Source: Acidobacteriota bacterium
GTDB taxonomy: Bacteria; Acidobacteriota; Terriglobia; Terriglobales; Acidobacteriaceae
DNA: 64,000 nucleotides
Direction: 5' to 3'
Assembly (NCBI GenBank): GCA_021810625.1
Contig: JAJZIJ010000005.1
Location: 1-64,000 of the forward strand
Positions 1 to 64,000 of this stretch are shown here, in pieces. The notes under the pieces are model-generated. The model searched no databases. It had not been told where the DNA came from and saw nothing but the letters and a program-made list of their open reading frames with translations. A program made the translations under genes and the position numbers. Each line of letters begins with the position of its first letter. Position 1 is the stretch's first letter.

Positions 1-93
1 ATCACGCCATCGGGGACTTTCTCCGTAACCGTTACGGCGACTCCGGCATCGGGAACCGCCCAAACCACGACCATTACCCTCACCGTCTCGTAG
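1..93 (+). CDS. C-terminal end of a secreted protein with Ig-like repeats (partial)
   Basis: Frame 1 is open from the first base to a TAG at 91-93 and encodes 30 residues that alternate Thr, Val and small residues, ending in ITLTVS. This is the last strand pair of a bacterial Ig-like or BACON-type beta-sandwich repeat, common at the end of large acidobacterial surface proteins. The start and the rest of the protein lie outside the window, so its function cannot be read. Confidence 0.6.
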   Translation: MTPSGTFSVTVTATPASGTAQTTTITLTVS

Positions 94-135
94 AGGGAAG
101 ATGTAGAGGAAAGATGCAAGCGGCGGCAGTAGTGA

Positions 136-267
136 CGCGACAGTGGTGGCTCGTCCACACCGGCCTCGACCCCAGGAACGCCGGCGGGCACCTCTACCGT
201 GACAGTGACCGTCAGTGGCACAAACAGTCTGTCGAACTCCGCAACCTTCACGCTAACCGTGCAGTAA
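136..267 (+). pseudogene. Remnant copy of an Ig-like C-terminal repeat
   Basis: In the same frame as the preceding partial gene, but after three stops (91, 130, 133), the sequence again encodes a Thr/Val-rich segment ending in FTLTVQ and a TAA at 265-267. It contains PAGTSTVTVTVSGTN, the same kind of strand pattern as the upstream tail. No start codon or ribosome binding site precedes it. I read it as the old C-terminal repeat of the upstream gene, cut off by premature stops, or as a decayed duplication of that repeat. Confidence 0.45.
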
Positions 268-278
268 CACAACAATAA

Positions 279-321
279 AAGAAAAGAGTCGCGCAGTGTT
301 ATGCTGCGCGACTCTTTTCTT
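279..321. terminator. Strong bidirectional terminator
   Basis: An uninterrupted 18-bp inverted repeat (279-296 with 304-321) encloses a 7-nt loop. The outer part of the stem is A-rich on the left and T-rich on the right, so it can act as an intrinsic terminator in both directions. It sits between the end of the plus-strand Ig-repeat gene and the 3' end of thiC on the minus strand. Confidence 0.85.
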
Positions 322-336
322 GTTGCAGTCAAAAAT

Positions 337-1926
<1,590 letters not shown>

Positions 1927-2053
1927 CTAGCGTGATTATACGCCGGAGACTCCTGCCAGCATCGCGCCATATCGAACCATATTGAACCAGGGATTGCCTT
2001 CAACTTGACCAGAGGAGTCCAGCTTCATACTCTGGAGAGTTGAGGAATCCACC

Positions 2054-2494
2054 ATGCAGAGCAAACAGCTAACGTTGCGAGTCGCCATTGCAATGGCCAT
2101 CATTCTGGGAACCATCGGCTATCTGGCCGTCACCGGCGTGCGCGCCAATAAAAGTTACTACGTAACCATCGCGGAGTTGCAGGGCATGGGAAACAAGGCG
2201 TTCACGCGGCATCTACGCGTAGCGGGCAATGTGCAGCCAGGTTCCATTCAGCAGGAAGCCTCCCACATGCGCTTTGTTTTGATGGAGCAGGGCCACACGC
2301 TCCCTGTAAATTACACAGGCATGGAGCCACCGCCGGACACTTTCAAGGACAACGCGCAGGCGCTGGCCATCGGTACCTATGGCCGCGATGGAGTCTTTCA
2401 CGCCACGCAGATTCAGGCCAAGTGCGCGTCGAAATATGCTCCAGCACAGCCGAAGACGACGGCGATGACAACCGCTCCGGTGCAATCCCATTAG
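2054..2494 (+). CDS. ccmE: Cytochrome c maturation haem chaperone CcmE, CxxxY variant
   Basis: Periplasmic, membrane-anchored haem carrier of the Ccm (System I) cytochrome c assembly pathway. One N-terminal anchor helix (residues about 8-27) is followed by the OB-fold domain. In classical CcmE haem is bound through the His of an HxxxY motif; here the site reads KCASKYAP, with Cys124 in place of the His and Tyr128 kept. This Cys form is known from 'System I*' of some Deltaproteobacteria and archaea. It heads a ccmE-ccmA-ccmB run: 16 bases separate it from ccmA. The C-terminal tail is short and Thr/Pro-rich. Confidence 0.85.
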   Translation: MQSKQLTLRVAIAMAIILGTIGYLAVTGVRANKSYYVTIAELQGMGNKAFTRHLRVAGNVQPGSIQQEASHMRFVLMEQGHTLPVNYTGMEPPPDTFKDNAQALAIGTYGRDGVFHATQIQAKCASKYAPAQPKTTAMTTAPVQSH

Positions 2495-2510
2495 TTCGCC
2501 CATTCCACTT

Positions 2511-3185
2511 GTGTCCGCTGATCCGGCAGCCGTCCAACTCGAAGCCGTCTCCAAGATTTACGGTGACTTCGCCGCGCTCCGCAAAGTTACGGCGCAATTT
2601 ACTGCGGGGCAATGCTACGTCATTCTGGGGGAAAACGGAGCAGGCAAATCCACGCTGCTGCGCGTCATTGCGGGCCTGCTGCATCCCACCTTCGGATCAG
2701 TGCATCTCTTTGGTTCAGAAACAGCGCAGGAGGCGCGTCAGCGCATTGGATATCTAAGCCACGCCTCCATGCTGTACGACGAGATGACCGCGCTGGAAAA
2801 CCTGCGCTACTTTGCCGCGCTCTATGCCAACGCGCCCACGCTTCCGCCACAGGAGGCGCTGACGCTGGTCGGCCTTGATCCCATCCTGAAGCGGCCCGTC
2901 GGCCAATACTCGCAAGGGATGCGACAGCGCGCTGCGTTGGCGCGTGTGCTGCTGGCACAGCCGGAATTGCTCCTGCTCGACGAACCATTTTCCAACATCG
3001 ACGCGGCCAGCGCGGAGCAAATGCTGCGCGTGCTGGCCGAGCTGCGCCGTCAACGGCGCACCATTCTGCTCACCACACATCAACCGGAGCTGGCGCGGCC
3101 ACTGGCGGATGTCTTTTGTCAGATGTGTCAGGGCGAGATCGTCGCATGGAACCCGGTCGCAACCAACGCGGGAGGTGTCGCATGA
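2511..3185 (+). CDS. ccmA: Haem exporter ATPase CcmA
   Basis: Cytosolic ATPase of the CcmAB(C) complex that releases holo-CcmE. The 224 residues hold Walker A GENGAGKST (about 40-48), signature YSQGMRQR, Walker B LLLLDEPF and a switch His in LTTHQPE. It begins with GTG at 2511; no strong Shine-Dalgarno is visible, so translation is probably coupled to ccmE just upstream. Its TGA overlaps the ATG of ccmB. The identification as CcmA rather than a generic ABC ATPase rests mainly on its position between ccmE and ccmB. Confidence 0.85.
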   Translation: MSADPAAVQLEAVSKIYGDFAALRKVTAQFTAGQCYVILGENGAGKSTLLRVIAGLLHPTFGSVHLFGSETAQEARQRIGYLSHASMLYDEMTALENLRYFAALYANAPTLPPQEALTLVGLDPILKRPVGQYSQGMRQRAALARVLLAQPELLLLDEPFSNIDAASAEQMLRVLAELRRQRRTILLTTHQPELARPLADVFCQMCQGEIVAWNPVATNAGGVA

Positions 3186-3856
3186 CGTATCTCCGCGTGT
3201 TATGGGCGCATCTGCAAAAAGATTTGCGTCTGGAGTGGCGCTCTAAAGATGCCATCAACGGCATGTTGTTTTTTTCCCTGCTGGTGGTGGTGCTCTTCAG
3301 CTTTGCCTTCGATCCAACGACCGCTGTCTCGCGGCAAATTGCAGGCGGCATTCTCTGGGTGGCGCTGCTGTTCGCCGCCGTTACCGCGCTCAACCAGACC
3401 TGGACGCGGGAGTTGCGCCATCATGTTCTGGACGCGCAACGCATGGCTCCCGCCGCGCCCGGCGCATTGTTTCTGGCCAAGGTGCTGGCAAATTTTCTTT
3501 TCGTCGCTGCGGTGGAGATCGTCCTCGCGCCCATCTTCATCGTCTTCTACAATCTGCACGCGCTGGGCCAAGGCTGGCTGTTGTGGATCGTGCTGCCGCT
3601 GGGAACTCTGGCGCTGGTCATCAACGGAACCTTCTTTGGCGCGCTCTCGCTACGCACGCGCAACCGCGAACTGCTACTGCCGCTGATTCTCTTCCCGATT
3701 TCCATCCCTGCTGTGCTGGCAATGGTCGAGTCCACCACGGCAATCCTGACCGGCGAGTACGACCCCGGCCTTTGGATTCGCCTGCTCACGGGTTACGATG
3801 TCATCTTCATCACGCTCAGCCTGCTGTTGTTTGCAACGATCCTGCACGCAGAATAG
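3182..3856 (+). CDS. ccmB: Haem exporter membrane subunit CcmB
   Basis: Six-helix inner-membrane partner of CcmA. The family's N-terminal pattern, an amphipathic LRLEWRSKDAINGMLFF segment leading into the first helix, is clear, and the 224-residue length is normal. ATG 3182 overlaps the ccmA stop and follows GGGAGG, so I use it rather than upstream starts in the same frame. No ccmC or ccmF follows: the next gene, 84 bases on, is comM. The remaining cytochrome maturation genes must lie elsewhere. Confidence 0.85.
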   Translation: MTYLRVLWAHLQKDLRLEWRSKDAINGMLFFSLLVVVLFSFAFDPTTAVSRQIAGGILWVALLFAAVTALNQTWTRELRHHVLDAQRMAPAAPGALFLAKVLANFLFVAAVEIVLAPIFIVFYNLHALGQGWLLWIVLPLGTLALVINGTFFGALSLRTRNRELLLPLILFPISIPAVLAMVESTTAILTGEYDPGLWIRLLTGYDVIFITLSLLLFATILHAE

Positions 3857-3940
3857 GGAGCCTTGTGGTTATTCGGCATCCAATGTCGCCCATCGGCGAC
3901 GCGAATGCTATACTCGCGCCACGGAACTGAATCTCCCCCT

Positions 3941-5500
3941 ATGCTGTTCAAAGTGCTCAGTGCTGCTGTTTACGGAATTAATGCCAACATCATTGATGTT
4001 GAAGTTGATTTCTCCGGCGTCAAGACAATGGAAGATCACTTCCACACCGTCGGCCTGCCCGACGCTGCGGTGCGCGAGAGCCGCGACCGCGTTCGCGCCG
4101 CCATTAAAAACTCCGGCTTCGACATTCCGCCCACGCACATCACCATCAATCTGGCTCCGGCGGACATCAAAAAAGAAGGCTCCGGCTTCGATTTGCCAAT
4201 GGCCATCGGCATTCTGGGCGCGTATGGCAGCCTGCAACTGCGCGATCTCAGCAATTTTCTTCTTGTCGGGGAACTTGGTCTCGACGGCACGCTGCGGCCC
4301 GTGCAAGGCATGTTGCCGATTGCCGTGGCGGCACGCGAACGCGGCATTCTGAATTTGATGATCCCGGAAGGCAATGCGCGCGAGGCCGCTGTGGTTGAGG
4401 GCGTCAATGTTTACGCCGTCAAAACGCTGCTCGAAGTGCGCGAGTTACTGAACGCCTCCGCCAATGGCGGCATTCACGTTGAGCCAGTGCGCGTGGCCAC
4501 TCGTGCATTGCTCAACGAAATGCAGCATTTCCCGCTCGACTTCCGCGATGTGCGCGGCCAGCACACGGCCAAGCGCGCTCTGGAAGTCTCCGCGGCAGGC
4601 GGCCACAACATTCTGATGATTGGCCCGCCCGGCTCCGGCAAAACCATGCTGGCCAAGCGGCTGCCGGGGATTCTCTCGCCGCTGTCGTTTGAAGAAGCTC
4701 TGGAGACGACGAAGGTTCACTCCGTTGCCGGGGTACTCGATGCCGACAAGGGGTTGGTGATGCAGCGACCTTTTCGTTCGCCGCACCACACTGTTTCTGA
4801 CGCGGGCTTGATCGGCGGCGGCGCGATGCCGCGACCCGGAGAAGTCTCGCTGGCGCATAATGGCGTGTTGTTTCTCGACGAGCTGCCGGAGTTTCCGCGC
4901 AATGTTTTGGAAGTCATGCGCCAGCCGCTCGAAGATGGTCAGGTGACGATTGCGCGCGCCGCCATGTCGCTCAGCTTTCCGGCGCGATTTATGCTGGCTG
5001 CCGCCATGAATCCCTGTCCCTGCGGGTATTTCAACGACAAATCCCGCGAGTGCCTCTGCACGCCGCCCATGATCCAACGCTATGTCGCCAAAGTCTCCGG
5101 GCCGCTGCTGGATCGCATTGACATTCACATTGAAGTTCCGGCGGTGCAGTATAAGGAACTTCGCGGAGGCGCGGCTGCTGAAGGTTCTGCGGAGATTCGC
5201 GCGCGCGTGCTGGCGGCGCGGGAGCGCCAGGCAGATCGCTTCGCCAGGAACGCCGAGCGCATCTATAGCAATGCGCAGATGAGCACGCGGCAGATTCGCG
5301 CCTACTGCGAGCTTTCCTCCGATGCCGAGCGACTGCTGGAACGAGCCATGCAGCAGCAAGGGTTGAGTGCCCGCGCCCATGACCGAATTTTGAAGATGTC
5401 CCGCACCATTGCCGACCTGGAGGGTCAACAGGATTTGACCGTCAAACACATTGCTGAGGCCATCCAGTACCGCACACTGGACAGAAGTTATTGGTCGTGA
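3941..5500 (+). CDS. comM: YifB/ComM family Mg-chelatase-like AAA+ ATPase
   Basis: Hexameric AAA+ helicase-like protein that in other bacteria aids branch migration during natural transformation. The 519-residue product shows the usual order: N-terminal LonC-like domain (about 1-170), Walker A GPPGSGKT, Walker [10 protein letters not shown], the Cys cluster MNPCPCGYF and CLC, and the Mg-chelatase C-terminal domain. Start at ATG 3941 ([12 protein letters not shown]), which matches the typical family N-terminus. It is probably transcribed independently of ccmB. Confidence 0.93.
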
Positions 5501-6059
5501 CGGGAAAACATGGAAGTCAACATCATGTTTCTTTACTTATAGTTGCCATCTAAATTTTACTTTGGAGGTACGGGTAAGGCACCGGAAAGATCAAGACCTA
5601 AAATTTTCATTGACTCTCAGCCCAAGGCAACGTACTCTAACAAGTGCCAAGATGGGCGGTTTGTCCAGTTCACGATTCTGATTCCTTCAAAAGAGCCAGC
5701 GCTGGCAACCTGTAACATCATGATTCGGCGAGGATTTTCAGAAGCGAACGCAAGAAAACAGAAAGCGTTTCGCCCTGCGCTGATGGCACCCATAGATGTA
5801 AAGAAATACGAATCTTGCCAGTGATTCGCATCAACCATGTACCGGACATGTACCAGAAGATTGTTGCGTAAGGGAAATTTTGCAGAAGCGCGACAACTCT
5901 TTTCATCCTTTACGTCACAGTATGCGTCTAATAACACGTAAGGGGGGTATGTGTGGGGGTGCCCGCCTGAGGTTGCAAAACAAAGGCGAGTGGTTGCGAC
6001 AGGACAGCAAGACCGTTCAGCAGCACTGGATTTTGAATTTATCAATTGAGGAGATTGCG
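5501..6059. other. Intergenic region, no convincing gene
   Basis: This 559-base gap between comM and rpoZ is visibly more AT-rich than its surroundings. A 93-codon frame with a TTG start (5543-5824, plus strand) has no ribosome binding site and no recognisable motif, and an overlapping minus-strand frame runs through rpoZ. I call neither. The last part must hold the rpoZ promoter, but I cannot place it. Confidence 0.5.
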
Positions 6060-6278
6060 ATGCGCTCGAATTTGATTTATGGCGCTTTGACCCATGTGGA
6101 GAACCGCTATCAGCTTTGCCAATTGGCTTCCAAAGCCACGCGCAAGCTGCATAAGCCCAATACCCGTTTGCAGGACACCATGAACGACGTTCTGCTTCAC
6201 TTCCGTACAGAGAACCCTTCGGGAAAACCTGTACGCCAAACCGAAATCGTCCGCAAAGAGGAGCGTCGCGCCGCATAG
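6060..6278 (+). CDS. rpoZ: RNA polymerase omega subunit
   Basis: Small subunit that helps fold and assemble the beta' subunit of RNA polymerase. The 72-residue product begins MRSNLIYGALTHVENRY and contains LASKATRKLHKP, which is the core conserved stretch of omega in acidobacterial proteins as I know them. Start ATG 6060 follows TGAGGAGATTGCG, a good Shine-Dalgarno. The frame is open upstream to 5880 but that part shows no conservation signal. It lies 126 bases before rho on the same strand. Confidence 0.85.
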   Translation: MRSNLIYGALTHVENRYQLCQLASKATRKLHKPNTRLQDTMNDVLLHFRTENPSGKPVRQTEIVRKEERRAA

Positions 6279-6404
6279 GCGCGGCCTGCTCCCCGGCGGG
6301 CTTCATTCCAACAATCCAGAAACACCGCGCGTTGACTGCGAATATAAATCCACCTTTCTGTAACTCCCACCGTAAAATTCATACCATTCAAGTAGAAAAA
6401 AACC

Positions 6405-7655
<1,251 letters not shown>

Positions 7656-7700
7656 CCTGGAGCCTGTTAACCCCACCCAGACGCGTAGTTTCCATACGCC

Positions 7701-7771
7701 GTCCATTCGATCCAGATCGGACAATCTGGTTGCGACGAGCAATCCAGTTTCAAGAAAAAGATCGAATGGAC
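7701..7771. terminator. Long-range inverted repeat between convergent rho and glgP
   Basis: GTCCATTCGATC at 7701-7712 is repeated exactly inverted at 7760-7771, and a smaller hairpin (CCAGAT/ATCTGG) lies inside. There is no T-tract next to the stem. Its place between two convergent genes suggests a termination or 3'-end protection structure, but the 47-base loop is long for an intrinsic terminator. Confidence 0.45.
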
Positions 7772-7782
7772 GATTCGCAGCC

Positions 7783-9564
7783 CTACTTAACCAGCACCAT
7801 CTCCGGCAGGTCGATCCATTGGCCGGAGCCATCGCCGGGAAAATACGCATTCGTCAAATACTGATGCAACATACGCTGCGTGTTGAAGAAGGCTCCATTA
7901 ACAGCCAGCGTCATGCGCATGATCTCTTTCCATCGGTCGGGATAGCGGTAATAGAGCGGCAGAATTTCCACTGCGAGTTTTTCGTAGAGCGACTCGGACT
8001 CCATCTCCTCCTCGTCCGCCTCAACGATGGCCCATCCCGTTGCGCCTTCAATGCAGCCCTCGACCCACCAGCCATCCAGCGTGCTCAGACTGGGCACGCC
8101 GTTCATGGCAGCCTTCATGCCGCTGGTGCCGGAGGCCTCATACGGACGGCGCGGCGTGTTCAGCCAGAGGTCAACGCCGCTGGTAAGCAGGCCGCCAAGC
8201 TCCCATTCGTAATTTTCCAGATAGACAATTTTGATTGCGTCAGAGTGCAATCGGCCAGCTTCCTCAATAACCCGATGGATGATCGCCTTGCCTGGCTCAT
8301 CGTGTGGATGCGCCTTGCCGCCATAGAGAATCTGCAAGCCTCCGCACTCTTCGGCAATCTGCGCCAGACGGTTTACATCCCAGAAGAGCATGTCGGCGCG
8401 CTTGTATGATGCTGCGCGACGGGCAAAGCCAAGCGTAAAGCACTGCTCGTTCAACGTAACGCCGGTGCGCCGCGCCACGGCGGTCAGCAGGGCGCGCTTC
8501 GACTCCCGATGGCGCTGCTCAATTTCGCTGGCGACGATGCCAATGGCAAATCGAAGATATTGATTATCGTGCCGCCATTCTGGAATTTTTTCGTCCAGAA
8601 GTTTTTGCATTGGCTTGGCAATCCACGTCGCAGCATGAACGCCGTTGGTGATGGCGTGGATGGAATATCCGGGAAACATCTGCTGCGAGACCTTGCCGTG
8701 CTGCATGGCCACGCCGTTGACGTAGCGCGAAAAGCGCAATGCAACATAGGTCATATTCAACGACTCTTCCGGGCAGCAGCCCAGCCGCTGCAAAATTTCG
8801 ATCCGCTCTCCGCCCAGAACATGCCGCGCATGGTCGATGGCAAAGCGATCATGGCCCGCCGGCACCGGAGTATGCGTTGTGAAGACGCAGCGCTGGCGCA
8901 CGGCCTGAACATCTTCTTCTGTTGTCGAGGAAAGACCTCGGCCATTGACGCGATCTTCCAGCAAGCCCAAGGTCAGCAGCGCGGCGTGGCCTTCATTCAT
9001 GTGATGCACGGTAATCGAATATCCCAAAGCCGCCAGAATACGCACGCCGCCCATGCCGAGCACCACTTCCTGACACAGGCGATAGTGCGTGTCGCCGCCA
9101 TAAAGATGATCCGTCAGTTGGCGATCCCAGGGATCGTTCGACTCCACGTCGGTATCCAGAAAAATTACCGGAACGCCCTGGCCGCCCAAGCCGCGAATCA
9201 CATGCCGCCAGGCGCGCACCATGACCGGACGATTCTGGATGGTGATGGCAGCAACCGGCCCCAACGGCTCCAGCACGGATTCCGGGTTCCAAGGATCGTC
9301 TTCTTCCGTCTGCACGCCGTCCGCGCTCAGGTGCTGCCGGAAGTATCCCTTGCGATGCAGCAATGTCACCGCAACGACAGGCGCGCCGATATCCGCAGCC
9401 GCGCGGAGGGTGTCGCCTGCCAGCATTCCCAGCCCGCCACTGTACGTCGGCATGGTTGGATCAACAGCAATTTCCATTGAGAAATACGCAATTGAGGAAG
9501 GTACGGGAAAATCCCTTGCGCTTTGACCCCGAAAATCCATCGGGGATTTGTTGATGTCCGTCAT
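7783..9564 (-). CDS. glgP: Alpha-glucan (glycogen/maltodextrin) phosphorylase
   Basis: GT35 enzyme that releases glucose-1-phosphate from alpha-1,4-glucans in the cytosol. The 593-residue product is the short form. N-terminal IAYFSMEIAVDPTMPTYSGGLG and VHHMNEGHAA are characteristic, and the pyridoxal-phosphate lysine lies in EASGTSGMKAAMNG. I start at ATG 9564 (MTDINKSP), with GGAG 11 bases upstream; the open frame extends to 9633 with no better signal. It ends shortly after rho, facing it. Confidence 0.93.
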   Translation of the reverse strand: MTDINKSPMDFRGQSARDFPVPSSIAYFSMEIAVDPTMPTYSGGLGMLAGDTLRAAADIGAPVVAVTLLHRKGYFRQHLSADGVQTEEDDPWNPESVLEPLGPVAAITIQNRPVMVRAWRHVIRGLGGQGVPVIFLDTDVESNDPWDRQLTDHLYGGDTHYRLCQEVVLGMGGVRILAALGYSITVHHMNEGHAALLTLGLLEDRVNGRGLSSTTEEDVQAVRQRCVFTTHTPVPAGHDRFAIDHARHVLGGERIEILQRLGCCPEESLNMTYVALRFSRYVNGVAMQHGKVSQQMFPGYSIHAITNGVHAATWIAKPMQKLLDEKIPEWRHDNQYLRFAIGIVASEIEQRHRESKRALLTAVARRTGVTLNEQCFTLGFARRAASYKRADMLFWDVNRLAQIAEECGGLQILYGGKAHPHDEPGKAIIHRVIEEAGRLHSDAIKIVYLENYEWELGGLLTSGVDLWLNTPRRPYEASGTSGMKAAMNGVPSLSTLDGWWVEGCIEGATGWAIVEADEEEMESESLYEKLAVEILPLYYRYPDRWKEIMRMTLAVNGAFFNTQRMLHQYLTNAYFPGDGSGQWIDLPEMVLVK

Positions 9565-9970
9565 GAATCCATCATCTCCAAAAAATCCATCCGCCCGTGT
9601 GTAAAGCGGGCAAGCGCGCGTGTCGCGCATCATTTACTTCGCAATTTCTGCGATGGTGCTTCGTGGCGCCGCTCGGACTTTGTGCCCTCGTGTCGGATTG
9701 ATCGCATTGCCTTGCGCCCGGTACCGGGTGTTTTTTTCAAACCGCAAAAATCCCCGTGCAAAGAAGCGATACCCGCATTTTATCAGGAGAGGCAAGGCTG
9801 GCTTTCAGAGATTTTCCCTGTTTGCATGGCAAATCGGCAGCGTCATACCTTGCAACCATTTAAAAACAAACAACATTTTCGATGGATACGTCTGGCGCTG
9901 CAAGATTGCCCATTCGGGCTGTTTAGCCCCAGAGAGTAGAACCAACATGGGAACCCCCTGGAAAAATAAT
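9565..9970. other. Intergenic region between divergent glgP and cspA
   Basis: This stretch carries the glgP promoter region (minus strand) and sequence upstream of the cold-shock gene. Several open frames cross it on both strands, but none has a ribosome binding site or a recognisable product. I see no RNA gene. Confidence 0.5.
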
Positions 9971-9999
9971 CTGCCATTTATCCACAGGTCTGCTACACT
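9971..9999 (+). promoter_or_regulatory. Candidate promoter of the cold-shock gene
   Basis: TACACT at 9994-9999 preceded by TGC gives an extended -10 element, and CTGCCA at 9971-9976 is a fair -35 with a 17-base spacer. Transcription from here would give a leader of about 110 bases before the cold-shock start codon at 10115, in line with the long structured leaders of cspA-type mRNAs. Confidence 0.4.
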
Positions 10000-10114
10000 C
10001 TGCTTAGCGTTAGAACCGAACCGGGCAAGAGCAGGTCTCGCCCAACCGCAAGTTTCTGCCAGCAGTGGCTCCGATTCACTCCAGCGCAATTCAATAACTT
10101 AGGAAATAGCAACA

Positions 10115-10315
10115 ATGGAACAAGGTACTGTAAAGTGGTTCAACGACGCGAAGGGCTTCGGCTTTATCTCGCGTCAAAATGGCGAAGATGTGTTCGTGCA
10201 TTATTCCGCCATCAACTCGAATGGTTTTAAGAGCTTGCAAGAAGGCCAGGCAGTTCAGTTCAATGTGGTCAAAGGCCCCAAGGGCTGGCAGGCTGCGGAC
10301 GTTCAACCGGTTTAA
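10115..10315 (+). CDS. cspA: Cold-shock protein, CspA family
   Basis: Single OB-fold RNA chaperone of 66 residues. RNP1 (KGFGFIS) and RNP2 (VFVHYSAI) are intact, and the start [14 protein letters not shown] is standard. AGGAAA precedes the ATG. A terminator follows directly, so it is monocistronic. Which CspA paralogue it is cannot be told from the sequence alone. Confidence 0.95.
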
Positions 10316-10336
10316 TTCCAACGCTAAACAGACAAG

Positions 10337-10382
10337 CGGGGGGACGGCGGAGGCAACTCCACTGTCTCCCCGTTTTGTTTTT
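10337..10382 (+). terminator. Intrinsic terminator of the cold-shock gene
   Basis: A 9-bp GC-rich stem (10337-10345 with 10364-10372, one G-T pair) with a small internal GGAG/CTCC hairpin is followed by TTTTGTTTTT. It starts 22 bases after the cold-shock stop codon. Confidence 0.85.
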
Positions 10383-10411
10383 CTCGCCCCTTACATCAAC
10401 GCGGTTTCCAA

Positions 10412-11707
10412 TTACATACTCTTCTTGTATCTCGGATAGCCGACAAAGCCGGCAAACGTTGCGCGCGTGCCCAGGTCGCGCTGGATGCGCAGCACTTCGT
10501 TCCACTTCACCATCCGCTCGCTGCGCGCGAACGATCCTACTTTAAGCTGCCCAGCATTTGTCGCCACGGCGAGATGAGAAATAAACGCATCCTCCGTTTC
10601 TCCCGAACGCGCCGAAACAATGGGTTGCCAGCCTGCTGATTGCGTCAGGCGAATCGCCTCGATGGTCTCTGTGACCGTGCCGATTTGGTTCAATTTAATA
10701 AGAACGGCATTGGCAACATGTTTTTCAATGCCAGCGCGGATGCGCTGCACACTCGTCGTGAATAGATCATCGCCAACAATCTGGATTCGATGGCCTAATT
10801 CATCCATGATTTCGCGCCAACCATCCCAATCTGTGTCGGACATGGGGTCTTCAATGGAAACAATGGGGAAGCGGCTGCACCAGTCCACCATCAGCTTGCT
10901 GAACTCGCTCGACGTAAACTCGCGCTTCTCCAAACGGAAATGATAGCGGCCTGTTTTTTCGTCGTAGAGATCACTCGCCGCGATATCCAGAGCGATGCCG
11001 GCATCCTTCCCTGGAGTGTAGCCAGCGCGGGAGATTGCCTCCACGAGCAACTCCAACGCATCCTCATTCCGTTCAAACTCCGGCCAGAAACCGCCCTCGT
11101 CCGCCGCGCCGAAATACTTGTTGCGACTGCGGAGAATGTCGCCTGCCGCATGGTAAACGTTATGCGTGATTTCCATGACTTCTTCAAAACTGCGCGCCCC
11201 GATGGCAATGAGTAAGAAGTCCTGTACGTCCGTTCGCCAGTTCGCGTGTGCGCCACCGCCGATGATTTGAATTTCCGGAAGCGGCAACAGCGTGCCTTTT
11301 CCCCCACCGAGACAGGCGTACAGTGGTTCATGCAGCGCTGCTGCTGCCGCGCTTGCCACGGCCATGGACACGGGCAGGATCGCATTTGCGCCCAGCCGAC
11401 TTTTGTTCGGCGTGCCATCCAGTTCAATGAGCTTTTTATCAAGCGCCGCCTGATCCAGTGCATTCGCGCCATGCAACGCCGGGGCAATTTCGTTTTGGAT
11501 GTTGGCGATGGCCTTAAACACGGATTTTCCGCGAAAGCGCTTTGGGTCGCCGTCGCGTAATTCCAGCGCCTCAAATTGCCCAGTCGAAGCCCCTGATGGC
11601 GCGAGGCCGTGACCACGCGCACCGTTGGACAAAGTCACTTCCGCTTCCACGGTTGGCACGCCGCGCGAGTCATAAATTTGCCAGGCTTGGATCGAAGCTA
11701 TCTTCAT
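10412..11707 (-). CDS. Divergent enolase-family protein
   Basis: The 431 residues cover the whole enolase fold and keep the magnesium ligands (Asp241, Glu286, Asp313), the catalytic Lys338 and Glu204, and Lys389. Two active-site positions differ from true enolases: the SHRSGETED motif reads SARSGETED, so the substrate-contacting His is Ala366, and the Glu of QEF is Asp163. Together with its place as third gene of an overlapping operon with a kinase and an aldehyde dehydrogenase, this suggests a paralogue acting on a related phosphorylated or phosphono acid instead of 2-phosphoglycerate. Its ATG overlaps the TGA of the kinase gene. A housekeeping enolase should exist elsewhere. Confidence 0.8.
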   Translation of the reverse strand: MKIASIQAWQIYDSRGVPTVEAEVTLSNGARGHGLAPSGASTGQFEALELRDGDPKRFRGKSVFKAIANIQNEIAPALHGANALDQAALDKKLIELDGTPNKSRLGANAILPVSMAVASAAAAALHEPLYACLGGGKGTLLPLPEIQIIGGGAHANWRTDVQDFLLIAIGARSFEEVMEITHNVYHAAGDILRSRNKYFGAADEGGFWPEFERNEDALELLVEAISRAGYTPGKDAGIALDIAASDLYDEKTGRYHFRLEKREFTSSEFSKLMVDWCSRFPIVSIEDPMSDTDWDGWREIMDELGHRIQIVGDDLFTTSVQRIRAGIEKHVANAVLIKLNQIGTVTETIEAIRLTQSAGWQPIVSARSGETEDAFISHLAVATNAGQLKVGSFARSERMVKWNEVLRIQRDLGTRATFAGFVGYPRYKKSM

Positions 11708-12720
11708 GCAGGGGCACCAACGGATACGGATTTTAATTCCTGAGTAAACCAGATGTCGCTCATGTCAGCAAGGTTCTCCGGCGGTGACGGCAGATGTTTG
11801 CATACAAAGTCGCGGATGAACTGTTGCTTCATCGACGGCAGATACTCCACCGGAGATTTTCCGTCCACGCGCGCCAACAGAAGCATCAGCAGTAATGGCA
11901 TGAGCCGTCGCTCGACCACGCGAGCATCGCCATTCGCGCGCGCCTGCGCATAGGAGCGCCAGAATGCGGCAATCATCGTTTCCATTCCAAAATTCTCAGG
12001 CGCGTGATACAGCGACTTGAGAAACAAATGATTCAAAAAAAATGCGACATCGAATGTCGGGTCTCCATACCATGCCACCTCACAGTCGAGCAGCACCATG
12101 CGTTTGTCGCAAATCAAAATGTTTTTCGGGCTGAAATCGCCATGTACAAGCGCTTCCCGTGTGGTCTCGATTCGCCGCGCCTCGGCAACAAAAATCTGCT
12201 GCAACCCTGGATGCCGCGTGCCTGTCGTCAAAAGATACGGCTCGACACGAAGCTGATGGAAATTTTCCGTGGTGTCAAACTGTTTTCGCAGCGCGTCGTC
12301 AAGATAAGTTCGCTGGTGAATTTCTCCGAGGATTGCACCGGCCTGTTCAGCGTGCTCCGCGCGGCAGTCCCCGGCAAGAAGCAATTGCTTCCAGTTCGCG
12401 AATCCATCGCCGAGAAATTCCATGCCAAAGCAGGCTTCCTCTGGATCGGAAAAACGCAGTTGTGGCACGACGCCAGGCATCATCCTGCCGACGTATTCAA
12501 AGTATTTTTGCTCACTCACGGTGCGGCTGATGTCCGCGAACCAGTCATCTTTGACCTTCAGCTTCGCCAGCGCCCGTTTGACCACAAACTTTTCCGCGCC
12601 ATCTTCCACCAGATAAATCTCGCTCGACACGCCACCGCTCAAAGGCGCAATACGCGCATGTGAATGATGAACGCGACCATTGCGGCGCAGCCGAGCAAGA
12701 AATTGTGCAGCCTGACTCAT
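11704..12720 (-). CDS. Aminoglycoside phosphotransferase (APH) family kinase
   Basis: 338-residue protein-kinase-like small-molecule kinase. The catalytic Brenner motif is LVHGDFSPKNIL and the metal-binding part is LLDCEVAWYGDPTFDVAFF; an N-terminal nucleotide lobe has KFVVKRAL. The family phosphorylates hydroxyl groups of sugars, choline, methylthioribose or antibiotics. With an aldehyde dehydrogenase and an enolase-like protein as overlapping neighbours, a catabolic sugar or alcohol substrate is likelier than an antibiotic. Start ATG 12720 overlaps the ALDH stop (ATGA). Confidence 0.8.
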   Translation of the reverse strand: MSQAAQFLARLRRNGRVHHSHARIAPLSGGVSSEIYLVEDGAEKFVVKRALAKLKVKDDWFADISRTVSEQKYFEYVGRMMPGVVPQLRFSDPEEACFGMEFLGDGFANWKQLLLAGDCRAEHAEQAGAILGEIHQRTYLDDALRKQFDTTENFHQLRVEPYLLTTGTRHPGLQQIFVAEARRIETTREALVHGDFSPKNILICDKRMVLLDCEVAWYGDPTFDVAFFLNHLFLKSLYHAPENFGMETMIAAFWRSYAQARANGDARVVERRLMPLLLMLLLARVDGKSPVEYLPSMKQQFIRDFVCKHLPSPPENLADMSDIWFTQELKSVSVGAPA

Positions 12721-14192
12721 TCGCTCAATGGGCGCGCAATGGTTTGCGGACGAAGATAATCGTGAAATGTATCCGGGCTGTTTACGCCACCGCCCGTGCC
12801 GCTCAGGTTCACGCCACCGTAGGGCAGGCCGTAGGCAAAGATGTTGTGCGCGTTGATCCAGCTATTACCGGCGATCATGCGTTCGGCCACGCGGTTTGCG
12901 CGTTGCAGATTGGCGCTCCAGACGCTATTCGCCAAGCCGTAGTGGAGCTTGTTCACTTGAGAAATGGCGGCTTCCTCGTCCTTGAAACGCAACAGAAAAG
13001 CGCACGGCCCAAAAATCTCCTCGCGGCAGCAAACATTGTCGTCGGAGCCTTCCAGCAGTGCTGGCTGAACATAAAATCCATTCGCAGCGTCGGGGAGTGA
13101 AGGCATCCCACCATTGAGGATTGCCCGCGCGCCGCCTTCTTTTCCGCGCTCGATATAACCCAGCACGCGCTTGCGTTGCGCCTCGCTGACAAGCGGCCCC
13201 ATTTGCGTTTCACGATTCATGCCGGGGCCGATTTTTGTCTGTTTCAAAACCTCCGTTGCCTTGCTGACGAAGCGATCATAAATTTTCTCGTGAATCATCC
13301 AGCGCGTGGCCGTGCAGCAAACCTGCCCGGTGTTGAGCGTGATTGCGCCCGCAAGTTGTGTTGCCACGGAATCGACATCCACATCCTCGAACACCACGGC
13401 TGCGCCTTTGCCGCCAAGTTCGAGCTTGCAGGGAACAAGGTTGCGCCCACAGGCTTCGCCGATTTTTCTGCCAACTTCCGGCGAACCGGTGAAGGACATG
13501 CGCTTGACACGCGGATGCGACGCCAGCGCGGCTCCTGCGCTGGAACCATTGCCAACGACGACGTTGAACACTCCGGGAGGCAGACCCGCCTCCACCGCAA
13601 TTTGCGCTGCATATAGTGTCGTGAGCGGAGTCACCTCTGAGGGCTTGATGACGACCGTATTGCCCGCAGCCAACGCGGGCGCAACACCCCAGCACATGAG
13701 GGTGAACGGGAAATTCCACGGAAAGATGAAGCCGCAAACGCCATAGGGAACACGCCAGACACGCGCCTCCATGTCTTTGATTTCGAGCGGGGCGCTATAT
13801 TGCGCCCGCGTGGAAAAATCGGCGAAGTAGCGCAGACATTGAATGCCAAAGGGAATGTCAAATCCCTCAGCCGCAGTGATGGCTTTGCCCACGTCGAGCG
13901 ATTCGAGTTGCGCGAGTTCTTCGGAGTGTTTCTCCAAAGCATCGGCAAAACGATGCAGCAACAACGCGCGATCCTTTGGAGGAAGAGCCGACCATGCGGG
14001 AAATACTTTTTCCGCAGCGGCCACAGCAAGCTCAATTTCTGCCGCTCCGCCCATTGCAACTTCGGCCAGCACAGATCCGCTGGATGGATTGATGACCTTT
14101 TCCGTGGAAGACATGCGCGCCAGACCGCCGATGTGATGCGGCAGCGGCTTGGCAAGGAAATCCTGGACGTTTTTGTGAAGTTTATTATTCAT
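12717..14192 (-). CDS. NAD-dependent aldehyde dehydrogenase
   Basis: 491-residue ALDH-superfamily enzyme oxidising an aldehyde to the acid. The cofactor segment FPWNFPF and VIKPSEVTPL, the general base Glu in LELGGKG, and the catalytic Cys in TGQVCC are present. The sequence resembles betaine/aminoaldehyde dehydrogenases, but the true substrate cannot be fixed. GAGG precedes ATG 14192 and overlaps the 3' end of the aldolase remnant upstream, so this is the first intact gene of the ALDH-kinase-enolase operon. Confidence 0.88.
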   Translation of the reverse strand: MNNKLHKNVQDFLAKPLPHHIGGLARMSSTEKVINPSSGSVLAEVAMGGAAEIELAVAAAEKVFPAWSALPPKDRALLLHRFADALEKHSEELAQLESLDVGKAITAAEGFDIPFGIQCLRYFADFSTRAQYSAPLEIKDMEARVWRVPYGVCGFIFPWNFPFTLMCWGVAPALAAGNTVVIKPSEVTPLTTLYAAQIAVEAGLPPGVFNVVVGNGSSAGAALASHPRVKRMSFTGSPEVGRKIGEACGRNLVPCKLELGGKGAAVVFEDVDVDSVATQLAGAITLNTGQVCCTATRWMIHEKIYDRFVSKATEVLKQTKIGPGMNRETQMGPLVSEAQRKRVLGYIERGKEGGARAILNGGMPSLPDAANGFYVQPALLEGSDDNVCCREEIFGPCAFLLRFKDEEAAISQVNKLHYGLANSVWSANLQRANRVAERMIAGNSWINAHNIFAYGLPYGGVNLSGTGGGVNSPDTFHDYLRPQTIARPLSE

Positions 14193-14201
14193 GGCGTAAC
14201 C

Positions 14202-14474
14202 TCAACGACTGTAGCTCACTTCTGTAGCGATCAATTTCAAATCATCGACCAAAGACCGTCGCGACGAGACCTTCCGGCGTTTCAACTCAGCATGATACAC
14301 CTTGACGGTTTCTGCTGGTTTGATCTCGTCGTCAGCAATGCCCCGCAAAGGAATTTTGTCCGGCTGGATGCCAGCGTCCACGTTCGGGGCAAAGACTTCG
14401 AGGAAATACTGAAACCCCTTGCGTCGCGCCTCCGCGCAAAATTCCTTAAAGGCCAGCAGAAGCCGGGGGAACAG
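14202..14474 (-). pseudogene. Remnant of a LacD-like aldolase gene
   Basis: About 80 codons read FKEFCAEARRKG, then FLEVFAPNVDAGIQPDKIP, and jump directly to a C-terminal part with EIKPAETVKVYHAELKRR and RSLVDDL. From memory of TIM-barrel aldolases of the LacD type, these pieces belong to the middle and the end of a roughly 300-residue protein. The N-terminal half and the stretch between them are missing, without a frame break at the junction. No start codon with a binding site exists. It ends just upstream of the ALDH gene, so it was probably the first gene of this operon. Confidence 0.55.
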
Positions 14475-14499
14475 ACCCTGACTCAGCCCATGACCGATT

Positions 14500-15498
14500 C
14501 TAGGCTTTCCGAAATATCTGCTTAAAAAAATGGCCGATGTGGTGGAAGAGGCCGCCAGAAGATGGTTTGGGCGGAGGTGCCTGGGTTGTTGTTGCAGCGG
14601 AACCAGTCGCGCCGCCGGGAGCGGTCGCGTTGGCTGGAGGAGGATGGTTCGCGTCGTAGGTAAGCGTGGTCGCCACCTCCACATGCACCTGGCCCGGAGC
14701 GACAACAGGCTTGGTGGGCGGGCCGGGCAGCGGCGCGAGTCCTTCGCTCTCTGCAATCGGGAAGGCGGTGTCGGCATTCGTCGTTGCCGCAGCGTTGGCC
14801 GCAGATTTTCCCGGCTTGGCGATTTTGCCAGCGCTGGCAATGGAGAGTACCGACGTGGCCGGACAGCCGCAGGGTTCTGGCTCGTTATCAACCACCGAGC
14901 GCAGGCTGCCGTGTTCAAAAAGCACGCGCTGGTTGGAATGCACGCGATAGACTCCGTCGCCCATCTCCTCGCTAACCGTCACGTAGGGAACCTCGGCTCC
15001 ATGCTTGTCTGCGCGATTGTCCACGCAGGTATCGCCCTGGGAGTTGACGCGGACACGCACATCCGCCTGGCCGGGGCCGGAGAGCAGTATCCGCAGATCG
15101 GGCGTTAAAAGGACATCGGAATCCTTGCCGAGAGTGTAGTGCGCTTCCAACGCGCCGCGTCCCAAGGCCATCATCAAAGGGCCGTTGGAGTCGGTGGAGG
15201 ATTGGGTCTGCGACAGATGCACCTGCGTGGTGGCGCATAGATCCAGATCACCGCCGCGCGTCAGGCGGATGTCCAGCGTCTGCGGCCCTGCGGTGACGGT
15301 GCTGCCATTGCCCAGCAGCAGGGTCGAGCCTTGCAGTGAGAGATTGCCGGAGACCTGGATATTCTGCGCGGCGGCGGGACTCTGGATGCTGCCAACGGTC
15401 TGTTGCGCGACCTGCTGCGCGACGGCAGGCATGGTTGGAATCGCAATGCCTCCCACGAGGATCGCCATTGTCCGACATCGCCGCAGAGAAACCCGCAT
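14500..15498 (-). CDS. Secreted protein of unknown function
   Basis: 332 residues with an N-terminal signal peptide (RRCRTMAILVGGIAIP... ending near AVAQQ). The middle is beta-rich (SGNLSLQGSTLLLGNGSTV) and resembles FecR-like or adhesin-like strands, and a CGCP motif lies near residue 210. The last 100 residues are Ala/Pro/Thr-rich and end in a basic amphipathic tail (HHIGHFFKQIFRKA). ATG 15498 follows GGAGTAGCA within the end of trpG, so it is co-transcribed with trpE-trpG although no link to tryptophan is apparent. No family could be assigned. Confidence 0.7.
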   Translation of the reverse strand: MRVSLRRCRTMAILVGGIAIPTMPAVAQQVAQQTVGSIQSPAAAQNIQVSGNLSLQGSTLLLGNGSTVTAGPQTLDIRLTRGGDLDLCATTQVHLSQTQSSTDSNGPLMMALGRGALEAHYTLGKDSDVLLTPDLRILLSGPGQADVRVRVNSQGDTCVDNRADKHGAEVPYVTVSEEMGDGVYRVHSNQRVLFEHGSLRSVVDNEPEPCGCPATSVLSIASAGKIAKPGKSAANAAATTNADTAFPIAESEGLAPLPGPPTKPVVAPGQVHVEVATTLTYDANHPPPANATAPGGATGSAATTTQAPPPKPSSGGLFHHIGHFFKQIFRKA

Positions 15499-15500
15499 TG

Positions 15501-16064
15501 CTACTCCAGCTTCAGAAAATTGGCGATCATCCGTTTGCCATTTTCCGTCAGCACGCTTTCCGGGTGGAACTGAACACCTTCGACAGGATACTGGCGATGA
15601 CGCAGGCCCATGATGAGTCCGTCGGCACGCGCCGAGATTTCCAGTTCCTCCGGCAGACCATCCTCAGAGACGATGAGCGAGTGATACCGGGTGCAGATCA
15701 TGGGATTGGGAATGCCGCGAAAGATGGTGCGGCTGTCGTGCTCAACGGCGCTGGTCTTGCCGTGCATCAGCTTGGGGGCGCGCGCGATGTGGCCGCCAAA
15801 GGCTGCGCCAATCGCCTGATGTCCCAGACAAACGCCCAGGATCGGCACCTTCCCGGCAAAGTGGCGGATCAAGGGAATGCTGATGCCCGCCTCCTGCGGC
15901 GTGCAGGGGCCGGGCGAGAGCAAAATGCGGGCGGGCGCAAGCGCGGCCACGTCTTTGACGGTGAGCGCGTCATTGCGGCGCACCACGACCTCTGCGCCCA
16001 GCTCGCCCAGGTATTGCACCAGGTTGTAGGTGAAGGAGTCGTAGTTGTCGAGAACAAAAATCAT
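15501..16064 (-). CDS. trpG: Anthranilate synthase glutamine amidotransferase subunit
   Basis: Component II that supplies ammonia from glutamine to TrpE (it may also serve PabB). 187 residues with oxyanion motif LSPGPCTP, nucleophile Cys in GVCLGHQA, and the His-Glu pair in FHPESV. GGAAG precedes ATG 16064. It lies 56 bases after trpE, on the same strand. Confidence 0.93.
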
Positions 16065-16120
16065 GGCGTACTTCCAGTGTACTGTGAGTGCGGCAGCAGC
16101 TAGCCCTGGCGCACGCGCTC

Positions 16121-17617
16121 CTAGCCTTGGCGTGCTCGCTCAATGGCGCGCACCACGGCCTTGGCTTTGTTGACGGATTCCTCATATTCCTTCTCTGGAA
16201 CGGAATCGGCGACAATGCCGCCGCCGGCCTGAATATGTCCGTGCCTACCACGCTGCAACAGGGTGCGAATGGCGATGCAGGAGTCGAAATTGCCTGAGAA
16301 ATCGGCATAGAAAATGCTGCCGCCATACACGCCTCGGCGCACCGGCTCCAGTTCTTCGATGACCTCCATTGCGCGAATCTTGGGCGCGCCGGAGAGCGTT
16401 CCAGCAGGGAAGCAGGCGCGGAAGGCATCCACGGCGGAGAGATCGGCGCGCAGCCTGCCCTCAATCGCGCTGACCAAATGCATCACATGCGAGTAGCGCT
16501 CGACAAACATCAGATCGCGCAACTGCACCGAGCCATATTCGCTGACGCGGCCCACGTCGTTGCGGCCCAGATCGACCAGCATCACATGCTCGGCAACCTC
16601 TTTTTCATCGGCGCGAAGATCGGCCTCCATGCGACGATCCTCCTCTGGGTCATCGGCGCGTGGCCGCGTGCCAGCGATGGGGCGATACTCCACCTTGCGG
16701 TCATGCACGCGCACCAGCAGCTCCGGCGAGGAGCCAACGATATGCGTGTCACCGGGCTTCTTCAATCCAAAACGCAGAAAATACATATACGGCGAGGGAT
16801 TGACGACGCGCAGCGCGCGATAGATGGAAAAAGGATCAACCCCTGGCTCAACATCAAAGCGCTGTGAGAGCACGGCCTGGAAGATGTCGCCCGCGGTAAT
16901 GTACTGCTGCACGCGACGCACAGCAGCCAGATAGTTTTTCTTGGGCGTGCGCGGGCGAAGCTGCAATTTGCCGCGCACCGGCTTGTGCGATGGCTTGGGC
17001 AGCGGCTTGGCCAGCCTGCGCTCAATCTCCTGAATGCGGCGCAGCGCGTCGGCGTAGGCGGCGCGCGGTTTCTGGCGTTGCAGGTCGGCAGTGGCCACCA
17101 GAAGAATTTCCTTTTTGACATGGTCGAAGGCCAGCACTGTATCGAAAAAAAGCAGGCAGGCATCCGGCATGCCCAGTTCATCTTTGGCGCGCTCTGGCAG
17201 GCGCTCGATCAAACGAACGGCATCGTAGGAGAAAAATCCAACGGCCCCGGCAGAGAACGGCGGCGCCCCCGGCAGGCGGGCCGGAGAGTGTCCGGCCAAA
17301 GAATCGCGCAGCAACTCAAAGACATCGCCCTCACTGTACTCAATTTTGCGGCCAACGTGGGTGGTGATGCTTTTCCCATACGCGAGGATTTTTTTATAGG
17401 GGCGGATGCCGATAAACGTATAGCGACCAACATTTTCGCCGCCTTCGACCGATTCCAGCAGAAAAGCTTCCGGTTCCGCAGCGGCGACGCGAAGAAAAGC
17501 CGAAACAGGCGTTTCCAGATCGGCCATCAGCGGCTTGGCCACCGGAATCAGGTCGTGGCGCTTGGCCAGACGAAGAAACTCTTGCAGGTTGGGCGTAACC
17601 AAAGAATTTGCAGACAT
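16121..17617 (-). CDS. trpE: Anthranilate synthase component I
   Basis: Converts chorismate to anthranilate at the start of tryptophan synthesis. 498 residues. The tryptophan-feedback motif LLES (in [17 protein letters not shown]) and the chorismate-binding core ([40 protein letters not shown]) are intact. I take ATG 17617 because AGGA sits 10 bases upstream; a GTG three codons earlier is possible. Forms an operon with trpG and the secreted protein gene after it; no trpD or trpC follows. Confidence 0.94.
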
Positions 17618-17789
17618 ACGACGCACATCCTATACGATTCGGCTGAAATTCGGTAGCCCCATCGGAGCGGGCAAAGCCAGACTGGGGGGAGTTTCCCCCT
17701 GTCCGTCGCGCCTATATCCCGCTCCTGACGGCGAAAAACATCGCCAACCGCCGCCAGAGGTGATTGAATGATAATAGAGGGCAGACAAA

Positions 17790-18149
17790 ATGAACACACC
17801 GGAAAATGCCAACGGGCAGCATTCGGGGATTTGGAGCCATTTCCAAATGGGGATACGCTTTTGGATTTGGAATGCGGCACTGGCGGCCCTCGCCTTTGGC
17901 ATGGGATGGTGGGCGCACAGCGGCGCGCGCGTGCAGGCCCAAACATCCGGCGGTGTCTTCTTCCAAATCTCCGGGATCGGCCCAGATAGCGATCTGATGC
18001 TCTATTACCCCGATCAGAACGCCATTTACCTCTATCAGAGCGTGCTGACCGGGTTGGATTTCTTACCCTGCGCCTACAAATTTCAACTGGGCAAGCCCGG
18101 AGCGCCCATCATGCGGCACGTCTGCCCCATTGTGGATTACCATCCGTAG
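17790..18149 (+). CDS. Small membrane-anchored protein of unknown function
   Basis: 119 residues with one hydrophobic segment (about 23-42, FWIWNAALAALAFGMGWWAH) that could be an uncleaved anchor or a signal peptide, followed by a short exported domain containing ISGIGPDSDLMLYYPDQ and two cysteines. GAGGG precedes the ATG. No family recognised. It is convergent with the SDR gene, 7 bases away. Confidence 0.6.
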   Translation: MNTPENANGQHSGIWSHFQMGIRFWIWNAALAALAFGMGWWAHSGARVQAQTSGGVFFQISGIGPDSDLMLYYPDQNAIYLYQSVLTGLDFLPCAYKFQLGKPGAPIMRHVCPIVDYHP

Positions 18150-18156
18150 TTGTCGA

Positions 18157-18930
18157 TCATTGATTGACGCCGCTGGCCAGAAACCCTCCATCGACCACCA
18201 ACACTTCTCCGGTAACGAAGGAGGCGGCATCCGAGGCCAGAAAAATAGCCGCGCCCACCAACTCCTCCACCTTGCCAAAACGGCGCATGGGTGTTCGCAT
18301 TAAAAATTCCTTGCCCCGCTCGGAGTTATCCAAAAGATTGGAGTTCAAGGCAGTGCGAAAAACTCCCGGCGCAATTGCATTCACCGTAACGCCATGCTGC
18401 GCCCATTCAATGGCCAGGGACTTGGTGAGCGAGGCCACGCCTGCCTTGCTGGCAGCATAGGCCGCGACTTCATAGAGCGCGACGAACGTGGATAGCGATG
18501 CGATGTTGATAATGCGCCCGTACTTGCGTTGGAGCATGTGAGGCGCAAACGTCTGGCAGCCGCGCAGGGTTCCTGTCAGATTCGTCTCCAGAATGTCGTT
18601 CCATTCGGATTCTGGAAAGTTGATCGTCGGCGCGCGTTTGGTTTTTCCCGCGCAGTTGATAAGAATGTCCACCTTGCCAAAGGCTTTCAGCGCAGCGTCG
18701 CGGAGCGCTTCAAGGGAGTTGTGATCGCAAACGTCGGAAGCAACACGCAGAGACTTTCTTCCCGTGGCTTCGATGGCCGCCGCTGTTTCGTTTACCTGTT
18801 CAATGCGCCGCGAGGACGCGGCAACATCCGCTCCCGCATTGGCCAATCCCAGCGCCATTGCTCGGCCAATGCCAGAGGTGCCGCCAATCACAACTGCGGA
18901 CTTGCCTTCAAGATGAATCGATGCCGTCAT
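18157..18930 (-). CDS. SDR family oxidoreductase
   Basis: 257-residue classical short-chain dehydrogenase. NAD(P)-binding GGTSGIGRAMALG, NCAG, catalytic Ser in IASLS, and YAASK are all present. It resembles gluconate 5-dehydrogenase and 2-deoxygluconate dehydrogenase sequences, so a sugar-acid substrate is plausible but not shown. ATG 18930 has GAGGA about 11 bases upstream. Confidence 0.88.
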   Translation of the reverse strand: MTASIHLEGKSAVVIGGTSGIGRAMALGLANAGADVAASSRRIEQVNETAAAIEATGRKSLRVASDVCDHNSLEALRDAALKAFGKVDILINCAGKTKRAPTINFPESEWNDILETNLTGTLRGCQTFAPHMLQRKYGRIINIASLSTFVALYEVAAYAASKAGVASLTKSLAIEWAQHGVTVNAIAPGVFRTALNSNLLDNSERGKEFLMRTPMRRFGKVEELVGAAIFLASDAASFVTGEVLVVDGGFLASGVNQ

Positions 18931-19195
18931 GCGATTTCTATCCTCCTGTGTATCGTCTGTGTGGTTGGACTGTATGCGCGTATCTTACCCTGCATCCTTC
19001 TGACATCAGCGTACACGAATGGAAGTCGAAGCGGCCCTTGCAGGTCTTGGATTGCCCCACCAAAGTAGACATTATCGCCAAGAATGTAAGTTTGTCCTGC
19101 TAAACTCAACCCTTGTGGATCGGAAATCTCCATTGAAGCGCGCTGCGGAACGCCCAGCAGAGCACACACCCAAACGCCCGCCAGAGCGCGTCCAG

Positions 19196-20617
19196 ATGGG
19201 CCTTTTGTTTCCTGAGAAACCGGGCGACGCGCCCGCTGTGCCCACGATCCGCGCTCCGTGGAAGGTACACGAATTGGTGGCCGAGATACGCCGCCACATC
19301 GAACGCGAATACATGGATGTTCGCGTTGAAGGAGAAATCTCCAATCTGCGCCAGGCCACTTCCGGGCATGTGTATTTCACGTTGAAGGATGCGGAGAGCC
19401 AGCTTCCAGTCGTGCTCTTTCGCGCCGCCGCGCGCGGGTTGCGATTCAAGCCGAAAGATGGGCTGGAAGTTCTGGTTCGCGGAAAAATCTCCGTGTACGA
19501 GGATCGCGGCCAACTGCAACTGGTGGCCGAAACAATGGAGCCACGCGGCCAGGGTTCCCTGCAAGTGGCCTTCGAGCAACTCTATGCTCAGCTCAAAGAT
19601 GAGGGCCTCTTTGACAACGAACACAAGCGACCTCTACCCGCATTTCCGCGCACCATTGGCATCCTCTCTTCGCCGACTGGAGCCGTGATTCACGACATGC
19701 TGAACATTCTGAACCGCCGCCATGCGCGCGTTCAGGTGCTGCTATATCCGGTGGCCGTGCAGGGTGAGACCGCTGCCGAGGAGATCGCGCAAGGGCTGGC
19801 CTGGTTTCACGCGAACCACGCGGCGGATGTGCTCGTGATCGCGCGCGGAGGTGGTTCACTCGAAGACCTCGCGCCTTTTAACAGCGAGATCGTGGCCCGC
19901 GCCATTCGCGCCTCCAGCATTCCCGTCGTCTCCGCCATCGGCCATGAGACAGACTTTACCATCGCGGATTTCTCCGCCGACCTGCGCGCGCCCACGCCAT
20001 CCGCAGCGGCAGAGCTAATCACCAGCGCGCAATATCGCATCGAAGAAACCGTGCAATCTCTTGCCAGCCGCCTGGAACGAGCCATGCGCTATCGACTTTT
20101 ATTGGCGCGGGAGCCATACACCCGCCTCGGCGTAACGGCAGTCTTTGCGCGGATGCGCGATGGTTTTTCCCGCCGCCAACAGCGCGTGGACGAATTACGC
20201 TTCCGCCTGGAAACTGCATGGCGCCACAGCCATACGCGCGCGTTGCAACGCTGCACTGCGCTGGAAGATCGGTTGCGACGGCAGGATGTCAGACATCAGA
20301 TCGCGCAACGCCGGGAACATCTGCGCGCGCTGCATCTGCGTTTGCAGCAAAGCTGCCATGCGCAACTGGAACGCCAGCGCAATCGCGGCCAGCGCGCGCT
20401 TGACCGCTTGCAGGCGCTCTCGCCATTGGCCGTGCTGGATCGCGGCTACGCGCTGGTCTACAGCAATCGGAATATGCTGGTAAAGGACGCGACGCGGTTG
20501 CATCCAGAAGATGAGCTTCGTCTGCGCTTTGCGCGTGGAAGCGCCACGGCGCGTGTTCTGGGAACAAGCGCCACAAGAGATAAAGAAGACACGAGCAACG
20601 AAAGCACTCCGAAATGA
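19196..20617 (+). CDS. xseA: Exodeoxyribonuclease VII large subunit
   Basis: Degrades single-stranded DNA to short oligonucleotides. From ATG 19196 the product is 473 residues: N-terminal OB domain (VEGEISNLRQATSGHVYFTLKD), the catalytic region with VLVIARGGGSLEDL and SAIGHETDFTIAD, then a long coiled coil and C-terminal DRGYALVY. The frame is open back to an ATG at 19019, but those residues look non-conserved; the choice is uncertain because no good ribosome site precedes either start. The small subunit gene xseB is not adjacent. The stop overlaps glmM. Confidence 0.9.
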   Translation: MGLLFPEKPGDAPAVPTIRAPWKVHELVAEIRRHIEREYMDVRVEGEISNLRQATSGHVYFTLKDAESQLPVVLFRAAARGLRFKPKDGLEVLVRGKISVYEDRGQLQLVAETMEPRGQGSLQVAFEQLYAQLKDEGLFDNEHKRPLPAFPRTIGILSSPTGAVIHDMLNILNRRHARVQVLLYPVAVQGETAAEEIAQGLAWFHANHAADVLVIARGGGSLEDLAPFNSEIVARAIRASSIPVVSAIGHETDFTIADFSADLRAPTPSAAAELITSAQYRIEETVQSLASRLERAMRYRLLLAREPYTRLGVTAVFARMRDGFSRRQQRVDELRFRLETAWRHSHTRALQRCTALEDRLRRQDVRHQIAQRREHLRALHLRLQQSCHAQLERQRNRGQRALDRLQALSPLAVLDRGYALVYSNRNMLVKDATRLHPEDELRLRFARGSATARVLGTSATRDKEDTSNESTPK

Positions 20618-21963
20618 GAAAGCTGTTTGGAACGGACGGAATCCGCGCTGTGGCTGGCAAAGCGCCACTGGATTGCAAGACCATCCACGCCATTGGACTG
20701 GCGCTGGCGCATTCGCTGTGCAGGCAGACACCCGCGCCGCGCGTGGTGCTGGGCATGGACACGCGGGAATCCTGCGAATGGATTGCGGCCACGCTCACCC
20801 ACGGATTGCGCGAAGGCGGCGTTGCGACTGCCAATGCTGGCGTGATTCCCACGCCCGGCATCGCGTTTCTGACCCGCGCGCACGGCTTTGCTGCGGGCAT
20901 CGTCATTTCCGCATCGCACAATCCCTGGCAGGATAACGGCATCAAAATGTTCGGCGCGGATGGCTACAAGCTGGCCGATACAGTTGAGCTACAGATGGAA
21001 GCGGAAATCTTCGAGCGCCTGACCAACGCGCAGGAGCCATCCAGGAGCGCCGAAGCGCTGCCTGCCGCGAATCCCTCCTTTCGCGACGACTACATCGCAT
21101 TTCTGCGCGGCAACGTTCCCGATCTGCGGCTGGATGGCAAAACTCTCGTTCTTGATTGCGCCAACGGCGCGGCCAGCGCTATTGCGTCGGCCCTCTTTGC
21201 TCCGATGGGCGCAAAGCTGGTACGGACGCACTGCAAGCCAAATGGACGCAACATCAACGAAAATTGCGGGGCGTTGCACGCCGATGTCGTTGCCAAAGAA
21301 GTGGTCGCGAACAGCGCCGACATTGGAATCACTTTCGACGGAGACGCGGATCGCGCTCTGTTTGCCGATGCGCAGGGCAATGTCGTCAACGGGGATGCCG
21401 TGTTGCTGATCGCCGCGCGCGATTTGCAGGCACGCGGCCTGCTGCGCTCCAACCTTGTGGTTGCGACGACCATGTCCAACATGGGTCTGGAGGCGGCGCT
21501 GAGGCGCAGTGGCATTCGCATGTTGCGCGCTCCGGTCGGCGACAAATATGTGCTGGAAGAGATGCAGCGCAGCCATGCCGTACTGGGTGGCGAACAATCC
21601 GGGCACATTCTTTTTCCCGACCGCAGCACCACCGGCGACGGCCTGCTGACCGCGCTGGTGATGCTCGATATTTTGCAACGCTCGCAGCAAACGCTGGCCG
21701 CGTTGAAGCAGGATTTGAAGGTCTTTCCGCAGGTGATTGTGAACGTGCGCGTGCATGAGAAGAAGCCGCTGGAGGCGATCCCTTCCGTGGCGCTTACCAT
21801 CCGCGAGGCCGAAGAAGAACTGCACGGCAACGGGCGCATTGTGGTGCGCTACTCCGGCACTGAGGCGCTGGCGCGGGTGATGATTGAAGCCGAGTCCGAG
21901 GAAGTGATGCAGCGCCATGCCACGCGCATTGCCGAGGCCATTCGCAGCGAGATTGGCGCATAA
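20614..21963 (+). CDS. glmM: Phosphoglucosamine mutase
   Basis: Converts glucosamine-6-phosphate to glucosamine-1-phosphate for peptidoglycan and lipopolysaccharide. The 449 residues carry KLFGTDGIRA, the phosphoserine loop ISASHNP, metal-binding FDGDADR and phosphate-binding RYSGTE. Its ATG overlaps the TGA of xseA (ATGA), so translation is coupled. It converges with polA, 14 bases away. Confidence 0.96.
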   Translation: MRKLFGTDGIRAVAGKAPLDCKTIHAIGLALAHSLCRQTPAPRVVLGMDTRESCEWIAATLTHGLREGGVATANAGVIPTPGIAFLTRAHGFAAGIVISASHNPWQDNGIKMFGADGYKLADTVELQMEAEIFERLTNAQEPSRSAEALPAANPSFRDDYIAFLRGNVPDLRLDGKTLVLDCANGAASAIASALFAPMGAKLVRTHCKPNGRNINENCGALHADVVAKEVVANSADIGITFDGDADRALFADAQGNVVNGDAVLLIAARDLQARGLLRSNLVVATTMSNMGLEAALRRSGIRMLRAPVGDKYVLEEMQRSHAVLGGEQSGHILFPDRSTTGDGLLTALVMLDILQRSQQTLAALKQDLKVFPQVIVNVRVHEKKPLEAIPSVALTIREAEEELHGNGRIVVRYSGTEALARVMIEAESEEVMQRHATRIAEAIRSEIGA

Positions 21964-21977
21964 GCATCAGGCGCGGG

Positions 21978-24785
21978 CTACGTTAGGTCGCGCCAGTTGG
22001 GGCCGGAGGCGATGTCGGCCACCAGCGGAACTTTCAGCTCGACCACCTGCTCCATCGCCGCGCGCGCCAAGGGTTCCAGTGCGCTGAGTTCATCGGGAAC
22101 AACATCGAAGACCAACTCATCGTGAACCTGCAAGACCATTCGGGAACGCATTTTTTTCTGCTGCATCTCGCGGTCGATGCGAATCATGGCCAGTTTAATA
22201 ATGTCCGCTGCTGTGCCCTGGAGCGGCGTATTGACGGCGGTGCGCTCGGCAAACCCGCGCTGATTGGCATTGCGGCTTGCGATATCCGGGATGGGCCGGA
22301 TGCGGCCAAAGAGCGTGCGCACGCTCTGGTCGCGGCGCACCGCTTCAATGGTCTGGTCGATGAAGACGCGCACGCCCTGATAGCGCTCAAAATATCTCTG
22401 AATGTAGCGCTGCGCCTCGCCCTGGTCGATGCCCAACTGCTGCGCCAGGCCGAAGGGGGAAATTCCATAGACGATGCCGAAATTGACGGCTTTGGCGCGG
22501 TTGCGCGTGGTCTTGTCCATCTGCTCCGCAGGCACGCCAAAGACCTCGGAGGCGGTCAGCGTATGAATGTCCACATTCTCCCGATACGCCTTCAATAGCA
22601 GCGGGTCTTCAGAAAAGTGCGCCATCAGCCGCAACTCAATCTGCGAGTAATCCGCCGAGAGCAGCACATTGCCCGGCGCGGGCACAAACGCGGCGCGAAT
22701 CTCGCGGCCCAACTCCGTGCGGATGGGAATGTTCTGCACATTGGGATTGGTTGAAGACAGCCGACCCGTGGCCGTGCCCGTCTGTTGAAACGTAGTGTGA
22801 ACGCGGCCCTGCGCGTCGGCCAGCAAAGGCAGCGAGTCGGCGTAGTTCGATTTGAGCTTGGCCAACTGGCGATATTCCAGCACCAGCCGGGGCGCAGTGT
22901 GATGCTCCGACAATTCCTCCAGCACATCCTGTGCCGTGGAGACGACCTTGCCGCGACCATGTCGCATCGGCTTCGGCAGGTTCATTTTATTGAACAAAAC
23001 ATCGCCCAGTTGCTTGGGGGAATTCAGGTTGAAGCGATGTCCGGTTTGCTCAAAAATTTTCTCGCCCAACTCCTGCATCGAAGCATTCAGCCGCGAGGAG
23101 ATGGTTTGCAGAAACGCGCTGTCGATGCGGATGCCCGCCTGCTCCATGCGCAGGAGTACCGGGGCCAGCGGAAGCTCCATCGTCTCGTAGAGGTCGAGCA
23201 TTTGCGTCGCCTGCAAATCCTTGCGCAGGACAGGAGCCAATTGCGCAATGGCCGCCGCCGTCGCTGGCAGGCGGTCTTCCGCCTCGCACACAAGCGGCTG
23301 ATTGCCAAAGCGCGCCACCACATCCTCCAGCCGATGACTGCCATGCGTCGGATTGACCAGGTAGGAGTAGAGCATCAGATCATCGCGCGCGCCCGCAAGC
23401 CGTATGCCCTGCGGCTCCAAAGCGCGTGTCAGCGATTTGAGATCATGCACAGACTTGGGCAGGGAGGCATCTTCGAGGGCTGCGCGTATCTTTTTGTTTT
23501 CCATCGACACGCGCAGCGCCGTCGCCACAGGCATCGTCGTTGGCGCATCCGCCGCCAGACCAATCCAGGCTGTCGTGGCCAATGTTGTTTTTTCTTCTTG
23601 CTCCATCATGTCCAGCAAGGATGGGGTCTTCGGCGCATCTTCGGATTCCTCCGAATCTCCGTCGCTGGAAATCTCCACGTCCCTCGCATCGTATGCAATG
23701 GCAAGTCCGTGCATCCGGGCTGAGGCCAACAGCGCGTCGATCTCGGCCTCCGATGGATCAAGGATGCACTGCGCCCGAAGCTGCGGCTCCGACGCGGCTG
23801 ATGCAGAATCCTTTGCGTCTACTGCCGTTGCGCGTGGCCCTGTAGCACCCAGCTCTTTTAGCAGAGAAGTAAATTCCAACTCGGAAAACAATTCGCGGCA
23901 GGCCAGCGCGTCGGGCGGTTGCGTTTGCATTTGCGGCAAATCCAACGGCATGGGAACGCTGGTGTGAATCGTGACCAGTTCCTTGCTCAGCAGAATCGTC
24001 TCGCGATTTTGTTCGAGCGATTCGCGGTATGTCTTGCGCTTCACTTCGCTGGCGTGGGCGAGCACAGCCTCCACGCTGCCATATTGCTGGATCAACTCCA
24101 CCGAGCCTTTGTCGCCGATTCCCGGCGCGCCGGGAATGTTGTCGATGGCATCGCCGCGCAGCGCCATCACGTCAATCACCTGCTCCGGCTGCACGCCCAG
24201 CGCGGCCACAACCCCGGCGCGATCCAGCACAAGATTGTCCTTGGCCGGATTCAGCACGCGCACCTGTTCGTTCACCAACTGCATCATGTCCTTGTCGCTG
24301 GAGACGATGTAGACCGGATGCCCCGCCGCTGCCGCTTGTTGCGCCAGCGTGCCAATCACGTCATCGGCCTCGTAGCCCTCGTGCTGCAACATGGGAATGC
24401 GCAACGCCTCCAGAGCGCGGCGAATGTAGGGCAACTGCTGCGCCAGATCAACAGGCATGGCCTCGCGATTGGCCTTGTAGCCCGCGTACTCCACCACATC
24501 AAAGCTCTGCGTCTTGCTGTTGTACTTGCGAATGGAGGTAAAAGCCCTGGCCTGCGTGTCGCGCAGCAGCGGGGCGCTTACGTCAAAGATTGCGGCCAGA
24601 TACTCCGGCGAAAAATCCTTGCGTAGACGATTCAGCATGTTCACAAAAACGTAGACGGCTGCCGTCGGAACACCTGTCCGCGTGGACATGGGGCGCTGCC
24701 GCTGCATGGCATGATAAGCCCGAAAGATGAAGGCCATCGTGTCCAAAAGAAAAACTGCGGGCTTTGCGGTTTCTGTGGCGGCCAT
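21978..24785 (-). CDS. polA: DNA polymerase I
   Basis: Repair polymerase of 935 residues with three domains: 5'-3' exonuclease (LDTMAFIFRAYHAM, GDAIDNIPGAPGIGDKGS), a middle 3'-5' exonuclease-like domain, and family A polymerase (LLSADYSQIELR, RNRAKAVNFGIVYG, LQVHDEL). The middle domain seems catalytically dead: where the DxE of ExoI should be the text is AYDARDVEIS, and the other acidic ligands are not found. It also carries an acidic insertion near residues 375-395. I use ATG 24785; a TTG six codons upstream is possible. A palindromic repeat lies in the leader. Confidence 0.95.
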   Translation of the reverse strand: MAATETAKPAVFLLDTMAFIFRAYHAMQRQRPMSTRTGVPTAAVYVFVNMLNRLRKDFSPEYLAAIFDVSAPLLRDTQARAFTSIRKYNSKTQSFDVVEYAGYKANREAMPVDLAQQLPYIRRALEALRIPMLQHEGYEADDVIGTLAQQAAAAGHPVYIVSSDKDMMQLVNEQVRVLNPAKDNLVLDRAGVVAALGVQPEQVIDVMALRGDAIDNIPGAPGIGDKGSVELIQQYGSVEAVLAHASEVKRKTYRESLEQNRETILLSKELVTIHTSVPMPLDLPQMQTQPPDALACRELFSELEFTSLLKELGATGPRATAVDAKDSASAASEPQLRAQCILDPSEAEIDALLASARMHGLAIAYDARDVEISSDGDSEESEDAPKTPSLLDMMEQEEKTTLATTAWIGLAADAPTTMPVATALRVSMENKKIRAALEDASLPKSVHDLKSLTRALEPQGIRLAGARDDLMLYSYLVNPTHGSHRLEDVVARFGNQPLVCEAEDRLPATAAAIAQLAPVLRKDLQATQMLDLYETMELPLAPVLLRMEQAGIRIDSAFLQTISSRLNASMQELGEKIFEQTGHRFNLNSPKQLGDVLFNKMNLPKPMRHGRGKVVSTAQDVLEELSEHHTAPRLVLEYRQLAKLKSNYADSLPLLADAQGRVHTTFQQTGTATGRLSSTNPNVQNIPIRTELGREIRAAFVPAPGNVLLSADYSQIELRLMAHFSEDPLLLKAYRENVDIHTLTASEVFGVPAEQMDKTTRNRAKAVNFGIVYGISPFGLAQQLGIDQGEAQRYIQRYFERYQGVRVFIDQTIEAVRRDQSVRTLFGRIRPIPDIASRNANQRGFAERTAVNTPLQGTAADIIKLAMIRIDREMQQKKMRSRMVLQVHDELVFDVVPDELSALEPLARAAMEQVVELKVPLVADIASGPNWRDLT

Positions 24786-24816
24786 ATTGGATGAGTCTAC
24801 CAAGCCGGGGCCACAC

Positions 24817-24884
24817 TCCCTCAGGGGCTGAAGCCCGCGTTGTTTTTGCTGTATGTATGGCGCGGCTGAAGCCGCGCCCCTTCA
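24817..24884 (-). repeat. Palindromic REP-like repeat, copy 1 (polA leader)
   Basis: Two hairpin-forming units, GGGCTGAAGCCC-like (24825-24836) and GCGCGGCTGAAGCCGCGC (24860-24877), are joined by an A/T-rich linker. Read on the minus strand the element starts TTGAAGGGGCGCGGC and ends GCCCCTGAGGGA, matching copy 2 before alaS. It lies 32 bases upstream of the polA start codon. Confidence 0.7.
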
Positions 24885-24910
24885 AAATTCCGACTTGCAC
24901 AGAGATTTCT

Positions 24911-26071
24911 TCAGGCGAGAAACATGCAATCGCCATAGGAAAAAAAGCGATAGCCCTGCGCCACCGCGTGCCGATATGCAGCCAGCACATTTTGTTGGCC
25001 ACCAAAGGCGCAGACCAGCATCAGCAGCGTGGACTGCGGCAGATGGAAGTTGGTCAGCATTCCGCGAACCAGGCGGAAGGAGAATCCCGGCGAAATAAAA
25101 ATACTCGTTTCGCCGGAGTGTGGTTGCAGGTTGCGCCCGTCGGCGACCAGCGCACAATGTTCCAATGCGCGCACCGTCGTAGTGCCAACGGCAATCACGC
25201 GGCGGCCATCGCTCTGCGCTCGATTCAGCGCTGCGGCTGTCTCTGGCGGCAACGTGTAGCGCTCGGAGTGCAAAACAATTTCATCGAGCCGCTCCACGCG
25301 CACCGGCTGAAACGTTCCCAGGCCAACGTGCAAGGTGATGGCCGCAATCTCCACGCCGCGCGCGCGCAGGGCATCGAGCACCTGCGGCGTAAAGTGCAGG
25401 CCCGCCGTCGGCGCAGCCACAGATCCACGCGATTGCGCGTACACCGTCTGGTAGCGCTCGCGATCCGTTGCGGCATCGCTGCGATGGATGTACGGCGGCA
25501 AAGGCATGTGGCCCAGACGATCCAAAATGGCGTAGAAATCCTGCACTGGAGCGAAGCGCAGTCGCCGCTCGCCAAACTCGCCACGCGCAATAATTTCTGC
25601 TTCCAACAATGGAGCGGAATTTGGCAGTGAAGCAGCAGACGCGCCCATCTCCTCCCCGGCTCTCGTTTCCTCTTCGGCATAAAAGAGAAGCCGCTCGCCC
25701 ACGGGCAGCTTGCGCCCCGGACGAACCAGCGCGCCCCATTCCAATGGCGCGTGCTGTGTGGTCAACAGAACTTCCACGCGGCCCTGTAGATGTTCCGCAG
25801 CCGTAGAAGGACTGACGCTCGCTGGCTGCGCGCGCAGGCCAGCGCGACGCGCAAAGAGCCGCGCCGGAATCACGCGGCTATTATTGAGCACCAGCAAATC
25901 TCCCGGCTGCAAGCACTGCGGAAGATCGCGAAAATTTCTGTCCACATGGATGCCCGTTGCGCGGTCGAAGGCCATCATGCGCGAGGCGGCGCGGTCGGCC
26001 AGCGGTTGCTGCGCGATCTGCTCCTGCGGCAGGGTGTAGTCGAAATCTGAAACGAGGCAGTCGCCGGGCAC
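24911..26071 (-). CDS. queA: tRNA preQ1-34 S-adenosylmethionine ribosyltransferase-isomerase
   Basis: Transfers and isomerises the ribosyl moiety of SAM to make epoxyqueuosine in tRNA. 386 residues; [42 protein letters not shown] and the C-terminal [13 protein letters not shown] are all family landmarks. The start is GTG 26071, 10 bases after the preceding DUF374 gene. Other queuosine genes are not in the window. Confidence 0.95.
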
Positions 26072-26081
26072 GCAATTGATT

Positions 26082-26774
26082 TTACTGGCTGCTGCGTTTT
26101 TCCTTCTGCCATGCGGCTACTTGCTGCTCGGCAGCCGCGCGCGCTCGTTCGAGTGACTGCTCCACGGCCATGCGCGCAGTTTCCAGTTCCGCTGCATTGG
26201 CGGCTGCTGGCACGGACACGGGAGCCTCCCATGCAATGACCACGCGAGAAAAAGGTTTGGGAATCAGAAAGCGATCCCAGGAACGAAGCTGCCATGCGCG
26301 CTCCGGCGCGGCATAAAAAATGCCTACGCCGCCGCCCACCTGTTGCGCCAGCTTCACCGCGCCGGGCTTGGCAACATACTGCGGCCCACGCGGGCCGTCG
26401 GCGGTAAAGGCAGCATAGCGAGCGTGCTCCAGCGCCCGCTGCATTCCAAGCAATCCGCCCACTCCGCCACGCGAACTGGAACCACGCGCCGCCGTGTATC
26501 CCATGCGACGACTGATTCTCGTGATGAATTCACCATCGAAACTTGGGCTGATGAGGTTGGCAATCCCATGCCCGCGAAAATGATAGGCAATGGTCAGCAG
26601 GCAGCGATGCCACACACAATAAACGCGTGTGGTTTTGTTGTTGTCCGCATGGAAATCCAGCGCTCCAATCTCCTCCACGCGCAGCGTCCAGCCCAGCAAG
26701 CGGATCAGCGCTGCGGCGATGGGAGGCAGCAGCGCCAGCGCAAGGCGCTGTTTCCAGTTGTAACGAGCGGACAC
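26082..26774 (-). CDS. DUF374 / lysophospholipid acyltransferase family protein
   Basis: 230-residue membrane-associated acyltransferase-like protein. [10 protein letters not shown] supplies the active-site His, and FTADGPRGP is the second family motif. A hydrophobic N-terminal segment (about 10-30) anchors it. DUF374 proteins are thought to acylate lipid A-like or phospholipid precursors, but the substrate here is unknown. GTG 26774 starts it; queA follows 10 bases downstream, so the two form an operon. Confidence 0.8.
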
Positions 26775-26895
26775 AGAATCATTCTAGCGAGATGGGATCA
26801 TGGTTGCGCGCACAGCCCCGTTCCATCTCCGCTGTGCAGAGGATGGGGTGTTCGCAGCCAAGCCAACGCATATACCTGCCTGGGATGCCTTCGGC

Positions 26896-27222
26896 CTACA
26901 AACCCAGGAAGCCGCGAAGAGCGTGATTGACGGCCTGCATGGTGGCCGGATGGACGCGACCCATGCGCGGGCCAATCTTGGCGCGCGATACCGTTATTGC
27001 CTTGTCCACCATGATCTGCGACATCTTTTGCAGGCCAGTGTCTTTCCCTGGAAAAACGGTAATGCGGAACAATGGCACGTCATGGATTTCACTGGTAAGC
27101 GGTAGCACGGTGACGGATGGATGCACATCGAAAGCATCTGCCTGCACGATCAACGCCGGACGCGGCTTTCCGTAGTCCCCAGGGGCCGCAATGGTCACCA
27201 GGTCTCCGCGCTTCACCTTCAA
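26896..27222 (-). CDS. MazF/PemK-type toxin (endoribonuclease)
   Basis: CcdB/MazF-fold growth inhibitor. Motifs in order: KRGDLVTIA at the N-terminus, KPRPALIVQAD, VTVLPLTSEI, and a C-terminal MGRVHPATM helix. I place the start at TTG 27222, which overlaps the antitoxin TGA (TTGA) and yields MKVKRGD, the usual MazF beginning; a GTG at 27252 in the same frame would add ten residues. Length 108 is normal. Chromosomal MazF enzymes cut mRNA at short sequences; the target here is unknown. Confidence 0.82.
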   Translation of the reverse strand: MKVKRGDLVTIAAPGDYGKPRPALIVQADAFDVHPSVTVLPLTSEIHDVPLFRITVFPGKDTGLQKMSQIMVDKAITVSRAKIGPRMGRVHPATMQAVNHALRGFLGL

Positions 27223-27485
27223 CTCTCGGTGTCCGCCACGTCGTTCATCCACTTCATCACTTCCTTTTCATCACGGGAGGATGCGATCCGCAACGACTGC
27301 CTGCGGGCCTCGGCAGCAAACTCCTTCTGCCGCTTGCGTTCGACATACGCGGACATAAAGTTCCGAAGCACCTGCGCAACGGACCGATTCTCCGTCTCCG
27401 TGGCTGCCATGAATGCGGACTTCAAGGCGGGGTCAATGCGAAAGGTAAAGGTGCTGCCTGATGCGGACTGATTGTTTTTCGCCAT
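27219..27485 (-). CDS. Antitoxin with ribbon-helix-helix domain
   Basis: 88 residues. The segment FTFRIDPALKSAFMAATE followed by SVAQVLRNFMSAYVE fits an RHH DNA-binding dimerisation domain; the charged C-terminal half (KEFAAEARRQ, EVMKWMNDV) should wrap the toxin. It overlaps the toxin gene and precedes it, the usual order in type II modules. I use ATG 27485 because the longer frame would include its own promoter and operator. Confidence 0.8.
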   Translation of the reverse strand: MAKNNQSASGSTFTFRIDPALKSAFMAATETENRSVAQVLRNFMSAYVERKRQKEFAAEARRQSLRIASSRDEKEVMKWMNDVADTES

Positions 27486-27510
27486 GACGATACATCCAAT
27501 CTGTAATGAC

Positions 27511-27541
27511 ATTATATACATACAACATCGGATGATGTCCA
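27511..27541 (-). promoter_or_regulatory. Promoter and operator of the toxin-antitoxin pair
   Basis: On the minus strand TGGACA (27541-27536) and a perfect TATAAT (27516-27511) are separated by 19 bases. Between them lies the inverted repeat ACATC-4-GATGT (27525-27538), well placed for repression by the RHH antitoxin. Confidence 0.55.
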
Positions 27542-27682
27542 CCTATGCAACCATGACCGTGTTGCATCTACGCCCGCAGTCGCAGCAAAGGCTGGCCGTG
27601 GGGGGAATGTAGGGCATCTCGCTTCCGCCGAGTCAGGAACGGGCCTGCCAGAGATGCGGGCGCTGCTGATAGCATCCAGAGT

Positions 27683-29950
27683 GTGCTTGCGCTCGACACT
27701 CCCGTGCAATTTGTCAAAGGCATCGGCCCGCAGTTGGCCGAAAAGCTGGAGGAAAAGCGCATTGCGATTGTCGAAGACCTGCTCTACCACCTTCCCTTTC
27801 GCTATGAAGATCGCGCCCATCCCCGCGCATTGAATGAGCTGGTTCCGGGAGAAACAGTCAGCGTTCTTGGCGAGGTACGCGGCACGGCGCTGCTACGCAC
27901 GCGGAGTATGCCCATCTTTGAGATGACCGTGGGCCAGGGGCCGATCTCGCTGAAATGTATGTGGTTCCACGGAACCTACCTGAAGGATAAATTTCAGCCG
28001 GGCCAGATGTTGGCGCTCTACGGCAAGGTGGAGGCCTCGCGCAGCCGCAGTGGCAGCTTCAAAATGATTCAGCCACAGATTGAGATTCTGCCCGGCCCAA
28101 ATGACACAGAAACCGCGCTGCTGGAAGTGGGCCGCATCGTGCCCGTGTATGAATCGCTGGGGGGAGCGCGACTCAGTTCGCGCTGGCTGCGCCGCGTGAT
28201 CCACAACATTCTGGAGGCTCCCGGCCCGCGTGTTGCCGAGACGCTGCCCGGCGTCCTGTGCGAGCGAATGCAGTTGCCGGATCGCGCCACCGCGCTCCGC
28301 GAAGTACATTTTCCGCCGCAGGAAACCAAGCTGTCGCAGTTGCAGGCGGCGGCCACGCCCGCGCATCAACGCTTAATCTTCGAGGAACTTTTTTATCTGG
28401 AACTTGGGCTGGAGTTGAAGCGTCGTCGAATGCGCGAGCGCCCCGGCTTTGCCTTTGCCACTGGCGAGCGCGTGCGCGCAGCGCTGAAAAACATTCTGCC
28501 CTTTCATCCCACCACGGCGCAAAAGCGCGTGCTTGCCGAGATCGTCGATGACATGCGCCAGCCCACGCCGATGCGCCGCCTGTTGCAGGGAGACGTTGGC
28601 TCCGGCAAAACCATCGTCGCGCTGCAAGCCGCGCTGGTGGCTATTGAGAACGGCTATCAGGCCGCGCTGATGGCACCCACGGAGATTCTGGCCACGCAGC
28701 ATTATCTGGCCGCGCGCAAGCTGCTGGAACGCGCCGATCGACAGTCGCCTTACTGCGTGGTTCCGCTGACGGGTTCGCTGGAAGAAGATCGCAAGCGCGC
28801 CAATCGCGGACGTATTGTTCGGGGCGAGGCCAATCTGGTGATTGGCACGCACGCGCTGATTGAGGAAAAAGTTGAGTTCGCCAACCTTGGCCTGGTGATT
28901 GTGGATGAGCAGCACCGCTTCGGCGTGATGCAGCGCTTTCGCCTGATGAAAAAACCGAATGCCGCCGAGCCGCACGTTCTGGTGATGACCGCAACGCCTA
29001 TTCCGCGCACGCTGGCGTTGACGTTGTATGGCGATCTCGACGTGAGCGTGCTCGACGAGTTGCCGCCGGGCCGCACGCCCATCGTTACGCGCCGCACCTC
29101 CGACGAGAACGCGCCGGAGGTCTGGGAGTTTCTACGCAAGCAGGTCAAGGCCGGACGGCAGGCGTACATTGTCTATCCGGTGATTGAGGGGCCGAGCGAC
29201 GACCAGCCAGAACTGGATTTTCCGCGCGATGAAGAATCTCCCGTGGAAGATTCCGCGAAAAAACCCAAGGCAGCGCCGCGCAAAGCGGCTGCAAAAAAAT
29301 CTTCATCGCTATTTGAAGAAAAAGACGGCAAGCCCAGCCTGAAATCCGCCGTCGCCATGTTTGAAGCCTTGCGCGCGACGCATCTGGCCGGGCTGCGGCT
29401 GGGCCTGCTGCATGGACGCATGGATGCCAACGAAAAAGAGAGCAACATGCGGCGCTTCCAGCGCGGCGAACTGGATGTGCTGGTGGCAACCACGGTGATC
29501 GAAGTGGGCGTGGATGTGCCGAATGCCTCGATGATGGTGATTGAACACGCGGAGCGTTTCGGTTTGGCGCAGATGCACCAGTTGCGCGGGCGCGTGGGGC
29601 GCGGCGCGGCAAAATCCTATTGTATTTTGATGACGGGCGGCAAAGTCTCCCCGCAGGCTGAGGAGCGACTGGACGCGATGACGCGCACGCAGGATGGATT
29701 TGAGCTGGCCGAGTTGGACTTGGCGCTGCGCGGGCCGGGAGAGTTCTTTGGCACACGGCAGGCCGGCCTGCCGGATTTCCGCGTGGCCAACCTGCTACGC
29801 GACCGCAAGTTGCTGGAGTTGGCACGACGCGAGGCACATCATTTTGTGCAGTGTGGAGAACAAGAGATGCCCCGCGAGGCCGTCACTGCTGTCTGGACAC
29901 ATTTGAAGGCGCACTGGCAGCGCCATTATGGGCTGGTGGAGGCAGGATAG
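27683..29950 (+). CDS. recG: ATP-dependent DNA helicase RecG
   Basis: Monomeric helicase that remodels stalled replication forks and Holliday junctions. 755 residues: wedge OB domain (VSVLGEVRGTALL), Walker A GDVGSGKT, DEQHRFG box, MTATPIPRTLALT, and the C-terminal part ending in the RecG TRCF-like region. A Lys/Ala-rich linker insertion lies near residues 515-555 between helicase motifs. The GTG at 27683 is the start; an upstream ribosome site is weak. Confidence 0.95.
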   Translation: MLALDTPVQFVKGIGPQLAEKLEEKRIAIVEDLLYHLPFRYEDRAHPRALNELVPGETVSVLGEVRGTALLRTRSMPIFEMTVGQGPISLKCMWFHGTYLKDKFQPGQMLALYGKVEASRSRSGSFKMIQPQIEILPGPNDTETALLEVGRIVPVYESLGGARLSSRWLRRVIHNILEAPGPRVAETLPGVLCERMQLPDRATALREVHFPPQETKLSQLQAAATPAHQRLIFEELFYLELGLELKRRRMRERPGFAFATGERVRAALKNILPFHPTTAQKRVLAEIVDDMRQPTPMRRLLQGDVGSGKTIVALQAALVAIENGYQAALMAPTEILATQHYLAARKLLERADRQSPYCVVPLTGSLEEDRKRANRGRIVRGEANLVIGTHALIEEKVEFANLGLVIVDEQHRFGVMQRFRLMKKPNAAEPHVLVMTATPIPRTLALTLYGDLDVSVLDELPPGRTPIVTRRTSDENAPEVWEFLRKQVKAGRQAYIVYPVIEGPSDDQPELDFPRDEESPVEDSAKKPKAAPRKAAAKKSSSLFEEKDGKPSLKSAVAMFEALRATHLAGLRLGLLHGRMDANEKESNMRRFQRGELDVLVATTVIEVGVDVPNASMMVIEHAERFGLAQMHQLRGRVGRGAAKSYCILMTGGKVSPQAEERLDAMTRTQDGFELAELDLALRGPGEFFGTRQAGLPDFRVANLLRDRKLLELARREAHHFVQCGEQEMPREAVTAVWTHLKAHWQRHYGLVEAG

Positions 29951-29956
29951 CCCGAT

Positions 29957-30376
29957 CTACGCAGGTCGCGATCGCAAAAAATTGCGGAAGCGAGTATTTT
30001 CCTCCTGCAACATGCCCACGCGCAGGGTGATGGTAACAATCTGCATCTGTTCCGGTTCAGGGAGATACTTCTGGCATGTACACATTTCTGCCAGCGCGAA
30101 ATGCGCCGTGCGGGTGAACTGCACGCCCGTGCGCTGCAAGGCACTATACATCTCCACAATGTTCCCAATCTCCAGTTCAAAGCGAATTTGATAGGAGAAT
30201 GGAGAGAGCTGTTTTTCTCCGAGCACCCATCCGCCGGAATCAACAATCTGATCGACCAGCTTGATCTGGAGCTTCGGGGACTCCAACGGACTGTAGCCGT
30301 GGATGGAGATATCGTGCATACCTGCCGTCCTTACGTTCTGTACAAAATAATGGGGATGCGTCTTCCGGCGTGACAT
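29957..30376 (-). CDS. Conserved-looking protein of unknown function
   Basis: 139 residues from ATG 30376 (MSRRKTHPHYFVQNV). The composition is that of a soluble globular protein, with ISIHGYSPLESPKLQIKLVDQ and a Cys pair (MCTCQKY). It has no signal peptide or membrane segment. I recognise no family. It converges with recG, whose stop is 7 bases away. The coding call rests on codon-like composition and absence of any rival frame. Confidence 0.55.
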   Translation of the reverse strand: MSRRKTHPHYFVQNVRTAGMHDISIHGYSPLESPKLQIKLVDQIVDSGGWVLGEKQLSPFSYQIRFELEIGNIVEMYSALQRTGVQFTRTAHFALAEMCTCQKYLPEPEQMQIVTITLRVGMLQEENTRFRNFLRSRPA

Positions 30377-30560
30377 GCCGTGGATGCTCGTCGTCACGCA
30401 GAGAGACCATCCTCCTTAGGCTCGTTATCGGTTCCCTTGTTCCATGCCATCAGGAAACGTCCGGGTACGGAGGTCACTTCGTCCCATTTCGCTGCTGTGG
30501 GGGCATCCTGCGCGGTCAAAATGTCCTAGGATGGAGAGGTTGCAGGAAGGGGTGAGCGGT

Positions 30561-32171
30561 GTGGATTTTTTCCGTAGAGATTTTTTGAAACTGGCTGGCG
30601 CGGGTGTTGCCGGAGCGGCGACAACCATGCAGACATCCGGCGCGATTGCCGATGCCAGCGCAGGGCACAGCCAGAGCATCGACGGTCGATTCGATGTGCG
30701 GGCGTATGGGGCCAAGGGGGATGGCCATACCATCGACACGCCTGCGGTAAACCGCGCCATTGCAGCCGCCAGCGCAGCCGGAGGCGGCATTGTCTACTTT
30801 CAGGCCGGAACCTATGCGTGCTATTCCATTCATCTGAAGAGCCATGTTGCGTTGTATCTGGAAGCGGGCGCCACGATTCTGGCCGCATCCACGCCGCTGG
30901 AAGGAACGACCAGCGGCGGCTACGATGCTGCCGAACCCAACGCGCCGTGGGCGGCATATCAGGATTATGGGCACAACCACCGGCACAACAGCTTGATCTG
31001 GGGTGAAAACATTCACGATGTCGCGATCCTGGGTTCTGGGCTGATCTGGGGCAAAGGTCTCAGCCGAGGTTGGAGTACGGAGAAGCCGCTGGCTGAATCT
31101 CCCGGCGTGGGCAACAAAGCCATTACCCTGAAAAATTGCCATAACGTGTTGCTGCGCGATTTTTCGATTCTGCAGGGCGGACATTTCGGCATTCTGGTTA
31201 CAGGCGTGGACAACCTCACCATCGACAATCTCAAGATCGACACCAACCGCGATGGCATGGATATCGACTGCTGCCGCAATGTGCATATCTCGAACTGCTC
31301 GGTCAATTCGCCGTGGGACGACGGCATCTGCCTAAAGAGTTCCTTCGCCCTGGGCGTCGCGCGCGCCACGGAAAATGTCACCATATCGAATTGCTACGTG
31401 ACGGGAGCCTATAAGATGGGCACGCTGCTCGACGGCACGTTTCAAAAATTTTCGTCGGAACAAAATATCCCCCAAACGGGCCGCATTAAGTGCGGCACGG
31501 AATCGAATGGTGGATTCAGAAATATCGTCATTTCCAACTGCGTTCTTGAAGGCTGTCATGGACTGGCGCTGGAAACGGTGGACGGCGCGTTGCTGGAGGA
31601 CATCAGCATCACAAATATCACGATGCGCGATATCGTCAGCTCGCCGCTGTTCTTGCGGCTTGGCCGCCGGATGCGCGGCCCAAAGGGAGTTCCCGTTGGC
31701 CACTTGCGGCGCATTTTGATCAGCAATATCGTTTGCTCCAACGCAGCCGCGCATCCAGGGTCGATCCTGAGCGGAATTCCCGGCCATGCCATTGAAGACG
31801 TAAAGCTGAGCGATATTTTCATCCAACATCAGGGGGGAGCTTTGAAGACGCAGGCGGCCATGCAGCCTCCTGAGTTGGAGGCGGAATATCCAGGGCCGGA
31901 CATGTTTGGCCCCGTGCCGTCACATGGATTTTTTCTGCGCCACATACGGAATCTGGATATGAGCCATATCGAAATCGCCCCCATGCACCCGGACATGCGA
32001 CCCGCATTCGCGCTGGAAGACGTGGCCAATGCAACCTTCTTTCAAGTGCAGACACCTCGCAGCGCGGGCGTTCCTGTTTTTTCCCTGCGACAGGTGGATG
32101 GGTTCCGTGTTGCTTTCAGTCAGGGAGTTCCCGATACGCAATTGACTCAGGCTGAGAATACGGCGTTGTAG
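30561..32171 (+). CDS. Tat-exported GH28 polygalacturonase-like glycoside hydrolase
   Basis: 536-residue enzyme with right-handed beta-helix fold, predicted to cleave galacturonan or related rhamnogalacturonan outside the cytoplasm. The N-terminus RRDFLKLAGAGVAGA is a twin-arginine signal. GH28 landmarks: FDVRAYGAKGDG, NRDGMDIDCC, WDDGICLKS and GRIKCGTES. I choose GTG 30561, after GGAAGGGGTGAG, so that the twin-arginine segment is at the start; an ATG at 30531 is also possible. Confidence 0.88.
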   Translation: MDFFRRDFLKLAGAGVAGAATTMQTSGAIADASAGHSQSIDGRFDVRAYGAKGDGHTIDTPAVNRAIAAASAAGGGIVYFQAGTYACYSIHLKSHVALYLEAGATILAASTPLEGTTSGGYDAAEPNAPWAAYQDYGHNHRHNSLIWGENIHDVAILGSGLIWGKGLSRGWSTEKPLAESPGVGNKAITLKNCHNVLLRDFSILQGGHFGILVTGVDNLTIDNLKIDTNRDGMDIDCCRNVHISNCSVNSPWDDGICLKSSFALGVARATENVTISNCYVTGAYKMGTLLDGTFQKFSSEQNIPQTGRIKCGTESNGGFRNIVISNCVLEGCHGLALETVDGALLEDISITNITMRDIVSSPLFLRLGRRMRGPKGVPVGHLRRILISNIVCSNAAAHPGSILSGIPGHAIEDVKLSDIFIQHQGGALKTQAAMQPPELEAEYPGPDMFGPVPSHGFFLRHIRNLDMSHIEIAPMHPDMRPAFALEDVANATFFQVQTPRSAGVPVFSLRQVDGFRVAFSQGVPDTQLTQAENTAL

Positions 32172-32270
32172 CTGAACCGGAGTGTCGTTGTCTGCTATCC
32201 TCAACGTAATTCCTGCTTGTTTGGTGTCCGGTGGGACGGTCGCAGAAATCGTATAAGGTGAGAGAAAAAC

Positions 32271-33347
32271 GTGCCCAATCAGCGCGAAGTCCGTTGGTCA
32301 CAACTCAAGGTCGGTTCGCTGGTGGTTGCCTCCGCCCTGGCGCTGGCCTTGCTCATCACCCTGATGGCGGATTCGATGGGCGGACTGTTTCATCCCCGGA
32401 TCACGGTGTATGCCTATTTTGAAAACGCCTTCGGCCTGGAGACGGGCGCGCCGGTCAATCTGCATGGAGTCACCATTGGCTCGGTCAAAAAAATGCGCAT
32501 TGACCCGGCGCGCCCACGCACGCCGGTCGAAGCCACCATGCGCATCAGTACCCGTTACATCCAGGCGCTGCACAAGGATTCCGTGGTGTCTCTGAATACG
32601 GTGGGCGTGCTGGGCGATACCGTGGTCGATATCGACAGCACCAACGCCGTCGGCCCTCGTCTGGCCAATGGCGATGAACTGGCCGTTGCGCAAGAGCCGA
32701 ACATCCAGGATGTCATCAAGTCCAGCCAGAGTACCATCCAGCAGGTCAATGCGATCCTCACCAAGCTGAATGCCATGACGGACGTCTTGGGCACCGGACA
32801 TGGAACACTCGGGCTTCTGCTCCACAACCCGCAGATGTACAACGAGGCCGTTACGACCCTCACCGACATGCAACGGGTGGCCGACAAGATCAACAATGGT
32901 CAGGGATCCCTGGGCAAGTTGATCAACGATGATACGTTTTACGATCATGCCAATGACGCCGTTACGCGGATGCAGCACATTGCCGACGAAATCGATCAGG
33001 GACATGGCAGCATGGGGAAATTGCTCCGCGACGATTCTTTGTATAACAACCTGAACCAGACGGCAGTCAAAGCCAACCAGTTGATGGACGATATTCAGGA
33101 TGGCCGAGGCTCCCTGGGGGTGTTGATCAAGGATCCAGAATTTGCCCGCAAATTGAACGATACGGTCAACCAGATGAACACCCTTCTGACTCGTCTGAAC
33201 ACGGGGCAAGGGTCGGCAGGGAAAATGCTGCAAGACCCCGCCTTGTACAACAACAGCGAGCAAACCATGCAGGATGCTCATGATCTACTGGTGGCGATAC
33301 GGAAAAATCCCAAGCAATATCTCAGCTTCCGGGTCAGAATTTTTTGA
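32271..33347 (+). CDS. MlaD/Mce-domain protein with 34-residue repeats
   Basis: 358 residues: one N-terminal transmembrane anchor (about 16-33), an MCE/MlaD domain (about 43-120, with GLETGAPVNLHGVTIGSV), then an alpha-helical tail. The tail holds five repeats spaced exactly 34 residues (G176, G210, G244, G278, G312), each with GxGSLGKL followed by an acidic DDxxY. MlaD proteins bind phospholipids and form hexamers for lipid transport across the periplasm; the partner permease and ATPase (MlaE, MlaF) are not next to it. GTG start, after AAGGTGAGAG. Confidence 0.85.
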   Translation: MPNQREVRWSQLKVGSLVVASALALALLITLMADSMGGLFHPRITVYAYFENAFGLETGAPVNLHGVTIGSVKKMRIDPARPRTPVEATMRISTRYIQALHKDSVVSLNTVGVLGDTVVDIDSTNAVGPRLANGDELAVAQEPNIQDVIKSSQSTIQQVNAILTKLNAMTDVLGTGHGTLGLLLHNPQMYNEAVTTLTDMQRVADKINNGQGSLGKLINDDTFYDHANDAVTRMQHIADEIDQGHGSMGKLLRDDSLYNNLNQTAVKANQLMDDIQDGRGSLGVLIKDPEFARKLNDTVNQMNTLLTRLNTGQGSAGKMLQDPALYNNSEQTMQDAHDLLVAIRKNPKQYLSFRVRIF

Positions 33348-33567
33348 TGGGCGCCGTTTTCATCGCCGCCCACGCAATACAAATCTCCAGCCAGCGATTG
33401 CGCCCGCTTTACCCTGTTTCTGATCCCTGCCTCCGAATCCCCAATAGGCATCGGCTGGCATAAACACTTCCCGGCTTTTACAATTGGGACAGGAAGCAAT
33501 CCCACAGATGAAACGCTGCCTATGGCAGCCCTCGCGCGGGTAACGCGCCAGAGGATCAAGGATGCAC

Positions 33568-34869
33568 ATGAAGTTTTGGAAATATGGCCGCGTTGTTCTG
33601 GCCTTAATCGTGTCGCTTGGAATGGGCCTCAGCTTTATCGCTTGTGGCACGTATACCATCGGGTACCTGTACGCAACCGCAAATGGAATTGCGACAGCCA
33701 TCCCCGGCCAGCAATTGAATCAGATTGCCGGCTACAAAATCGATCATGATTTTGGATACCTGACACCCATTACGGGGTCGCCGTTCCCGTCCAACGGCAA
33801 CAAGCCGGTGCAGGCAGTCATCCTGCCTGCGGGCCAGTTGATGGCTGTTCTCAACAAAGGGTCGGGCAGCGTTTCGATGTACAGCATCGGTGGCTCTGGC
33901 GTGCTTACCTTTCAGGGCAACTATTACACCTCTGGCAGCAACCCGGTCTCGCTGACGTTAAGCCCCGGTGGAGGGTATCTGTTTGCTGCGGATCAGATCG
34001 CCCCTGATGGCTCCGGGCGTGGCGACATCACTGTATTTCAGGTGAATCCGAACACGGGCAAGCTGACGCTGATCACCAACCAGAACACCTTCAACACGAA
34101 TGGGCAGCAGTTGCCGTATTTTGAGGTGAACTACAAGCCCGTGCAGGTTGTCTTTACCAGCGGATTCCTGTTCACGCTGGATCAGGGGTATGCGCCGGGA
34201 GCGACTATCGTTCCGGCCTCAGGGGGAAACCCGGCGATTACCTGCAACGCACAATGCAATCCAGATGTCTTCCCTTATCAATTCAACAATGCCACCGGGC
34301 AGTTGGTGTTGACGCAGAACCAGCCGCTACAAACCGGATCGGCTCCGGGCGCGCTGAGCACAATGGCTATTTCCGCAAGTGGACAGTACCTCTATCTTGC
34401 GGATACGGTCGCCAATCAGATTCTTCCCTTTACGGTCAGCAATACCGGCGCGCTGCAAGCCCTGGTCGGCGGACCGGTGAACAACGCCACGGCGGCGATC
34501 AATCCAGATGCAATTACATCCAACAGCAATTCAAAGTTCCTCTATGTGGCGAATTTTGGCCCCAACTCCATCAACGCGCCGAACAGCACGATTACGGCCT
34601 ATACCATCAACCCAGCCAATGGGGAGTTGCAATTGATTCCCGGCGCCACTTCGAGTCAAAACGGCTCCTTCCCTGCTGGCTCCGGCCCCATCTGGATGGT
34701 AGAGGATCCCTCGGATCAATATCTGTACGTTGCCAACTTCAATGACAGCACCATCACCGGCAGCATCATTGACGCGAATACCGGACAGCTTGCTCCATTG
34801 TTTCGTGGAGTTGTAACCAACGCCCCCCTGCAACCAAATTATCTGGTCGTATCGGGACGAGTGTTCTAG
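33568..34869 (+). CDS. YncE-like beta-propeller lipoprotein, copy 1
   Basis: 433 residues. A lipoprotein signal peptide (MKFWKYGRVVLALIVSLG, lipobox LSFIAC) leads into a seven-bladed propeller of the lactonase/YncE type, with repeated blade signatures such as GQYLYLADTVANQI and SKFLYVANFGPNS. The start MKFWKYGR is chosen by comparison with the two paralogues beside it; an ATG two codons earlier exists. Such proteins are numerous in acidobacteria. The substrate or partner is unknown; enzymatic lactonase activity is not shown. Confidence 0.8.
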   Translation: MKFWKYGRVVLALIVSLGMGLSFIACGTYTIGYLYATANGIATAIPGQQLNQIAGYKIDHDFGYLTPITGSPFPSNGNKPVQAVILPAGQLMAVLNKGSGSVSMYSIGGSGVLTFQGNYYTSGSNPVSLTLSPGGGYLFAADQIAPDGSGRGDITVFQVNPNTGKLTLITNQNTFNTNGQQLPYFEVNYKPVQVVFTSGFLFTLDQGYAPGATIVPASGGNPAITCNAQCNPDVFPYQFNNATGQLVLTQNQPLQTGSAPGALSTMAISASGQYLYLADTVANQILPFTVSNTGALQALVGGPVNNATAAINPDAITSNSNSKFLYVANFGPNSINAPNSTITAYTINPANGELQLIPGATSSQNGSFPAGSGPIWMVEDPSDQYLYVANFNDSTITGSIIDANTGQLAPLFRGVVTNAPLQPNYLVVSGRVF

Positions 34870-34941
34870 GCGGTTCTCGAATATGAAGTACACGCAATAT
34901 GGGAACTTGGGAATAACTCCCAAAATAGAAACCTGCGACGG

Positions 34942-34987
34942 ACGCGCAGCCCTTGAATCGTTTTTCGGTCGGGGACAAAGGAAACGC
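34942..34987 (+). repeat. Shared 46-nt leader, copy 1
   Basis: The 46 bases before the second lipoprotein gene match those before the third: ACGCGCAGCCCTTGA, then a variable T-rich core, then GGTCGGGGACAAAGGAAACG. The shared Shine-Dalgarno AAAGGAAA lies inside. This is either the trace of a tandem gene duplication or a conserved translational leader. Confidence 0.7.
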
Positions 34988-36274
34988 ATGAAGTGGAGTC
35001 AATATGGCCGGATCACGTTAGCCCTGGTTGCGTCTCTGGCTTTGGGACTTAGCATTACCGCCTGCAATCCAAGTTATACCCTTGGTTTCGTCTACGACCT
35101 GTCGGCGAAGAGCAATCCAGGACAGATCAGCGCTTACAAAATCGACAGCGTTTCTGGCGCGCTTACCCCCTCCGCCAATTCTCCGTTCTCCTCCGGCGGT
35201 CAATATCCCATCGCGAGCGTTGTGGACAACCGGAGCAAGTGGCTCTATGTACTGAATGAAGTGAGCAACTCGCTGGTTCAGTTTAGCATTGCATTGGGTG
35301 GCGACATTCAACCTCTGAACACCTACAGCACGCCGGGCACCTATCCCATTGCGATGACCATTGACACGCAAAGCAGATTTCTATTTGTGGTCGATTCCTT
35401 CGCGCCCGCCTTCAACGCGCAGGTTGCCAGCGCGCGCGCCAACGGAACACTAACATCCCCCGCCGTCGCTCCCATAAGTCCCCCCGCAGTTCCCTTTGCC
35501 ACCTACGGATGCGTGGCCGTCTATCCCATTTCTTTTGCGGATGGCAGCCTGGGGCCAGCCGTTACCGATCCTGTTTCCGGGCAGAGCTGCTTCCCGCTCA
35601 ATGGGTCGCAGCCGATTCAGGGATCGCAGCCTATCGGCGTTACCGTGACGGCATTTGTAAATTATCTCTATGTCGCCGATCAGAACACGCACACGGTTTA
35701 CGGCTACTCGGTCAATTACTCGAATGGCGTTCTGACGGCTTTTCCTGCAAACACGAACAGCTTCCAGGCGGGAGTCAAACCCAGCGCCATCACCAGCGAT
35801 GCGACCGGGCGATTCATCTATGTTACCGACGAGTACTCCAACCAGTTGCTTGGCTATAACATTCAGAACGATGGTTCGCTGCAACCCCAGTTGAACGGCC
35901 CCTTTGCCACCGATTTGTATCCCGATGGTATGGTCGTTGATCCGCGTGGCCTCTTCCTCTACGTTACGAACTACAACTCCGACGACGTGCGGGCGTATGC
36001 CATTGATCCCGCCACGGGCAATCCAACGGGAGTCTCCGGCGGAGGGGACTATGGGGTCGGCACTGGGCCGACGTGTATTTCCATTGAGACGGCATACGGA
36101 CGCTACGTGTACATATCCGACAATCTGGACAACACGGTCAGCGGCTATGAATTGAATCCCCATACCGGGGTTCTTACTTTGGTTCTGAATACGCCCTTTG
36201 CAGCAGGTGGCGCTCCAACCTGCCTGTCCACTGCCGCCAGCGGTACCCACCCGATAGAAAATATCACGCCATAA
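34988..36274 (+). CDS. YncE-like beta-propeller lipoprotein, copy 2
   Basis: 428 residues. Signal peptide MKWSQYGRITLALVASLA with lipobox LSITAC. The propeller blades show KWLYVLNEVSN, NYLYVADQNTHTVYGYS, RFIYVTDEYSNQLLGYN and GLFLYVTNYNSDDVRAY. The first 75 bases of the gene and the leader are nearly the same as in copy 3, so the two arose by duplication. AAAGGAAACGC precedes the ATG. The frame upstream to 34883 is not used. Confidence 0.8.
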   Translation: MKWSQYGRITLALVASLALGLSITACNPSYTLGFVYDLSAKSNPGQISAYKIDSVSGALTPSANSPFSSGGQYPIASVVDNRSKWLYVLNEVSNSLVQFSIALGGDIQPLNTYSTPGTYPIAMTIDTQSRFLFVVDSFAPAFNAQVASARANGTLTSPAVAPISPPAVPFATYGCVAVYPISFADGSLGPAVTDPVSGQSCFPLNGSQPIQGSQPIGVTVTAFVNYLYVADQNTHTVYGYSVNYSNGVLTAFPANTNSFQAGVKPSAITSDATGRFIYVTDEYSNQLLGYNIQNDGSLQPQLNGPFATDLYPDGMVVDPRGLFLYVTNYNSDDVRAYAIDPATGNPTGVSGGGDYGVGTGPTCISIETAYGRYVYISDNLDNTVSGYELNPHTGVLTLVLNTPFAAGGAPTCLSTAASGTHPIENITP

Positions 36275-36292
36275 TCAACGTGAGGCTTGGCA

Positions 36293-36345
36293 ATCTCCGA
36301 TAGGAACAAGGCTCGCGTTGCGCGAGCCTTGTTCCTATCGGAGAT
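36293..36345 (+). terminator. Very long terminator hairpin after lipoprotein copy 2
   Basis: A perfect 25-bp stem (36293-36317 with 36321-36345) with a 3-base TTG loop, starting 19 bases after the stop codon. The T-tract is poor. The stem is much longer than usual intrinsic terminators. Confidence 0.8.
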
Positions 36346-36504
36346 CTAAAAATTCTGGGAGGAGAGCGCAGGGTGACTCTTCGTGAGGCGGCCATCGGGC
36401 GAAAATTTCCAGTGCAGGTTGCAGTTTTCCGCGCCCTCACTGGCGCAAGCGCGTGGACGCTTTTACAATGATAAATGGGAACAAACCCAAACTAGCAAAT
36501 TGCA

Positions 36505-36550
36505 ACGCGCAGCCCTTGAGCCATTTTGAGGTCGGGGACAAAGGAAACGC
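36505..36550 (+). repeat. Shared 46-nt leader, copy 2
   Basis: Counterpart of the 46 bases at 34942-34987, directly before the ATG of lipoprotein copy 3. The ends are the same; only the T-rich core differs. Confidence 0.7.
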
Positions 36551-37798
36551 ATGAAGTGGAGTCAATATGGCCGGATCACTTTGGCCTTGGTTGCGTCCCT
36601 GGCTCTGGGACTCAGCATTACCGCCTGCAATCCAAGCTTCAGTCTCGGCTTCGTCTATGCTTTGACGGCGAGTCATTCGGTAGGACTCATCAACGCCTAT
36701 ACCATCGACAGCGTTTCTGGTGCCATCACGCAGGTGGCCAACTCCCCATTCCCTTCCGGTGGGGAATACCCCATTGCCGATGCCCTGGACAACCGAAACA
36801 AATGGCTGTACGTCATCCATGAGATGGACAACGCCGTGGTGGAGTTTGCCATCGGCATTGACGGCAAGCTCTATCAACAGCACACATACAACTCGCCGGG
36901 CACCTATCCGATTGCCGTGGCCATTGATCCGCAAAGCAAGTTTCTATTTGTCCTCGATTCCTTCGCGCCAAAATTCAATACCATTGGCGCGGTCGCGCCG
37001 AACGTCAATCCCATTGCGGCCAACCCGCCCACCTACGGATGCGTGGCCGTCTATCCCATTACATATGCGGATGGCAGCCTGGGCACACCTATTACCGATC
37101 CTGTTTCCGGAGAAAGCTGTTTCCCGCTCAATGGATCGCAGCCGATTCAAGGATCTCAACCCATTGGCATTACGGCGACGGCATCCGCAAATTATCTCTA
37201 TGTCGCCGATCAGGGCTTGCACACGATCTATGGCTACTCCGTCAACTACGCGAATGGGGTTCTGACAGCGATGGGCGCGAACAACTTCCCCGCAGGAGTT
37301 GAGCCAAGCGCCATTATTAGTGATGCCACCGGAAAGTTTGTGTATGTCACCGACCAATCCGCCAACCAGTTGCTTGGCTACAACGTTCAAGCCAATGGCG
37401 CGCTGCAACCCATGCCCAACAGCCCATTTGTTACGGGGAAGTATCCCGACGGCATGGCCATTGATCCGCGCAACCTCTTTCTGTATGTGACCAATTTCAA
37501 CTCCAATACCGTGCGGGAGTACACCATTGATCCCACCACCGGCGTTCCCACAGGAATCCCTGGCAATCTGAGCTATGGAACCGGAACTGGCCCGACGTGC
37601 ATCTCCGTCGAATCAGCGTATGGACGCTTTGTCTATGTATCCAACTATCTGGATAGCTCGGTAAGCGGCTTTGAACTGGATCCACAGACAGGCGCTCTGG
37701 TGCAAATTCTCGATAGCCCTGCCGCCACGAACAAAGACCCAACCTGCGTGGCTGCCGCTGCCAACGCAACGCACCCGGTACCCAGCGTCACGCCGTAA
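36551..37798 (+). CDS. YncE-like beta-propeller lipoprotein, copy 3
   Basis: 415 residues, closest to copy 2 over its whole length: same signal peptide and lipobox LSITAC, the same CFPLNGSQPIQGSQPIG insert, and blade motifs such as KWLYVIHEMDN and NLFLYVTNFNSNTVREY. Like copy 2 it should be anchored to a membrane by its N-terminal Cys. Its function is unknown beyond the fold. Confidence 0.8.
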   Translation: MKWSQYGRITLALVASLALGLSITACNPSFSLGFVYALTASHSVGLINAYTIDSVSGAITQVANSPFPSGGEYPIADALDNRNKWLYVIHEMDNAVVEFAIGIDGKLYQQHTYNSPGTYPIAVAIDPQSKFLFVLDSFAPKFNTIGAVAPNVNPIAANPPTYGCVAVYPITYADGSLGTPITDPVSGESCFPLNGSQPIQGSQPIGITATASANYLYVADQGLHTIYGYSVNYANGVLTAMGANNFPAGVEPSAIISDATGKFVYVTDQSANQLLGYNVQANGALQPMPNSPFVTGKYPDGMAIDPRNLFLYVTNFNSNTVREYTIDPTTGVPTGIPGNLSYGTGTGPTCISVESAYGRFVYVSNYLDSSVSGFELDPQTGALVQILDSPAATNKDPTCVAAAANATHPVPSVTP

Positions 37799-37810
37799 AC
37801 GAACGGCCAT

Positions 37811-37857
37811 TTCCGAGTGAACAAGGCCCGCATTCTGCGGGCCTTGTTCACTCGGAA
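37811..37857. terminator. Long terminator between copy 3 and the acyltransferase
   Basis: A perfect 22-bp stem (37811-37832 with 37836-37857) with a 3-base TTC loop, 12 bases after the lipoprotein stop and 37 bases before the end of the convergent acyltransferase gene. It can serve both strands. Confidence 0.8.
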
Positions 37858-37894
37858 TTTCTCGCAGCCCATATCTATCCGTACATCCCACGCA

Positions 37895-39004
37895 TCAAAG
37901 CGAGGGAAGTATCCGCTGCATCCAGCCGCGCCCCGGCTGCTCCACCCAGCGATAGGCCGCCAGAGCCGCCAACTCCAGCAGCAGATACGAAATCCAGGGA
38001 TCCCATCGCGCAATGTGCAGGGCTGCCAGCAAGCCTGGTGTATGAATCCATCGCCACAGATTGAAGTGCAGCATGTAGAGACAATAGCTGGCCTCTCCAA
38101 TCACCACAAGCGGGCGCAAGGAGAGAAAACCCGCCAGCGGATGGCTTCCGGCCAGACCCAGAATCATCGCGCCGAACAGCGGAGCCAGCAGGCCATTGTG
38201 CGTCAGCAGAAACGGTAGCCGATCTCCCTGTTGCAGCGCCGCAAAAATCATCAGCAACGATCCGAGCGCGAGCGCGAAGCGCATGTTGTCCGAGAGGCGC
38301 AGGCGGTCATTCAACTGAGAAAGAACGATCCCAAACAAAAATGCCGGCACATGGGGCAGCGGCGTCAGTTTGATGGCGCGCAGCCAGTATCCATTGGAGT
38401 AGCGATTGATCGGCGCAATGCCATCGGGATGCAGCACCATGTACGTCAGCGGAAGCACCAGCGCCGCCAGCCAGAGCAATCCCAACAGCAGTGCCAGCTT
38501 GCGTCGGCTGCTGGGCCATCTCCGAAGGAGCAGCCAGGGAAACAGCAGATAAAAGATGACCTCGCAGGAGAGCGTCCACGCGGGCGTATTCCAGAATGTC
38601 GCCAGCAGCGGACTTGCGCCCTGCAACATCAACGGAGTCAGGGTCAGACCCTGCCAAAAATGCGCGCGCGTCTGGTACTGCCACTCCAGTTGCAGGATCG
38701 GCAGGGAGATCAGCAGCCCCAGCACATAGATCGGATACAGTCGCGTCAGCCGGGTTTGCCAGAATTCGCGCACCCGGAAGCGGCCCTGCGCCTGCCGATC
38801 CGTGTAGTTGTAGGTCAGAATAAAGCCGGAGAGGATAAAGAAAAAATCGACGCCAACGTAGCCGTTACTCATCATCGGAGCCAGCGGCCCGAACCAGGCC
38901 GGATTTCCGAAATGAAAGAAGACGATGTTCGCCGCAGCAAAAGCTCGCAACCCCGTCAAGGCGGGCAGCATGGGGCGACGTACAACAGAAGTGGCTGCAC
39001 CCAT
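37895..39004 (-). CDS. Acyltransferase 3 family membrane protein
   Basis: 369 residues with about ten membrane helices. LTGLRAFAAANIVFFHFG supplies the catalytic His, and GYVGVDFFFILSGFILTY plus the RLTRLYPIYVLGLL segment are typical of OafA/YrhL proteins, which acylate surface polysaccharides or other exported glycans. The target is unknown. It follows pyrH on the same strand with only 21 bases between, so the two may be co-transcribed. Confidence 0.9.
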   Translation of the reverse strand: MGAATSVVRRPMLPALTGLRAFAAANIVFFHFGNPAWFGPLAPMMSNGYVGVDFFFILSGFILTYNYTDRQAQGRFRVREFWQTRLTRLYPIYVLGLLISLPILQLEWQYQTRAHFWQGLTLTPLMLQGASPLLATFWNTPAWTLSCEVIFYLLFPWLLLRRWPSSRRKLALLLGLLWLAALVLPLTYMVLHPDGIAPINRYSNGYWLRAIKLTPLPHVPAFLFGIVLSQLNDRLRLSDNMRFALALGSLLMIFAALQQGDRLPFLLTHNGLLAPLFGAMILGLAGSHPLAGFLSLRPLVVIGEASYCLYMLHFNLWRWIHTPGLLAALHIARWDPWISYLLLELAALAAYRWVEQPGRGWMQRILPSL

Positions 39005-39025
39005 AATGTACCGCGGTCGCTCCAG

Positions 39026-39730
39026 TTATGCCGTGACCAGGGAGCCGACTTTTTCGCCCGCGATAACGCGGCAAATGTTTCCCTGTTCGTTCATGCTAAA
39101 GATAATCATGGGCAGGCTGTTGTCTTTGCACAGACTGACCGCAGTCATATCCATCACGCGCAGATTGCGTTGCAGGATTTCCATGTAGGTAATCTCTTCA
39201 AACTTTATCGCTGTTTTATCGAGTACAGGATCGGCGTTGTAGACCCCATCCACCTTGGTCGCCTTCAGTAAAACGTCGGCTTTGATCTCCATCGCCCGCA
39301 GCGCGGCGGCAGTGTCGGTAGAGAAAAACGGATTGCCCGTCCCCGCCGCAAAGATCACCACGCGGCCTTTTTCCAGATGCCGAATCGCCCGACGGCGAAT
39401 ATATGGCTCGGCCACCTGATGCATGGCGATGGCGCTCATCACGCGACAATGTACATCGCGCTTTTCGAGAGCATCCTGAATGGCCAGCGCGTTGATAACC
39501 GTGGCCAACATGCCCATGTGATCGGCGGAGACGCGCTCCATCGCCTGCGCCTGCTCGGCCACGCCGCGAAAAAAGTTTCCGCCGCCAACAACGATGGCGA
39601 TGTCCACGCCCATCGCCCGCACATCGGCAATTTCCCCGGCGATTTCATGCACCCGCGCCACGTTGACGCCAAATCCCTGCCCAGCGGCCAGCGCTTCTCC
39701 AGAAAGTTTCAATAAGACGCGTGTATACAT
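39026..39730 (-). CDS. pyrH: UMP kinase
   Basis: Phosphorylates UMP to UDP in pyrimidine synthesis. 234 residues: [44 protein letters not shown] and VMDMTA are standard hexameric bacterial UMP kinase motifs. I use ATG 39730 ([14 protein letters not shown]), which gives the family length; the frame stays open for a further 127 codons upstream but that part looks non-coding and overlaps the restriction-system promoter. No tsf or frr neighbour is present, unlike the common order. Confidence 0.95.
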
Positions 39731-39845
39731 GGCTTCTTGGAGTATCGCACATCGCTTCTGCCGGGGAAATACCGGAAGAACTCGATGCAGGCATCGCGTT
39801 GCTCGGAGTCCGTCCAAGGCGCGCAAGGGGTATAGGGTCAAGACA

Positions 39846-39851
39846 TATAAT
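39846..39851 (+). promoter_or_regulatory. Candidate -10 element for the restriction-modification operon
   Basis: A perfect TATAAT lies 75 bases upstream of the methyltransferase start codon. The -35 region is weak. It is the best promoter candidate in the 196-base gap between pyrH and the methyltransferase gene. Confidence 0.4.
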
Positions 39852-39926
39852 GGGGTACTCTCATGCTCAGAAGGCGGAGCGCTTTGAAAATGCCCCGGAA
39901 AGTGTGGGTGAACGGATTGGATACGA

Positions 39927-41741
39927 ATGGCAGAGCTGATTTGGGACGGCAAATACGTGGACGGCAAGCGGCAAAGCCCGGTGCGGGTGGCGCTGCCGTT
40001 CCAAACCATCGAAACAGTGAATGAGAGCACGACAGACCGGCAACGGACGCTGGATATGTTTGCTGCCGGGCGGCAAACGGAGTGGCGTAACCGGCTCATC
40101 TGGGGTGACAAAAAGTATGTACTGCCTTCACTGCTGCCGGAGTTCGCAGGGAAGGTGAACTTGGTTTACATTGATCCGCCGTTTGATACTGGGGCAGATT
40201 TCTCCTACACCGCGAGTGTTCCAAGGCATCACTCCGAATCGGGTGACGAGATTGAGTTTCTCAAGCGTCCTTCGATCATCGAGCAGAAGGCTTACCGTGA
40301 CACTTGGGGAAAGGGATTGAGTTCCTACCTCCAGTGGTTTTATGAGACAGTCACTATGTTGCGGGAACTTCTAGCCGACGACGGCAGCATTTATGTCCAT
40401 CTCGATCAGAATGTGATCCATTATGCGAAGCTGATCATGGACGATGTGTTCGGCTCCGGTAGCTTCATGAATCACATCGTCTGGAGCTATAGACGGTGGC
40501 CCTCCATCAGCGCGAAGTATCAGTCCATGCATGATGACATCTTGTTTTATGTGAAAGGCACATCCTCAGACCGTGCTTTCAACACGCAATACGAGCTGCC
40601 ATCAGAGAGCTATGTCAAGAGGTTCAAAGGGAAGACGCAGGTGCTCGACCCTGAAACGGGGACGCGGAAGATAACTCTCGATGCCCCCACAAAGGGACTG
40701 CCTCTTCGTGATGTTTGGGAGATATCTATCGTGGCGGGGTTTAAGGTCGAGCGGACAGGGTATCCGACTCAAAAGCCGGAATCTCTGCTGCACAGGATAG
40801 TTGAGGTATCCTCCAACCCCGGCGACCTCGTTCTCGATTGTTTCGCTGGGAGTGGTACGACCGCAGCAGTTGCCGAAAAGCTCAACCGCCGCTGGATCAC
40901 CTGCGACCTTGGTAGGTTCGCTATCCACACTACGCGCAAGCGTCTCCTTTCTCTTCTCGGTATTAAGCCGTTCGTCGTACAAAATCTCGGCAAGTACGAG
41001 CGGCAGGCGTGGCAGAGCGCCGAATTCCGTGCAGAGGGCGAGGATGCACTGGAGCAGCAGCGCCAACGTGATGCGGCCTACCGCAAATTCATCCTCGACC
41101 TGTACCGTGCAACTCCAATTACCGGGCACGCCTGGCTGCATGGCGTGAAGGCGGGCCGCATGGTGCATGTGGGGGCGGTGGACGCTCCGGTGACCATCGC
41201 CGATGTGAAGTCCATTGCCCGCGAGACGTGGAAGGCGGGCAAAGACAAGGCCGCCGCCGACATTCTGGGATGGGAGTTCGCCTTTGAGATGAACGAGACG
41301 GCCCGGCAGGTGGCGGCGGAGTCGCGCGTGGACGTGTCCTTCAAAAAAATTCCGCGCGAGGTGCTGGAAAAGAAGGCGGTCGAGCAGGGCGACATCCAGT
41401 TCTTTGAGCTGGGCGCGCTTTCAGTCGTGCCAAAGCAAAAGGGCCGCGAACTGACGCTGAAGCTGGCCGACTTTGTGATTCCGCTGGATGACGTGCCAGA
41501 AGAAGCGCGAAAAGCCATCAAGCACTGGAGCCAGGTGATCGACTACTGGGCTGTGGACTGGGACTACAAGAACGATACCTTTCATAACCAGTGGCAGTCC
41601 TACCGCACACGGCAGCAGCCGGACATTGAATTGAGCGCGCGGTACGAGTACCCGGAACCGGGCGCTTACCGGGTAGTAGTGAAGGTAATTGACCTGCTCG
41701 GAAACGACACAACCAAAACACTTGAGATCAAGGTGAAATAG
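39927..41741 (+). CDS. Type III-like DNA methyltransferase (Mod)
   Basis: 604-residue adenine/N4-cytosine methyltransferase that should protect host sites from its restriction partner. The catalytic motif DPPF (83-86) precedes the SAM motif FAGSGTT (306-312), the beta-class order typical of type III Mod subunits. The region between holds the expected target-recognition segment. After about residue 500 the sequence turns into a beta-sandwich with [20 protein letters not shown], which resembles a PKD/Ig-like domain. The nuclease-helicase gene starts 3 bases after its stop. Confidence 0.88.
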
Positions 41742-41744
41742 CCC

Positions 41745-44324
41745 ATGCCGAGAAAAAAGAAAGCGGCGAGCGATACACAACCGGAATTGCTGGACGTGAC
41801 CTCCAAACTGCGCACGGCCCCGTGCGTTCCGGCGCTGCGCGAGGCGGTGAAGGCGTGGGCCGCTGGCGGGTACAAGGGCATTACGGAAACGACGCGCATC
41901 CTGCTGAACTACTGGTTCCATACCGACCATAAGCTGGCCAACGGAGTTCCGTTCCGGTATCACCGCTCCCAGCAGGAGGCGATTGAGACGCTAATCTTCG
42001 TCTGGGAGTACGAGAAGGTACGCACGCGCAAGGCGCTGCTGGAACGGTACGCCCAGGACACGCAAGAACTTCGTCTGCCTCCCTATGATGACTTTGCCCG
42101 CTACTGCATCAAGATGGCGACCGGATCGGGCAAGACGAAGGTGATCTCGCTGGCGGTTGCATGGCAATTTCTGAATGCCGCGAGAGAGGACGAGCCGGTT
42201 GCAAAAGACTATGCGAAAACCTTTCTGGTGCTGGCCCCGAATGTCATCGTTCTGGAGCGGCTGAAGACGGATTTTTCCGATAGTCGAGTATTTCGTGCGG
42301 ATCCGGTGATTCCGAAGGAACTGGATATATTTTGGGACTTCGACTGCGTGATGCGCGGCAATGCCGAAAAGGCCCCGGCGGAGGGGATGCTGTTTTTAAC
42401 GAACATCCAGCAGTTTTATGAGCGCGCGAACCGGAACGGTGAAGACGAGCCGGATGTGATGACCGCGGTGCTGGGGTCAAAACCACCCACGAAGAAGCTG
42501 GAGCTGACGGACTTTGGCGAGCGGATTGGGCTGCGCGCGGGGAATCTCCTGGTCGTGAACGACGAAGCGCACCATACGCATGACGAGGAAAACGAATGGA
42601 ACAAAACCATCCGTAAGCTACATGGCAACAATCCGCTGGCGGCGCAGCTTGATTTCTCGGCGACTCCGCGCTTTACCAAAGGCGCGATATTCCCTTGGAC
42701 GATTTCCGATTATCCATTGAAGCAGGCGATTCTTGACGGGATTGTGAAACGCCCGATGAAAGGGATTGCAAAGGTCACAGAGGCGAAGTCAGATTACGCA
42801 AGTGTCCGGTATAAGGCGTATCTGACGGCGGCTGTCGAGCGGTGGCGGGAGTATCGGGAGCAGTTAACTGCGCTGAAGCGCAAGCCGGTATTGTTTGTGA
42901 TGTTGAACGACACGTCCGAGGCGGATGATGTGGCGGCGTGGCTCCGGGAGCAATATCCGGCAGAGTTTGGAGACAAAAGGACGCAAGTCATCCATACGGA
43001 CAAGTCCGGCGAGGTGAGCAAGAAGGAGCTGGATAATGCGCGCACGGCAGTCCACGATGTGGATGAGATGGAACGCCCGATCAATGCAATTGTCAGTGTT
43101 CTGATGTTGCGCGAAGGATGGGACGTGAAAAACGTGACCGTGGTCGTGGGACTTCGCCCGTACACGGCCAAGGCGAACATCCTGCCCGAACAGGCGATTG
43201 GGCGCGGGCTGCGGCTGATGTTCCGCGACGTTGGAGTGGACTTTACCGAGCGCGTGGATATTATCGGTAACAAGAAGTTTCTGGACTTTGTGGACGACCT
43301 TGAAAAGCTCGAAGATTTGCAGCTCGACACCTTCGAGATCGGCAAGGACAAGCTGAAGATCGTCACGATTCTTCCGTTGGACAACCGGAAAGAATTCGAC
43401 ATTGGCCTTCCCGTGTTGTCGCCGACATTGGTGCGAAAGAAATCGCTGGCGGAGGAGATTGCCGGACTGAATGTGATGCAGTTCCAGACCATCCTTATGC
43501 CCATGACAGCCGATGATCCGCAGAACCAGACATTCCGATACGAGGGCTACGACATCATCTCATTGCAGAAGCTGGTGGAGCGCGATTATGTGATTCCTGA
43601 GCCTCAGACGGCGCAAGAGGTCATTGGATATTATTCCCGGCGCATCGCTGAAGCGGTGAAGTTGCCATCGCAGTTCGCGGCTCTCGCCCCGAAGGTAAGG
43701 GAGTTTTTTGCGGAAAAAGCGTTTGGGCAAACTGCGGACTTGTCCGACCCTGTCGTGGTGAAAGCGATGAGCACATCTGTAGCCCATTACGTGTGCGTAG
43801 ATGTCTTCTCGAAGGAATTGAAGCGCCTGACAATCGCCGAGCAGGAGCCAGTGCTTGTAGAGCCGCAGAGAATGCTCTCCAGTTGCCAGCCGTTTCCGTG
43901 GTCGCGGCAGGTGTGGGAAGGTGAACACACGGTTTTCAACCTTGTGCCATGCGACAACCCCTTTGAGCGGGATTTTGCGAAGTTTCTCGATCATGCAGAG
44001 GACGTGGCATCGTTCGCCAAACTTCCTCAACCGTTTGGGTTCTCCATCGAATACACGGATGGAGCGATGAACCTGCGCTCGTACTATCCCGACTTTGTGG
44101 CCGTAGACACTGACGGCAGGCATTGGTTGCTGGAAACGAAAGGAGCGGAGACAAGCGAGGTGGTGTACAAAGACTCCGCAGCAACGCAGTGGTGTGCGAA
44201 CGCCACGCATCTCACAGGGACGCAGTGGAGCTATGTGAAGATTCCTCAGAAGGGGTTTGAGACGTTACAACCATCTCGGCTGGAGCACCTGATGGCGCTG
44301 AGTTCGACGGGGCTGTTTTCGTAG
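41745..44324 (+). CDS. Type III-like restriction helicase-nuclease (Res)
   Basis: 859-residue SF2 helicase with a nuclease domain. Motif I MATGSGKT (124-131), motif II DEAH (273-276), FSATPRF, and motif VI QAIGRGLR are intact. Near the C-terminus D783 and E797-T-K799 (in YYPDF and LLETKG) form a PD-(D/E)xK nuclease site. The pair with the upstream Mod gene makes a complete two-gene system, likely to cut unmethylated DNA after ATP-driven sliding. The recognition sequence cannot be read. Confidence 0.87.
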   Translation: MPRKKKAASDTQPELLDVTSKLRTAPCVPALREAVKAWAAGGYKGITETTRILLNYWFHTDHKLANGVPFRYHRSQQEAIETLIFVWEYEKVRTRKALLERYAQDTQELRLPPYDDFARYCIKMATGSGKTKVISLAVAWQFLNAAREDEPVAKDYAKTFLVLAPNVIVLERLKTDFSDSRVFRADPVIPKELDIFWDFDCVMRGNAEKAPAEGMLFLTNIQQFYERANRNGEDEPDVMTAVLGSKPPTKKLELTDFGERIGLRAGNLLVVNDEAHHTHDEENEWNKTIRKLHGNNPLAAQLDFSATPRFTKGAIFPWTISDYPLKQAILDGIVKRPMKGIAKVTEAKSDYASVRYKAYLTAAVERWREYREQLTALKRKPVLFVMLNDTSEADDVAAWLREQYPAEFGDKRTQVIHTDKSGEVSKKELDNARTAVHDVDEMERPINAIVSVLMLREGWDVKNVTVVVGLRPYTAKANILPEQAIGRGLRLMFRDVGVDFTERVDIIGNKKFLDFVDDLEKLEDLQLDTFEIGKDKLKIVTILPLDNRKEFDIGLPVLSPTLVRKKSLAEEIAGLNVMQFQTILMPMTADDPQNQTFRYEGYDIISLQKLVERDYVIPEPQTAQEVIGYYSRRIAEAVKLPSQFAALAPKVREFFAEKAFGQTADLSDPVVVKAMSTSVAHYVCVDVFSKELKRLTIAEQEPVLVEPQRMLSSCQPFPWSRQVWEGEHTVFNLVPCDNPFERDFAKFLDHAEDVASFAKLPQPFGFSIEYTDGAMNLRSYYPDFVAVDTDGRHWLLETKGAETSEVVYKDSAATQWCANATHLTGTQWSYVKIPQKGFETLQPSRLEHLMALSSTGLFS

Positions 44325-44501
44325 CCTCGCTCTTTCAGGCTCACTACGTTCTGATCGAACAAGTTGTTGTCTTCATCATGCAGCGCTGATTCCATAATGC
44401 GCATCGCAATACGATTCAAGATGGAATCGCACCGACGATGGATTAGGATTCCTCTCAGAAACCCTCGCCCACTCCGCACACGCAGCCCATTTGCACCCTT
44501 T

Positions 44502-44539
44502 ACATCCATAGATGTGTTTATTACTATATAGACATGTCT
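44502..44539. promoter_or_regulatory. Palindromes at the ArsR gene start, candidate operator
   Basis: ACATC-4-GATGT (44502-44515) and the perfect palindrome AGACATGTCT (44530-44539), which covers the start codon, flank an AT-rich stretch. No Shine-Dalgarno precedes the ATG, so the mRNA may have almost no leader. Autoregulation by the ArsR protein is inferred only from position and symmetry. Confidence 0.35.
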
Positions 44540-44848
44540 GAGTTGAGCCAATTCAAGGCGGAGTTCTTTAAGGCGCTCTCTCATCCCCTGCGTATCCGCA
44601 TCCTGGACGAGTTGCGGAAGGGTGAGGTGGGGGTCAATGTTCTCGGTGCCCGGCTTGACGTTGAACAAAGCAGCTTGTCGCAACAACTTGCCATTCTACG
44701 CAACCGCAATCTGGTAACAGCACGAAAAGAAGGATTGAATGTTCTCTATTCCGCCCGCGACCCCGATATTTTTCGCTTGTTGGATGTAGCCAGGAAAATT
44801 TTCAATAAACAACTTGTTGGCGTTCGCAACATGCTCAGCCAGCTCTAA
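44534..44848 (+). CDS. ArsR-family transcriptional regulator
   Basis: 104-residue winged-helix repressor: FFKALSHPLRIRILDELRKG, recognition helix in VEQSSLSQQLAILRNRNLVTARKEG, wing with LNVLYSARDP. The usual metal-binding Cys-x-Cys of ArsR/SmtB sensors is absent and the protein contains no cysteine at all, so it does not sense metal or redox by thiols. It directly precedes the six Ehr genes on the same strand and probably controls them. Confidence 0.85.
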   Translation: MSELSQFKAEFFKALSHPLRIRILDELRKGEVGVNVLGARLDVEQSSLSQQLAILRNRNLVTARKEGLNVLYSARDPDIFRLLDVARKIFNKQLVGVRNMLSQL

Positions 44849-44887
44849 CAGATTGAATGGCAACACAAAACAGTTTGCGCGCATTTA

Positions 44888-44946
44888 ATATGCATATATT
44901 TGTATATACGAAGAGATGTCTACAGCGAACTTTTATAACAAGGAGG
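44888..44946 (+). promoter_or_regulatory. Candidate operator and strong Shine-Dalgarno before ehr/hyfB
   Basis: The palindrome ATATGCATAT (44888-44897) lies in an AT-rich stretch that continues into TTTGTATATAC, and AGATGTCT (44913-44920) repeats half of the palindrome at the ArsR start. AAGGAGG at 44940-44946 stands 5 bases before GTG 44952, which decides the start of the first Ehr gene. Confidence 0.45.
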
Positions 44947-44951
44947 CTTCC

Positions 44952-46991
44952 GTGAGCCTTGTTGAAGGGACATCTCAATCCGTGGTCGCATTCTCAAAAC
45001 ATGACCTTTCTTTTTTGTTGATGCTTGTCTTCGGCTGGGTGATCCTCGGCATTGCAGGGCTGGTTCGACCCCATCGCGTGGGCTGGATTGCGCGCATACT
45101 CTTTCCACTGGGAGCGCTGATTGCTCTCGGCATCGCCGGACTGGGAACCCTTGCTCTCTTCTCCGGCCATGCGCCGCAGATTTTCCTCCTGCCGCTTGGA
45201 CTCCCCAATCTGCCTTTTCATGCAAGGCTCGATACCTTGTCTGGATTTTTTCTGTTGCTGCTCGGCATGGCAGGAGCGGGAATCTCCACCTTTGCTGCCG
45301 GGTATTTCCGTTCAGGAGAAGGCACAGCACCGGGGCTGCTTTGCCTGCAATATCACGTATTTCTCGCCAGCATGGCTCTCGTCATCCTCGCCGACGATGC
45401 GTATTTCTTTATGGTGGCCTGGGAAACGATGGCGCTGAGTTCGTATTTTCTGGTGACAGCGCAACATCGAATTCCTGAAATCCGCCGCGCTGGATTCCTC
45501 TATCTCCTCATGGCGCATATTGGAGCGCTCTGCATTCTGTTGAGCTTTGGCGTGCTGCAAGGCGGTCGGTGGCTGTTCACCTTCGACGCGATGCGTGGCG
45601 CCTCGCTGACATCGTTCTGGGCCAGCGCAGCTTTTCTGCTTGCGCTGATTGGATTCGGAGCCAAGGCTGGCTTGGTTCCGCTACATATTTGGCTGCCGGA
45701 GGCGCATCCTGCCGCGCCGTCTCCGGTATCGGCCCTGATGAGCGGCTTGATGCTCAAGACCGCAGTCTACGGAGTGCTGCGAATCACGTTCGACCTGCTG
45801 CACATCCGGTATTGGTGGTGGGGCGTGCTGGTGCTCGGTGTCGGATTGTTCTCGGCGCTTTTCGGAGCGATCTTCGCTGCGGTACAGACCGACATGAAAC
45901 GCTTGCTGGCTTATTCGTCCATTGAAAATATCGGTCTGATCTTTACCGGCATCGGTCTTGCGATTCTGTTTGAGGCGTGCCACCTGCCTTTATTCGCCGC
46001 GCTGGCTCTGACGGCTGCGTTGATTCATTCGCTGAACCATTCTCTTTTCAAGAGCCTGCTTTTTCTCGCTACCGGCTCGGTGCTGCACGCAACCCATCAG
46101 CGGAGTTTGGGCAAACTCGGCGGCTTGATCCGGCGCATGCCGTGGGTTGCTGCGTTGGCGCTGATCGGCACACTGGCGATTGCCGGCCTGCCCCCACTCA
46201 ATGGCTTTGTTTCTGAGTGGCTGCTGTTGCAATCGTTCCTCTTCACCCCACAGATTCCTCACGCCTTCCTCAACATGCTGATTCCGCTTGGCGCAGCCGT
46301 GTTGGCTCTGACGGCTGCCCTGGCCGCCTATGTGATGGTGAAATTTTATGGCGTGATTTTTCTCGGCCAGCATCGGGAACCCTCTCTTGTTCACGCTCAC
46401 GATGCCGATTGGCTGGAACGCATGGGGCTGGCGTGGCTCTCGCTCGGATGCATTGCAATTGGAGTTCTGCCACAGCTTGCGCTTCGGGCGGCGGGAGCTG
46501 TCACCCAAACGCTTCTGGGCCAGACCGTGAACCTTGCTTCTCCCTTCTGGTGGATTGCTCCCATCACATCCAGGCAGTCCTCCTACAGCGGACTCATCCT
46601 GCTCGCGGGAATTATCGGAGTCGTGGGCATTACCTTCGTGGTGGTACGCATTCTGGCCCACGGACGAATGCGGCGCGCCGTTCCGTGGGACTGCGGCTAT
46701 CCGTGGCAAACTTCTCGAATGCAAGATACCGCGGAAGGTTTTGGTCAGCCTATCCGTCACATCTTTGGCCCCTTCTTTGACATGGAGCGCGAGCTGCCCT
46801 TTCCAACCGACGCTGCTCCGCGTTATCGAATTCATATCGAGGATCGCATGTGGAAAGCGCTGTACCTGCCGATTGCGCGTGGAGTACAGCAATTGGCAGA
46901 TTGGATCGGACAACTGCAAGGCGGACGACTCTCCACCTACCTCCTCTACAGCTTTCTTACGCTGATTGTGTTGCTGGGGTTCGTCCTATGA
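44952..46991 (+). CDS. Hydrogenase-4-like antiporter subunit (HyfB/NuoL-M type)
   Basis: 679-residue polytopic subunit related to NuoL/NuoM and HyfB/HycC, expected to pump protons in the membrane arm. The ion-channel Glu in WETMALSSYFLV and the conserved Lys in GAKAGLVPLHIWLPEAHP are present, followed by SPVSALMSG and the helix-breaking region with KRLLAYSSIENIG. Start GTG 44952 is fixed by AAGGAGG five bases upstream; an ATG at 44916 in frame has no usable site. First gene of the six-gene Ehr operon; its stop overlaps the next ATG. Confidence 0.85.
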   Translation: MSLVEGTSQSVVAFSKHDLSFLLMLVFGWVILGIAGLVRPHRVGWIARILFPLGALIALGIAGLGTLALFSGHAPQIFLLPLGLPNLPFHARLDTLSGFFLLLLGMAGAGISTFAAGYFRSGEGTAPGLLCLQYHVFLASMALVILADDAYFFMVAWETMALSSYFLVTAQHRIPEIRRAGFLYLLMAHIGALCILLSFGVLQGGRWLFTFDAMRGASLTSFWASAAFLLALIGFGAKAGLVPLHIWLPEAHPAAPSPVSALMSGLMLKTAVYGVLRITFDLLHIRYWWWGVLVLGVGLFSALFGAIFAAVQTDMKRLLAYSSIENIGLIFTGIGLAILFEACHLPLFAALALTAALIHSLNHSLFKSLLFLATGSVLHATHQRSLGKLGGLIRRMPWVAALALIGTLAIAGLPPLNGFVSEWLLLQSFLFTPQIPHAFLNMLIPLGAAVLALTAALAAYVMVKFYGVIFLGQHREPSLVHAHDADWLERMGLAWLSLGCIAIGVLPQLALRAAGAVTQTLLGQTVNLASPFWWIAPITSRQSSYSGLILLAGIIGVVGITFVVVRILAHGRMRRAVPWDCGYPWQTSRMQDTAEGFGQPIRHIFGPFFDMERELPFPTDAAPRYRIHIEDRMWKALYLPIARGVQQLADWIGQLQGGRLSTYLLYSFLTLIVLLGFVL

Positions 46992-47941
46992 CCGCGCTCA
47001 CAATGGTTCGTCAGTTCGGCGAAGTATTGCTCGCCATCGCCATCGCGCCACTGTTTACCGGATGGATCGCGCAATGTCGCGCATGGCTTCAGAGTCGCGC
47101 CGCGCCGCCGCTAACACAGCCGTACCGCATGTTGCGCAAGCTGTTCCAGAAGGATGTTGCGCTCGCCACCCATGCTTCCGCCCTGTTTCGCATGACCCCC
47201 TATATTTTGTTTGGGGCGATGGTGCTGGTGGCAGCCATCATTCCATCCATTGCGACCGATCTCCCTTTCGCGCGTGTGGCCGACGCGATTGCGCTCATCG
47301 GCCTCTTTGCCACGGCCCGCGTCTTCCTGTCCCTGGCCGCGATGGACATCGGCACTGCGTTTGGCTCAATGGGCGCGCGCCGCGACATGATGATTGGCTT
47401 TCTCGCGGAACCCGCCCTGCTGATGGTGCTGTTCAATGCGTTTCTACTCTCTGGAAGCACGGCCTTACCCAGCGTTGTCGAGGCTTCCACCGCGCATTCA
47501 TTCCTTATGGATCCAAGTCTGCTCTTCGCAGCCGTTGCGTTTTTGATGGTTTTGCTCGCGGAAAATGCACGCATTCCCATCGACAACCCTGCGACCCATC
47601 TGGAACTGACCATGATCCATGAAGCAATGGCGCTGGAGTATTCCGCCCGCCATCTTGCGCTGGTGGAATGGGCTTCCGACTTAAAACTTTTCAACTACGC
47701 CTGCATTGGCTTTGCGCTCTTTCTACCGTGGGGAATCGCAACGCATGGCGCAGATGGCGGGCTGGCGTTGGGGCTTGCCGTTGCGGTATTGCTGGCGAAA
47801 CTTACCGTGGCTGGGGCAGCATTGGCGCTGATTGAATCCCTGTCAGCAAAACTGCGCATTTTTCGCGCTCCAGAATATCTGGCAATGGCCTTTCTGCTCG
47901 CCGTGCTGGGCCTGCTCGTTCATCTTTTACTGGGAGCTTAA
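46988..47941 (+). CDS. Hydrogenase-4-like membrane anchor subunit (HyfC/NuoH type)
   Basis: 317-residue NuoH/HyfC homologue, the subunit that joins the hydrophilic module to the membrane arm. QPYRMLRKLFQKDV (about 38-51) and the charged stretch LLAENARIPIDNPATHLELTMIHEA are diagnostic; the Glu-rich loop should face the large and small subunits. The ATG overlaps the upstream TGA (ATGA). The frame reaches further upstream inside the previous gene, which is not used. Confidence 0.85.
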   Translation: MTALTMVRQFGEVLLAIAIAPLFTGWIAQCRAWLQSRAAPPLTQPYRMLRKLFQKDVALATHASALFRMTPYILFGAMVLVAAIIPSIATDLPFARVADAIALIGLFATARVFLSLAAMDIGTAFGSMGARRDMMIGFLAEPALLMVLFNAFLLSGSTALPSVVEASTAHSFLMDPSLLFAAVAFLMVLLAENARIPIDNPATHLELTMIHEAMALEYSARHLALVEWASDLKLFNYACIGFALFLPWGIATHGADGGLALGLAVAVLLAKLTVAGAALALIESLSAKLRIFRAPEYLAMAFLLAVLGLLVHLLLGA

Positions 47942-47946
47942 ACAAA

Positions 47947-48612
47947 ATGCATCCGTCCCATTTGACCGCCGCATTGTTGAAGCTATTGGCCGCGAGCCTG
48001 CTGTTGATCTCCTTTGCGATGCTCTCGCGACGGCGCACGCAACGGTTGATTACGCTCTTCGCATGGCAGGGCGCGGTGCTTTTTATGTCCACTCTTCTCG
48101 TTGCGCATAGCGCCGGGCTAAGGGAGCTTTACTACTCCGCCGCACTCACTCTTCTGCTGAAAGTAATTGCGCTGCCGTGGATTCTCCATCGACTGATCCA
48201 TCGACTGGGCGCGCAATGGGACAGTGAAACCCTCGTCAATATCCCCACGACCATGCTCGTCGGCCTGGGACTGGTCATCTTCGCTTTCGGACTGGCGCAC
48301 CCCATCAGCAGAATGGCCACGACCATCACGCGCAACACCATCGGCATTGCGCTCGCCATCATCTTCCTCGCCTTCCTGATGATGATTACGCGGCGCAAAG
48401 CCGTCACGCAGGTGATTGGATTTTTAGCGATGGAGAATGGCTTGTTCTTTGCCGCGACCAGCGCCACCTATGGCATGCCGATGGTGATTGAGCTGGGAAT
48501 CGCGCTCGACCTGCTGGTTGGATTTTTTATCCTTGGCATATTTTTCTTTCAGATACGAGAGCAGTTTGACAGTCTCGATCTCAGCAACATGGAAGCATTG
48601 AAAGAGGACTAA
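47947..48612 (+). CDS. Hydrogenase-4-like subunit (HyfE/NuoK type)
   Basis: 221-residue protein with six to seven membrane helices, matching HyfE of hydrogenase-4, whose C-terminal half corresponds to NuoK. FLAMENGLFFAATSATYGMP with a membrane Glu and ELGIALDLLVGFFILGIFFF are the clear family parts. It begins 5 bases after the previous stop. Confidence 0.82.
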   Translation: MHPSHLTAALLKLLAASLLLISFAMLSRRRTQRLITLFAWQGAVLFMSTLLVAHSAGLRELYYSAALTLLLKVIALPWILHRLIHRLGAQWDSETLVNIPTTMLVGLGLVIFAFGLAHPISRMATTITRNTIGIALAIIFLAFLMMITRRKAVTQVIGFLAMENGLFFAATSATYGMPMVIELGIALDLLVGFFILGIFFFQIREQFDSLDLSNMEALKED

Positions 48613-48613
48613 C

Positions 48614-50068
48614 GTGGATCTATTGATGGTTCTGGGATTGCCGCTGCTGGGAGCGTTTCTGCTCGCGCTGTTTGGAGCGCGGCGTTATGCCGCCGAACTG
48701 AATGCCGGTATGAGCTTCTCCACGCTGGTCGCCGTCTCCTTTCTCGTGCTGCGTGTCCTCCGCCACGGGCCGCTGCTGGCCTTGCATGAGCAATTCTTTG
48801 TCGATTCCTTCAATGTTTTCCTGGTCGCTCTCACGGCCTTCGTAGGATTTACCACCGCGCTCTTCTCTCGGCCTTACATGCGCATTGAAGAGCAACGAGG
48901 TCGCCTGAATCCACAACGGCTGCGCCTCTACCACAGCATGTACCAGCTCTTTATGGCAGCCATGTTTTTGGCTCTGTTGACCAACAATATGGGCCTGCTC
49001 TGGGTGGCAATGGAAGCCGCCACGCTATCGACCGTGCTGCTGGTTTCGCTCTACCGCACACGCGCCAGCCTGGAAGCAGCGTGGAAGTATTTCATTCTTT
49101 GTGGCGTCGGCATCGCGCAGGCGCTGTTTGGCACCATCCTGCTCTACTTTGCAGCAGAGCACGTTCTGGGCCGCGAAGGTATGACGGCTTTATTGTGGAC
49201 GCATCTGAACGCGGTGAAGGGACATCTCGAACCCAGAGTGCTGGGCCTGGCCTTTGTTTTTTTTCTGGTCGGATATGGAACAAAGGTCGGCCTGGCCCCA
49301 CTCCATAACTGGCTCCCCGATGCCCATGCCGAAGGCCCGACGCCTGTATCGGCTGTTCTCTCCGGCCTGCTCCTGAATGTTGCGCTCTATGCCGTCATCC
49401 GCTGCAAGGTTTTGGTTGAAGGCTCAATCGGCTCCTATCTTCCCGGCCACATGCTTATGGGGTTTGGCCTGCTCTCCGCCGTGCTCGGCGCGTTTTTTCT
49501 GTGGCGGCAGCGCGACATCAAGCGACTGTTCGCCTACTCGTCCATCGAACACATGGGCATTATCACCTTTGCCTTTGGCATCGGCGGGCCGATTGCAAAC
49601 TTTGCAGCGTTGCTGCACATGACGGTTCACTCCCTCACCAAATCGTCAATCTTCTTCACCGCCGGACATGCGTCGCAGACCGCAGACACACAGCAAATGG
49701 CTGGCATTCGTGGCTTGGTGGGTGTCAGTCCAACGATAGGATGGGGATTGATGCTGGGGTCGATCGCCATTCTTGGGATGCCACCGTTTGGTGTCTTTGC
49801 CAGCGAATTTCTGATCCTCACCACCGCCATGCGGGAGCATCCCTGGACAACACCATTTCTTTTGATCGCGCTCGGAGTCGCCTTCGCTGCCATTTTCCGC
49901 AAGGTTCAGCCTATGGTCTTTGGAGAAAGCAATGCGCCGCCGCTACCCCATTCTCCGGCGCTGGCGCCAGTCTTTGTTCATCTCGCAATTGTGCTGATGC
50001 TCGGTGTCTACATCCCATTCGCTCTGGCAGAGTGGTACCGGGCAGCGGCGCTGCTGATAGGAGGATGA
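48614..50068 (+). CDS. Hydrogenase-4-like antiporter subunit (HyfF/NuoL-N type)
   Basis: 484-residue second antiporter-type subunit. It keeps the channel Glu in LLWVAMEAATLSTVLLV and the Lys in GTKVGLAPLHNWLPDAHAEG, then TPVSAVLSG and KRLFAYSSIEHMG. So the complex has two potential proton channels. GTG start behind AGAGGACTAAC. Its TGA overlaps the next start region. Confidence 0.85.
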   Translation: MDLLMVLGLPLLGAFLLALFGARRYAAELNAGMSFSTLVAVSFLVLRVLRHGPLLALHEQFFVDSFNVFLVALTAFVGFTTALFSRPYMRIEEQRGRLNPQRLRLYHSMYQLFMAAMFLALLTNNMGLLWVAMEAATLSTVLLVSLYRTRASLEAAWKYFILCGVGIAQALFGTILLYFAAEHVLGREGMTALLWTHLNAVKGHLEPRVLGLAFVFFLVGYGTKVGLAPLHNWLPDAHAEGPTPVSAVLSGLLLNVALYAVIRCKVLVEGSIGSYLPGHMLMGFGLLSAVLGAFFLWRQRDIKRLFAYSSIEHMGIITFAFGIGGPIANFAALLHMTVHSLTKSSIFFTAGHASQTADTQQMAGIRGLVGVSPTIGWGLMLGSIAILGMPPFGVFASEFLILTTAMREHPWTTPFLLIALGVAFAAIFRKVQPMVFGESNAPPLPHSPALAPVFVHLAIVLMLGVYIPFALAEWYRAAALLIGG

Positions 50069-50070
50069 AG

Positions 50071-51618
50071 GTGGCAACAAACTTCATGGAATTGCAATCC
50101 GCCAGCCTGCCTGCGAATGTACCCTGCAAACTCGCGCGCGTGGATCGCCAGCAGTGGCTCCAGACGGCGGAAGCGCTGCGCCAATCGAACGCGCGCATTC
50201 TCGCGCTTTGGGGCGCGGATGATCGGGATCGCGATGGCAGCTTTCATATTTATGCCGCGTATCTTTTGCCCGACAGCGTGTTGGTGGTGGAACATTGCAT
50301 GGAAGACGCTTCCACGCCTTCGTATCCAAGCCTTGCAGTTTTCTTTCCTGCGGCCTCACGCATGCAGCGCGCCGTCTTTGATTTGCTCGGCATCGCAACA
50401 GACGAATCGGACACGCGTGGCTGGCTGCGGCACGGTGGCTGGTCGGAGACACTGTTTCCCCTGCGACGAGATGTCGATGGCAAACATCAATATCCGGTGG
50501 CCTCTGCCCCATATCCATTCGTCTCGGTGGAAGGCGATGGCGTGCATGAAATCGCTGTTGGCCCGGTTCATGCAGGCACCATCGAACCCGGACATTTTCG
50601 TTTCTCTGTAGTCGGCGAGAAAGTTCTGCGCCTCGAAGAGCGTCTCGGCTATACGCACAAAGGAATTGCAAAGCTCTTCGAGAATGCTTCGCAACAAAAC
50701 GGCCACCGATTGGCCGCACGCATCTCCGGGGATTCTGCGGTCGCATTTTCCTGGGCATATTGCGCAGCGCTGGAGGCAATCACCGAAACGGTTTGCCCGG
50801 CGCGCGCGATCCTGCTGCGTGCTCTGGCACTGGAGCATGAGCGTTTGGCAAATCATTTGGGCGATCTTGGCGCGCTTGGCAACGACGCCGGCTTTGCTTT
50901 TGGACTTACGCATTTTTCACGATTGAAAGAAGACCTGCTCCGCGCAAACGCCGCGGCCTTCGGCGCTCGTTATCTTCTGGACTATCTCATTCCCGGAGGT
51001 GTCACCGTCGATCTGACTGCGGATGCGCGTTGTCGGCTGCTCAACCTGTACGACGCATTGGAGCCATCCGTAACGCAGATGCGCTCCATCTACGATGAAC
51101 ACGCAGGGCTACAAGACCGCTTCCGCGAAGCGGGACGGTTGGAGCGCGCCACAGCCGAAGAGCTTGGCGCGATTGGCCTCGTCGCGCGCGCCTCTGGAGT
51201 GGCCTGTGACCTGCGCGTGGATCATCCCTGGCCGCCGTATGACACGCTCGCTCCCAAAATGATCCTCCAATCCGGTGGAGATGTGGCCGCGCGCGTACAA
51301 GCGCGTTTCGATGAAATTTTTGAATCGCTGCGGATTTGTCGCGCGCTTCTCGCTGGGCCTCCTATGGCGGAGATCCAGACTCCTGTTCCCATCGCTGCTG
51401 CAAACCTTCTTGGAATTGGCCTGATCGAAGGATGGCGTGGGCCAGTGATGATTGCTCTGAAAACTGGTTCCGGCGGCGGTATTCGGAGCTGCCACGCTCA
51501 CGATCCTTCGTGGCAGAATTGGCCGCTGCTGGAGTACGCGATTCTTGGCAACATTGTGCCGGACTTCCCCCTCATCAACAAATCTTTCAACTTGTCTTAT
51601 AGCGGACAGGACGGATGA
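50071..51618 (+). CDS. Ehr large subunit (HyfG/NuoCD type) without NiFe ligands
   Basis: 515-residue fusion of a NuoC-like N-terminal part (to about 150) and a NuoD/hydrogenase large-subunit part. Landmarks GHFRFSVVGEKVLRLEERLGYTHKG and LALEHERLANHLGDLGAL match HyfG/HycE. Both cysteine pairs that would hold the NiFe centre are gone: RxCGxC reads RISGDS (217-222) and DPCxxC reads NLSYSG (507-512). It is therefore not an active hydrogenase subunit. GTG 50071 is chosen because GGAGG lies six bases upstream; an ATG at 50065 sits too close to that site. Confidence 0.85.
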   Translation: MATNFMELQSASLPANVPCKLARVDRQQWLQTAEALRQSNARILALWGADDRDRDGSFHIYAAYLLPDSVLVVEHCMEDASTPSYPSLAVFFPAASRMQRAVFDLLGIATDESDTRGWLRHGGWSETLFPLRRDVDGKHQYPVASAPYPFVSVEGDGVHEIAVGPVHAGTIEPGHFRFSVVGEKVLRLEERLGYTHKGIAKLFENASQQNGHRLAARISGDSAVAFSWAYCAALEAITETVCPARAILLRALALEHERLANHLGDLGALGNDAGFAFGLTHFSRLKEDLLRANAAAFGARYLLDYLIPGGVTVDLTADARCRLLNLYDALEPSVTQMRSIYDEHAGLQDRFREAGRLERATAEELGAIGLVARASGVACDLRVDHPWPPYDTLAPKMILQSGGDVAARVQARFDEIFESLRICRALLAGPPMAEIQTPVPIAAANLLGIGLIEGWRGPVMIALKTGSGGGIRSCHAHDPSWQNWPLLEYAILGNIVPDFPLINKSFNLSYSGQDG

Positions 51619-51625
51619 GCTAACC

Positions 51626-52141
51626 ATGTGGAACACACTTTCACGCATGTTGCATACCGGGCTGTTGACCGAGTCACTTCCCACCTGTGACGAAGCCGCG
51701 CCCACGCTCGAAACCCTACAAAACGATCTGTTAAAAATCCTCGGACGCGCGCTCTGTATTCGTCATGTGGATGCCGGATCGTGCAATGGCTGTGAACTGG
51801 AAATCCAGGCGCTCAATAATCCGTATTACAACCTGGAGGGCGCAGGCATAAAGTTCGTGGCAAGTCCGCGCCATGCGGATATGTTGCTGGTCACTGGCCC
51901 TGTATCCGTAAATATGGAAGAAGCTCTCAAGCGCACATACGATGCCATGCCCGACCCAAAATGGGTCATTGCCATCGGGGACTGTGGGGCTTGCGGCGGG
52001 GTGTTCGGCACAAGCTACGCCAGCAGGGGAGGCGTAGCCAGCATCATCCCTGTGAACCATGTCGTGATGGGCTGTCCACCCAACCCGGCGAGCCTCTTCA
52101 GCGGAATCCTGCGAACCATTGCTTCCACGAGGATTGAGTAA
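51626..52141 (+). CDS. Ehr small subunit (HyfI/NuoB type)
   Basis: 171-residue [4Fe-4S] subunit. All four ligands of the proximal cluster are present: Cys53 and Cys56 (GSCNGCELE), Cys120 (GDCGACGG) and Cys150 (GCPPNP). The N-terminal 35 residues contain an amphipathic helix. It can pass electrons although the large subunit lacks a metal site. ATG 51626, 7 bases after the large-subunit stop. No NuoI/ferredoxin-type gene follows. Confidence 0.9.
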   Translation: MWNTLSRMLHTGLLTESLPTCDEAAPTLETLQNDLLKILGRALCIRHVDAGSCNGCELEIQALNNPYYNLEGAGIKFVASPRHADMLLVTGPVSVNMEEALKRTYDAMPDPKWVIAIGDCGACGGVFGTSYASRGGVASIIPVNHVVMGCPPNPASLFSGILRTIASTRIE

Positions 52142-52180
52142 CGGAACCGGGCCGCATGGCGTGTGATACCTTGGCTTCTT

Positions 52181-52211
52181 GAGGGTGCTGTGTCCATCTG
52201 GCAGCGCCCTC
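52181..52211 (+). terminator. Hairpin after the Ehr operon
   Basis: A 10-bp stem with one G-T pair (GAGGGTGCTG with CAGCGCCCTC) and an 11-base loop lies 39 bases after the small-subunit stop. No T-tract follows, so termination here may be Rho-assisted or the hairpin may protect the mRNA end. Confidence 0.4.
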
Positions 52212-52222
52212 GGTGCCCATTG

Positions 52223-52624
52223 ATGCCAATTCAATCGGAGTTGTTTCCCCCGGACGTTCCCAGCGCGCAGAACACAACGTCGGGCGCTGCCCGGCCATCC
52301 CCACGATGGCCCGCCGCGCAACCGAGCCAGACAAATGCGCCAAAACCTGCTGGAGCCAATCCCGCCCCGGTCTGGATACGACGCTTCTCGCTGGGCGTGC
52401 TGGTTACGTTCTGCCTGTACATTGGCCTGCTGTTGTTCTGCCTTCCCTGGACGCGGCTCTGGATTCAGAACCCCTATATCCTCGCGTATCCGAAGCTCGG
52501 CCATCTGCTGCTGCGCGGCGCAACTCGCGGAGTGATCTCCGGCATCGGCCTCATGGATGTTTGGATTGGTCTCACCGAGGTCATTTACTATCGAAATACT
52601 CGTGACGACAAGGCGGCCTCATAA
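52223..52624 (+). CDS. Small two-helix membrane protein of unknown function
   Basis: 133 residues. The first 45 are Pro/Ala-rich and disordered, followed by a membrane helix (SLGVLVTFCLYIGLLLFCLP) and a second hydrophobic part (GVISGIGLMDVWIGLTEVIYY). I take ATG 52223 because an earlier start at 52163 would overlap the hairpin. Related small proteins are common in acidobacteria as I remember them, but no function is known. Its link to the Ehr operon is only positional. Confidence 0.55.
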   Translation: MPIQSELFPPDVPSAQNTTSGAARPSPRWPAAQPSQTNAPKPAGANPAPVWIRRFSLGVLVTFCLYIGLLLFCLPWTRLWIQNPYILAYPKLGHLLLRGATRGVISGIGLMDVWIGLTEVIYYRNTRDDKAAS

Positions 52625-52757
52625 ACCTAGCCAACCTTGTCAGGCACAAACTGTTTGTCGAGCGCATATCGTTTTTTCGGATGCAGATTGTTGGCCGCGA
52701 CAAACGATCTTCGCCCGGCGTGACAAGATGCAATATGCTCACTATGCTGAGAGTGGA

Positions 52758-53732
52758 ATGAATACGATCAAACCGGAAATTCCTCCCGAACCTACCGAGC
52801 GCCCACAGCTTTCCTACGCCAATCCCGCATTTGTGAATAGCGCCGATGGCCGCCTTCTCCGCATCATCGCCGAGTATATTGAGCCGCTGGCGCGCTTTCG
52901 TCACGAGCACATCCAGGACACGGTCGTCTTTTTTGGCTCTGCCCGTTTTCACGCGCTCGACGAAGCGAATCACGATCTGGAGCTGCTGGAAAACACCGGC
53001 TCCACGCAGCCTGCTCCCCTTGAGCAGCAACCAGCCTCGGCAGAAGAAAAAGAACGGGGCGAGGCCAGCGAATTACGCCTGCATCGCGCTGAGGCCGCCG
53101 TCGAGATGGCCCGCTACTACGAGGATGCCCGCAAGCTGGCCTACCTGCTGACGCAGTGGAGCATGACCATCAAATCGCGACGCGAGCGGTTCGTCGTCAC
53201 CTCCGGCGGCGGCCCCGGCATTATGGAGGCCGCCAATCGCGGCGCGCATGAGGCGGGCGGCAAGACCATCGGGCTGAACATCCGCCTGCCGTTTGAGCAA
53301 ATGCCCAATCGCTACATCACGCCCGCGCTCAGTTTGGAATTTCATTACTTCTTCATGCGTAAATACTGGTTCGCATACCTCGCCAAGGCGCTGGTGGTTT
53401 TTCCCGGCGGCTTCGGCACGCTCGATGAAATGTTTGAACTGCTGACGCTGGCGCAAACGCAAAAGCTGGCCAAGCAGATGACGGTGATCGTTTACGGCTC
53501 GGAGTATTGGAACCAGGTCTTCAATCTTGACGTGCTGGTCAGCAAAGGAGCCATTTCTCCTGAAGACCGCAAGCTCTTCCAGTTTGCCGACACGCCGGAG
53601 CAGGCATTTGCCATCCTGAAAGAGAACCTGAGCAAGTATCATCTGGAGCCACACCAGCGCCCCGCTGGCGCTCCAGAAGCAGACGAGGATGCCGATCTGT
53701 CTCTACGCCCGGAGATTGCCCGCACGCGGTAG
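52758..53732 (+). CDS. LOG family protein (nucleotide 5'-monophosphate phosphoribohydrolase-like)
   Basis: 324-residue Rossmann-fold protein. VVTSGGGPGIMEAANRGA and PGGFGTLDEMFELLT are the two LOG motifs that build the active site cleaving the base from a nucleoside monophosphate. It is a long form, with an N-terminal extension and a Glu/Ala-rich insert (about 80-110). I use ATG 52758 (MNTIKPEIPP) behind GAGAGTGG; the frame extends upstream to 52557. The physiological nucleotide is unknown; a cytokinin-like role is not implied in a soil bacterium. Confidence 0.85.
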   Translation: MNTIKPEIPPEPTERPQLSYANPAFVNSADGRLLRIIAEYIEPLARFRHEHIQDTVVFFGSARFHALDEANHDLELLENTGSTQPAPLEQQPASAEEKERGEASELRLHRAEAAVEMARYYEDARKLAYLLTQWSMTIKSRRERFVVTSGGGPGIMEAANRGAHEAGGKTIGLNIRLPFEQMPNRYITPALSLEFHYFFMRKYWFAYLAKALVVFPGGFGTLDEMFELLTLAQTQKLAKQMTVIVYGSEYWNQVFNLDVLVSKGAISPEDRKLFQFADTPEQAFAILKENLSKYHLEPHQRPAGAPEADEDADLSLRPEIARTR

Positions 53733-53791
53733 AGAAATTTTTCTTTCGTCCGTTACAATGTTTCCCTGAAGGATACCCAGAGGAGATCGAT

Positions 53792-54295
53792 ATGGAAATT
53801 CGCCAGATGTTGCTGCCGGAATTTGAAGCAGAGATGAAGAAAACCCGCGCCATGCTGGAGCGCGTGCCGGAAGGCAAGCAGGAGTACAAGCCGCATGAAA
53901 AATCCATGCCGCTCGGCAAGCTGGCCGCGCACACCGCACAGTTGTCGGAACTGGTCACATACATCATCGAGCTTCCGCATCTCGATTTCTCGCAGAGCAG
54001 CATGAAGCCACTGGTGATGGAATCGCGCCAGCAGCTATTGAAGGACTTTGATGCCCTCGTAGACAAGGCGCGCAAGGCCATCGCCAACGCGGACGACGAG
54101 CACTGGCAGAAACAATGGAAGCTGAGTTTCCAAGGCCAGACGATTGTGGAGGAGCCACGTTTTCTGGTCTATCGCAGCATGTTCCTCAATCACATGGTGC
54201 ATCATCGCGCGCAGTTGGGCGTCTATCTGCGGCTGAACGACATTCCGCTTCCACCAACCTACGGCCCCTCCGCCGACGACCGCATGGGCTTTTAG
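53792..54295 (+). CDS. DinB family protein
   Basis: 167-residue four-helix-bundle protein. The metal-binding histidines of this family fit His in LAAHTAQLSELV and two His in MFLNHMVHHRAQLGVYLR. DinB/YfiT proteins include thiol-dependent transferases, but most have no assigned reaction. AGAGGAG precedes the ATG. It converges with the GH13 gene, 7 bases away. Confidence 0.85.
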   Translation: MEIRQMLLPEFEAEMKKTRAMLERVPEGKQEYKPHEKSMPLGKLAAHTAQLSELVTYIIELPHLDFSQSSMKPLVMESRQQLLKDFDALVDKARKAIANADDEHWQKQWKLSFQGQTIVEEPRFLVYRSMFLNHMVHHRAQLGVYLRLNDIPLPPTYGPSADDRMGF

Positions 54296-54302
54296 CGCAG
54301 CT

Positions 54303-56072
54303 TCACTGCACCTCGCCGATGAAAACCGCAAATGGCGGCAGCTTTACATGGTGGAGCGAAACCCGTTCCCTTACGCCGCCGTTCTGCAATAGTGTGCGCG
54401 CATGTGTCCCCGTGATGCCCTGAGCCTTCAGATCAAAGGAGACCTTGCGCGGCTGCGCGGTAAAGTTCATCGCCACCAACACCGACGGCCCCGCCCCTGG
54501 ATTTTTTCGCAGATACGAAAGTACGTTGGGGTCGGACGTGTTCACCATGATGTTGTCTCCGCCATACAGTGCCGGGTTGTTGCGGCGCATGGCAATCAAC
54601 TTCTTGTACCAGAGATATAGTGAGTCCGGCTGCGCCGATTCCACCTGCACATTGACCAGCTTGTAGTCTGGTGCCACGGGGAGCCAGGTCTTGGCCGCCG
54701 TGCTAAAACCAGCGTCCTTGCCCGGTGTCCACTGCATCGGCGTGCGTTCGCCATCGCGGCCTTTTTCCTTCGGCCAGCCGATTTTGCCAATGGGATCCTG
54801 CACCTCGGCGCGGGTCTTGGGCGGCGTGGTCACCATGCCAAGCTCCTCGCCGTAGTACATCAACGCCGTGGAGCGCGTGGTGAGCAAAATCGCGCCCACG
54901 ATGCGGGCAATGGCGGCATCGTGAACGCCATCGCCATAGCGATTCCAACTGCGTATTTTGTCGTGGTTGTCGAAGACAAAAAGCGGCTGGTTGCCGTGCA
55001 TGTCATTCTCGGCTTCGCTGATGCGCTTGCGGAATTTCGCGACATCCAGCTTGTTGATAAATCCCACCCGAAGATCCATCGGCAATTGCAATTCGTCGTC
55101 GTTCTCGCCGTACATTGTGACGAGATCCTGAAAACGCATGTAGGTCTCGCCAATCAACACACGCTGGCCGGGATAGCTGTCCGTCACCTTGCGCAGCGCG
55201 CGCAGCACGGTATGCATCGGGGGCAGAACGCTTTGCATGGAACCACTTTCGTTGGGATCACCAAAGGCATTCTTCCCCGGCAGGACTTTTTCATCGCGCA
55301 GTTGCGGATCTTCAAACAGAGTCGTGATGGCATCCAGACGGAAGCCAGCCACGCCTCGGTTCAGCCAGAAGCGCACCGCGTTGAACATGGCCTTTTCCAC
55401 CTCTGGATTGTCCCAGTTCAAATCTGGCTGCTGGGGATAAAAGTGGTGATAGTACCACTGCTGGGTCTTTGCATCGTAGGTCCAGGCGGAGTGGCCAAAT
55501 CCGCTTTCCCAGTTGTTCGGCGGCTGACCTGGGCCTTTGCCATCGCGCCACACGTACCAGTCGCGCTTGGGATTGTCGCGCGAACTCCGGCTCTCTATGA
55601 ACCACGGATCCTGGTCAGAGGTGTGATTCATCACCATGTCCATAATGACGCGGATGTTTCGCTTCTTCGCCTCGGCCACGAGACGGTCGAAGTCGGCCAT
55701 CGTTCCATACGTGGGGTCAATGGCCTCATAGTTGGAGATGTCATAACCAAAATCCACCTGCGGCGAAGGATAGATGGGCGTGAGCCAGATGGCATTGACA
55801 CCCAACCCCTGTAGATAATCCAGCCGCGCGGTAATGCCATTGAGATCGCCGATGCCGTCGCCGTTGGAGTCCTGAAAGCTGCGCGGGTATATCTCGTAAA
55901 TGACGGCGTGCTTCCACCACGGGTTTGCTGCGGAGGTGTTGCTGGCAACAGGCTTGGACGTCGGGGCACCCGCAGAGGAGCCAGCGTAGGCAGGAATGCT
56001 TCCGCCGGAAACCAGCAGGAACATTGCACAGGTGTTCGCAAGGAACACGCGAAAGATCGTCTTCGGCAGCAT
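54303..56072 (-). CDS. Secreted GH13 alpha-glucosidase
   Basis: 589-residue alpha-amylase-family enzyme with signal peptide (MLPKTIFRVFLANTCAMFLL, cleavage near AYAG). (beta/alpha)8 motifs: MDMVMNHTSDQDPWF, nucleophile Asp in GVAGFRLDAI, acid/base Glu in VLIGETYM, and FVFDNHD. The overall sequence is closest to oligo-1,6-glucosidase/alpha-glucosidase types, so it likely cuts short malto- or isomalto-oligosaccharides in the periplasm. ATG 56072 follows GGAGAAGTC; the longer frame is rejected. Confidence 0.92.
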   Translation of the reverse strand: MLPKTIFRVFLANTCAMFLLVSGGSIPAYAGSSAGAPTSKPVASNTSAANPWWKHAVIYEIYPRSFQDSNGDGIGDLNGITARLDYLQGLGVNAIWLTPIYPSPQVDFGYDISNYEAIDPTYGTMADFDRLVAEAKKRNIRVIMDMVMNHTSDQDPWFIESRSSRDNPKRDWYVWRDGKGPGQPPNNWESGFGHSAWTYDAKTQQWYYHHFYPQQPDLNWDNPEVEKAMFNAVRFWLNRGVAGFRLDAITTLFEDPQLRDEKVLPGKNAFGDPNESGSMQSVLPPMHTVLRALRKVTDSYPGQRVLIGETYMRFQDLVTMYGENDDELQLPMDLRVGFINKLDVAKFRKRISEAENDMHGNQPLFVFDNHDKIRSWNRYGDGVHDAAIARIVGAILLTTRSTALMYYGEELGMVTTPPKTRAEVQDPIGKIGWPKEKGRDGERTPMQWTPGKDAGFSTAAKTWLPVAPDYKLVNVQVESAQPDSLYLWYKKLIAMRRNNPALYGGDNIMVNTSDPNVLSYLRKNPGAGPSVLVAMNFTAQPRKVSFDLKAQGITGTHARTLLQNGGVRERVSLHHVKLPPFAVFIGEVQ

Positions 56073-56164
56073 GACTTCTCCACAAAACGCGTATGGGATA
56101 TAAAATTCTGAAAATCTGATCCGGGAGCAGTTTAGCACGAACAGCGATAGCGCCACTGAGCGCG

Positions 56165-56866
56165 TTATGGCGCGAACGTGGGTGCGATTTTACCCGTGGG
56201 GGTGGGGACAATTTCCCCATAGAGGAATCCCTCCCGCTCCACCGTCAACGTGTGCTCCACCTGGAGAGGATGAGCGAACATCGGGCCAGCATAGGCAACG
56301 CTGTGAAACTCGCCACGCTCACCGCAGGGATCGACCGTCGCCGGCAGATCGGCCAGAAAATCCATGTCGAAGACGCGCCCGCAGAAGCTCGCAGGCAAAT
56401 GCTTCGGATTCACGCAGGTGATGCGCGCCCGCAGTCCGGCAGCAATCATCTGCCGCGCCAGTTGATCCGTCGGAATCCCCCAGATGGGAAACAGCGGCTC
56501 CAGCCCGGTACCCGCCAGCTTTTCGATGCGGTAGGCGCGAATGTCTTCCAGAAACAGATCGCCAAAGGCCACGGCATCGAATCCCTCCGCGACGGCCCGC
56601 TCGCAGACTGCTTGCATCCGCGCCTCGTAGTCAGCATTCGAGCAGGGGTATGGCAACGGCGTCTTCCACACAGGCAGACCCGTGGCTGCGGCCTGTAGGT
56701 CGAGCAGTTCCTCGCGATATCCGTGAATGGCCACGCGGCCAAAGCGCTCGTTGAGTGTTGTCAGCAGGGCGCAAACCTCATAGCGAGGGTCGAGCCGCAA
56801 CGTGTGCAGCGCCCATGCGCTGTCTTTGCCACCGCTCCAGCTTAGTAGAACTTTTTTGCGCTGCAA
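56165..56866 (-). CDS. Dph6-like ATP pyrophosphatase (adenine nucleotide alpha hydrolase)
   Basis: 233-residue protein with the PP-loop SWSGGKDSAW at its start, then FGDLFLEDIRAYR and FPIWG, the combination seen in diphthine-ammonia ligase (Dph6/MJ0570) proteins. Bacteria have no diphthamide, so the bacterial members must amidate or otherwise activate something else. The start is TTG 56866 (or GTG 56869) after AAGAGGCA. Its 3' end faces away from the GH13 promoter region. Confidence 0.8.
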   Translation of the reverse strand: MQRKKVLLSWSGGKDSAWALHTLRLDPRYEVCALLTTLNERFGRVAIHGYREELLDLQAAATGLPVWKTPLPYPCSNADYEARMQAVCERAVAEGFDAVAFGDLFLEDIRAYRIEKLAGTGLEPLFPIWGIPTDQLARQMIAAGLRARITCVNPKHLPASFCGRVFDMDFLADLPATVDPCGERGEFHSVAYAGPMFAHPLQVEHTLTVEREGFLYGEIVPTPTGKIAPTFAP

Positions 56867-56931
56867 CACTGCCTCTTGCCTGCTCCGAATTTTCCTTGTA
56901 GAACCCCGCACAAGCGCCACCACTTCACGAT

Positions 56932-58443
56932 CTATGACTCCACCACTTTTTCCACCGGGAGTATGGCTGTATGCACCTTGCGCAACCCTAACATCACGGC
57001 CACCTGTGGCGCCACATACCGGGTGATCCAGATCAGCGCCAGCATCATTGGGATAATATGACCCCAAAGCATGGGCTGGTATGGGATCTGAAGCCCCGGC
57101 GCTGAAACGGCTGCCCACGAAACCATCATCAATCCCCACGGCGTATCCCGCGAGTCGCCAAATACATTATCCACGGCTACAAAGGTAAAGAAGAACATGA
57201 TCGGCAGGATGGCAGTCACCCCCGACCATCCAAACTCTCGAAACGCATCTCCCACTGGAGCAAAGGATACTTGCGTGCCCTCGTCATTGTCCCCAACCAG
57301 CCCCGTTTCCTTTCCGTAGACGTTACCCAGAAATATGGAAGGCCTTCCCGGCCACATGAAATTCGGGATGACCATCGCCATTCCTCGGAGCAAATAACTT
57401 GGCCCCACAGTGCTGGTGTGGAGCGTCAGGTCTATCAGCGTATCGTCGGAGCAGACTAAAGACTCGCGATCAATCAGGCCGTGAGGATGGTCATAACATA
57501 ACTGAACCAAATTAACGTCCTCGTTTAACACCTGAGAGTCCCGATACCAGCGGTACATGGCAGGGAGGGTATTTGGATCGCGCAAAGCATCATAGGTGGC
57601 GGCTAAAGTTTGGCCCAGCGTGGGCTTCCGCGTAATGACGCGAGCGTATTGCGCCCAGGGAAATAAAAATCCAATGGCAAAGACCACCCAAAGAACTATC
57701 AGAACAACCTGCATGGCGCGAAAACGATACCGCAGCCCGGCGCAGACCAGGAGATAGGAAAACGCAGGCGTATACATGCCTTGTTTCGATGCCGCCGCAA
57801 ATCCGATCCCTCCAAAATATAAACTGGCGACAACCACCACCCAGTTCACACTTTTCGTGCCACCGCTCATCTGGATGACATAGTACGTTCCCAGCACAAT
57901 CGCCAGCGGAACGAATGTATTCATCTGGTTCAGAGCAGCCCAGAAGGATCCATTCTCCACCGCCCCGTTTGGGCCTAAGCCATAGGTGGAGATAAGGATC
58001 TGGCTCAGTAGACCCATGAAAATCAGTGCGCCGGATATGTTGCCCAGGTTTTCCATGTCACGCGGAGAAAACTGCACCAGCGGACGTGGGCGAATAAATT
58101 TCCGGCTCATCCAGGCGCTGACCATGATGCCGAACCATGCAAGGGCCGTTGCCGTGATTGTTGTTAACGGCTGAAGAAAGTTCTTATCCGAGGGTTCAAA
58201 GGTAAAGACTTTTACGAAAATTGTGATGACGTAGGTCGAAAGCGCAAGAGCGAAAACAGTCGCGCCGCTGACACGCGACATCCCACCCAGCACGTTGAAG
58301 GCCAGCACGGAGAACATCATGGCCACGCAATCCAGAACGGCAAACAGCGGGTCGGTGCCATTCAAAAGTTGCGCAAAAAGCAGCAACGTCAGCCCAATGA
58401 GTACGTACTGCATATTGAGATGAGTTGGGAAGGGTAGGCGCAT
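56932..58443 (-). CDS. Polytopic membrane protein, Wzy/O-antigen polymerase-like
   Basis: 503 residues with about twelve membrane helices and one long loop (about 300-400, with YDALRDPNTLPAMYRWY and SLVCSDDTLIDLTLHTS) between them. A large periplasmic loop in a many-helix protein and the motif NFMWPGRPSIFLGNVYG resemble oligosaccharide polymerases of the Wzy type, but no conserved residue proves it. No glycosyltransferase or flippase gene is next to it. I begin at ATG 58443; the frame is open to 58530. Confidence 0.6.
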   Translation of the reverse strand: MRLPFPTHLNMQYVLIGLTLLLFAQLLNGTDPLFAVLDCVAMMFSVLAFNVLGGMSRVSGATVFALALSTYVITIFVKVFTFEPSDKNFLQPLTTITATALAWFGIMVSAWMSRKFIRPRPLVQFSPRDMENLGNISGALIFMGLLSQILISTYGLGPNGAVENGSFWAALNQMNTFVPLAIVLGTYYVIQMSGGTKSVNWVVVVASLYFGGIGFAAASKQGMYTPAFSYLLVCAGLRYRFRAMQVVLIVLWVVFAIGFLFPWAQYARVITRKPTLGQTLAATYDALRDPNTLPAMYRWYRDSQVLNEDVNLVQLCYDHPHGLIDRESLVCSDDTLIDLTLHTSTVGPSYLLRGMAMVIPNFMWPGRPSIFLGNVYGKETGLVGDNDEGTQVSFAPVGDAFREFGWSGVTAILPIMFFFTFVAVDNVFGDSRDTPWGLMMVSWAAVSAPGLQIPYQPMLWGHIIPMMLALIWITRYVAPQVAVMLGLRKVHTAILPVEKVVES

Positions 58444-58581
58444 GGCTTTGCTGCTGCCGAGTATACCAACCCGCCCGACAAATCGCCGCACAGGCTGAGA
58501 TAAGGCTGGCGATCCGAGATGGGAGTCCAAGACATAAACCGGGGATGCGACAATAGAGTTTCCGCAGGAAATTCCCTATTC

Positions 58582-60579
58582 ATGTTGCAACTCATCGAAG
58601 CCGGAAAACGATTTGGCCCCAAGCTGCTGTTTGAAAACGTCAGTTGGCAGCTAACGCCCGTCGAGCGCACTGGCTTGGTCGGCGGCAATGGCACGGGCAA
58701 ATCCACGCTCCTGCGCATTCTGGCTGGCATCGACGGTCTGGACTACGGCAGGCTGGAGCAGACCTCCGGCATGACCATCGGCTATTTGCCGCAGGATGGC
58801 CTCCAGCTTTGCGGTCGCACGGTCTTTGAGGAATGCCTGTCCGTCTTCGCCGCCACACATGCGCTTCAGGAGCAAATGGAATCTCTCAGCGCGCAGATGT
58901 CCACGCTGCCGCCCGACAGTCCTGAGTACACGCAGATCGCCAACCGCTTTGCCCACATGCAGACGCAGTTCCATGTGCAGGACGGCTACACGCTGGAGGC
59001 ACAGGTGGGTGCCGTGCTTACCGGCCTGGGCTTCAGCAAGCAGGATTGGGCGCGACAAGCCGAGGAGTTTTCCGGCGGCTGGCAGATGCGCATCGCGCTG
59101 GCCAAGCTGCTACTGCAAAAGCCCACCCTGCTGCTGCTTGACGAGCCAACCAATCATCTCGACATTGAGGCGCGCAACTGGCTTGAAGAGTATCTCCAGC
59201 AGTACCCATACGCCTTCGTCGTCATCTCGCACGACCGCTATTTTCTCGATGTCACGGTGCGCAAGACGGTCGAAATCTGGAACCGGGGTCTGCACGTCTA
59301 TAGCGGCAACTACGAAAAATATCTCCAACAGAAGGCCGAGCGCAAGGCGCAACTGGAGGCCAACTATCGCAATCAGCGCGAGCAGATCGAGCATCTGGAA
59401 GCCTTCATCACGCGCTTCCGCGCCCAGGCCACCAAGGCCAGGCAGGTGCAAAGCCGCGTCAAGGAACTGGAGCGCATCGAGCGCATCGAATTGCCTCCTG
59501 AAGAACCGGTTGTTCACTTTACCTTTCCGCAGCCGCCGCCCAGTGGACGCGCCGTGGCGGAGGTACAGCATCTGAGCAAGAGCTACGGAGACCTCAATGT
59601 TCTCTCCGACATCAGCTTCACCATTGAGCGCGGTGACCGCGTGGCCCTGGTCGGCCCGAACGGCGCTGGAAAATCCACGTTGATTGGCCTGCTGGCGGGC
59701 AGTCATGCGCCCACTGCGGGCACCATTCGCCTGGGCCACAACGTTACGATGAGTTACTTCGCGCAGGATCAATACAAAGCTCTCGATCCAGAGGCGCACA
59801 TGTTGGACGACATCGGGGCCGCCGCGCCGCGCATCCCGCAGGTGCAGTTGCGGAGTTTGCTCGGCTGCTTTTTATTTTCCGGCGACGATGTCTTCAAGCC
59901 TATCGGCGTCCTCTCTGGCGGCGAGCGCAATCGCTACGCGCTGGCGCGCCTGCTGGTGAGTCCGGCCAATTTTCTGCTACTCGATGAGCCGACCAATCAT
60001 CTGGATTTGCACGCAAAAGAGGTCTTGTTGCAGGCGCTGCGCAATTTTTCCGGCACCATTCTTTTCGTCTCGCACGACCGCTTGTTTATGGATGAGCTGG
60101 CCACGCGCGTCTTTGAGGTGCGCGACCACGCGCTGCGCGTCTACCCCGGCAATTACGAGGATTACCTGCGTCACGGAGAAAATTTGCGCCAGCAGGAGAA
60201 GCAAACTCCGTTGGAAGCACAAAAAGAGGCACAGAAAAAATCTCCTGCTGGAAATCTATCGTCTGCGCCAACCCCCGCAACGACGGGTCTCTCTACGCTC
60301 CCGCAGGAAGAAAAACCTTTTGCCGCTTCGCCAGTCAAACGAGTGAACCCCATCAGGAAGCGGCAGATGGAGGAGCGTTGCGCGGAACTGGAGGAGCATA
60401 TCCCGCGTCTGGAGGCTGCCATGCAAACTGCCGAGCAGGGCATGGCTATTTTTGTCTCTGCCGAGCAGACCCAGACACTTCTCCGCCAACTCGACCAGTT
60501 GCGCCAGGATCATGCGGCGGCACTGGCCGAATGGGAATCTCTGGCGCTGCAATTGGAAGAACAGGCCACACTCTCTTAG
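58582..60579 (+). CDS. ABC-F family ATPase
   Basis: 665-residue soluble protein with two ABC domains and no membrane part. Walker A GGNGTGKST and GPNGAGKST, signatures FSGGWQMR and LSGGERNR, and two LLLDEPTNHLD boxes. The linker (about 245-320) is charged and helical, as in ABC-F proteins that act in the ribosomal E site (EttA/Uup/YheS group). The C-terminus has a Lys/Glu-rich coiled coil. ATG 58582 follows AGGAAATTCC. Confidence 0.92.
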   Translation: MLQLIEAGKRFGPKLLFENVSWQLTPVERTGLVGGNGTGKSTLLRILAGIDGLDYGRLEQTSGMTIGYLPQDGLQLCGRTVFEECLSVFAATHALQEQMESLSAQMSTLPPDSPEYTQIANRFAHMQTQFHVQDGYTLEAQVGAVLTGLGFSKQDWARQAEEFSGGWQMRIALAKLLLQKPTLLLLDEPTNHLDIEARNWLEEYLQQYPYAFVVISHDRYFLDVTVRKTVEIWNRGLHVYSGNYEKYLQQKAERKAQLEANYRNQREQIEHLEAFITRFRAQATKARQVQSRVKELERIERIELPPEEPVVHFTFPQPPPSGRAVAEVQHLSKSYGDLNVLSDISFTIERGDRVALVGPNGAGKSTLIGLLAGSHAPTAGTIRLGHNVTMSYFAQDQYKALDPEAHMLDDIGAAAPRIPQVQLRSLLGCFLFSGDDVFKPIGVLSGGERNRYALARLLVSPANFLLLDEPTNHLDLHAKEVLLQALRNFSGTILFVSHDRLFMDELATRVFEVRDHALRVYPGNYEDYLRHGENLRQQEKQTPLEAQKEAQKKSPAGNLSSAPTPATTGLSTLPQEEKPFAASPVKRVNPIRKRQMEERCAELEEHIPRLEAAMQTAEQGMAIFVSAEQTQTLLRQLDQLRQDHAAALAEWESLALQLEEQATLS

Positions 60580-60668
60580 AATCCACAGTAAGGGTCTGCG
60601 GCGATACAGGCACACGCTGGAAGGCGCGAATTCAAATCTACGAATTCAAATCCACGAACTGAGGATGC

Positions 60669-63467
60669 ATGGAACCTCTTTGGAAACCGGAAAGCTGGGC
60701 CGAACGACTGGCCGAAGTTCAGGAGCAAGAGGGCGCGCGCAAAGAAGCGCCCCTGCGCCGCGATGTGCGTTCGCTGGGGATTTTGCTGGGCAAAGTACTG
60801 CGCGAGCAGGCGGGCGAGCCTCTCTTTCAGGCTGTCGAAGACCTGCGTCGTCAGACGATGGAGGGCCGTCAGGCGCGCCAACGCAAGGATCGAAGCGCCG
60901 CCGAAGCCCTGCTGAACCAGGCCATGTGCCAGATGCAGCAACTCGACGGCACCTTCGCCGGACAACTCACCCGCGCCTTTGCTTTTTATTTTGAGCTAAT
61001 CAATCTTGCCGAGACCAATCACCGCAAGCGTCGCCGTCAGGCGCATCTGCTGGCAGGCGGCAAGCGTGGCCCCCAGCCCGGAGAAATCCGTGGAACCCTG
61101 CGTCGCATGCATCAGGCGGGCATCTCTGCCGAAGAAGCTCTGGCCTTCCTGCGCCAGATTCGCATTACGCCCGTCTTCACCGCGCACCCCACGGAGGTTG
61201 CGCGCCGCTCCGTCCTTTTCAAGCGTCGCCGCATTGGGGGATATCTCGAACGCCTGGATCGCATTCCGCTGCCGGATCAGGATTTGCGGGCGCTGGAACA
61301 GGCTATCCTGTCCGAGATCACCTCGCTCTGGCAGACCGACGAGATTCGCAACCGCCGCCCGTCTGTTTATGACGAGGTGAAGATGGGCCTCGATTATTAC
61401 GAGATCGCTATCTTTCAAACTTTGCCACTCCTGTTTCAGGAGGTCTCCGCTGCATTCGCCGAGGAGTACGGCATTACCATTGAAGCAATTGACCTGCCGC
61501 AGTTTGTGGAGTTCGGCTCCTGGATCGGCGGCGACCGCGATGGCAACCCCAATGTCACGCCGGATGTGACGCGCCGGGCGTTGACAATGGCCACCGCCAA
61601 GCTGCGCAGGCATTACAGCCAGCGCGTGCAGTTGATCTTCGACCTGCTCACCAGCTCCTCGGAGCGCGTGACACTCAGCGATGCTCTTCTCGACCGCCTT
61701 TCCTCATACTCCAAGCTGCGCGAGCGGTCGGGACAAGGCTTTGGCGAGCGTTACGAGCACGAGCTATACCGGAGATTTGTCCTCTGTATACGCGAGCGCG
61801 TGGACGCGGGTCGCGCAGCGACGACGGAGCAGAGTGGCTGCGCGGCCCTGCCGCCGTATCGCTCCGCCGCGGAGTTTCTGGAAGACTTGAACCTGCTGCG
61901 AACCAGCCTCGCCACCCATGCTGGAGCGCGTCTGGCGCGGACGCTCGTCGATCCTCTCATTCTGGAAGTCCGCGCCTTCGGCCTGCATTTGCAAACGCTC
62001 GACATTCGCCAACATGCGCGGCTGCACATCCGCGCCCTGACGGAGATGCAGACCTGGCCCTCGCCCAGCGCTGACCCGACGGCCTTTGCCACCTCCATGT
62101 CGCCAGAAACCATCGACGTGCTGGAGACCTTCCGTACACTGGCCGAGTTGCAGACAGAAAAATCCGCCGATGCCGTGCGACAGTACGTCATCAGCGGAGC
62201 CAGCAGCGTGGACGATGTTTTGCACGTCCTGCAACTGGCGCGGAGCCAGGGCGTAACCTGCGCGGCCACGGAAACCAGCCACGGCCTGATGCCCGTGCCG
62301 CTGTATGAGTCCATTGAAGACCTGCGCAACGCTGCGGACATCTCCCGCGAACTCTGGACGCTTGATGCCTATCAGCCATTGCTCAATTCCTGGTCGCGGC
62401 GGCAGGAGGTCATGCTCGGCTACTCCGACTCCAACAAAGATGGCGGCATGATGACCAGCACCTGGGAGATTTTCAAGGCCCATCGCGCCCTGCATCAAGT
62501 GGCGCGTGAGTGCAATATCCATCTGCGCCTGTTTCACGGTCGGGGCGGAACGGTCGGTCGCGGCGGCGGCCCCACGCATCGCGCCATTTACGCGCAGCCG
62601 ATGGATGCCTTTACCGGGGAGATTCGCCTCACCGAGCAGGGCGAGGTTCTGCACTGGAAGTATTCCGATCTGGTGCTGGCCGAGCGCAATCTGGAGCTGA
62701 TGCTGGCCGCTTCGCTGGATGCGCTGGCGCGTCCCGAAGCGCGTCGCGCTGATGGCCATCGCACCGGAGTCATGCGCGAGGGGTGGGAGCAGGCATTCGA
62801 GGCCATGTCCACCACCGCCTATGCTTTTTATCGCAGGAACATTCCTGAAGACCCTGCCGTGCTCCAATACTTTGCCGAGGCCACCCCGGTCAACGAACTG
62901 GAGAGCGCGCGCATCGGCTCGCGTCCTTCGCGCCGCTCCAACAAGAACAGCTTTGGCGATCTGCGCGCCATTCCCTGGGTCTTTGGCTGGACGCAGAGCC
63001 GCCACATGGTGCCTGCATGGTTTGGCGTGGGCCACGCGCTGGAGTTCTACGCGCAACAGGGCGGGCTGGAACGCCTGCGCGAGATGATGCGCGAATTTCC
63101 CCTGTTCATTGACGTGATGCGCAACGTGGAAATGGCCTTGGCCAAGGCCGATCTGGGCATTGGCCGCCTCTACGCCTCGCTGGTGGAGGATGCCGCGATT
63201 CGCGAGAACGTCTTTGGCAGAATTGAAGCGGAGTTTGAGCGCACGCGCCAGATGGTGCTGGAAGTAACCTGCCAGAAGACACTGCTGGAAAGCAATCCGG
63301 TGCTGGCGCGTTCCATTCAGGTGCGCAATCCGTATGTCGATCCCATGAGCCTGATTCAGGTGGAGATGCTGCGCCGCAAGCGCGCAGGCGACACGCAGCC
63401 TTCCGTCCAGCGCGCCATTGCCGCCACCATCAGTGGCATCGCCGCTGGCCTGCGCAGCACAGGATAA
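60669..63467 (+). CDS. ppc: Phosphoenolpyruvate carboxylase
   Basis: Carboxylates phosphoenolpyruvate to oxaloacetate to refill the TCA cycle. 932 residues, full length: catalytic His in FTAHPTEVARRS, GGDRDGNPNV, GYSDSNKDGG, the glycine-rich FHGRGGTVGRGGGP, and the C-terminal IQVRNPYVDPMSLIQ. The first 110 residues are less conserved. The ATG lies 89 bases after the ABC-F gene on the same strand. Confidence 0.97.
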   Translation: MEPLWKPESWAERLAEVQEQEGARKEAPLRRDVRSLGILLGKVLREQAGEPLFQAVEDLRRQTMEGRQARQRKDRSAAEALLNQAMCQMQQLDGTFAGQLTRAFAFYFELINLAETNHRKRRRQAHLLAGGKRGPQPGEIRGTLRRMHQAGISAEEALAFLRQIRITPVFTAHPTEVARRSVLFKRRRIGGYLERLDRIPLPDQDLRALEQAILSEITSLWQTDEIRNRRPSVYDEVKMGLDYYEIAIFQTLPLLFQEVSAAFAEEYGITIEAIDLPQFVEFGSWIGGDRDGNPNVTPDVTRRALTMATAKLRRHYSQRVQLIFDLLTSSSERVTLSDALLDRLSSYSKLRERSGQGFGERYEHELYRRFVLCIRERVDAGRAATTEQSGCAALPPYRSAAEFLEDLNLLRTSLATHAGARLARTLVDPLILEVRAFGLHLQTLDIRQHARLHIRALTEMQTWPSPSADPTAFATSMSPETIDVLETFRTLAELQTEKSADAVRQYVISGASSVDDVLHVLQLARSQGVTCAATETSHGLMPVPLYESIEDLRNAADISRELWTLDAYQPLLNSWSRRQEVMLGYSDSNKDGGMMTSTWEIFKAHRALHQVARECNIHLRLFHGRGGTVGRGGGPTHRAIYAQPMDAFTGEIRLTEQGEVLHWKYSDLVLAERNLELMLAASLDALARPEARRADGHRTGVMREGWEQAFEAMSTTAYAFYRRNIPEDPAVLQYFAEATPVNELESARIGSRPSRRSNKNSFGDLRAIPWVFGWTQSRHMVPAWFGVGHALEFYAQQGGLERLREMMREFPLFIDVMRNVEMALAKADLGIGRLYASLVEDAAIRENVFGRIEAEFERTRQMVLEVTCQKTLLESNPVLARSIQVRNPYVDPMSLIQVEMLRRKRAGDTQPSVQRAIAATISGIAAGLRSTG

Positions 63468-63508
63468 TCCCGACCGAGACCTGCGGAATCGCTGAGCAAG
63501 TCGGCATG

Positions 63509-63600
63509 TTGAAGGGACGCGGCCTTAGCCGTGAAGGGGACGGGCTTCAGCCCGTCCATAGTTCCAGAAAAATCAAAGCGGGCTTTAGCCCCTGAGGGAC
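63509..63600 (+). repeat. Palindromic REP-like repeat, copy 2 (alaS leader)
   Basis: Three GC-rich hairpin units, ending in GCGGGCTTTAGCCCCTGAGGGA. The start (TTGAAGGGACGCGGC) and the end match copy 1 before polA when that copy is read in its gene's direction, with an extra unit, GACGGGCTTCAGCCCGTC, in the middle. It ends 60 bases before the alaS start codon. Confidence 0.7.
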
Positions 63601-63615
63601 AGCAGTGAAACTTGA

Positions 63616-64000
<385 letters not shown>

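Follow-up and report, generated by a model that had tools for sequence, protein, structure and literature searches.

The palindromic repeat ahead of polA and alaS very probably belongs to a composite mobile family, in which a hairpin pair linked to a REP-associated tyrosine transposase (RAYT) sits within an IS5-type MITE shell that tends to land behind stop codons, and most likely is not a leader of either gene. We followed the repeat through a window of 64,000 nucleotides (the whole stretch of DNA analysed), which is part of contig C38 of a 2.45-Mb genome in 74 contigs (G000), and through related genomes, of which G001, from the same genus, is the nearest relative compared.

A first-pass annotation had reported the repeat at two sites of the window, and our covariance model R1 confirmed it at both, with 83.1 and 82.6 bits. 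The names of the genes that follow, polA and alaS, also held (their neighbours encode QueA and PEP carboxylase), as did the shared orientation of the copies relative to these genes and the spacing of 32 and 60 bases to the start codons. The coordinates given for copy 1 were right to about one base; the left edge given for copy 2, 63509, belongs instead to an extra half unit before the complete core. The extent of the element stood for the core, whereas the outer inverted repeats (24892-24909; 63485-63502; 63609-63626) and the CTGC duplication at copy 2 had been overlooked. The features are as follows.

21978-24785, minus strand: polA (DNA polymerase I)
24794-24799, minus strand: -10-like box TAGACT upstream of polA, with the element on one side and the start codon on the other
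24818-24885, minus strand: copy 1, 68-bp core with left edge TTGAAGGGG, two hairpins and right edge CTGAGGG (R1 match of 83.1 bits and alignment A1)
24825-24836, minus strand: copy 1, hairpin 2 (GGGCTTCAGCCC)
24859-24878, minus strand: copy 1, hairpin 1, stem of 8 bp, loop TTCA (from the alignment and pair counts; position counted from the sequence)
24892-24909, minus strand: copy 1, left terminal inverted repeat (GAAATCTCTGTGCAAGTC; three mismatches to the pattern)
24911-26071, minus strand: queA, whose stop codon abuts copy 1
60669-63467, plus strand: PEP carboxylase gene, ending 17 bases ahead of the left terminal repeat of copy 2
63481-63484, plus strand: copy 2, 4-bp duplication CTGC, left copy
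63485-63502, plus strand: copy 2, left terminal inverted repeat (GGAATCGCTGAGCAAGTC)
63509-63530, plus strand: copy 2, additional truncated left hairpin unit ahead of the complete core
63531-63598, plus strand: copy 2, 68-bp core (R1 match of 82.6 bits)
63609-63626, minus strand: copy 2, right terminal inverted repeat (GGAAGCTCTGATCAAGTT as read on the minus strand)
63627-63630, plus strand: copy 2, 4-bp duplication CTGC, right copy
63645-63650, plus strand: -10-like box TAGACT upstream of alaS, with the element on one side and the start codon on the other
63661-64000, plus strand: alaS (alanyl-tRNA synthetase), N-terminal part only, continuing past the window

The TGA stop codon of queA (24911-24913) lies one base from the left terminal inverted repeat of copy 1, and a pattern search of the flanks recognised no right terminal inverted repeat for this copy. 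A third R1 match in the window, at 63538-63557 (E 0.19), is a single hairpin on the opposite strand. Tandem left hairpins, with the second unit beginning inside or right behind the first hairpin, were seen at the alaS copy (63509-63533), at L072, at L066 (4671 and 8594) and at L033 (8862).

The first-pass annotation had proposed counting the copies in the genome, analysing the covariance of the hairpins and looking for a RAYT. Within the core, about 20 bases separate the two hairpins, the first of which has an 8-bp stem, and the left and right edges lie outside them. Searching G000 with one fixed pattern for each end, allowing up to two mismatches, recovered 79 right ends and 63 left ends; the reversed control pattern recovered none of either. 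Model R1, built from 66 distinct G000 copies including both window copies, matched 91 cores in G000 and 52 in G001 among the candidates scored (at most 125 per genome, under strict filters). A regular expression identified 74 full copies in the G000 stretches examined, and it is on these 74, not on all 91 R1 matches, that the placement statistics rest. Just one of the 74 lies inside a predicted gene; the core is a dispersed palindromic repeat found mostly outside genes, as is characteristic of a RAYT-linked REP in the broad sense.

Across the 66 sequences, 99.4% of 792 cells were paired compared with 85.0% in shuffles, and 97 cells showed change on both sides compared with 26.2 in shuffles, a value reached by none of 500, in a test that favours this structure because it was written down from the same 66 sequences. 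Sliding the hairpin pairing as a control left at most 50.1% of cells paired. The number of base pairs with both-sided change, 6 of 12, is a less telling measure, as 43 of 500 shuffles reach that count. These data show that the hairpins of the core are preserved, by a covariation that does not tell RNA from single-stranded DNA. Two possible affiliations of the core were rejected: membership of the GTAG REP superfamily, since the consensus of the 66 copies has TTGAAGG and CCCTCAG in place of a GT[AG]G guide at the 5' hairpin foot, and membership of the REPINs, since neither hairpin is an inverted copy of the other: they differ in their edges and in loop orientation.

Two G000 genes score above the NCBIfam cut-off for RAYTs, and one of them is flanked by the repeat in inverted orientation. 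At this gene (C50:58112-58660, minus strand) a core ends a few bases upstream of the start codon, and an inverted core overlaps the 3' part of the coding sequence; the stretches searched around the second gene, on C71, contained no core. When 48 RAYT loci were compared, a set that includes distant loci of other phyla and in which some named and unnamed entries may be the same species, 19 had at least one core match at E up to 0.01 and 14 were bracketed by an inverted pair of cores. In 11 of these 14 the distance from the upstream core to the matched stretch was at most about 40 bases, and in L167, L168 and L174 it was at most about 80. Reading the start regions of 20 loci by eye, with start codons inferred and two loci (L171 and L174) ambiguous, we found a GGCTTTAGCC-type hairpin within about 30 bases of the RAYT start in 14, followed in 11 of the 14 by a GAGG- or GGGG-like stretch; several RAYT stop codons fall within the inverted downstream hairpin. 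At some loci (L164, L165, L123-L126 and others) the right edge of the core may double as the ribosome-binding site of the RAYT.

RAYT and core also occur together across genomes. Within the family of G000 (f1), a RAYT match goes together with at least two cores in 22 of 25 genomes and the remaining three have neither, though these genomes are related and the co-occurrence does not amount to 25 independent observations. Outside this family, 10 of 16 genomes have RAYT matches, and cores were found only in G039, where they score weakly. This genome, from another family of the same class, has 72 such weak matches and may carry a related but different repeat. The closest relatives of the RAYT in named records, 53-56% identical, are from Acidobacteriaceae or from Acidobacteria metagenome genomes. 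The G000 RAYT carries the motif YIEQN, the Asn of which would be at the position of N119 in E. coli TnpA-REP. Class 3 TnpA-Y1 proteins are described as having a CnGA foot and a Y----Q motif (PMC6006769); in G000 the CTGA of the core edge is on the 3' side only.

Many copies are further enclosed by GGAAKCTCTGMAYAAGTC-type inverted repeats (GGAAKCTCTG type), usually 24-25 bases to the left and 27-37 bases to the right of the core; the shell ends of the 119-bp unit are of the GGAAACTCTG type. Allowing up to two mismatches in ten bases, we recognised the left repeat in 43 of the 74 copies, the right in 37 and both in 30. The same lax patterns applied to 5000 random places in the same stretches gave rates of 7.1%, 9.9% and 0.8%, respectively, which means that chance accounts for a few of the single-sided calls. 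For 25 of the 30 doubly flanked copies the unit length is 117-129 bp. The 4 bp on either side are identical in 15 of the 30 (shuffled pairing: mean 3.2, maximum 11 in 2000 shuffles), with no exact duplication in the other 15, and agree in at least three of four positions in 23 (mean 11.3, maximum 20 in 2000 shuffles). IS5 has the duplication motif YTAR (PMC10359306); the duplications here are not all YTAR, that of copy 2, CTGC, being one that is not. The units thus have two attributes of an IS5-type MITE, namely terminal inverted repeats related to those of an autonomous insertion sequence and a 4-bp duplication that approximates YTAR.

The IS5 shell does not account for copies with GTAGTGGG-type or CTGCTGAAAAA-type flanks, and among the copies inspected these flank types resolved into no elements with duplications. 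The GTAGTGGG-type flanks, found on one or both sides at L047, L053, L060, L073 and L090, possibly mark another shell. A subfamily comprising L044, L049, L078, L086 and L042 (about 11030) has the left flank ACCCACTATTGTTCGAGG, perhaps a further shell type, which is preceded by CTGCTGAAA in all of these but L049; its right flank ends in CAGCAATCTG except in L042, which resembles a hybrid of a ACCCACTATTGTTCGAGG left half and an IS5-type right half. Shells without a core were sought by eye in 10 isolated G000 stretches: L246, L250 and L251 appear to be degenerate units, and the others are lone partial matches. At L244:500-567 (G000:C11:27299-27366) a shell has both ends and retains TTGAAGG with the hairpins gone, which looks like a deletion of the core or an excision between short repeats.

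Comparison with the sister genome speaks for insertion. Both flanks could be located in the G001 stretches examined for 21 of the 74 copies. G001 has the unit at the same place for 11 of the 21, including the alaS copy, and lacks seven, at six sites (polA, L067, L079, L064, L042 near 11030 and two copies of L088). At L067 and L064 the empty junctions in G001 are clean, with the identical 4-bp duplication present once; L079 has an empty junction with a duplication agreeing in three of four bases. G001 has polA without a copy, and the insertion here is not clean: in G000, 30 bases of the G001 spacer are lacking or replaced. L065 has a different remnant in G001, and L046 gave no usable pairing. 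At L077 (around 3000) and the G001 locus L221 the same stop-codon site holds units in opposite orientation, which could stem from separate insertion events or from an inversion between the terminal repeats. Such polymorphic presence with empty sites is again a property of IS5-type MITEs. Together with the core-flanked RAYT and the terminal repeats with duplications, the empty sites support the proposal of the first-pass annotation that this is a mobile REP-like element.

An autonomous IS5-type partner was found in neither G000 nor G001, and partners were found only in relatives. A pattern search of 23 family genomes identified in G017 a shell-type repeat pair (L242) that spans 1163 bp and contains two open pieces matching DUF772 and DDE_Tnp_1. 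Its left end immediately follows the TAG that ends a 245-codon Crp-like gene, and its 4-bp flanks differ (TTAG and CTAA); G017 itself has neither cores nor a RAYT match. The C-terminal piece of the L242 transposase is matched in 4 of 25 genomes (G008, G009, G010 and G014), with similar ends at one G009 copy only among these matches, and has no match in G000 or G001. DDE_Tnp_1 likewise has no match in the 74 contigs of G000 as assembled, and the proposed mover is thus absent from this genome as assembled. For old MITEs, absence of the autonomous partner from the same genome is usual. Granulicella tundricola carries plasmid copies, annotated as IS5 family transposase, whose ends are GGAAACTCTGCACAAG-like; the flanks are CTAA/CTAA at L265, CTAA/TTAA at L267 and non-matching at L266. 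Besides L242, the insertion sequence matches inspected in relatives (L269, L273, L270, L271 and the fragment L272) have GGAACCTCTG ends only in L269, at a contig edge. Compared with the shell, the ends of E. coli IS5A are identical at 14 of 18 positions on the right and 11 of 18 on the left.

The placement of the copies was assessed relative to genes as called by our simple gene caller, which missed the RAYT gene. Of 74 copies, 27 are tandem sense, 18 tandem antisense, 12 convergent and 8 divergent, with 8 at a contig edge and 1 intragenic. Among the 65 that are flanked by genes on both sides and not intragenic, the downstream gene is co-oriented for 35 and not for 30; the 35 co-oriented genes lie at widely varying distances from the core (median 120, range 32 to 1163). 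Upstream, by comparison, there is a sharp peak: of 39 co-oriented genes on that side, 16 have their stop codon 23-25 bases ahead of the core. In a loose set of 50 copies with a recognised repeat, 17 lie within 3 bases of a predicted stop codon, where with elements unmasked 4.0% of non-disruptive YTNR sites and 12.8% of YTAR sites abut stops. A strict set of copies with both repeats and at least three of four flank identities gave 9 of 23 abutting stop codons compared with 2.79 expected by motif class (P = 0.0006; elements masked in the background). This excess supports the insertion preference that the first-pass annotation had suggested for a mobile element. YTAR is the preferred target of IS5-type elements and is frequent at stop codons; the part of the excess that exceeds YTAR sites may reflect selection or imperfect gene calls.

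We propose that each full copy joins two mobile modules, a REP-type hairpin pair associated with a RAYT, an HUH/Y1 transposase that probably formed or maintains the core, and an outer shell whose ends resemble those of an IS5-family insertion sequence. The resulting non-coding, MITE-like unit of mostly 117-129 bp would be inserted in trans by an IS5-type DDE transposase at YTAR-like sites, with a 4-bp duplication, and it is such an enzyme that appears to have moved the shells. Insertion at YTAA, YTAG or YTGA would duplicate the stop codon and leave the gene whole, and because of this copies would accumulate directly behind genes; the stop-codon excess would then reflect target choice combined with purifying selection. 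The window units, one behind queA and one between the PEP carboxylase gene and alaS, would precede polA and alaS because the genes are closely packed.

A related composite in the genus of G006 adds to the picture. The same shell surrounds an exact GTAGTGCGGCGCTNNAGCGCCGCA hairpin in five of nine G006 loci examined (L240, L254, L255, L257 and L258). Allowing up to one mismatch, G006 has 18 occurrences of this hairpin, compared with none of the reversed control, and it is not present at the one G006 RAYT locus examined, L181. R1 matches L255, L257 and L258 with E of 4e-8 to 2e-6 and L240 with 0.0012, leaves L254 unmatched and also matches L260, out of 68 G006 matches among the candidates scored. 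We had considered these interiors as unrelated cargo and rejected this, as R1 matches three of the five units clearly and one weakly; with these matches the interiors are more plausibly relatives of the core that have diverged and carry a different guide, GTAG being present in the five diverged units. The G006 composite may be old and have diverged, or may have been assembled on more than one occasion. A tentative, possible generalisation is that REP hairpins maintained by RAYTs are spread by an unrelated IS5-type DDE enzyme as cargo of a MITE shell, that the cargo follows the RAYT types of the host (GTAG in G006) while the shell stays constant, and that landing at YTAR makes stop codons safe harbours.

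The first-pass annotation had offered an RNA structure in the mRNA leader as its other reading, and the arrangement of the window copies, both ahead of genes and in the same orientation, invites it. That the polA and alaS leaders hold a cis-acting RNA structure, such as an attenuator, a riboswitch-like or a stability element, is nevertheless highly improbable. The covarying hairpins would suit it, but also suit hairpins of single-stranded DNA; folding is somewhat stronger than in shuffles (z -1.9 and -2.7), yet the window has no Rfam match at gathering thresholds; and the alaS copy is common to G001, whereas the polA copy is missing there. A scan with the full sigma-70 consensus found no promoter between the element and polA or alaS, which counts for a leader, and at both genes a -10-like box separates the element from the start codon, which counts against one. 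Of 24 alaS sequences, 22 have a TAGACT-like motif, defined after inspecting these sequences, close to the aligned start, compared with 0.6 expected from windows further upstream; for polA, where starts are poorly aligned, the motif is present in 9 of 23 compared with 1.9 (G000 and G001 included in both). Transcripts begun at these boxes would exclude the element. A cis-regulatory leader is expected to keep a consistent orientation and distance to the following gene, and the copies do not: 35 of 65 are co-oriented, at distances of 32 to 1163. The first-pass annotation had named copies without such a preference as an argument against a leader function, and this is largely what the genome holds. 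The RAYT genes themselves are an exception: there, the core frequently has its end a short way upstream of the start codon.

Two further explanations dispense with a mobile shell or with tolerance of its position. The RAYT alone might mobilise the core, as in a pure REP or BIME, the outer repeats being older palindromic targets or passive flanks. The RAYT linkage of the cores agrees with this, some copies lack the outer repeats, and REP dimers within longer palindromes have been described in A. variabilis and H. neapolitanus (PMC3733652). It is quite unlikely, however, as the outer repeats begin and end at the duplicated 4-bp targets, the entire shell is gone at empty sites, and there are complete IS5-type elements whose ends are similar. 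Alternatively, the copies might be kept as 3'-end elements that stop read-through or protect mRNA, their position being selected for function and not tolerated. The copies that abut predicted stop codons, 9 of 23 strict and 17 of 50 loose, would fit, as would the REPs reported near 3' ends in other genomes (PMC3733652). Such copies are nonetheless a minority, G001 lacks 7 of the 21 copies that can be compared, and a terminator scan found none at either window copy, its sole match (24947-24967) lying within queA; we consider a 3'-end function unlikely. The most reasonable explanation remains a RAYT-linked hairpin pair carried in an IS5-type shell.

This combination has partial counterparts in known systems. 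The units are like IS5-family MITEs in their IS5-like terminal inverted repeats and 4-bp duplications near YTAR. The interior of an IS5-family MITE is an internally deleted insertion sequence, whereas the G000 interior is a RAYT-linked hairpin pair. In the REPtron or REP-RAYT arrangement, as described, a RAYT gene lies between two inverted palindromic repeats that are also dispersed intergenically (PMC2817692, PMC6006769). G000 shares the flanked RAYT and the dispersal between genes, but its core lacks the GTAG guide, its hairpins are not exact inverted copies and many of its copies sit in an IS5-type shell. REPINs (PMC3116915) are likewise dispersed units of two hairpins with a short spacer; the G000 hairpin edges differ (TTGAAGGGG compared with CCCTCAGGGG), and both loops read TTYA on one strand. 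The TIRYTs or TIRtrons are RAYT-like transposases of acidobacteria with long inverted flanking repeats without GTAG; in Koribacter versatilis only ORF1552 of three TIRYT genes has dispersed repeats (PMC3733652). The likeness lies in the description, an acidobacterial RAYT with inverted flanking repeats lacking GTAG, and the description consulted includes no DDE-type shell with duplications, unlike the G000 units. In GTAG-15 of A. variabilis and CGTC-1 of H. neapolitanus, REP dimers lie inside longer palindromes, so that a repeat pair is nested in a larger inverted repeat as it is here; unlike for the G000 units, no transposon, duplication or empty site figures in the description consulted (PMC3733652). 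The literature searched yielded no report of such a pair of repeats enclosed by an IS5-type shell for which duplications and empty sites are documented.

The present evidence gives no grounds for annotating the leaders of polA and alaS as regulatory RNAs. If the RAYT binds the hairpin near its own start, it could regulate its own synthesis. How REP sequences spread is, to our knowledge, still open. Mobilisation by the transposase has been called likely (PMC6006769), and a REP pair carried inside an IS5-type MITE, with duplications and empty sites, offers one concrete, testable route of spread. The stop-codon excess provides a simple candidate reason for the reported 3'-end location of such hairpins; if stop codons are indeed safe harbours, this would explain why the hairpins are so frequently positioned right behind genes.
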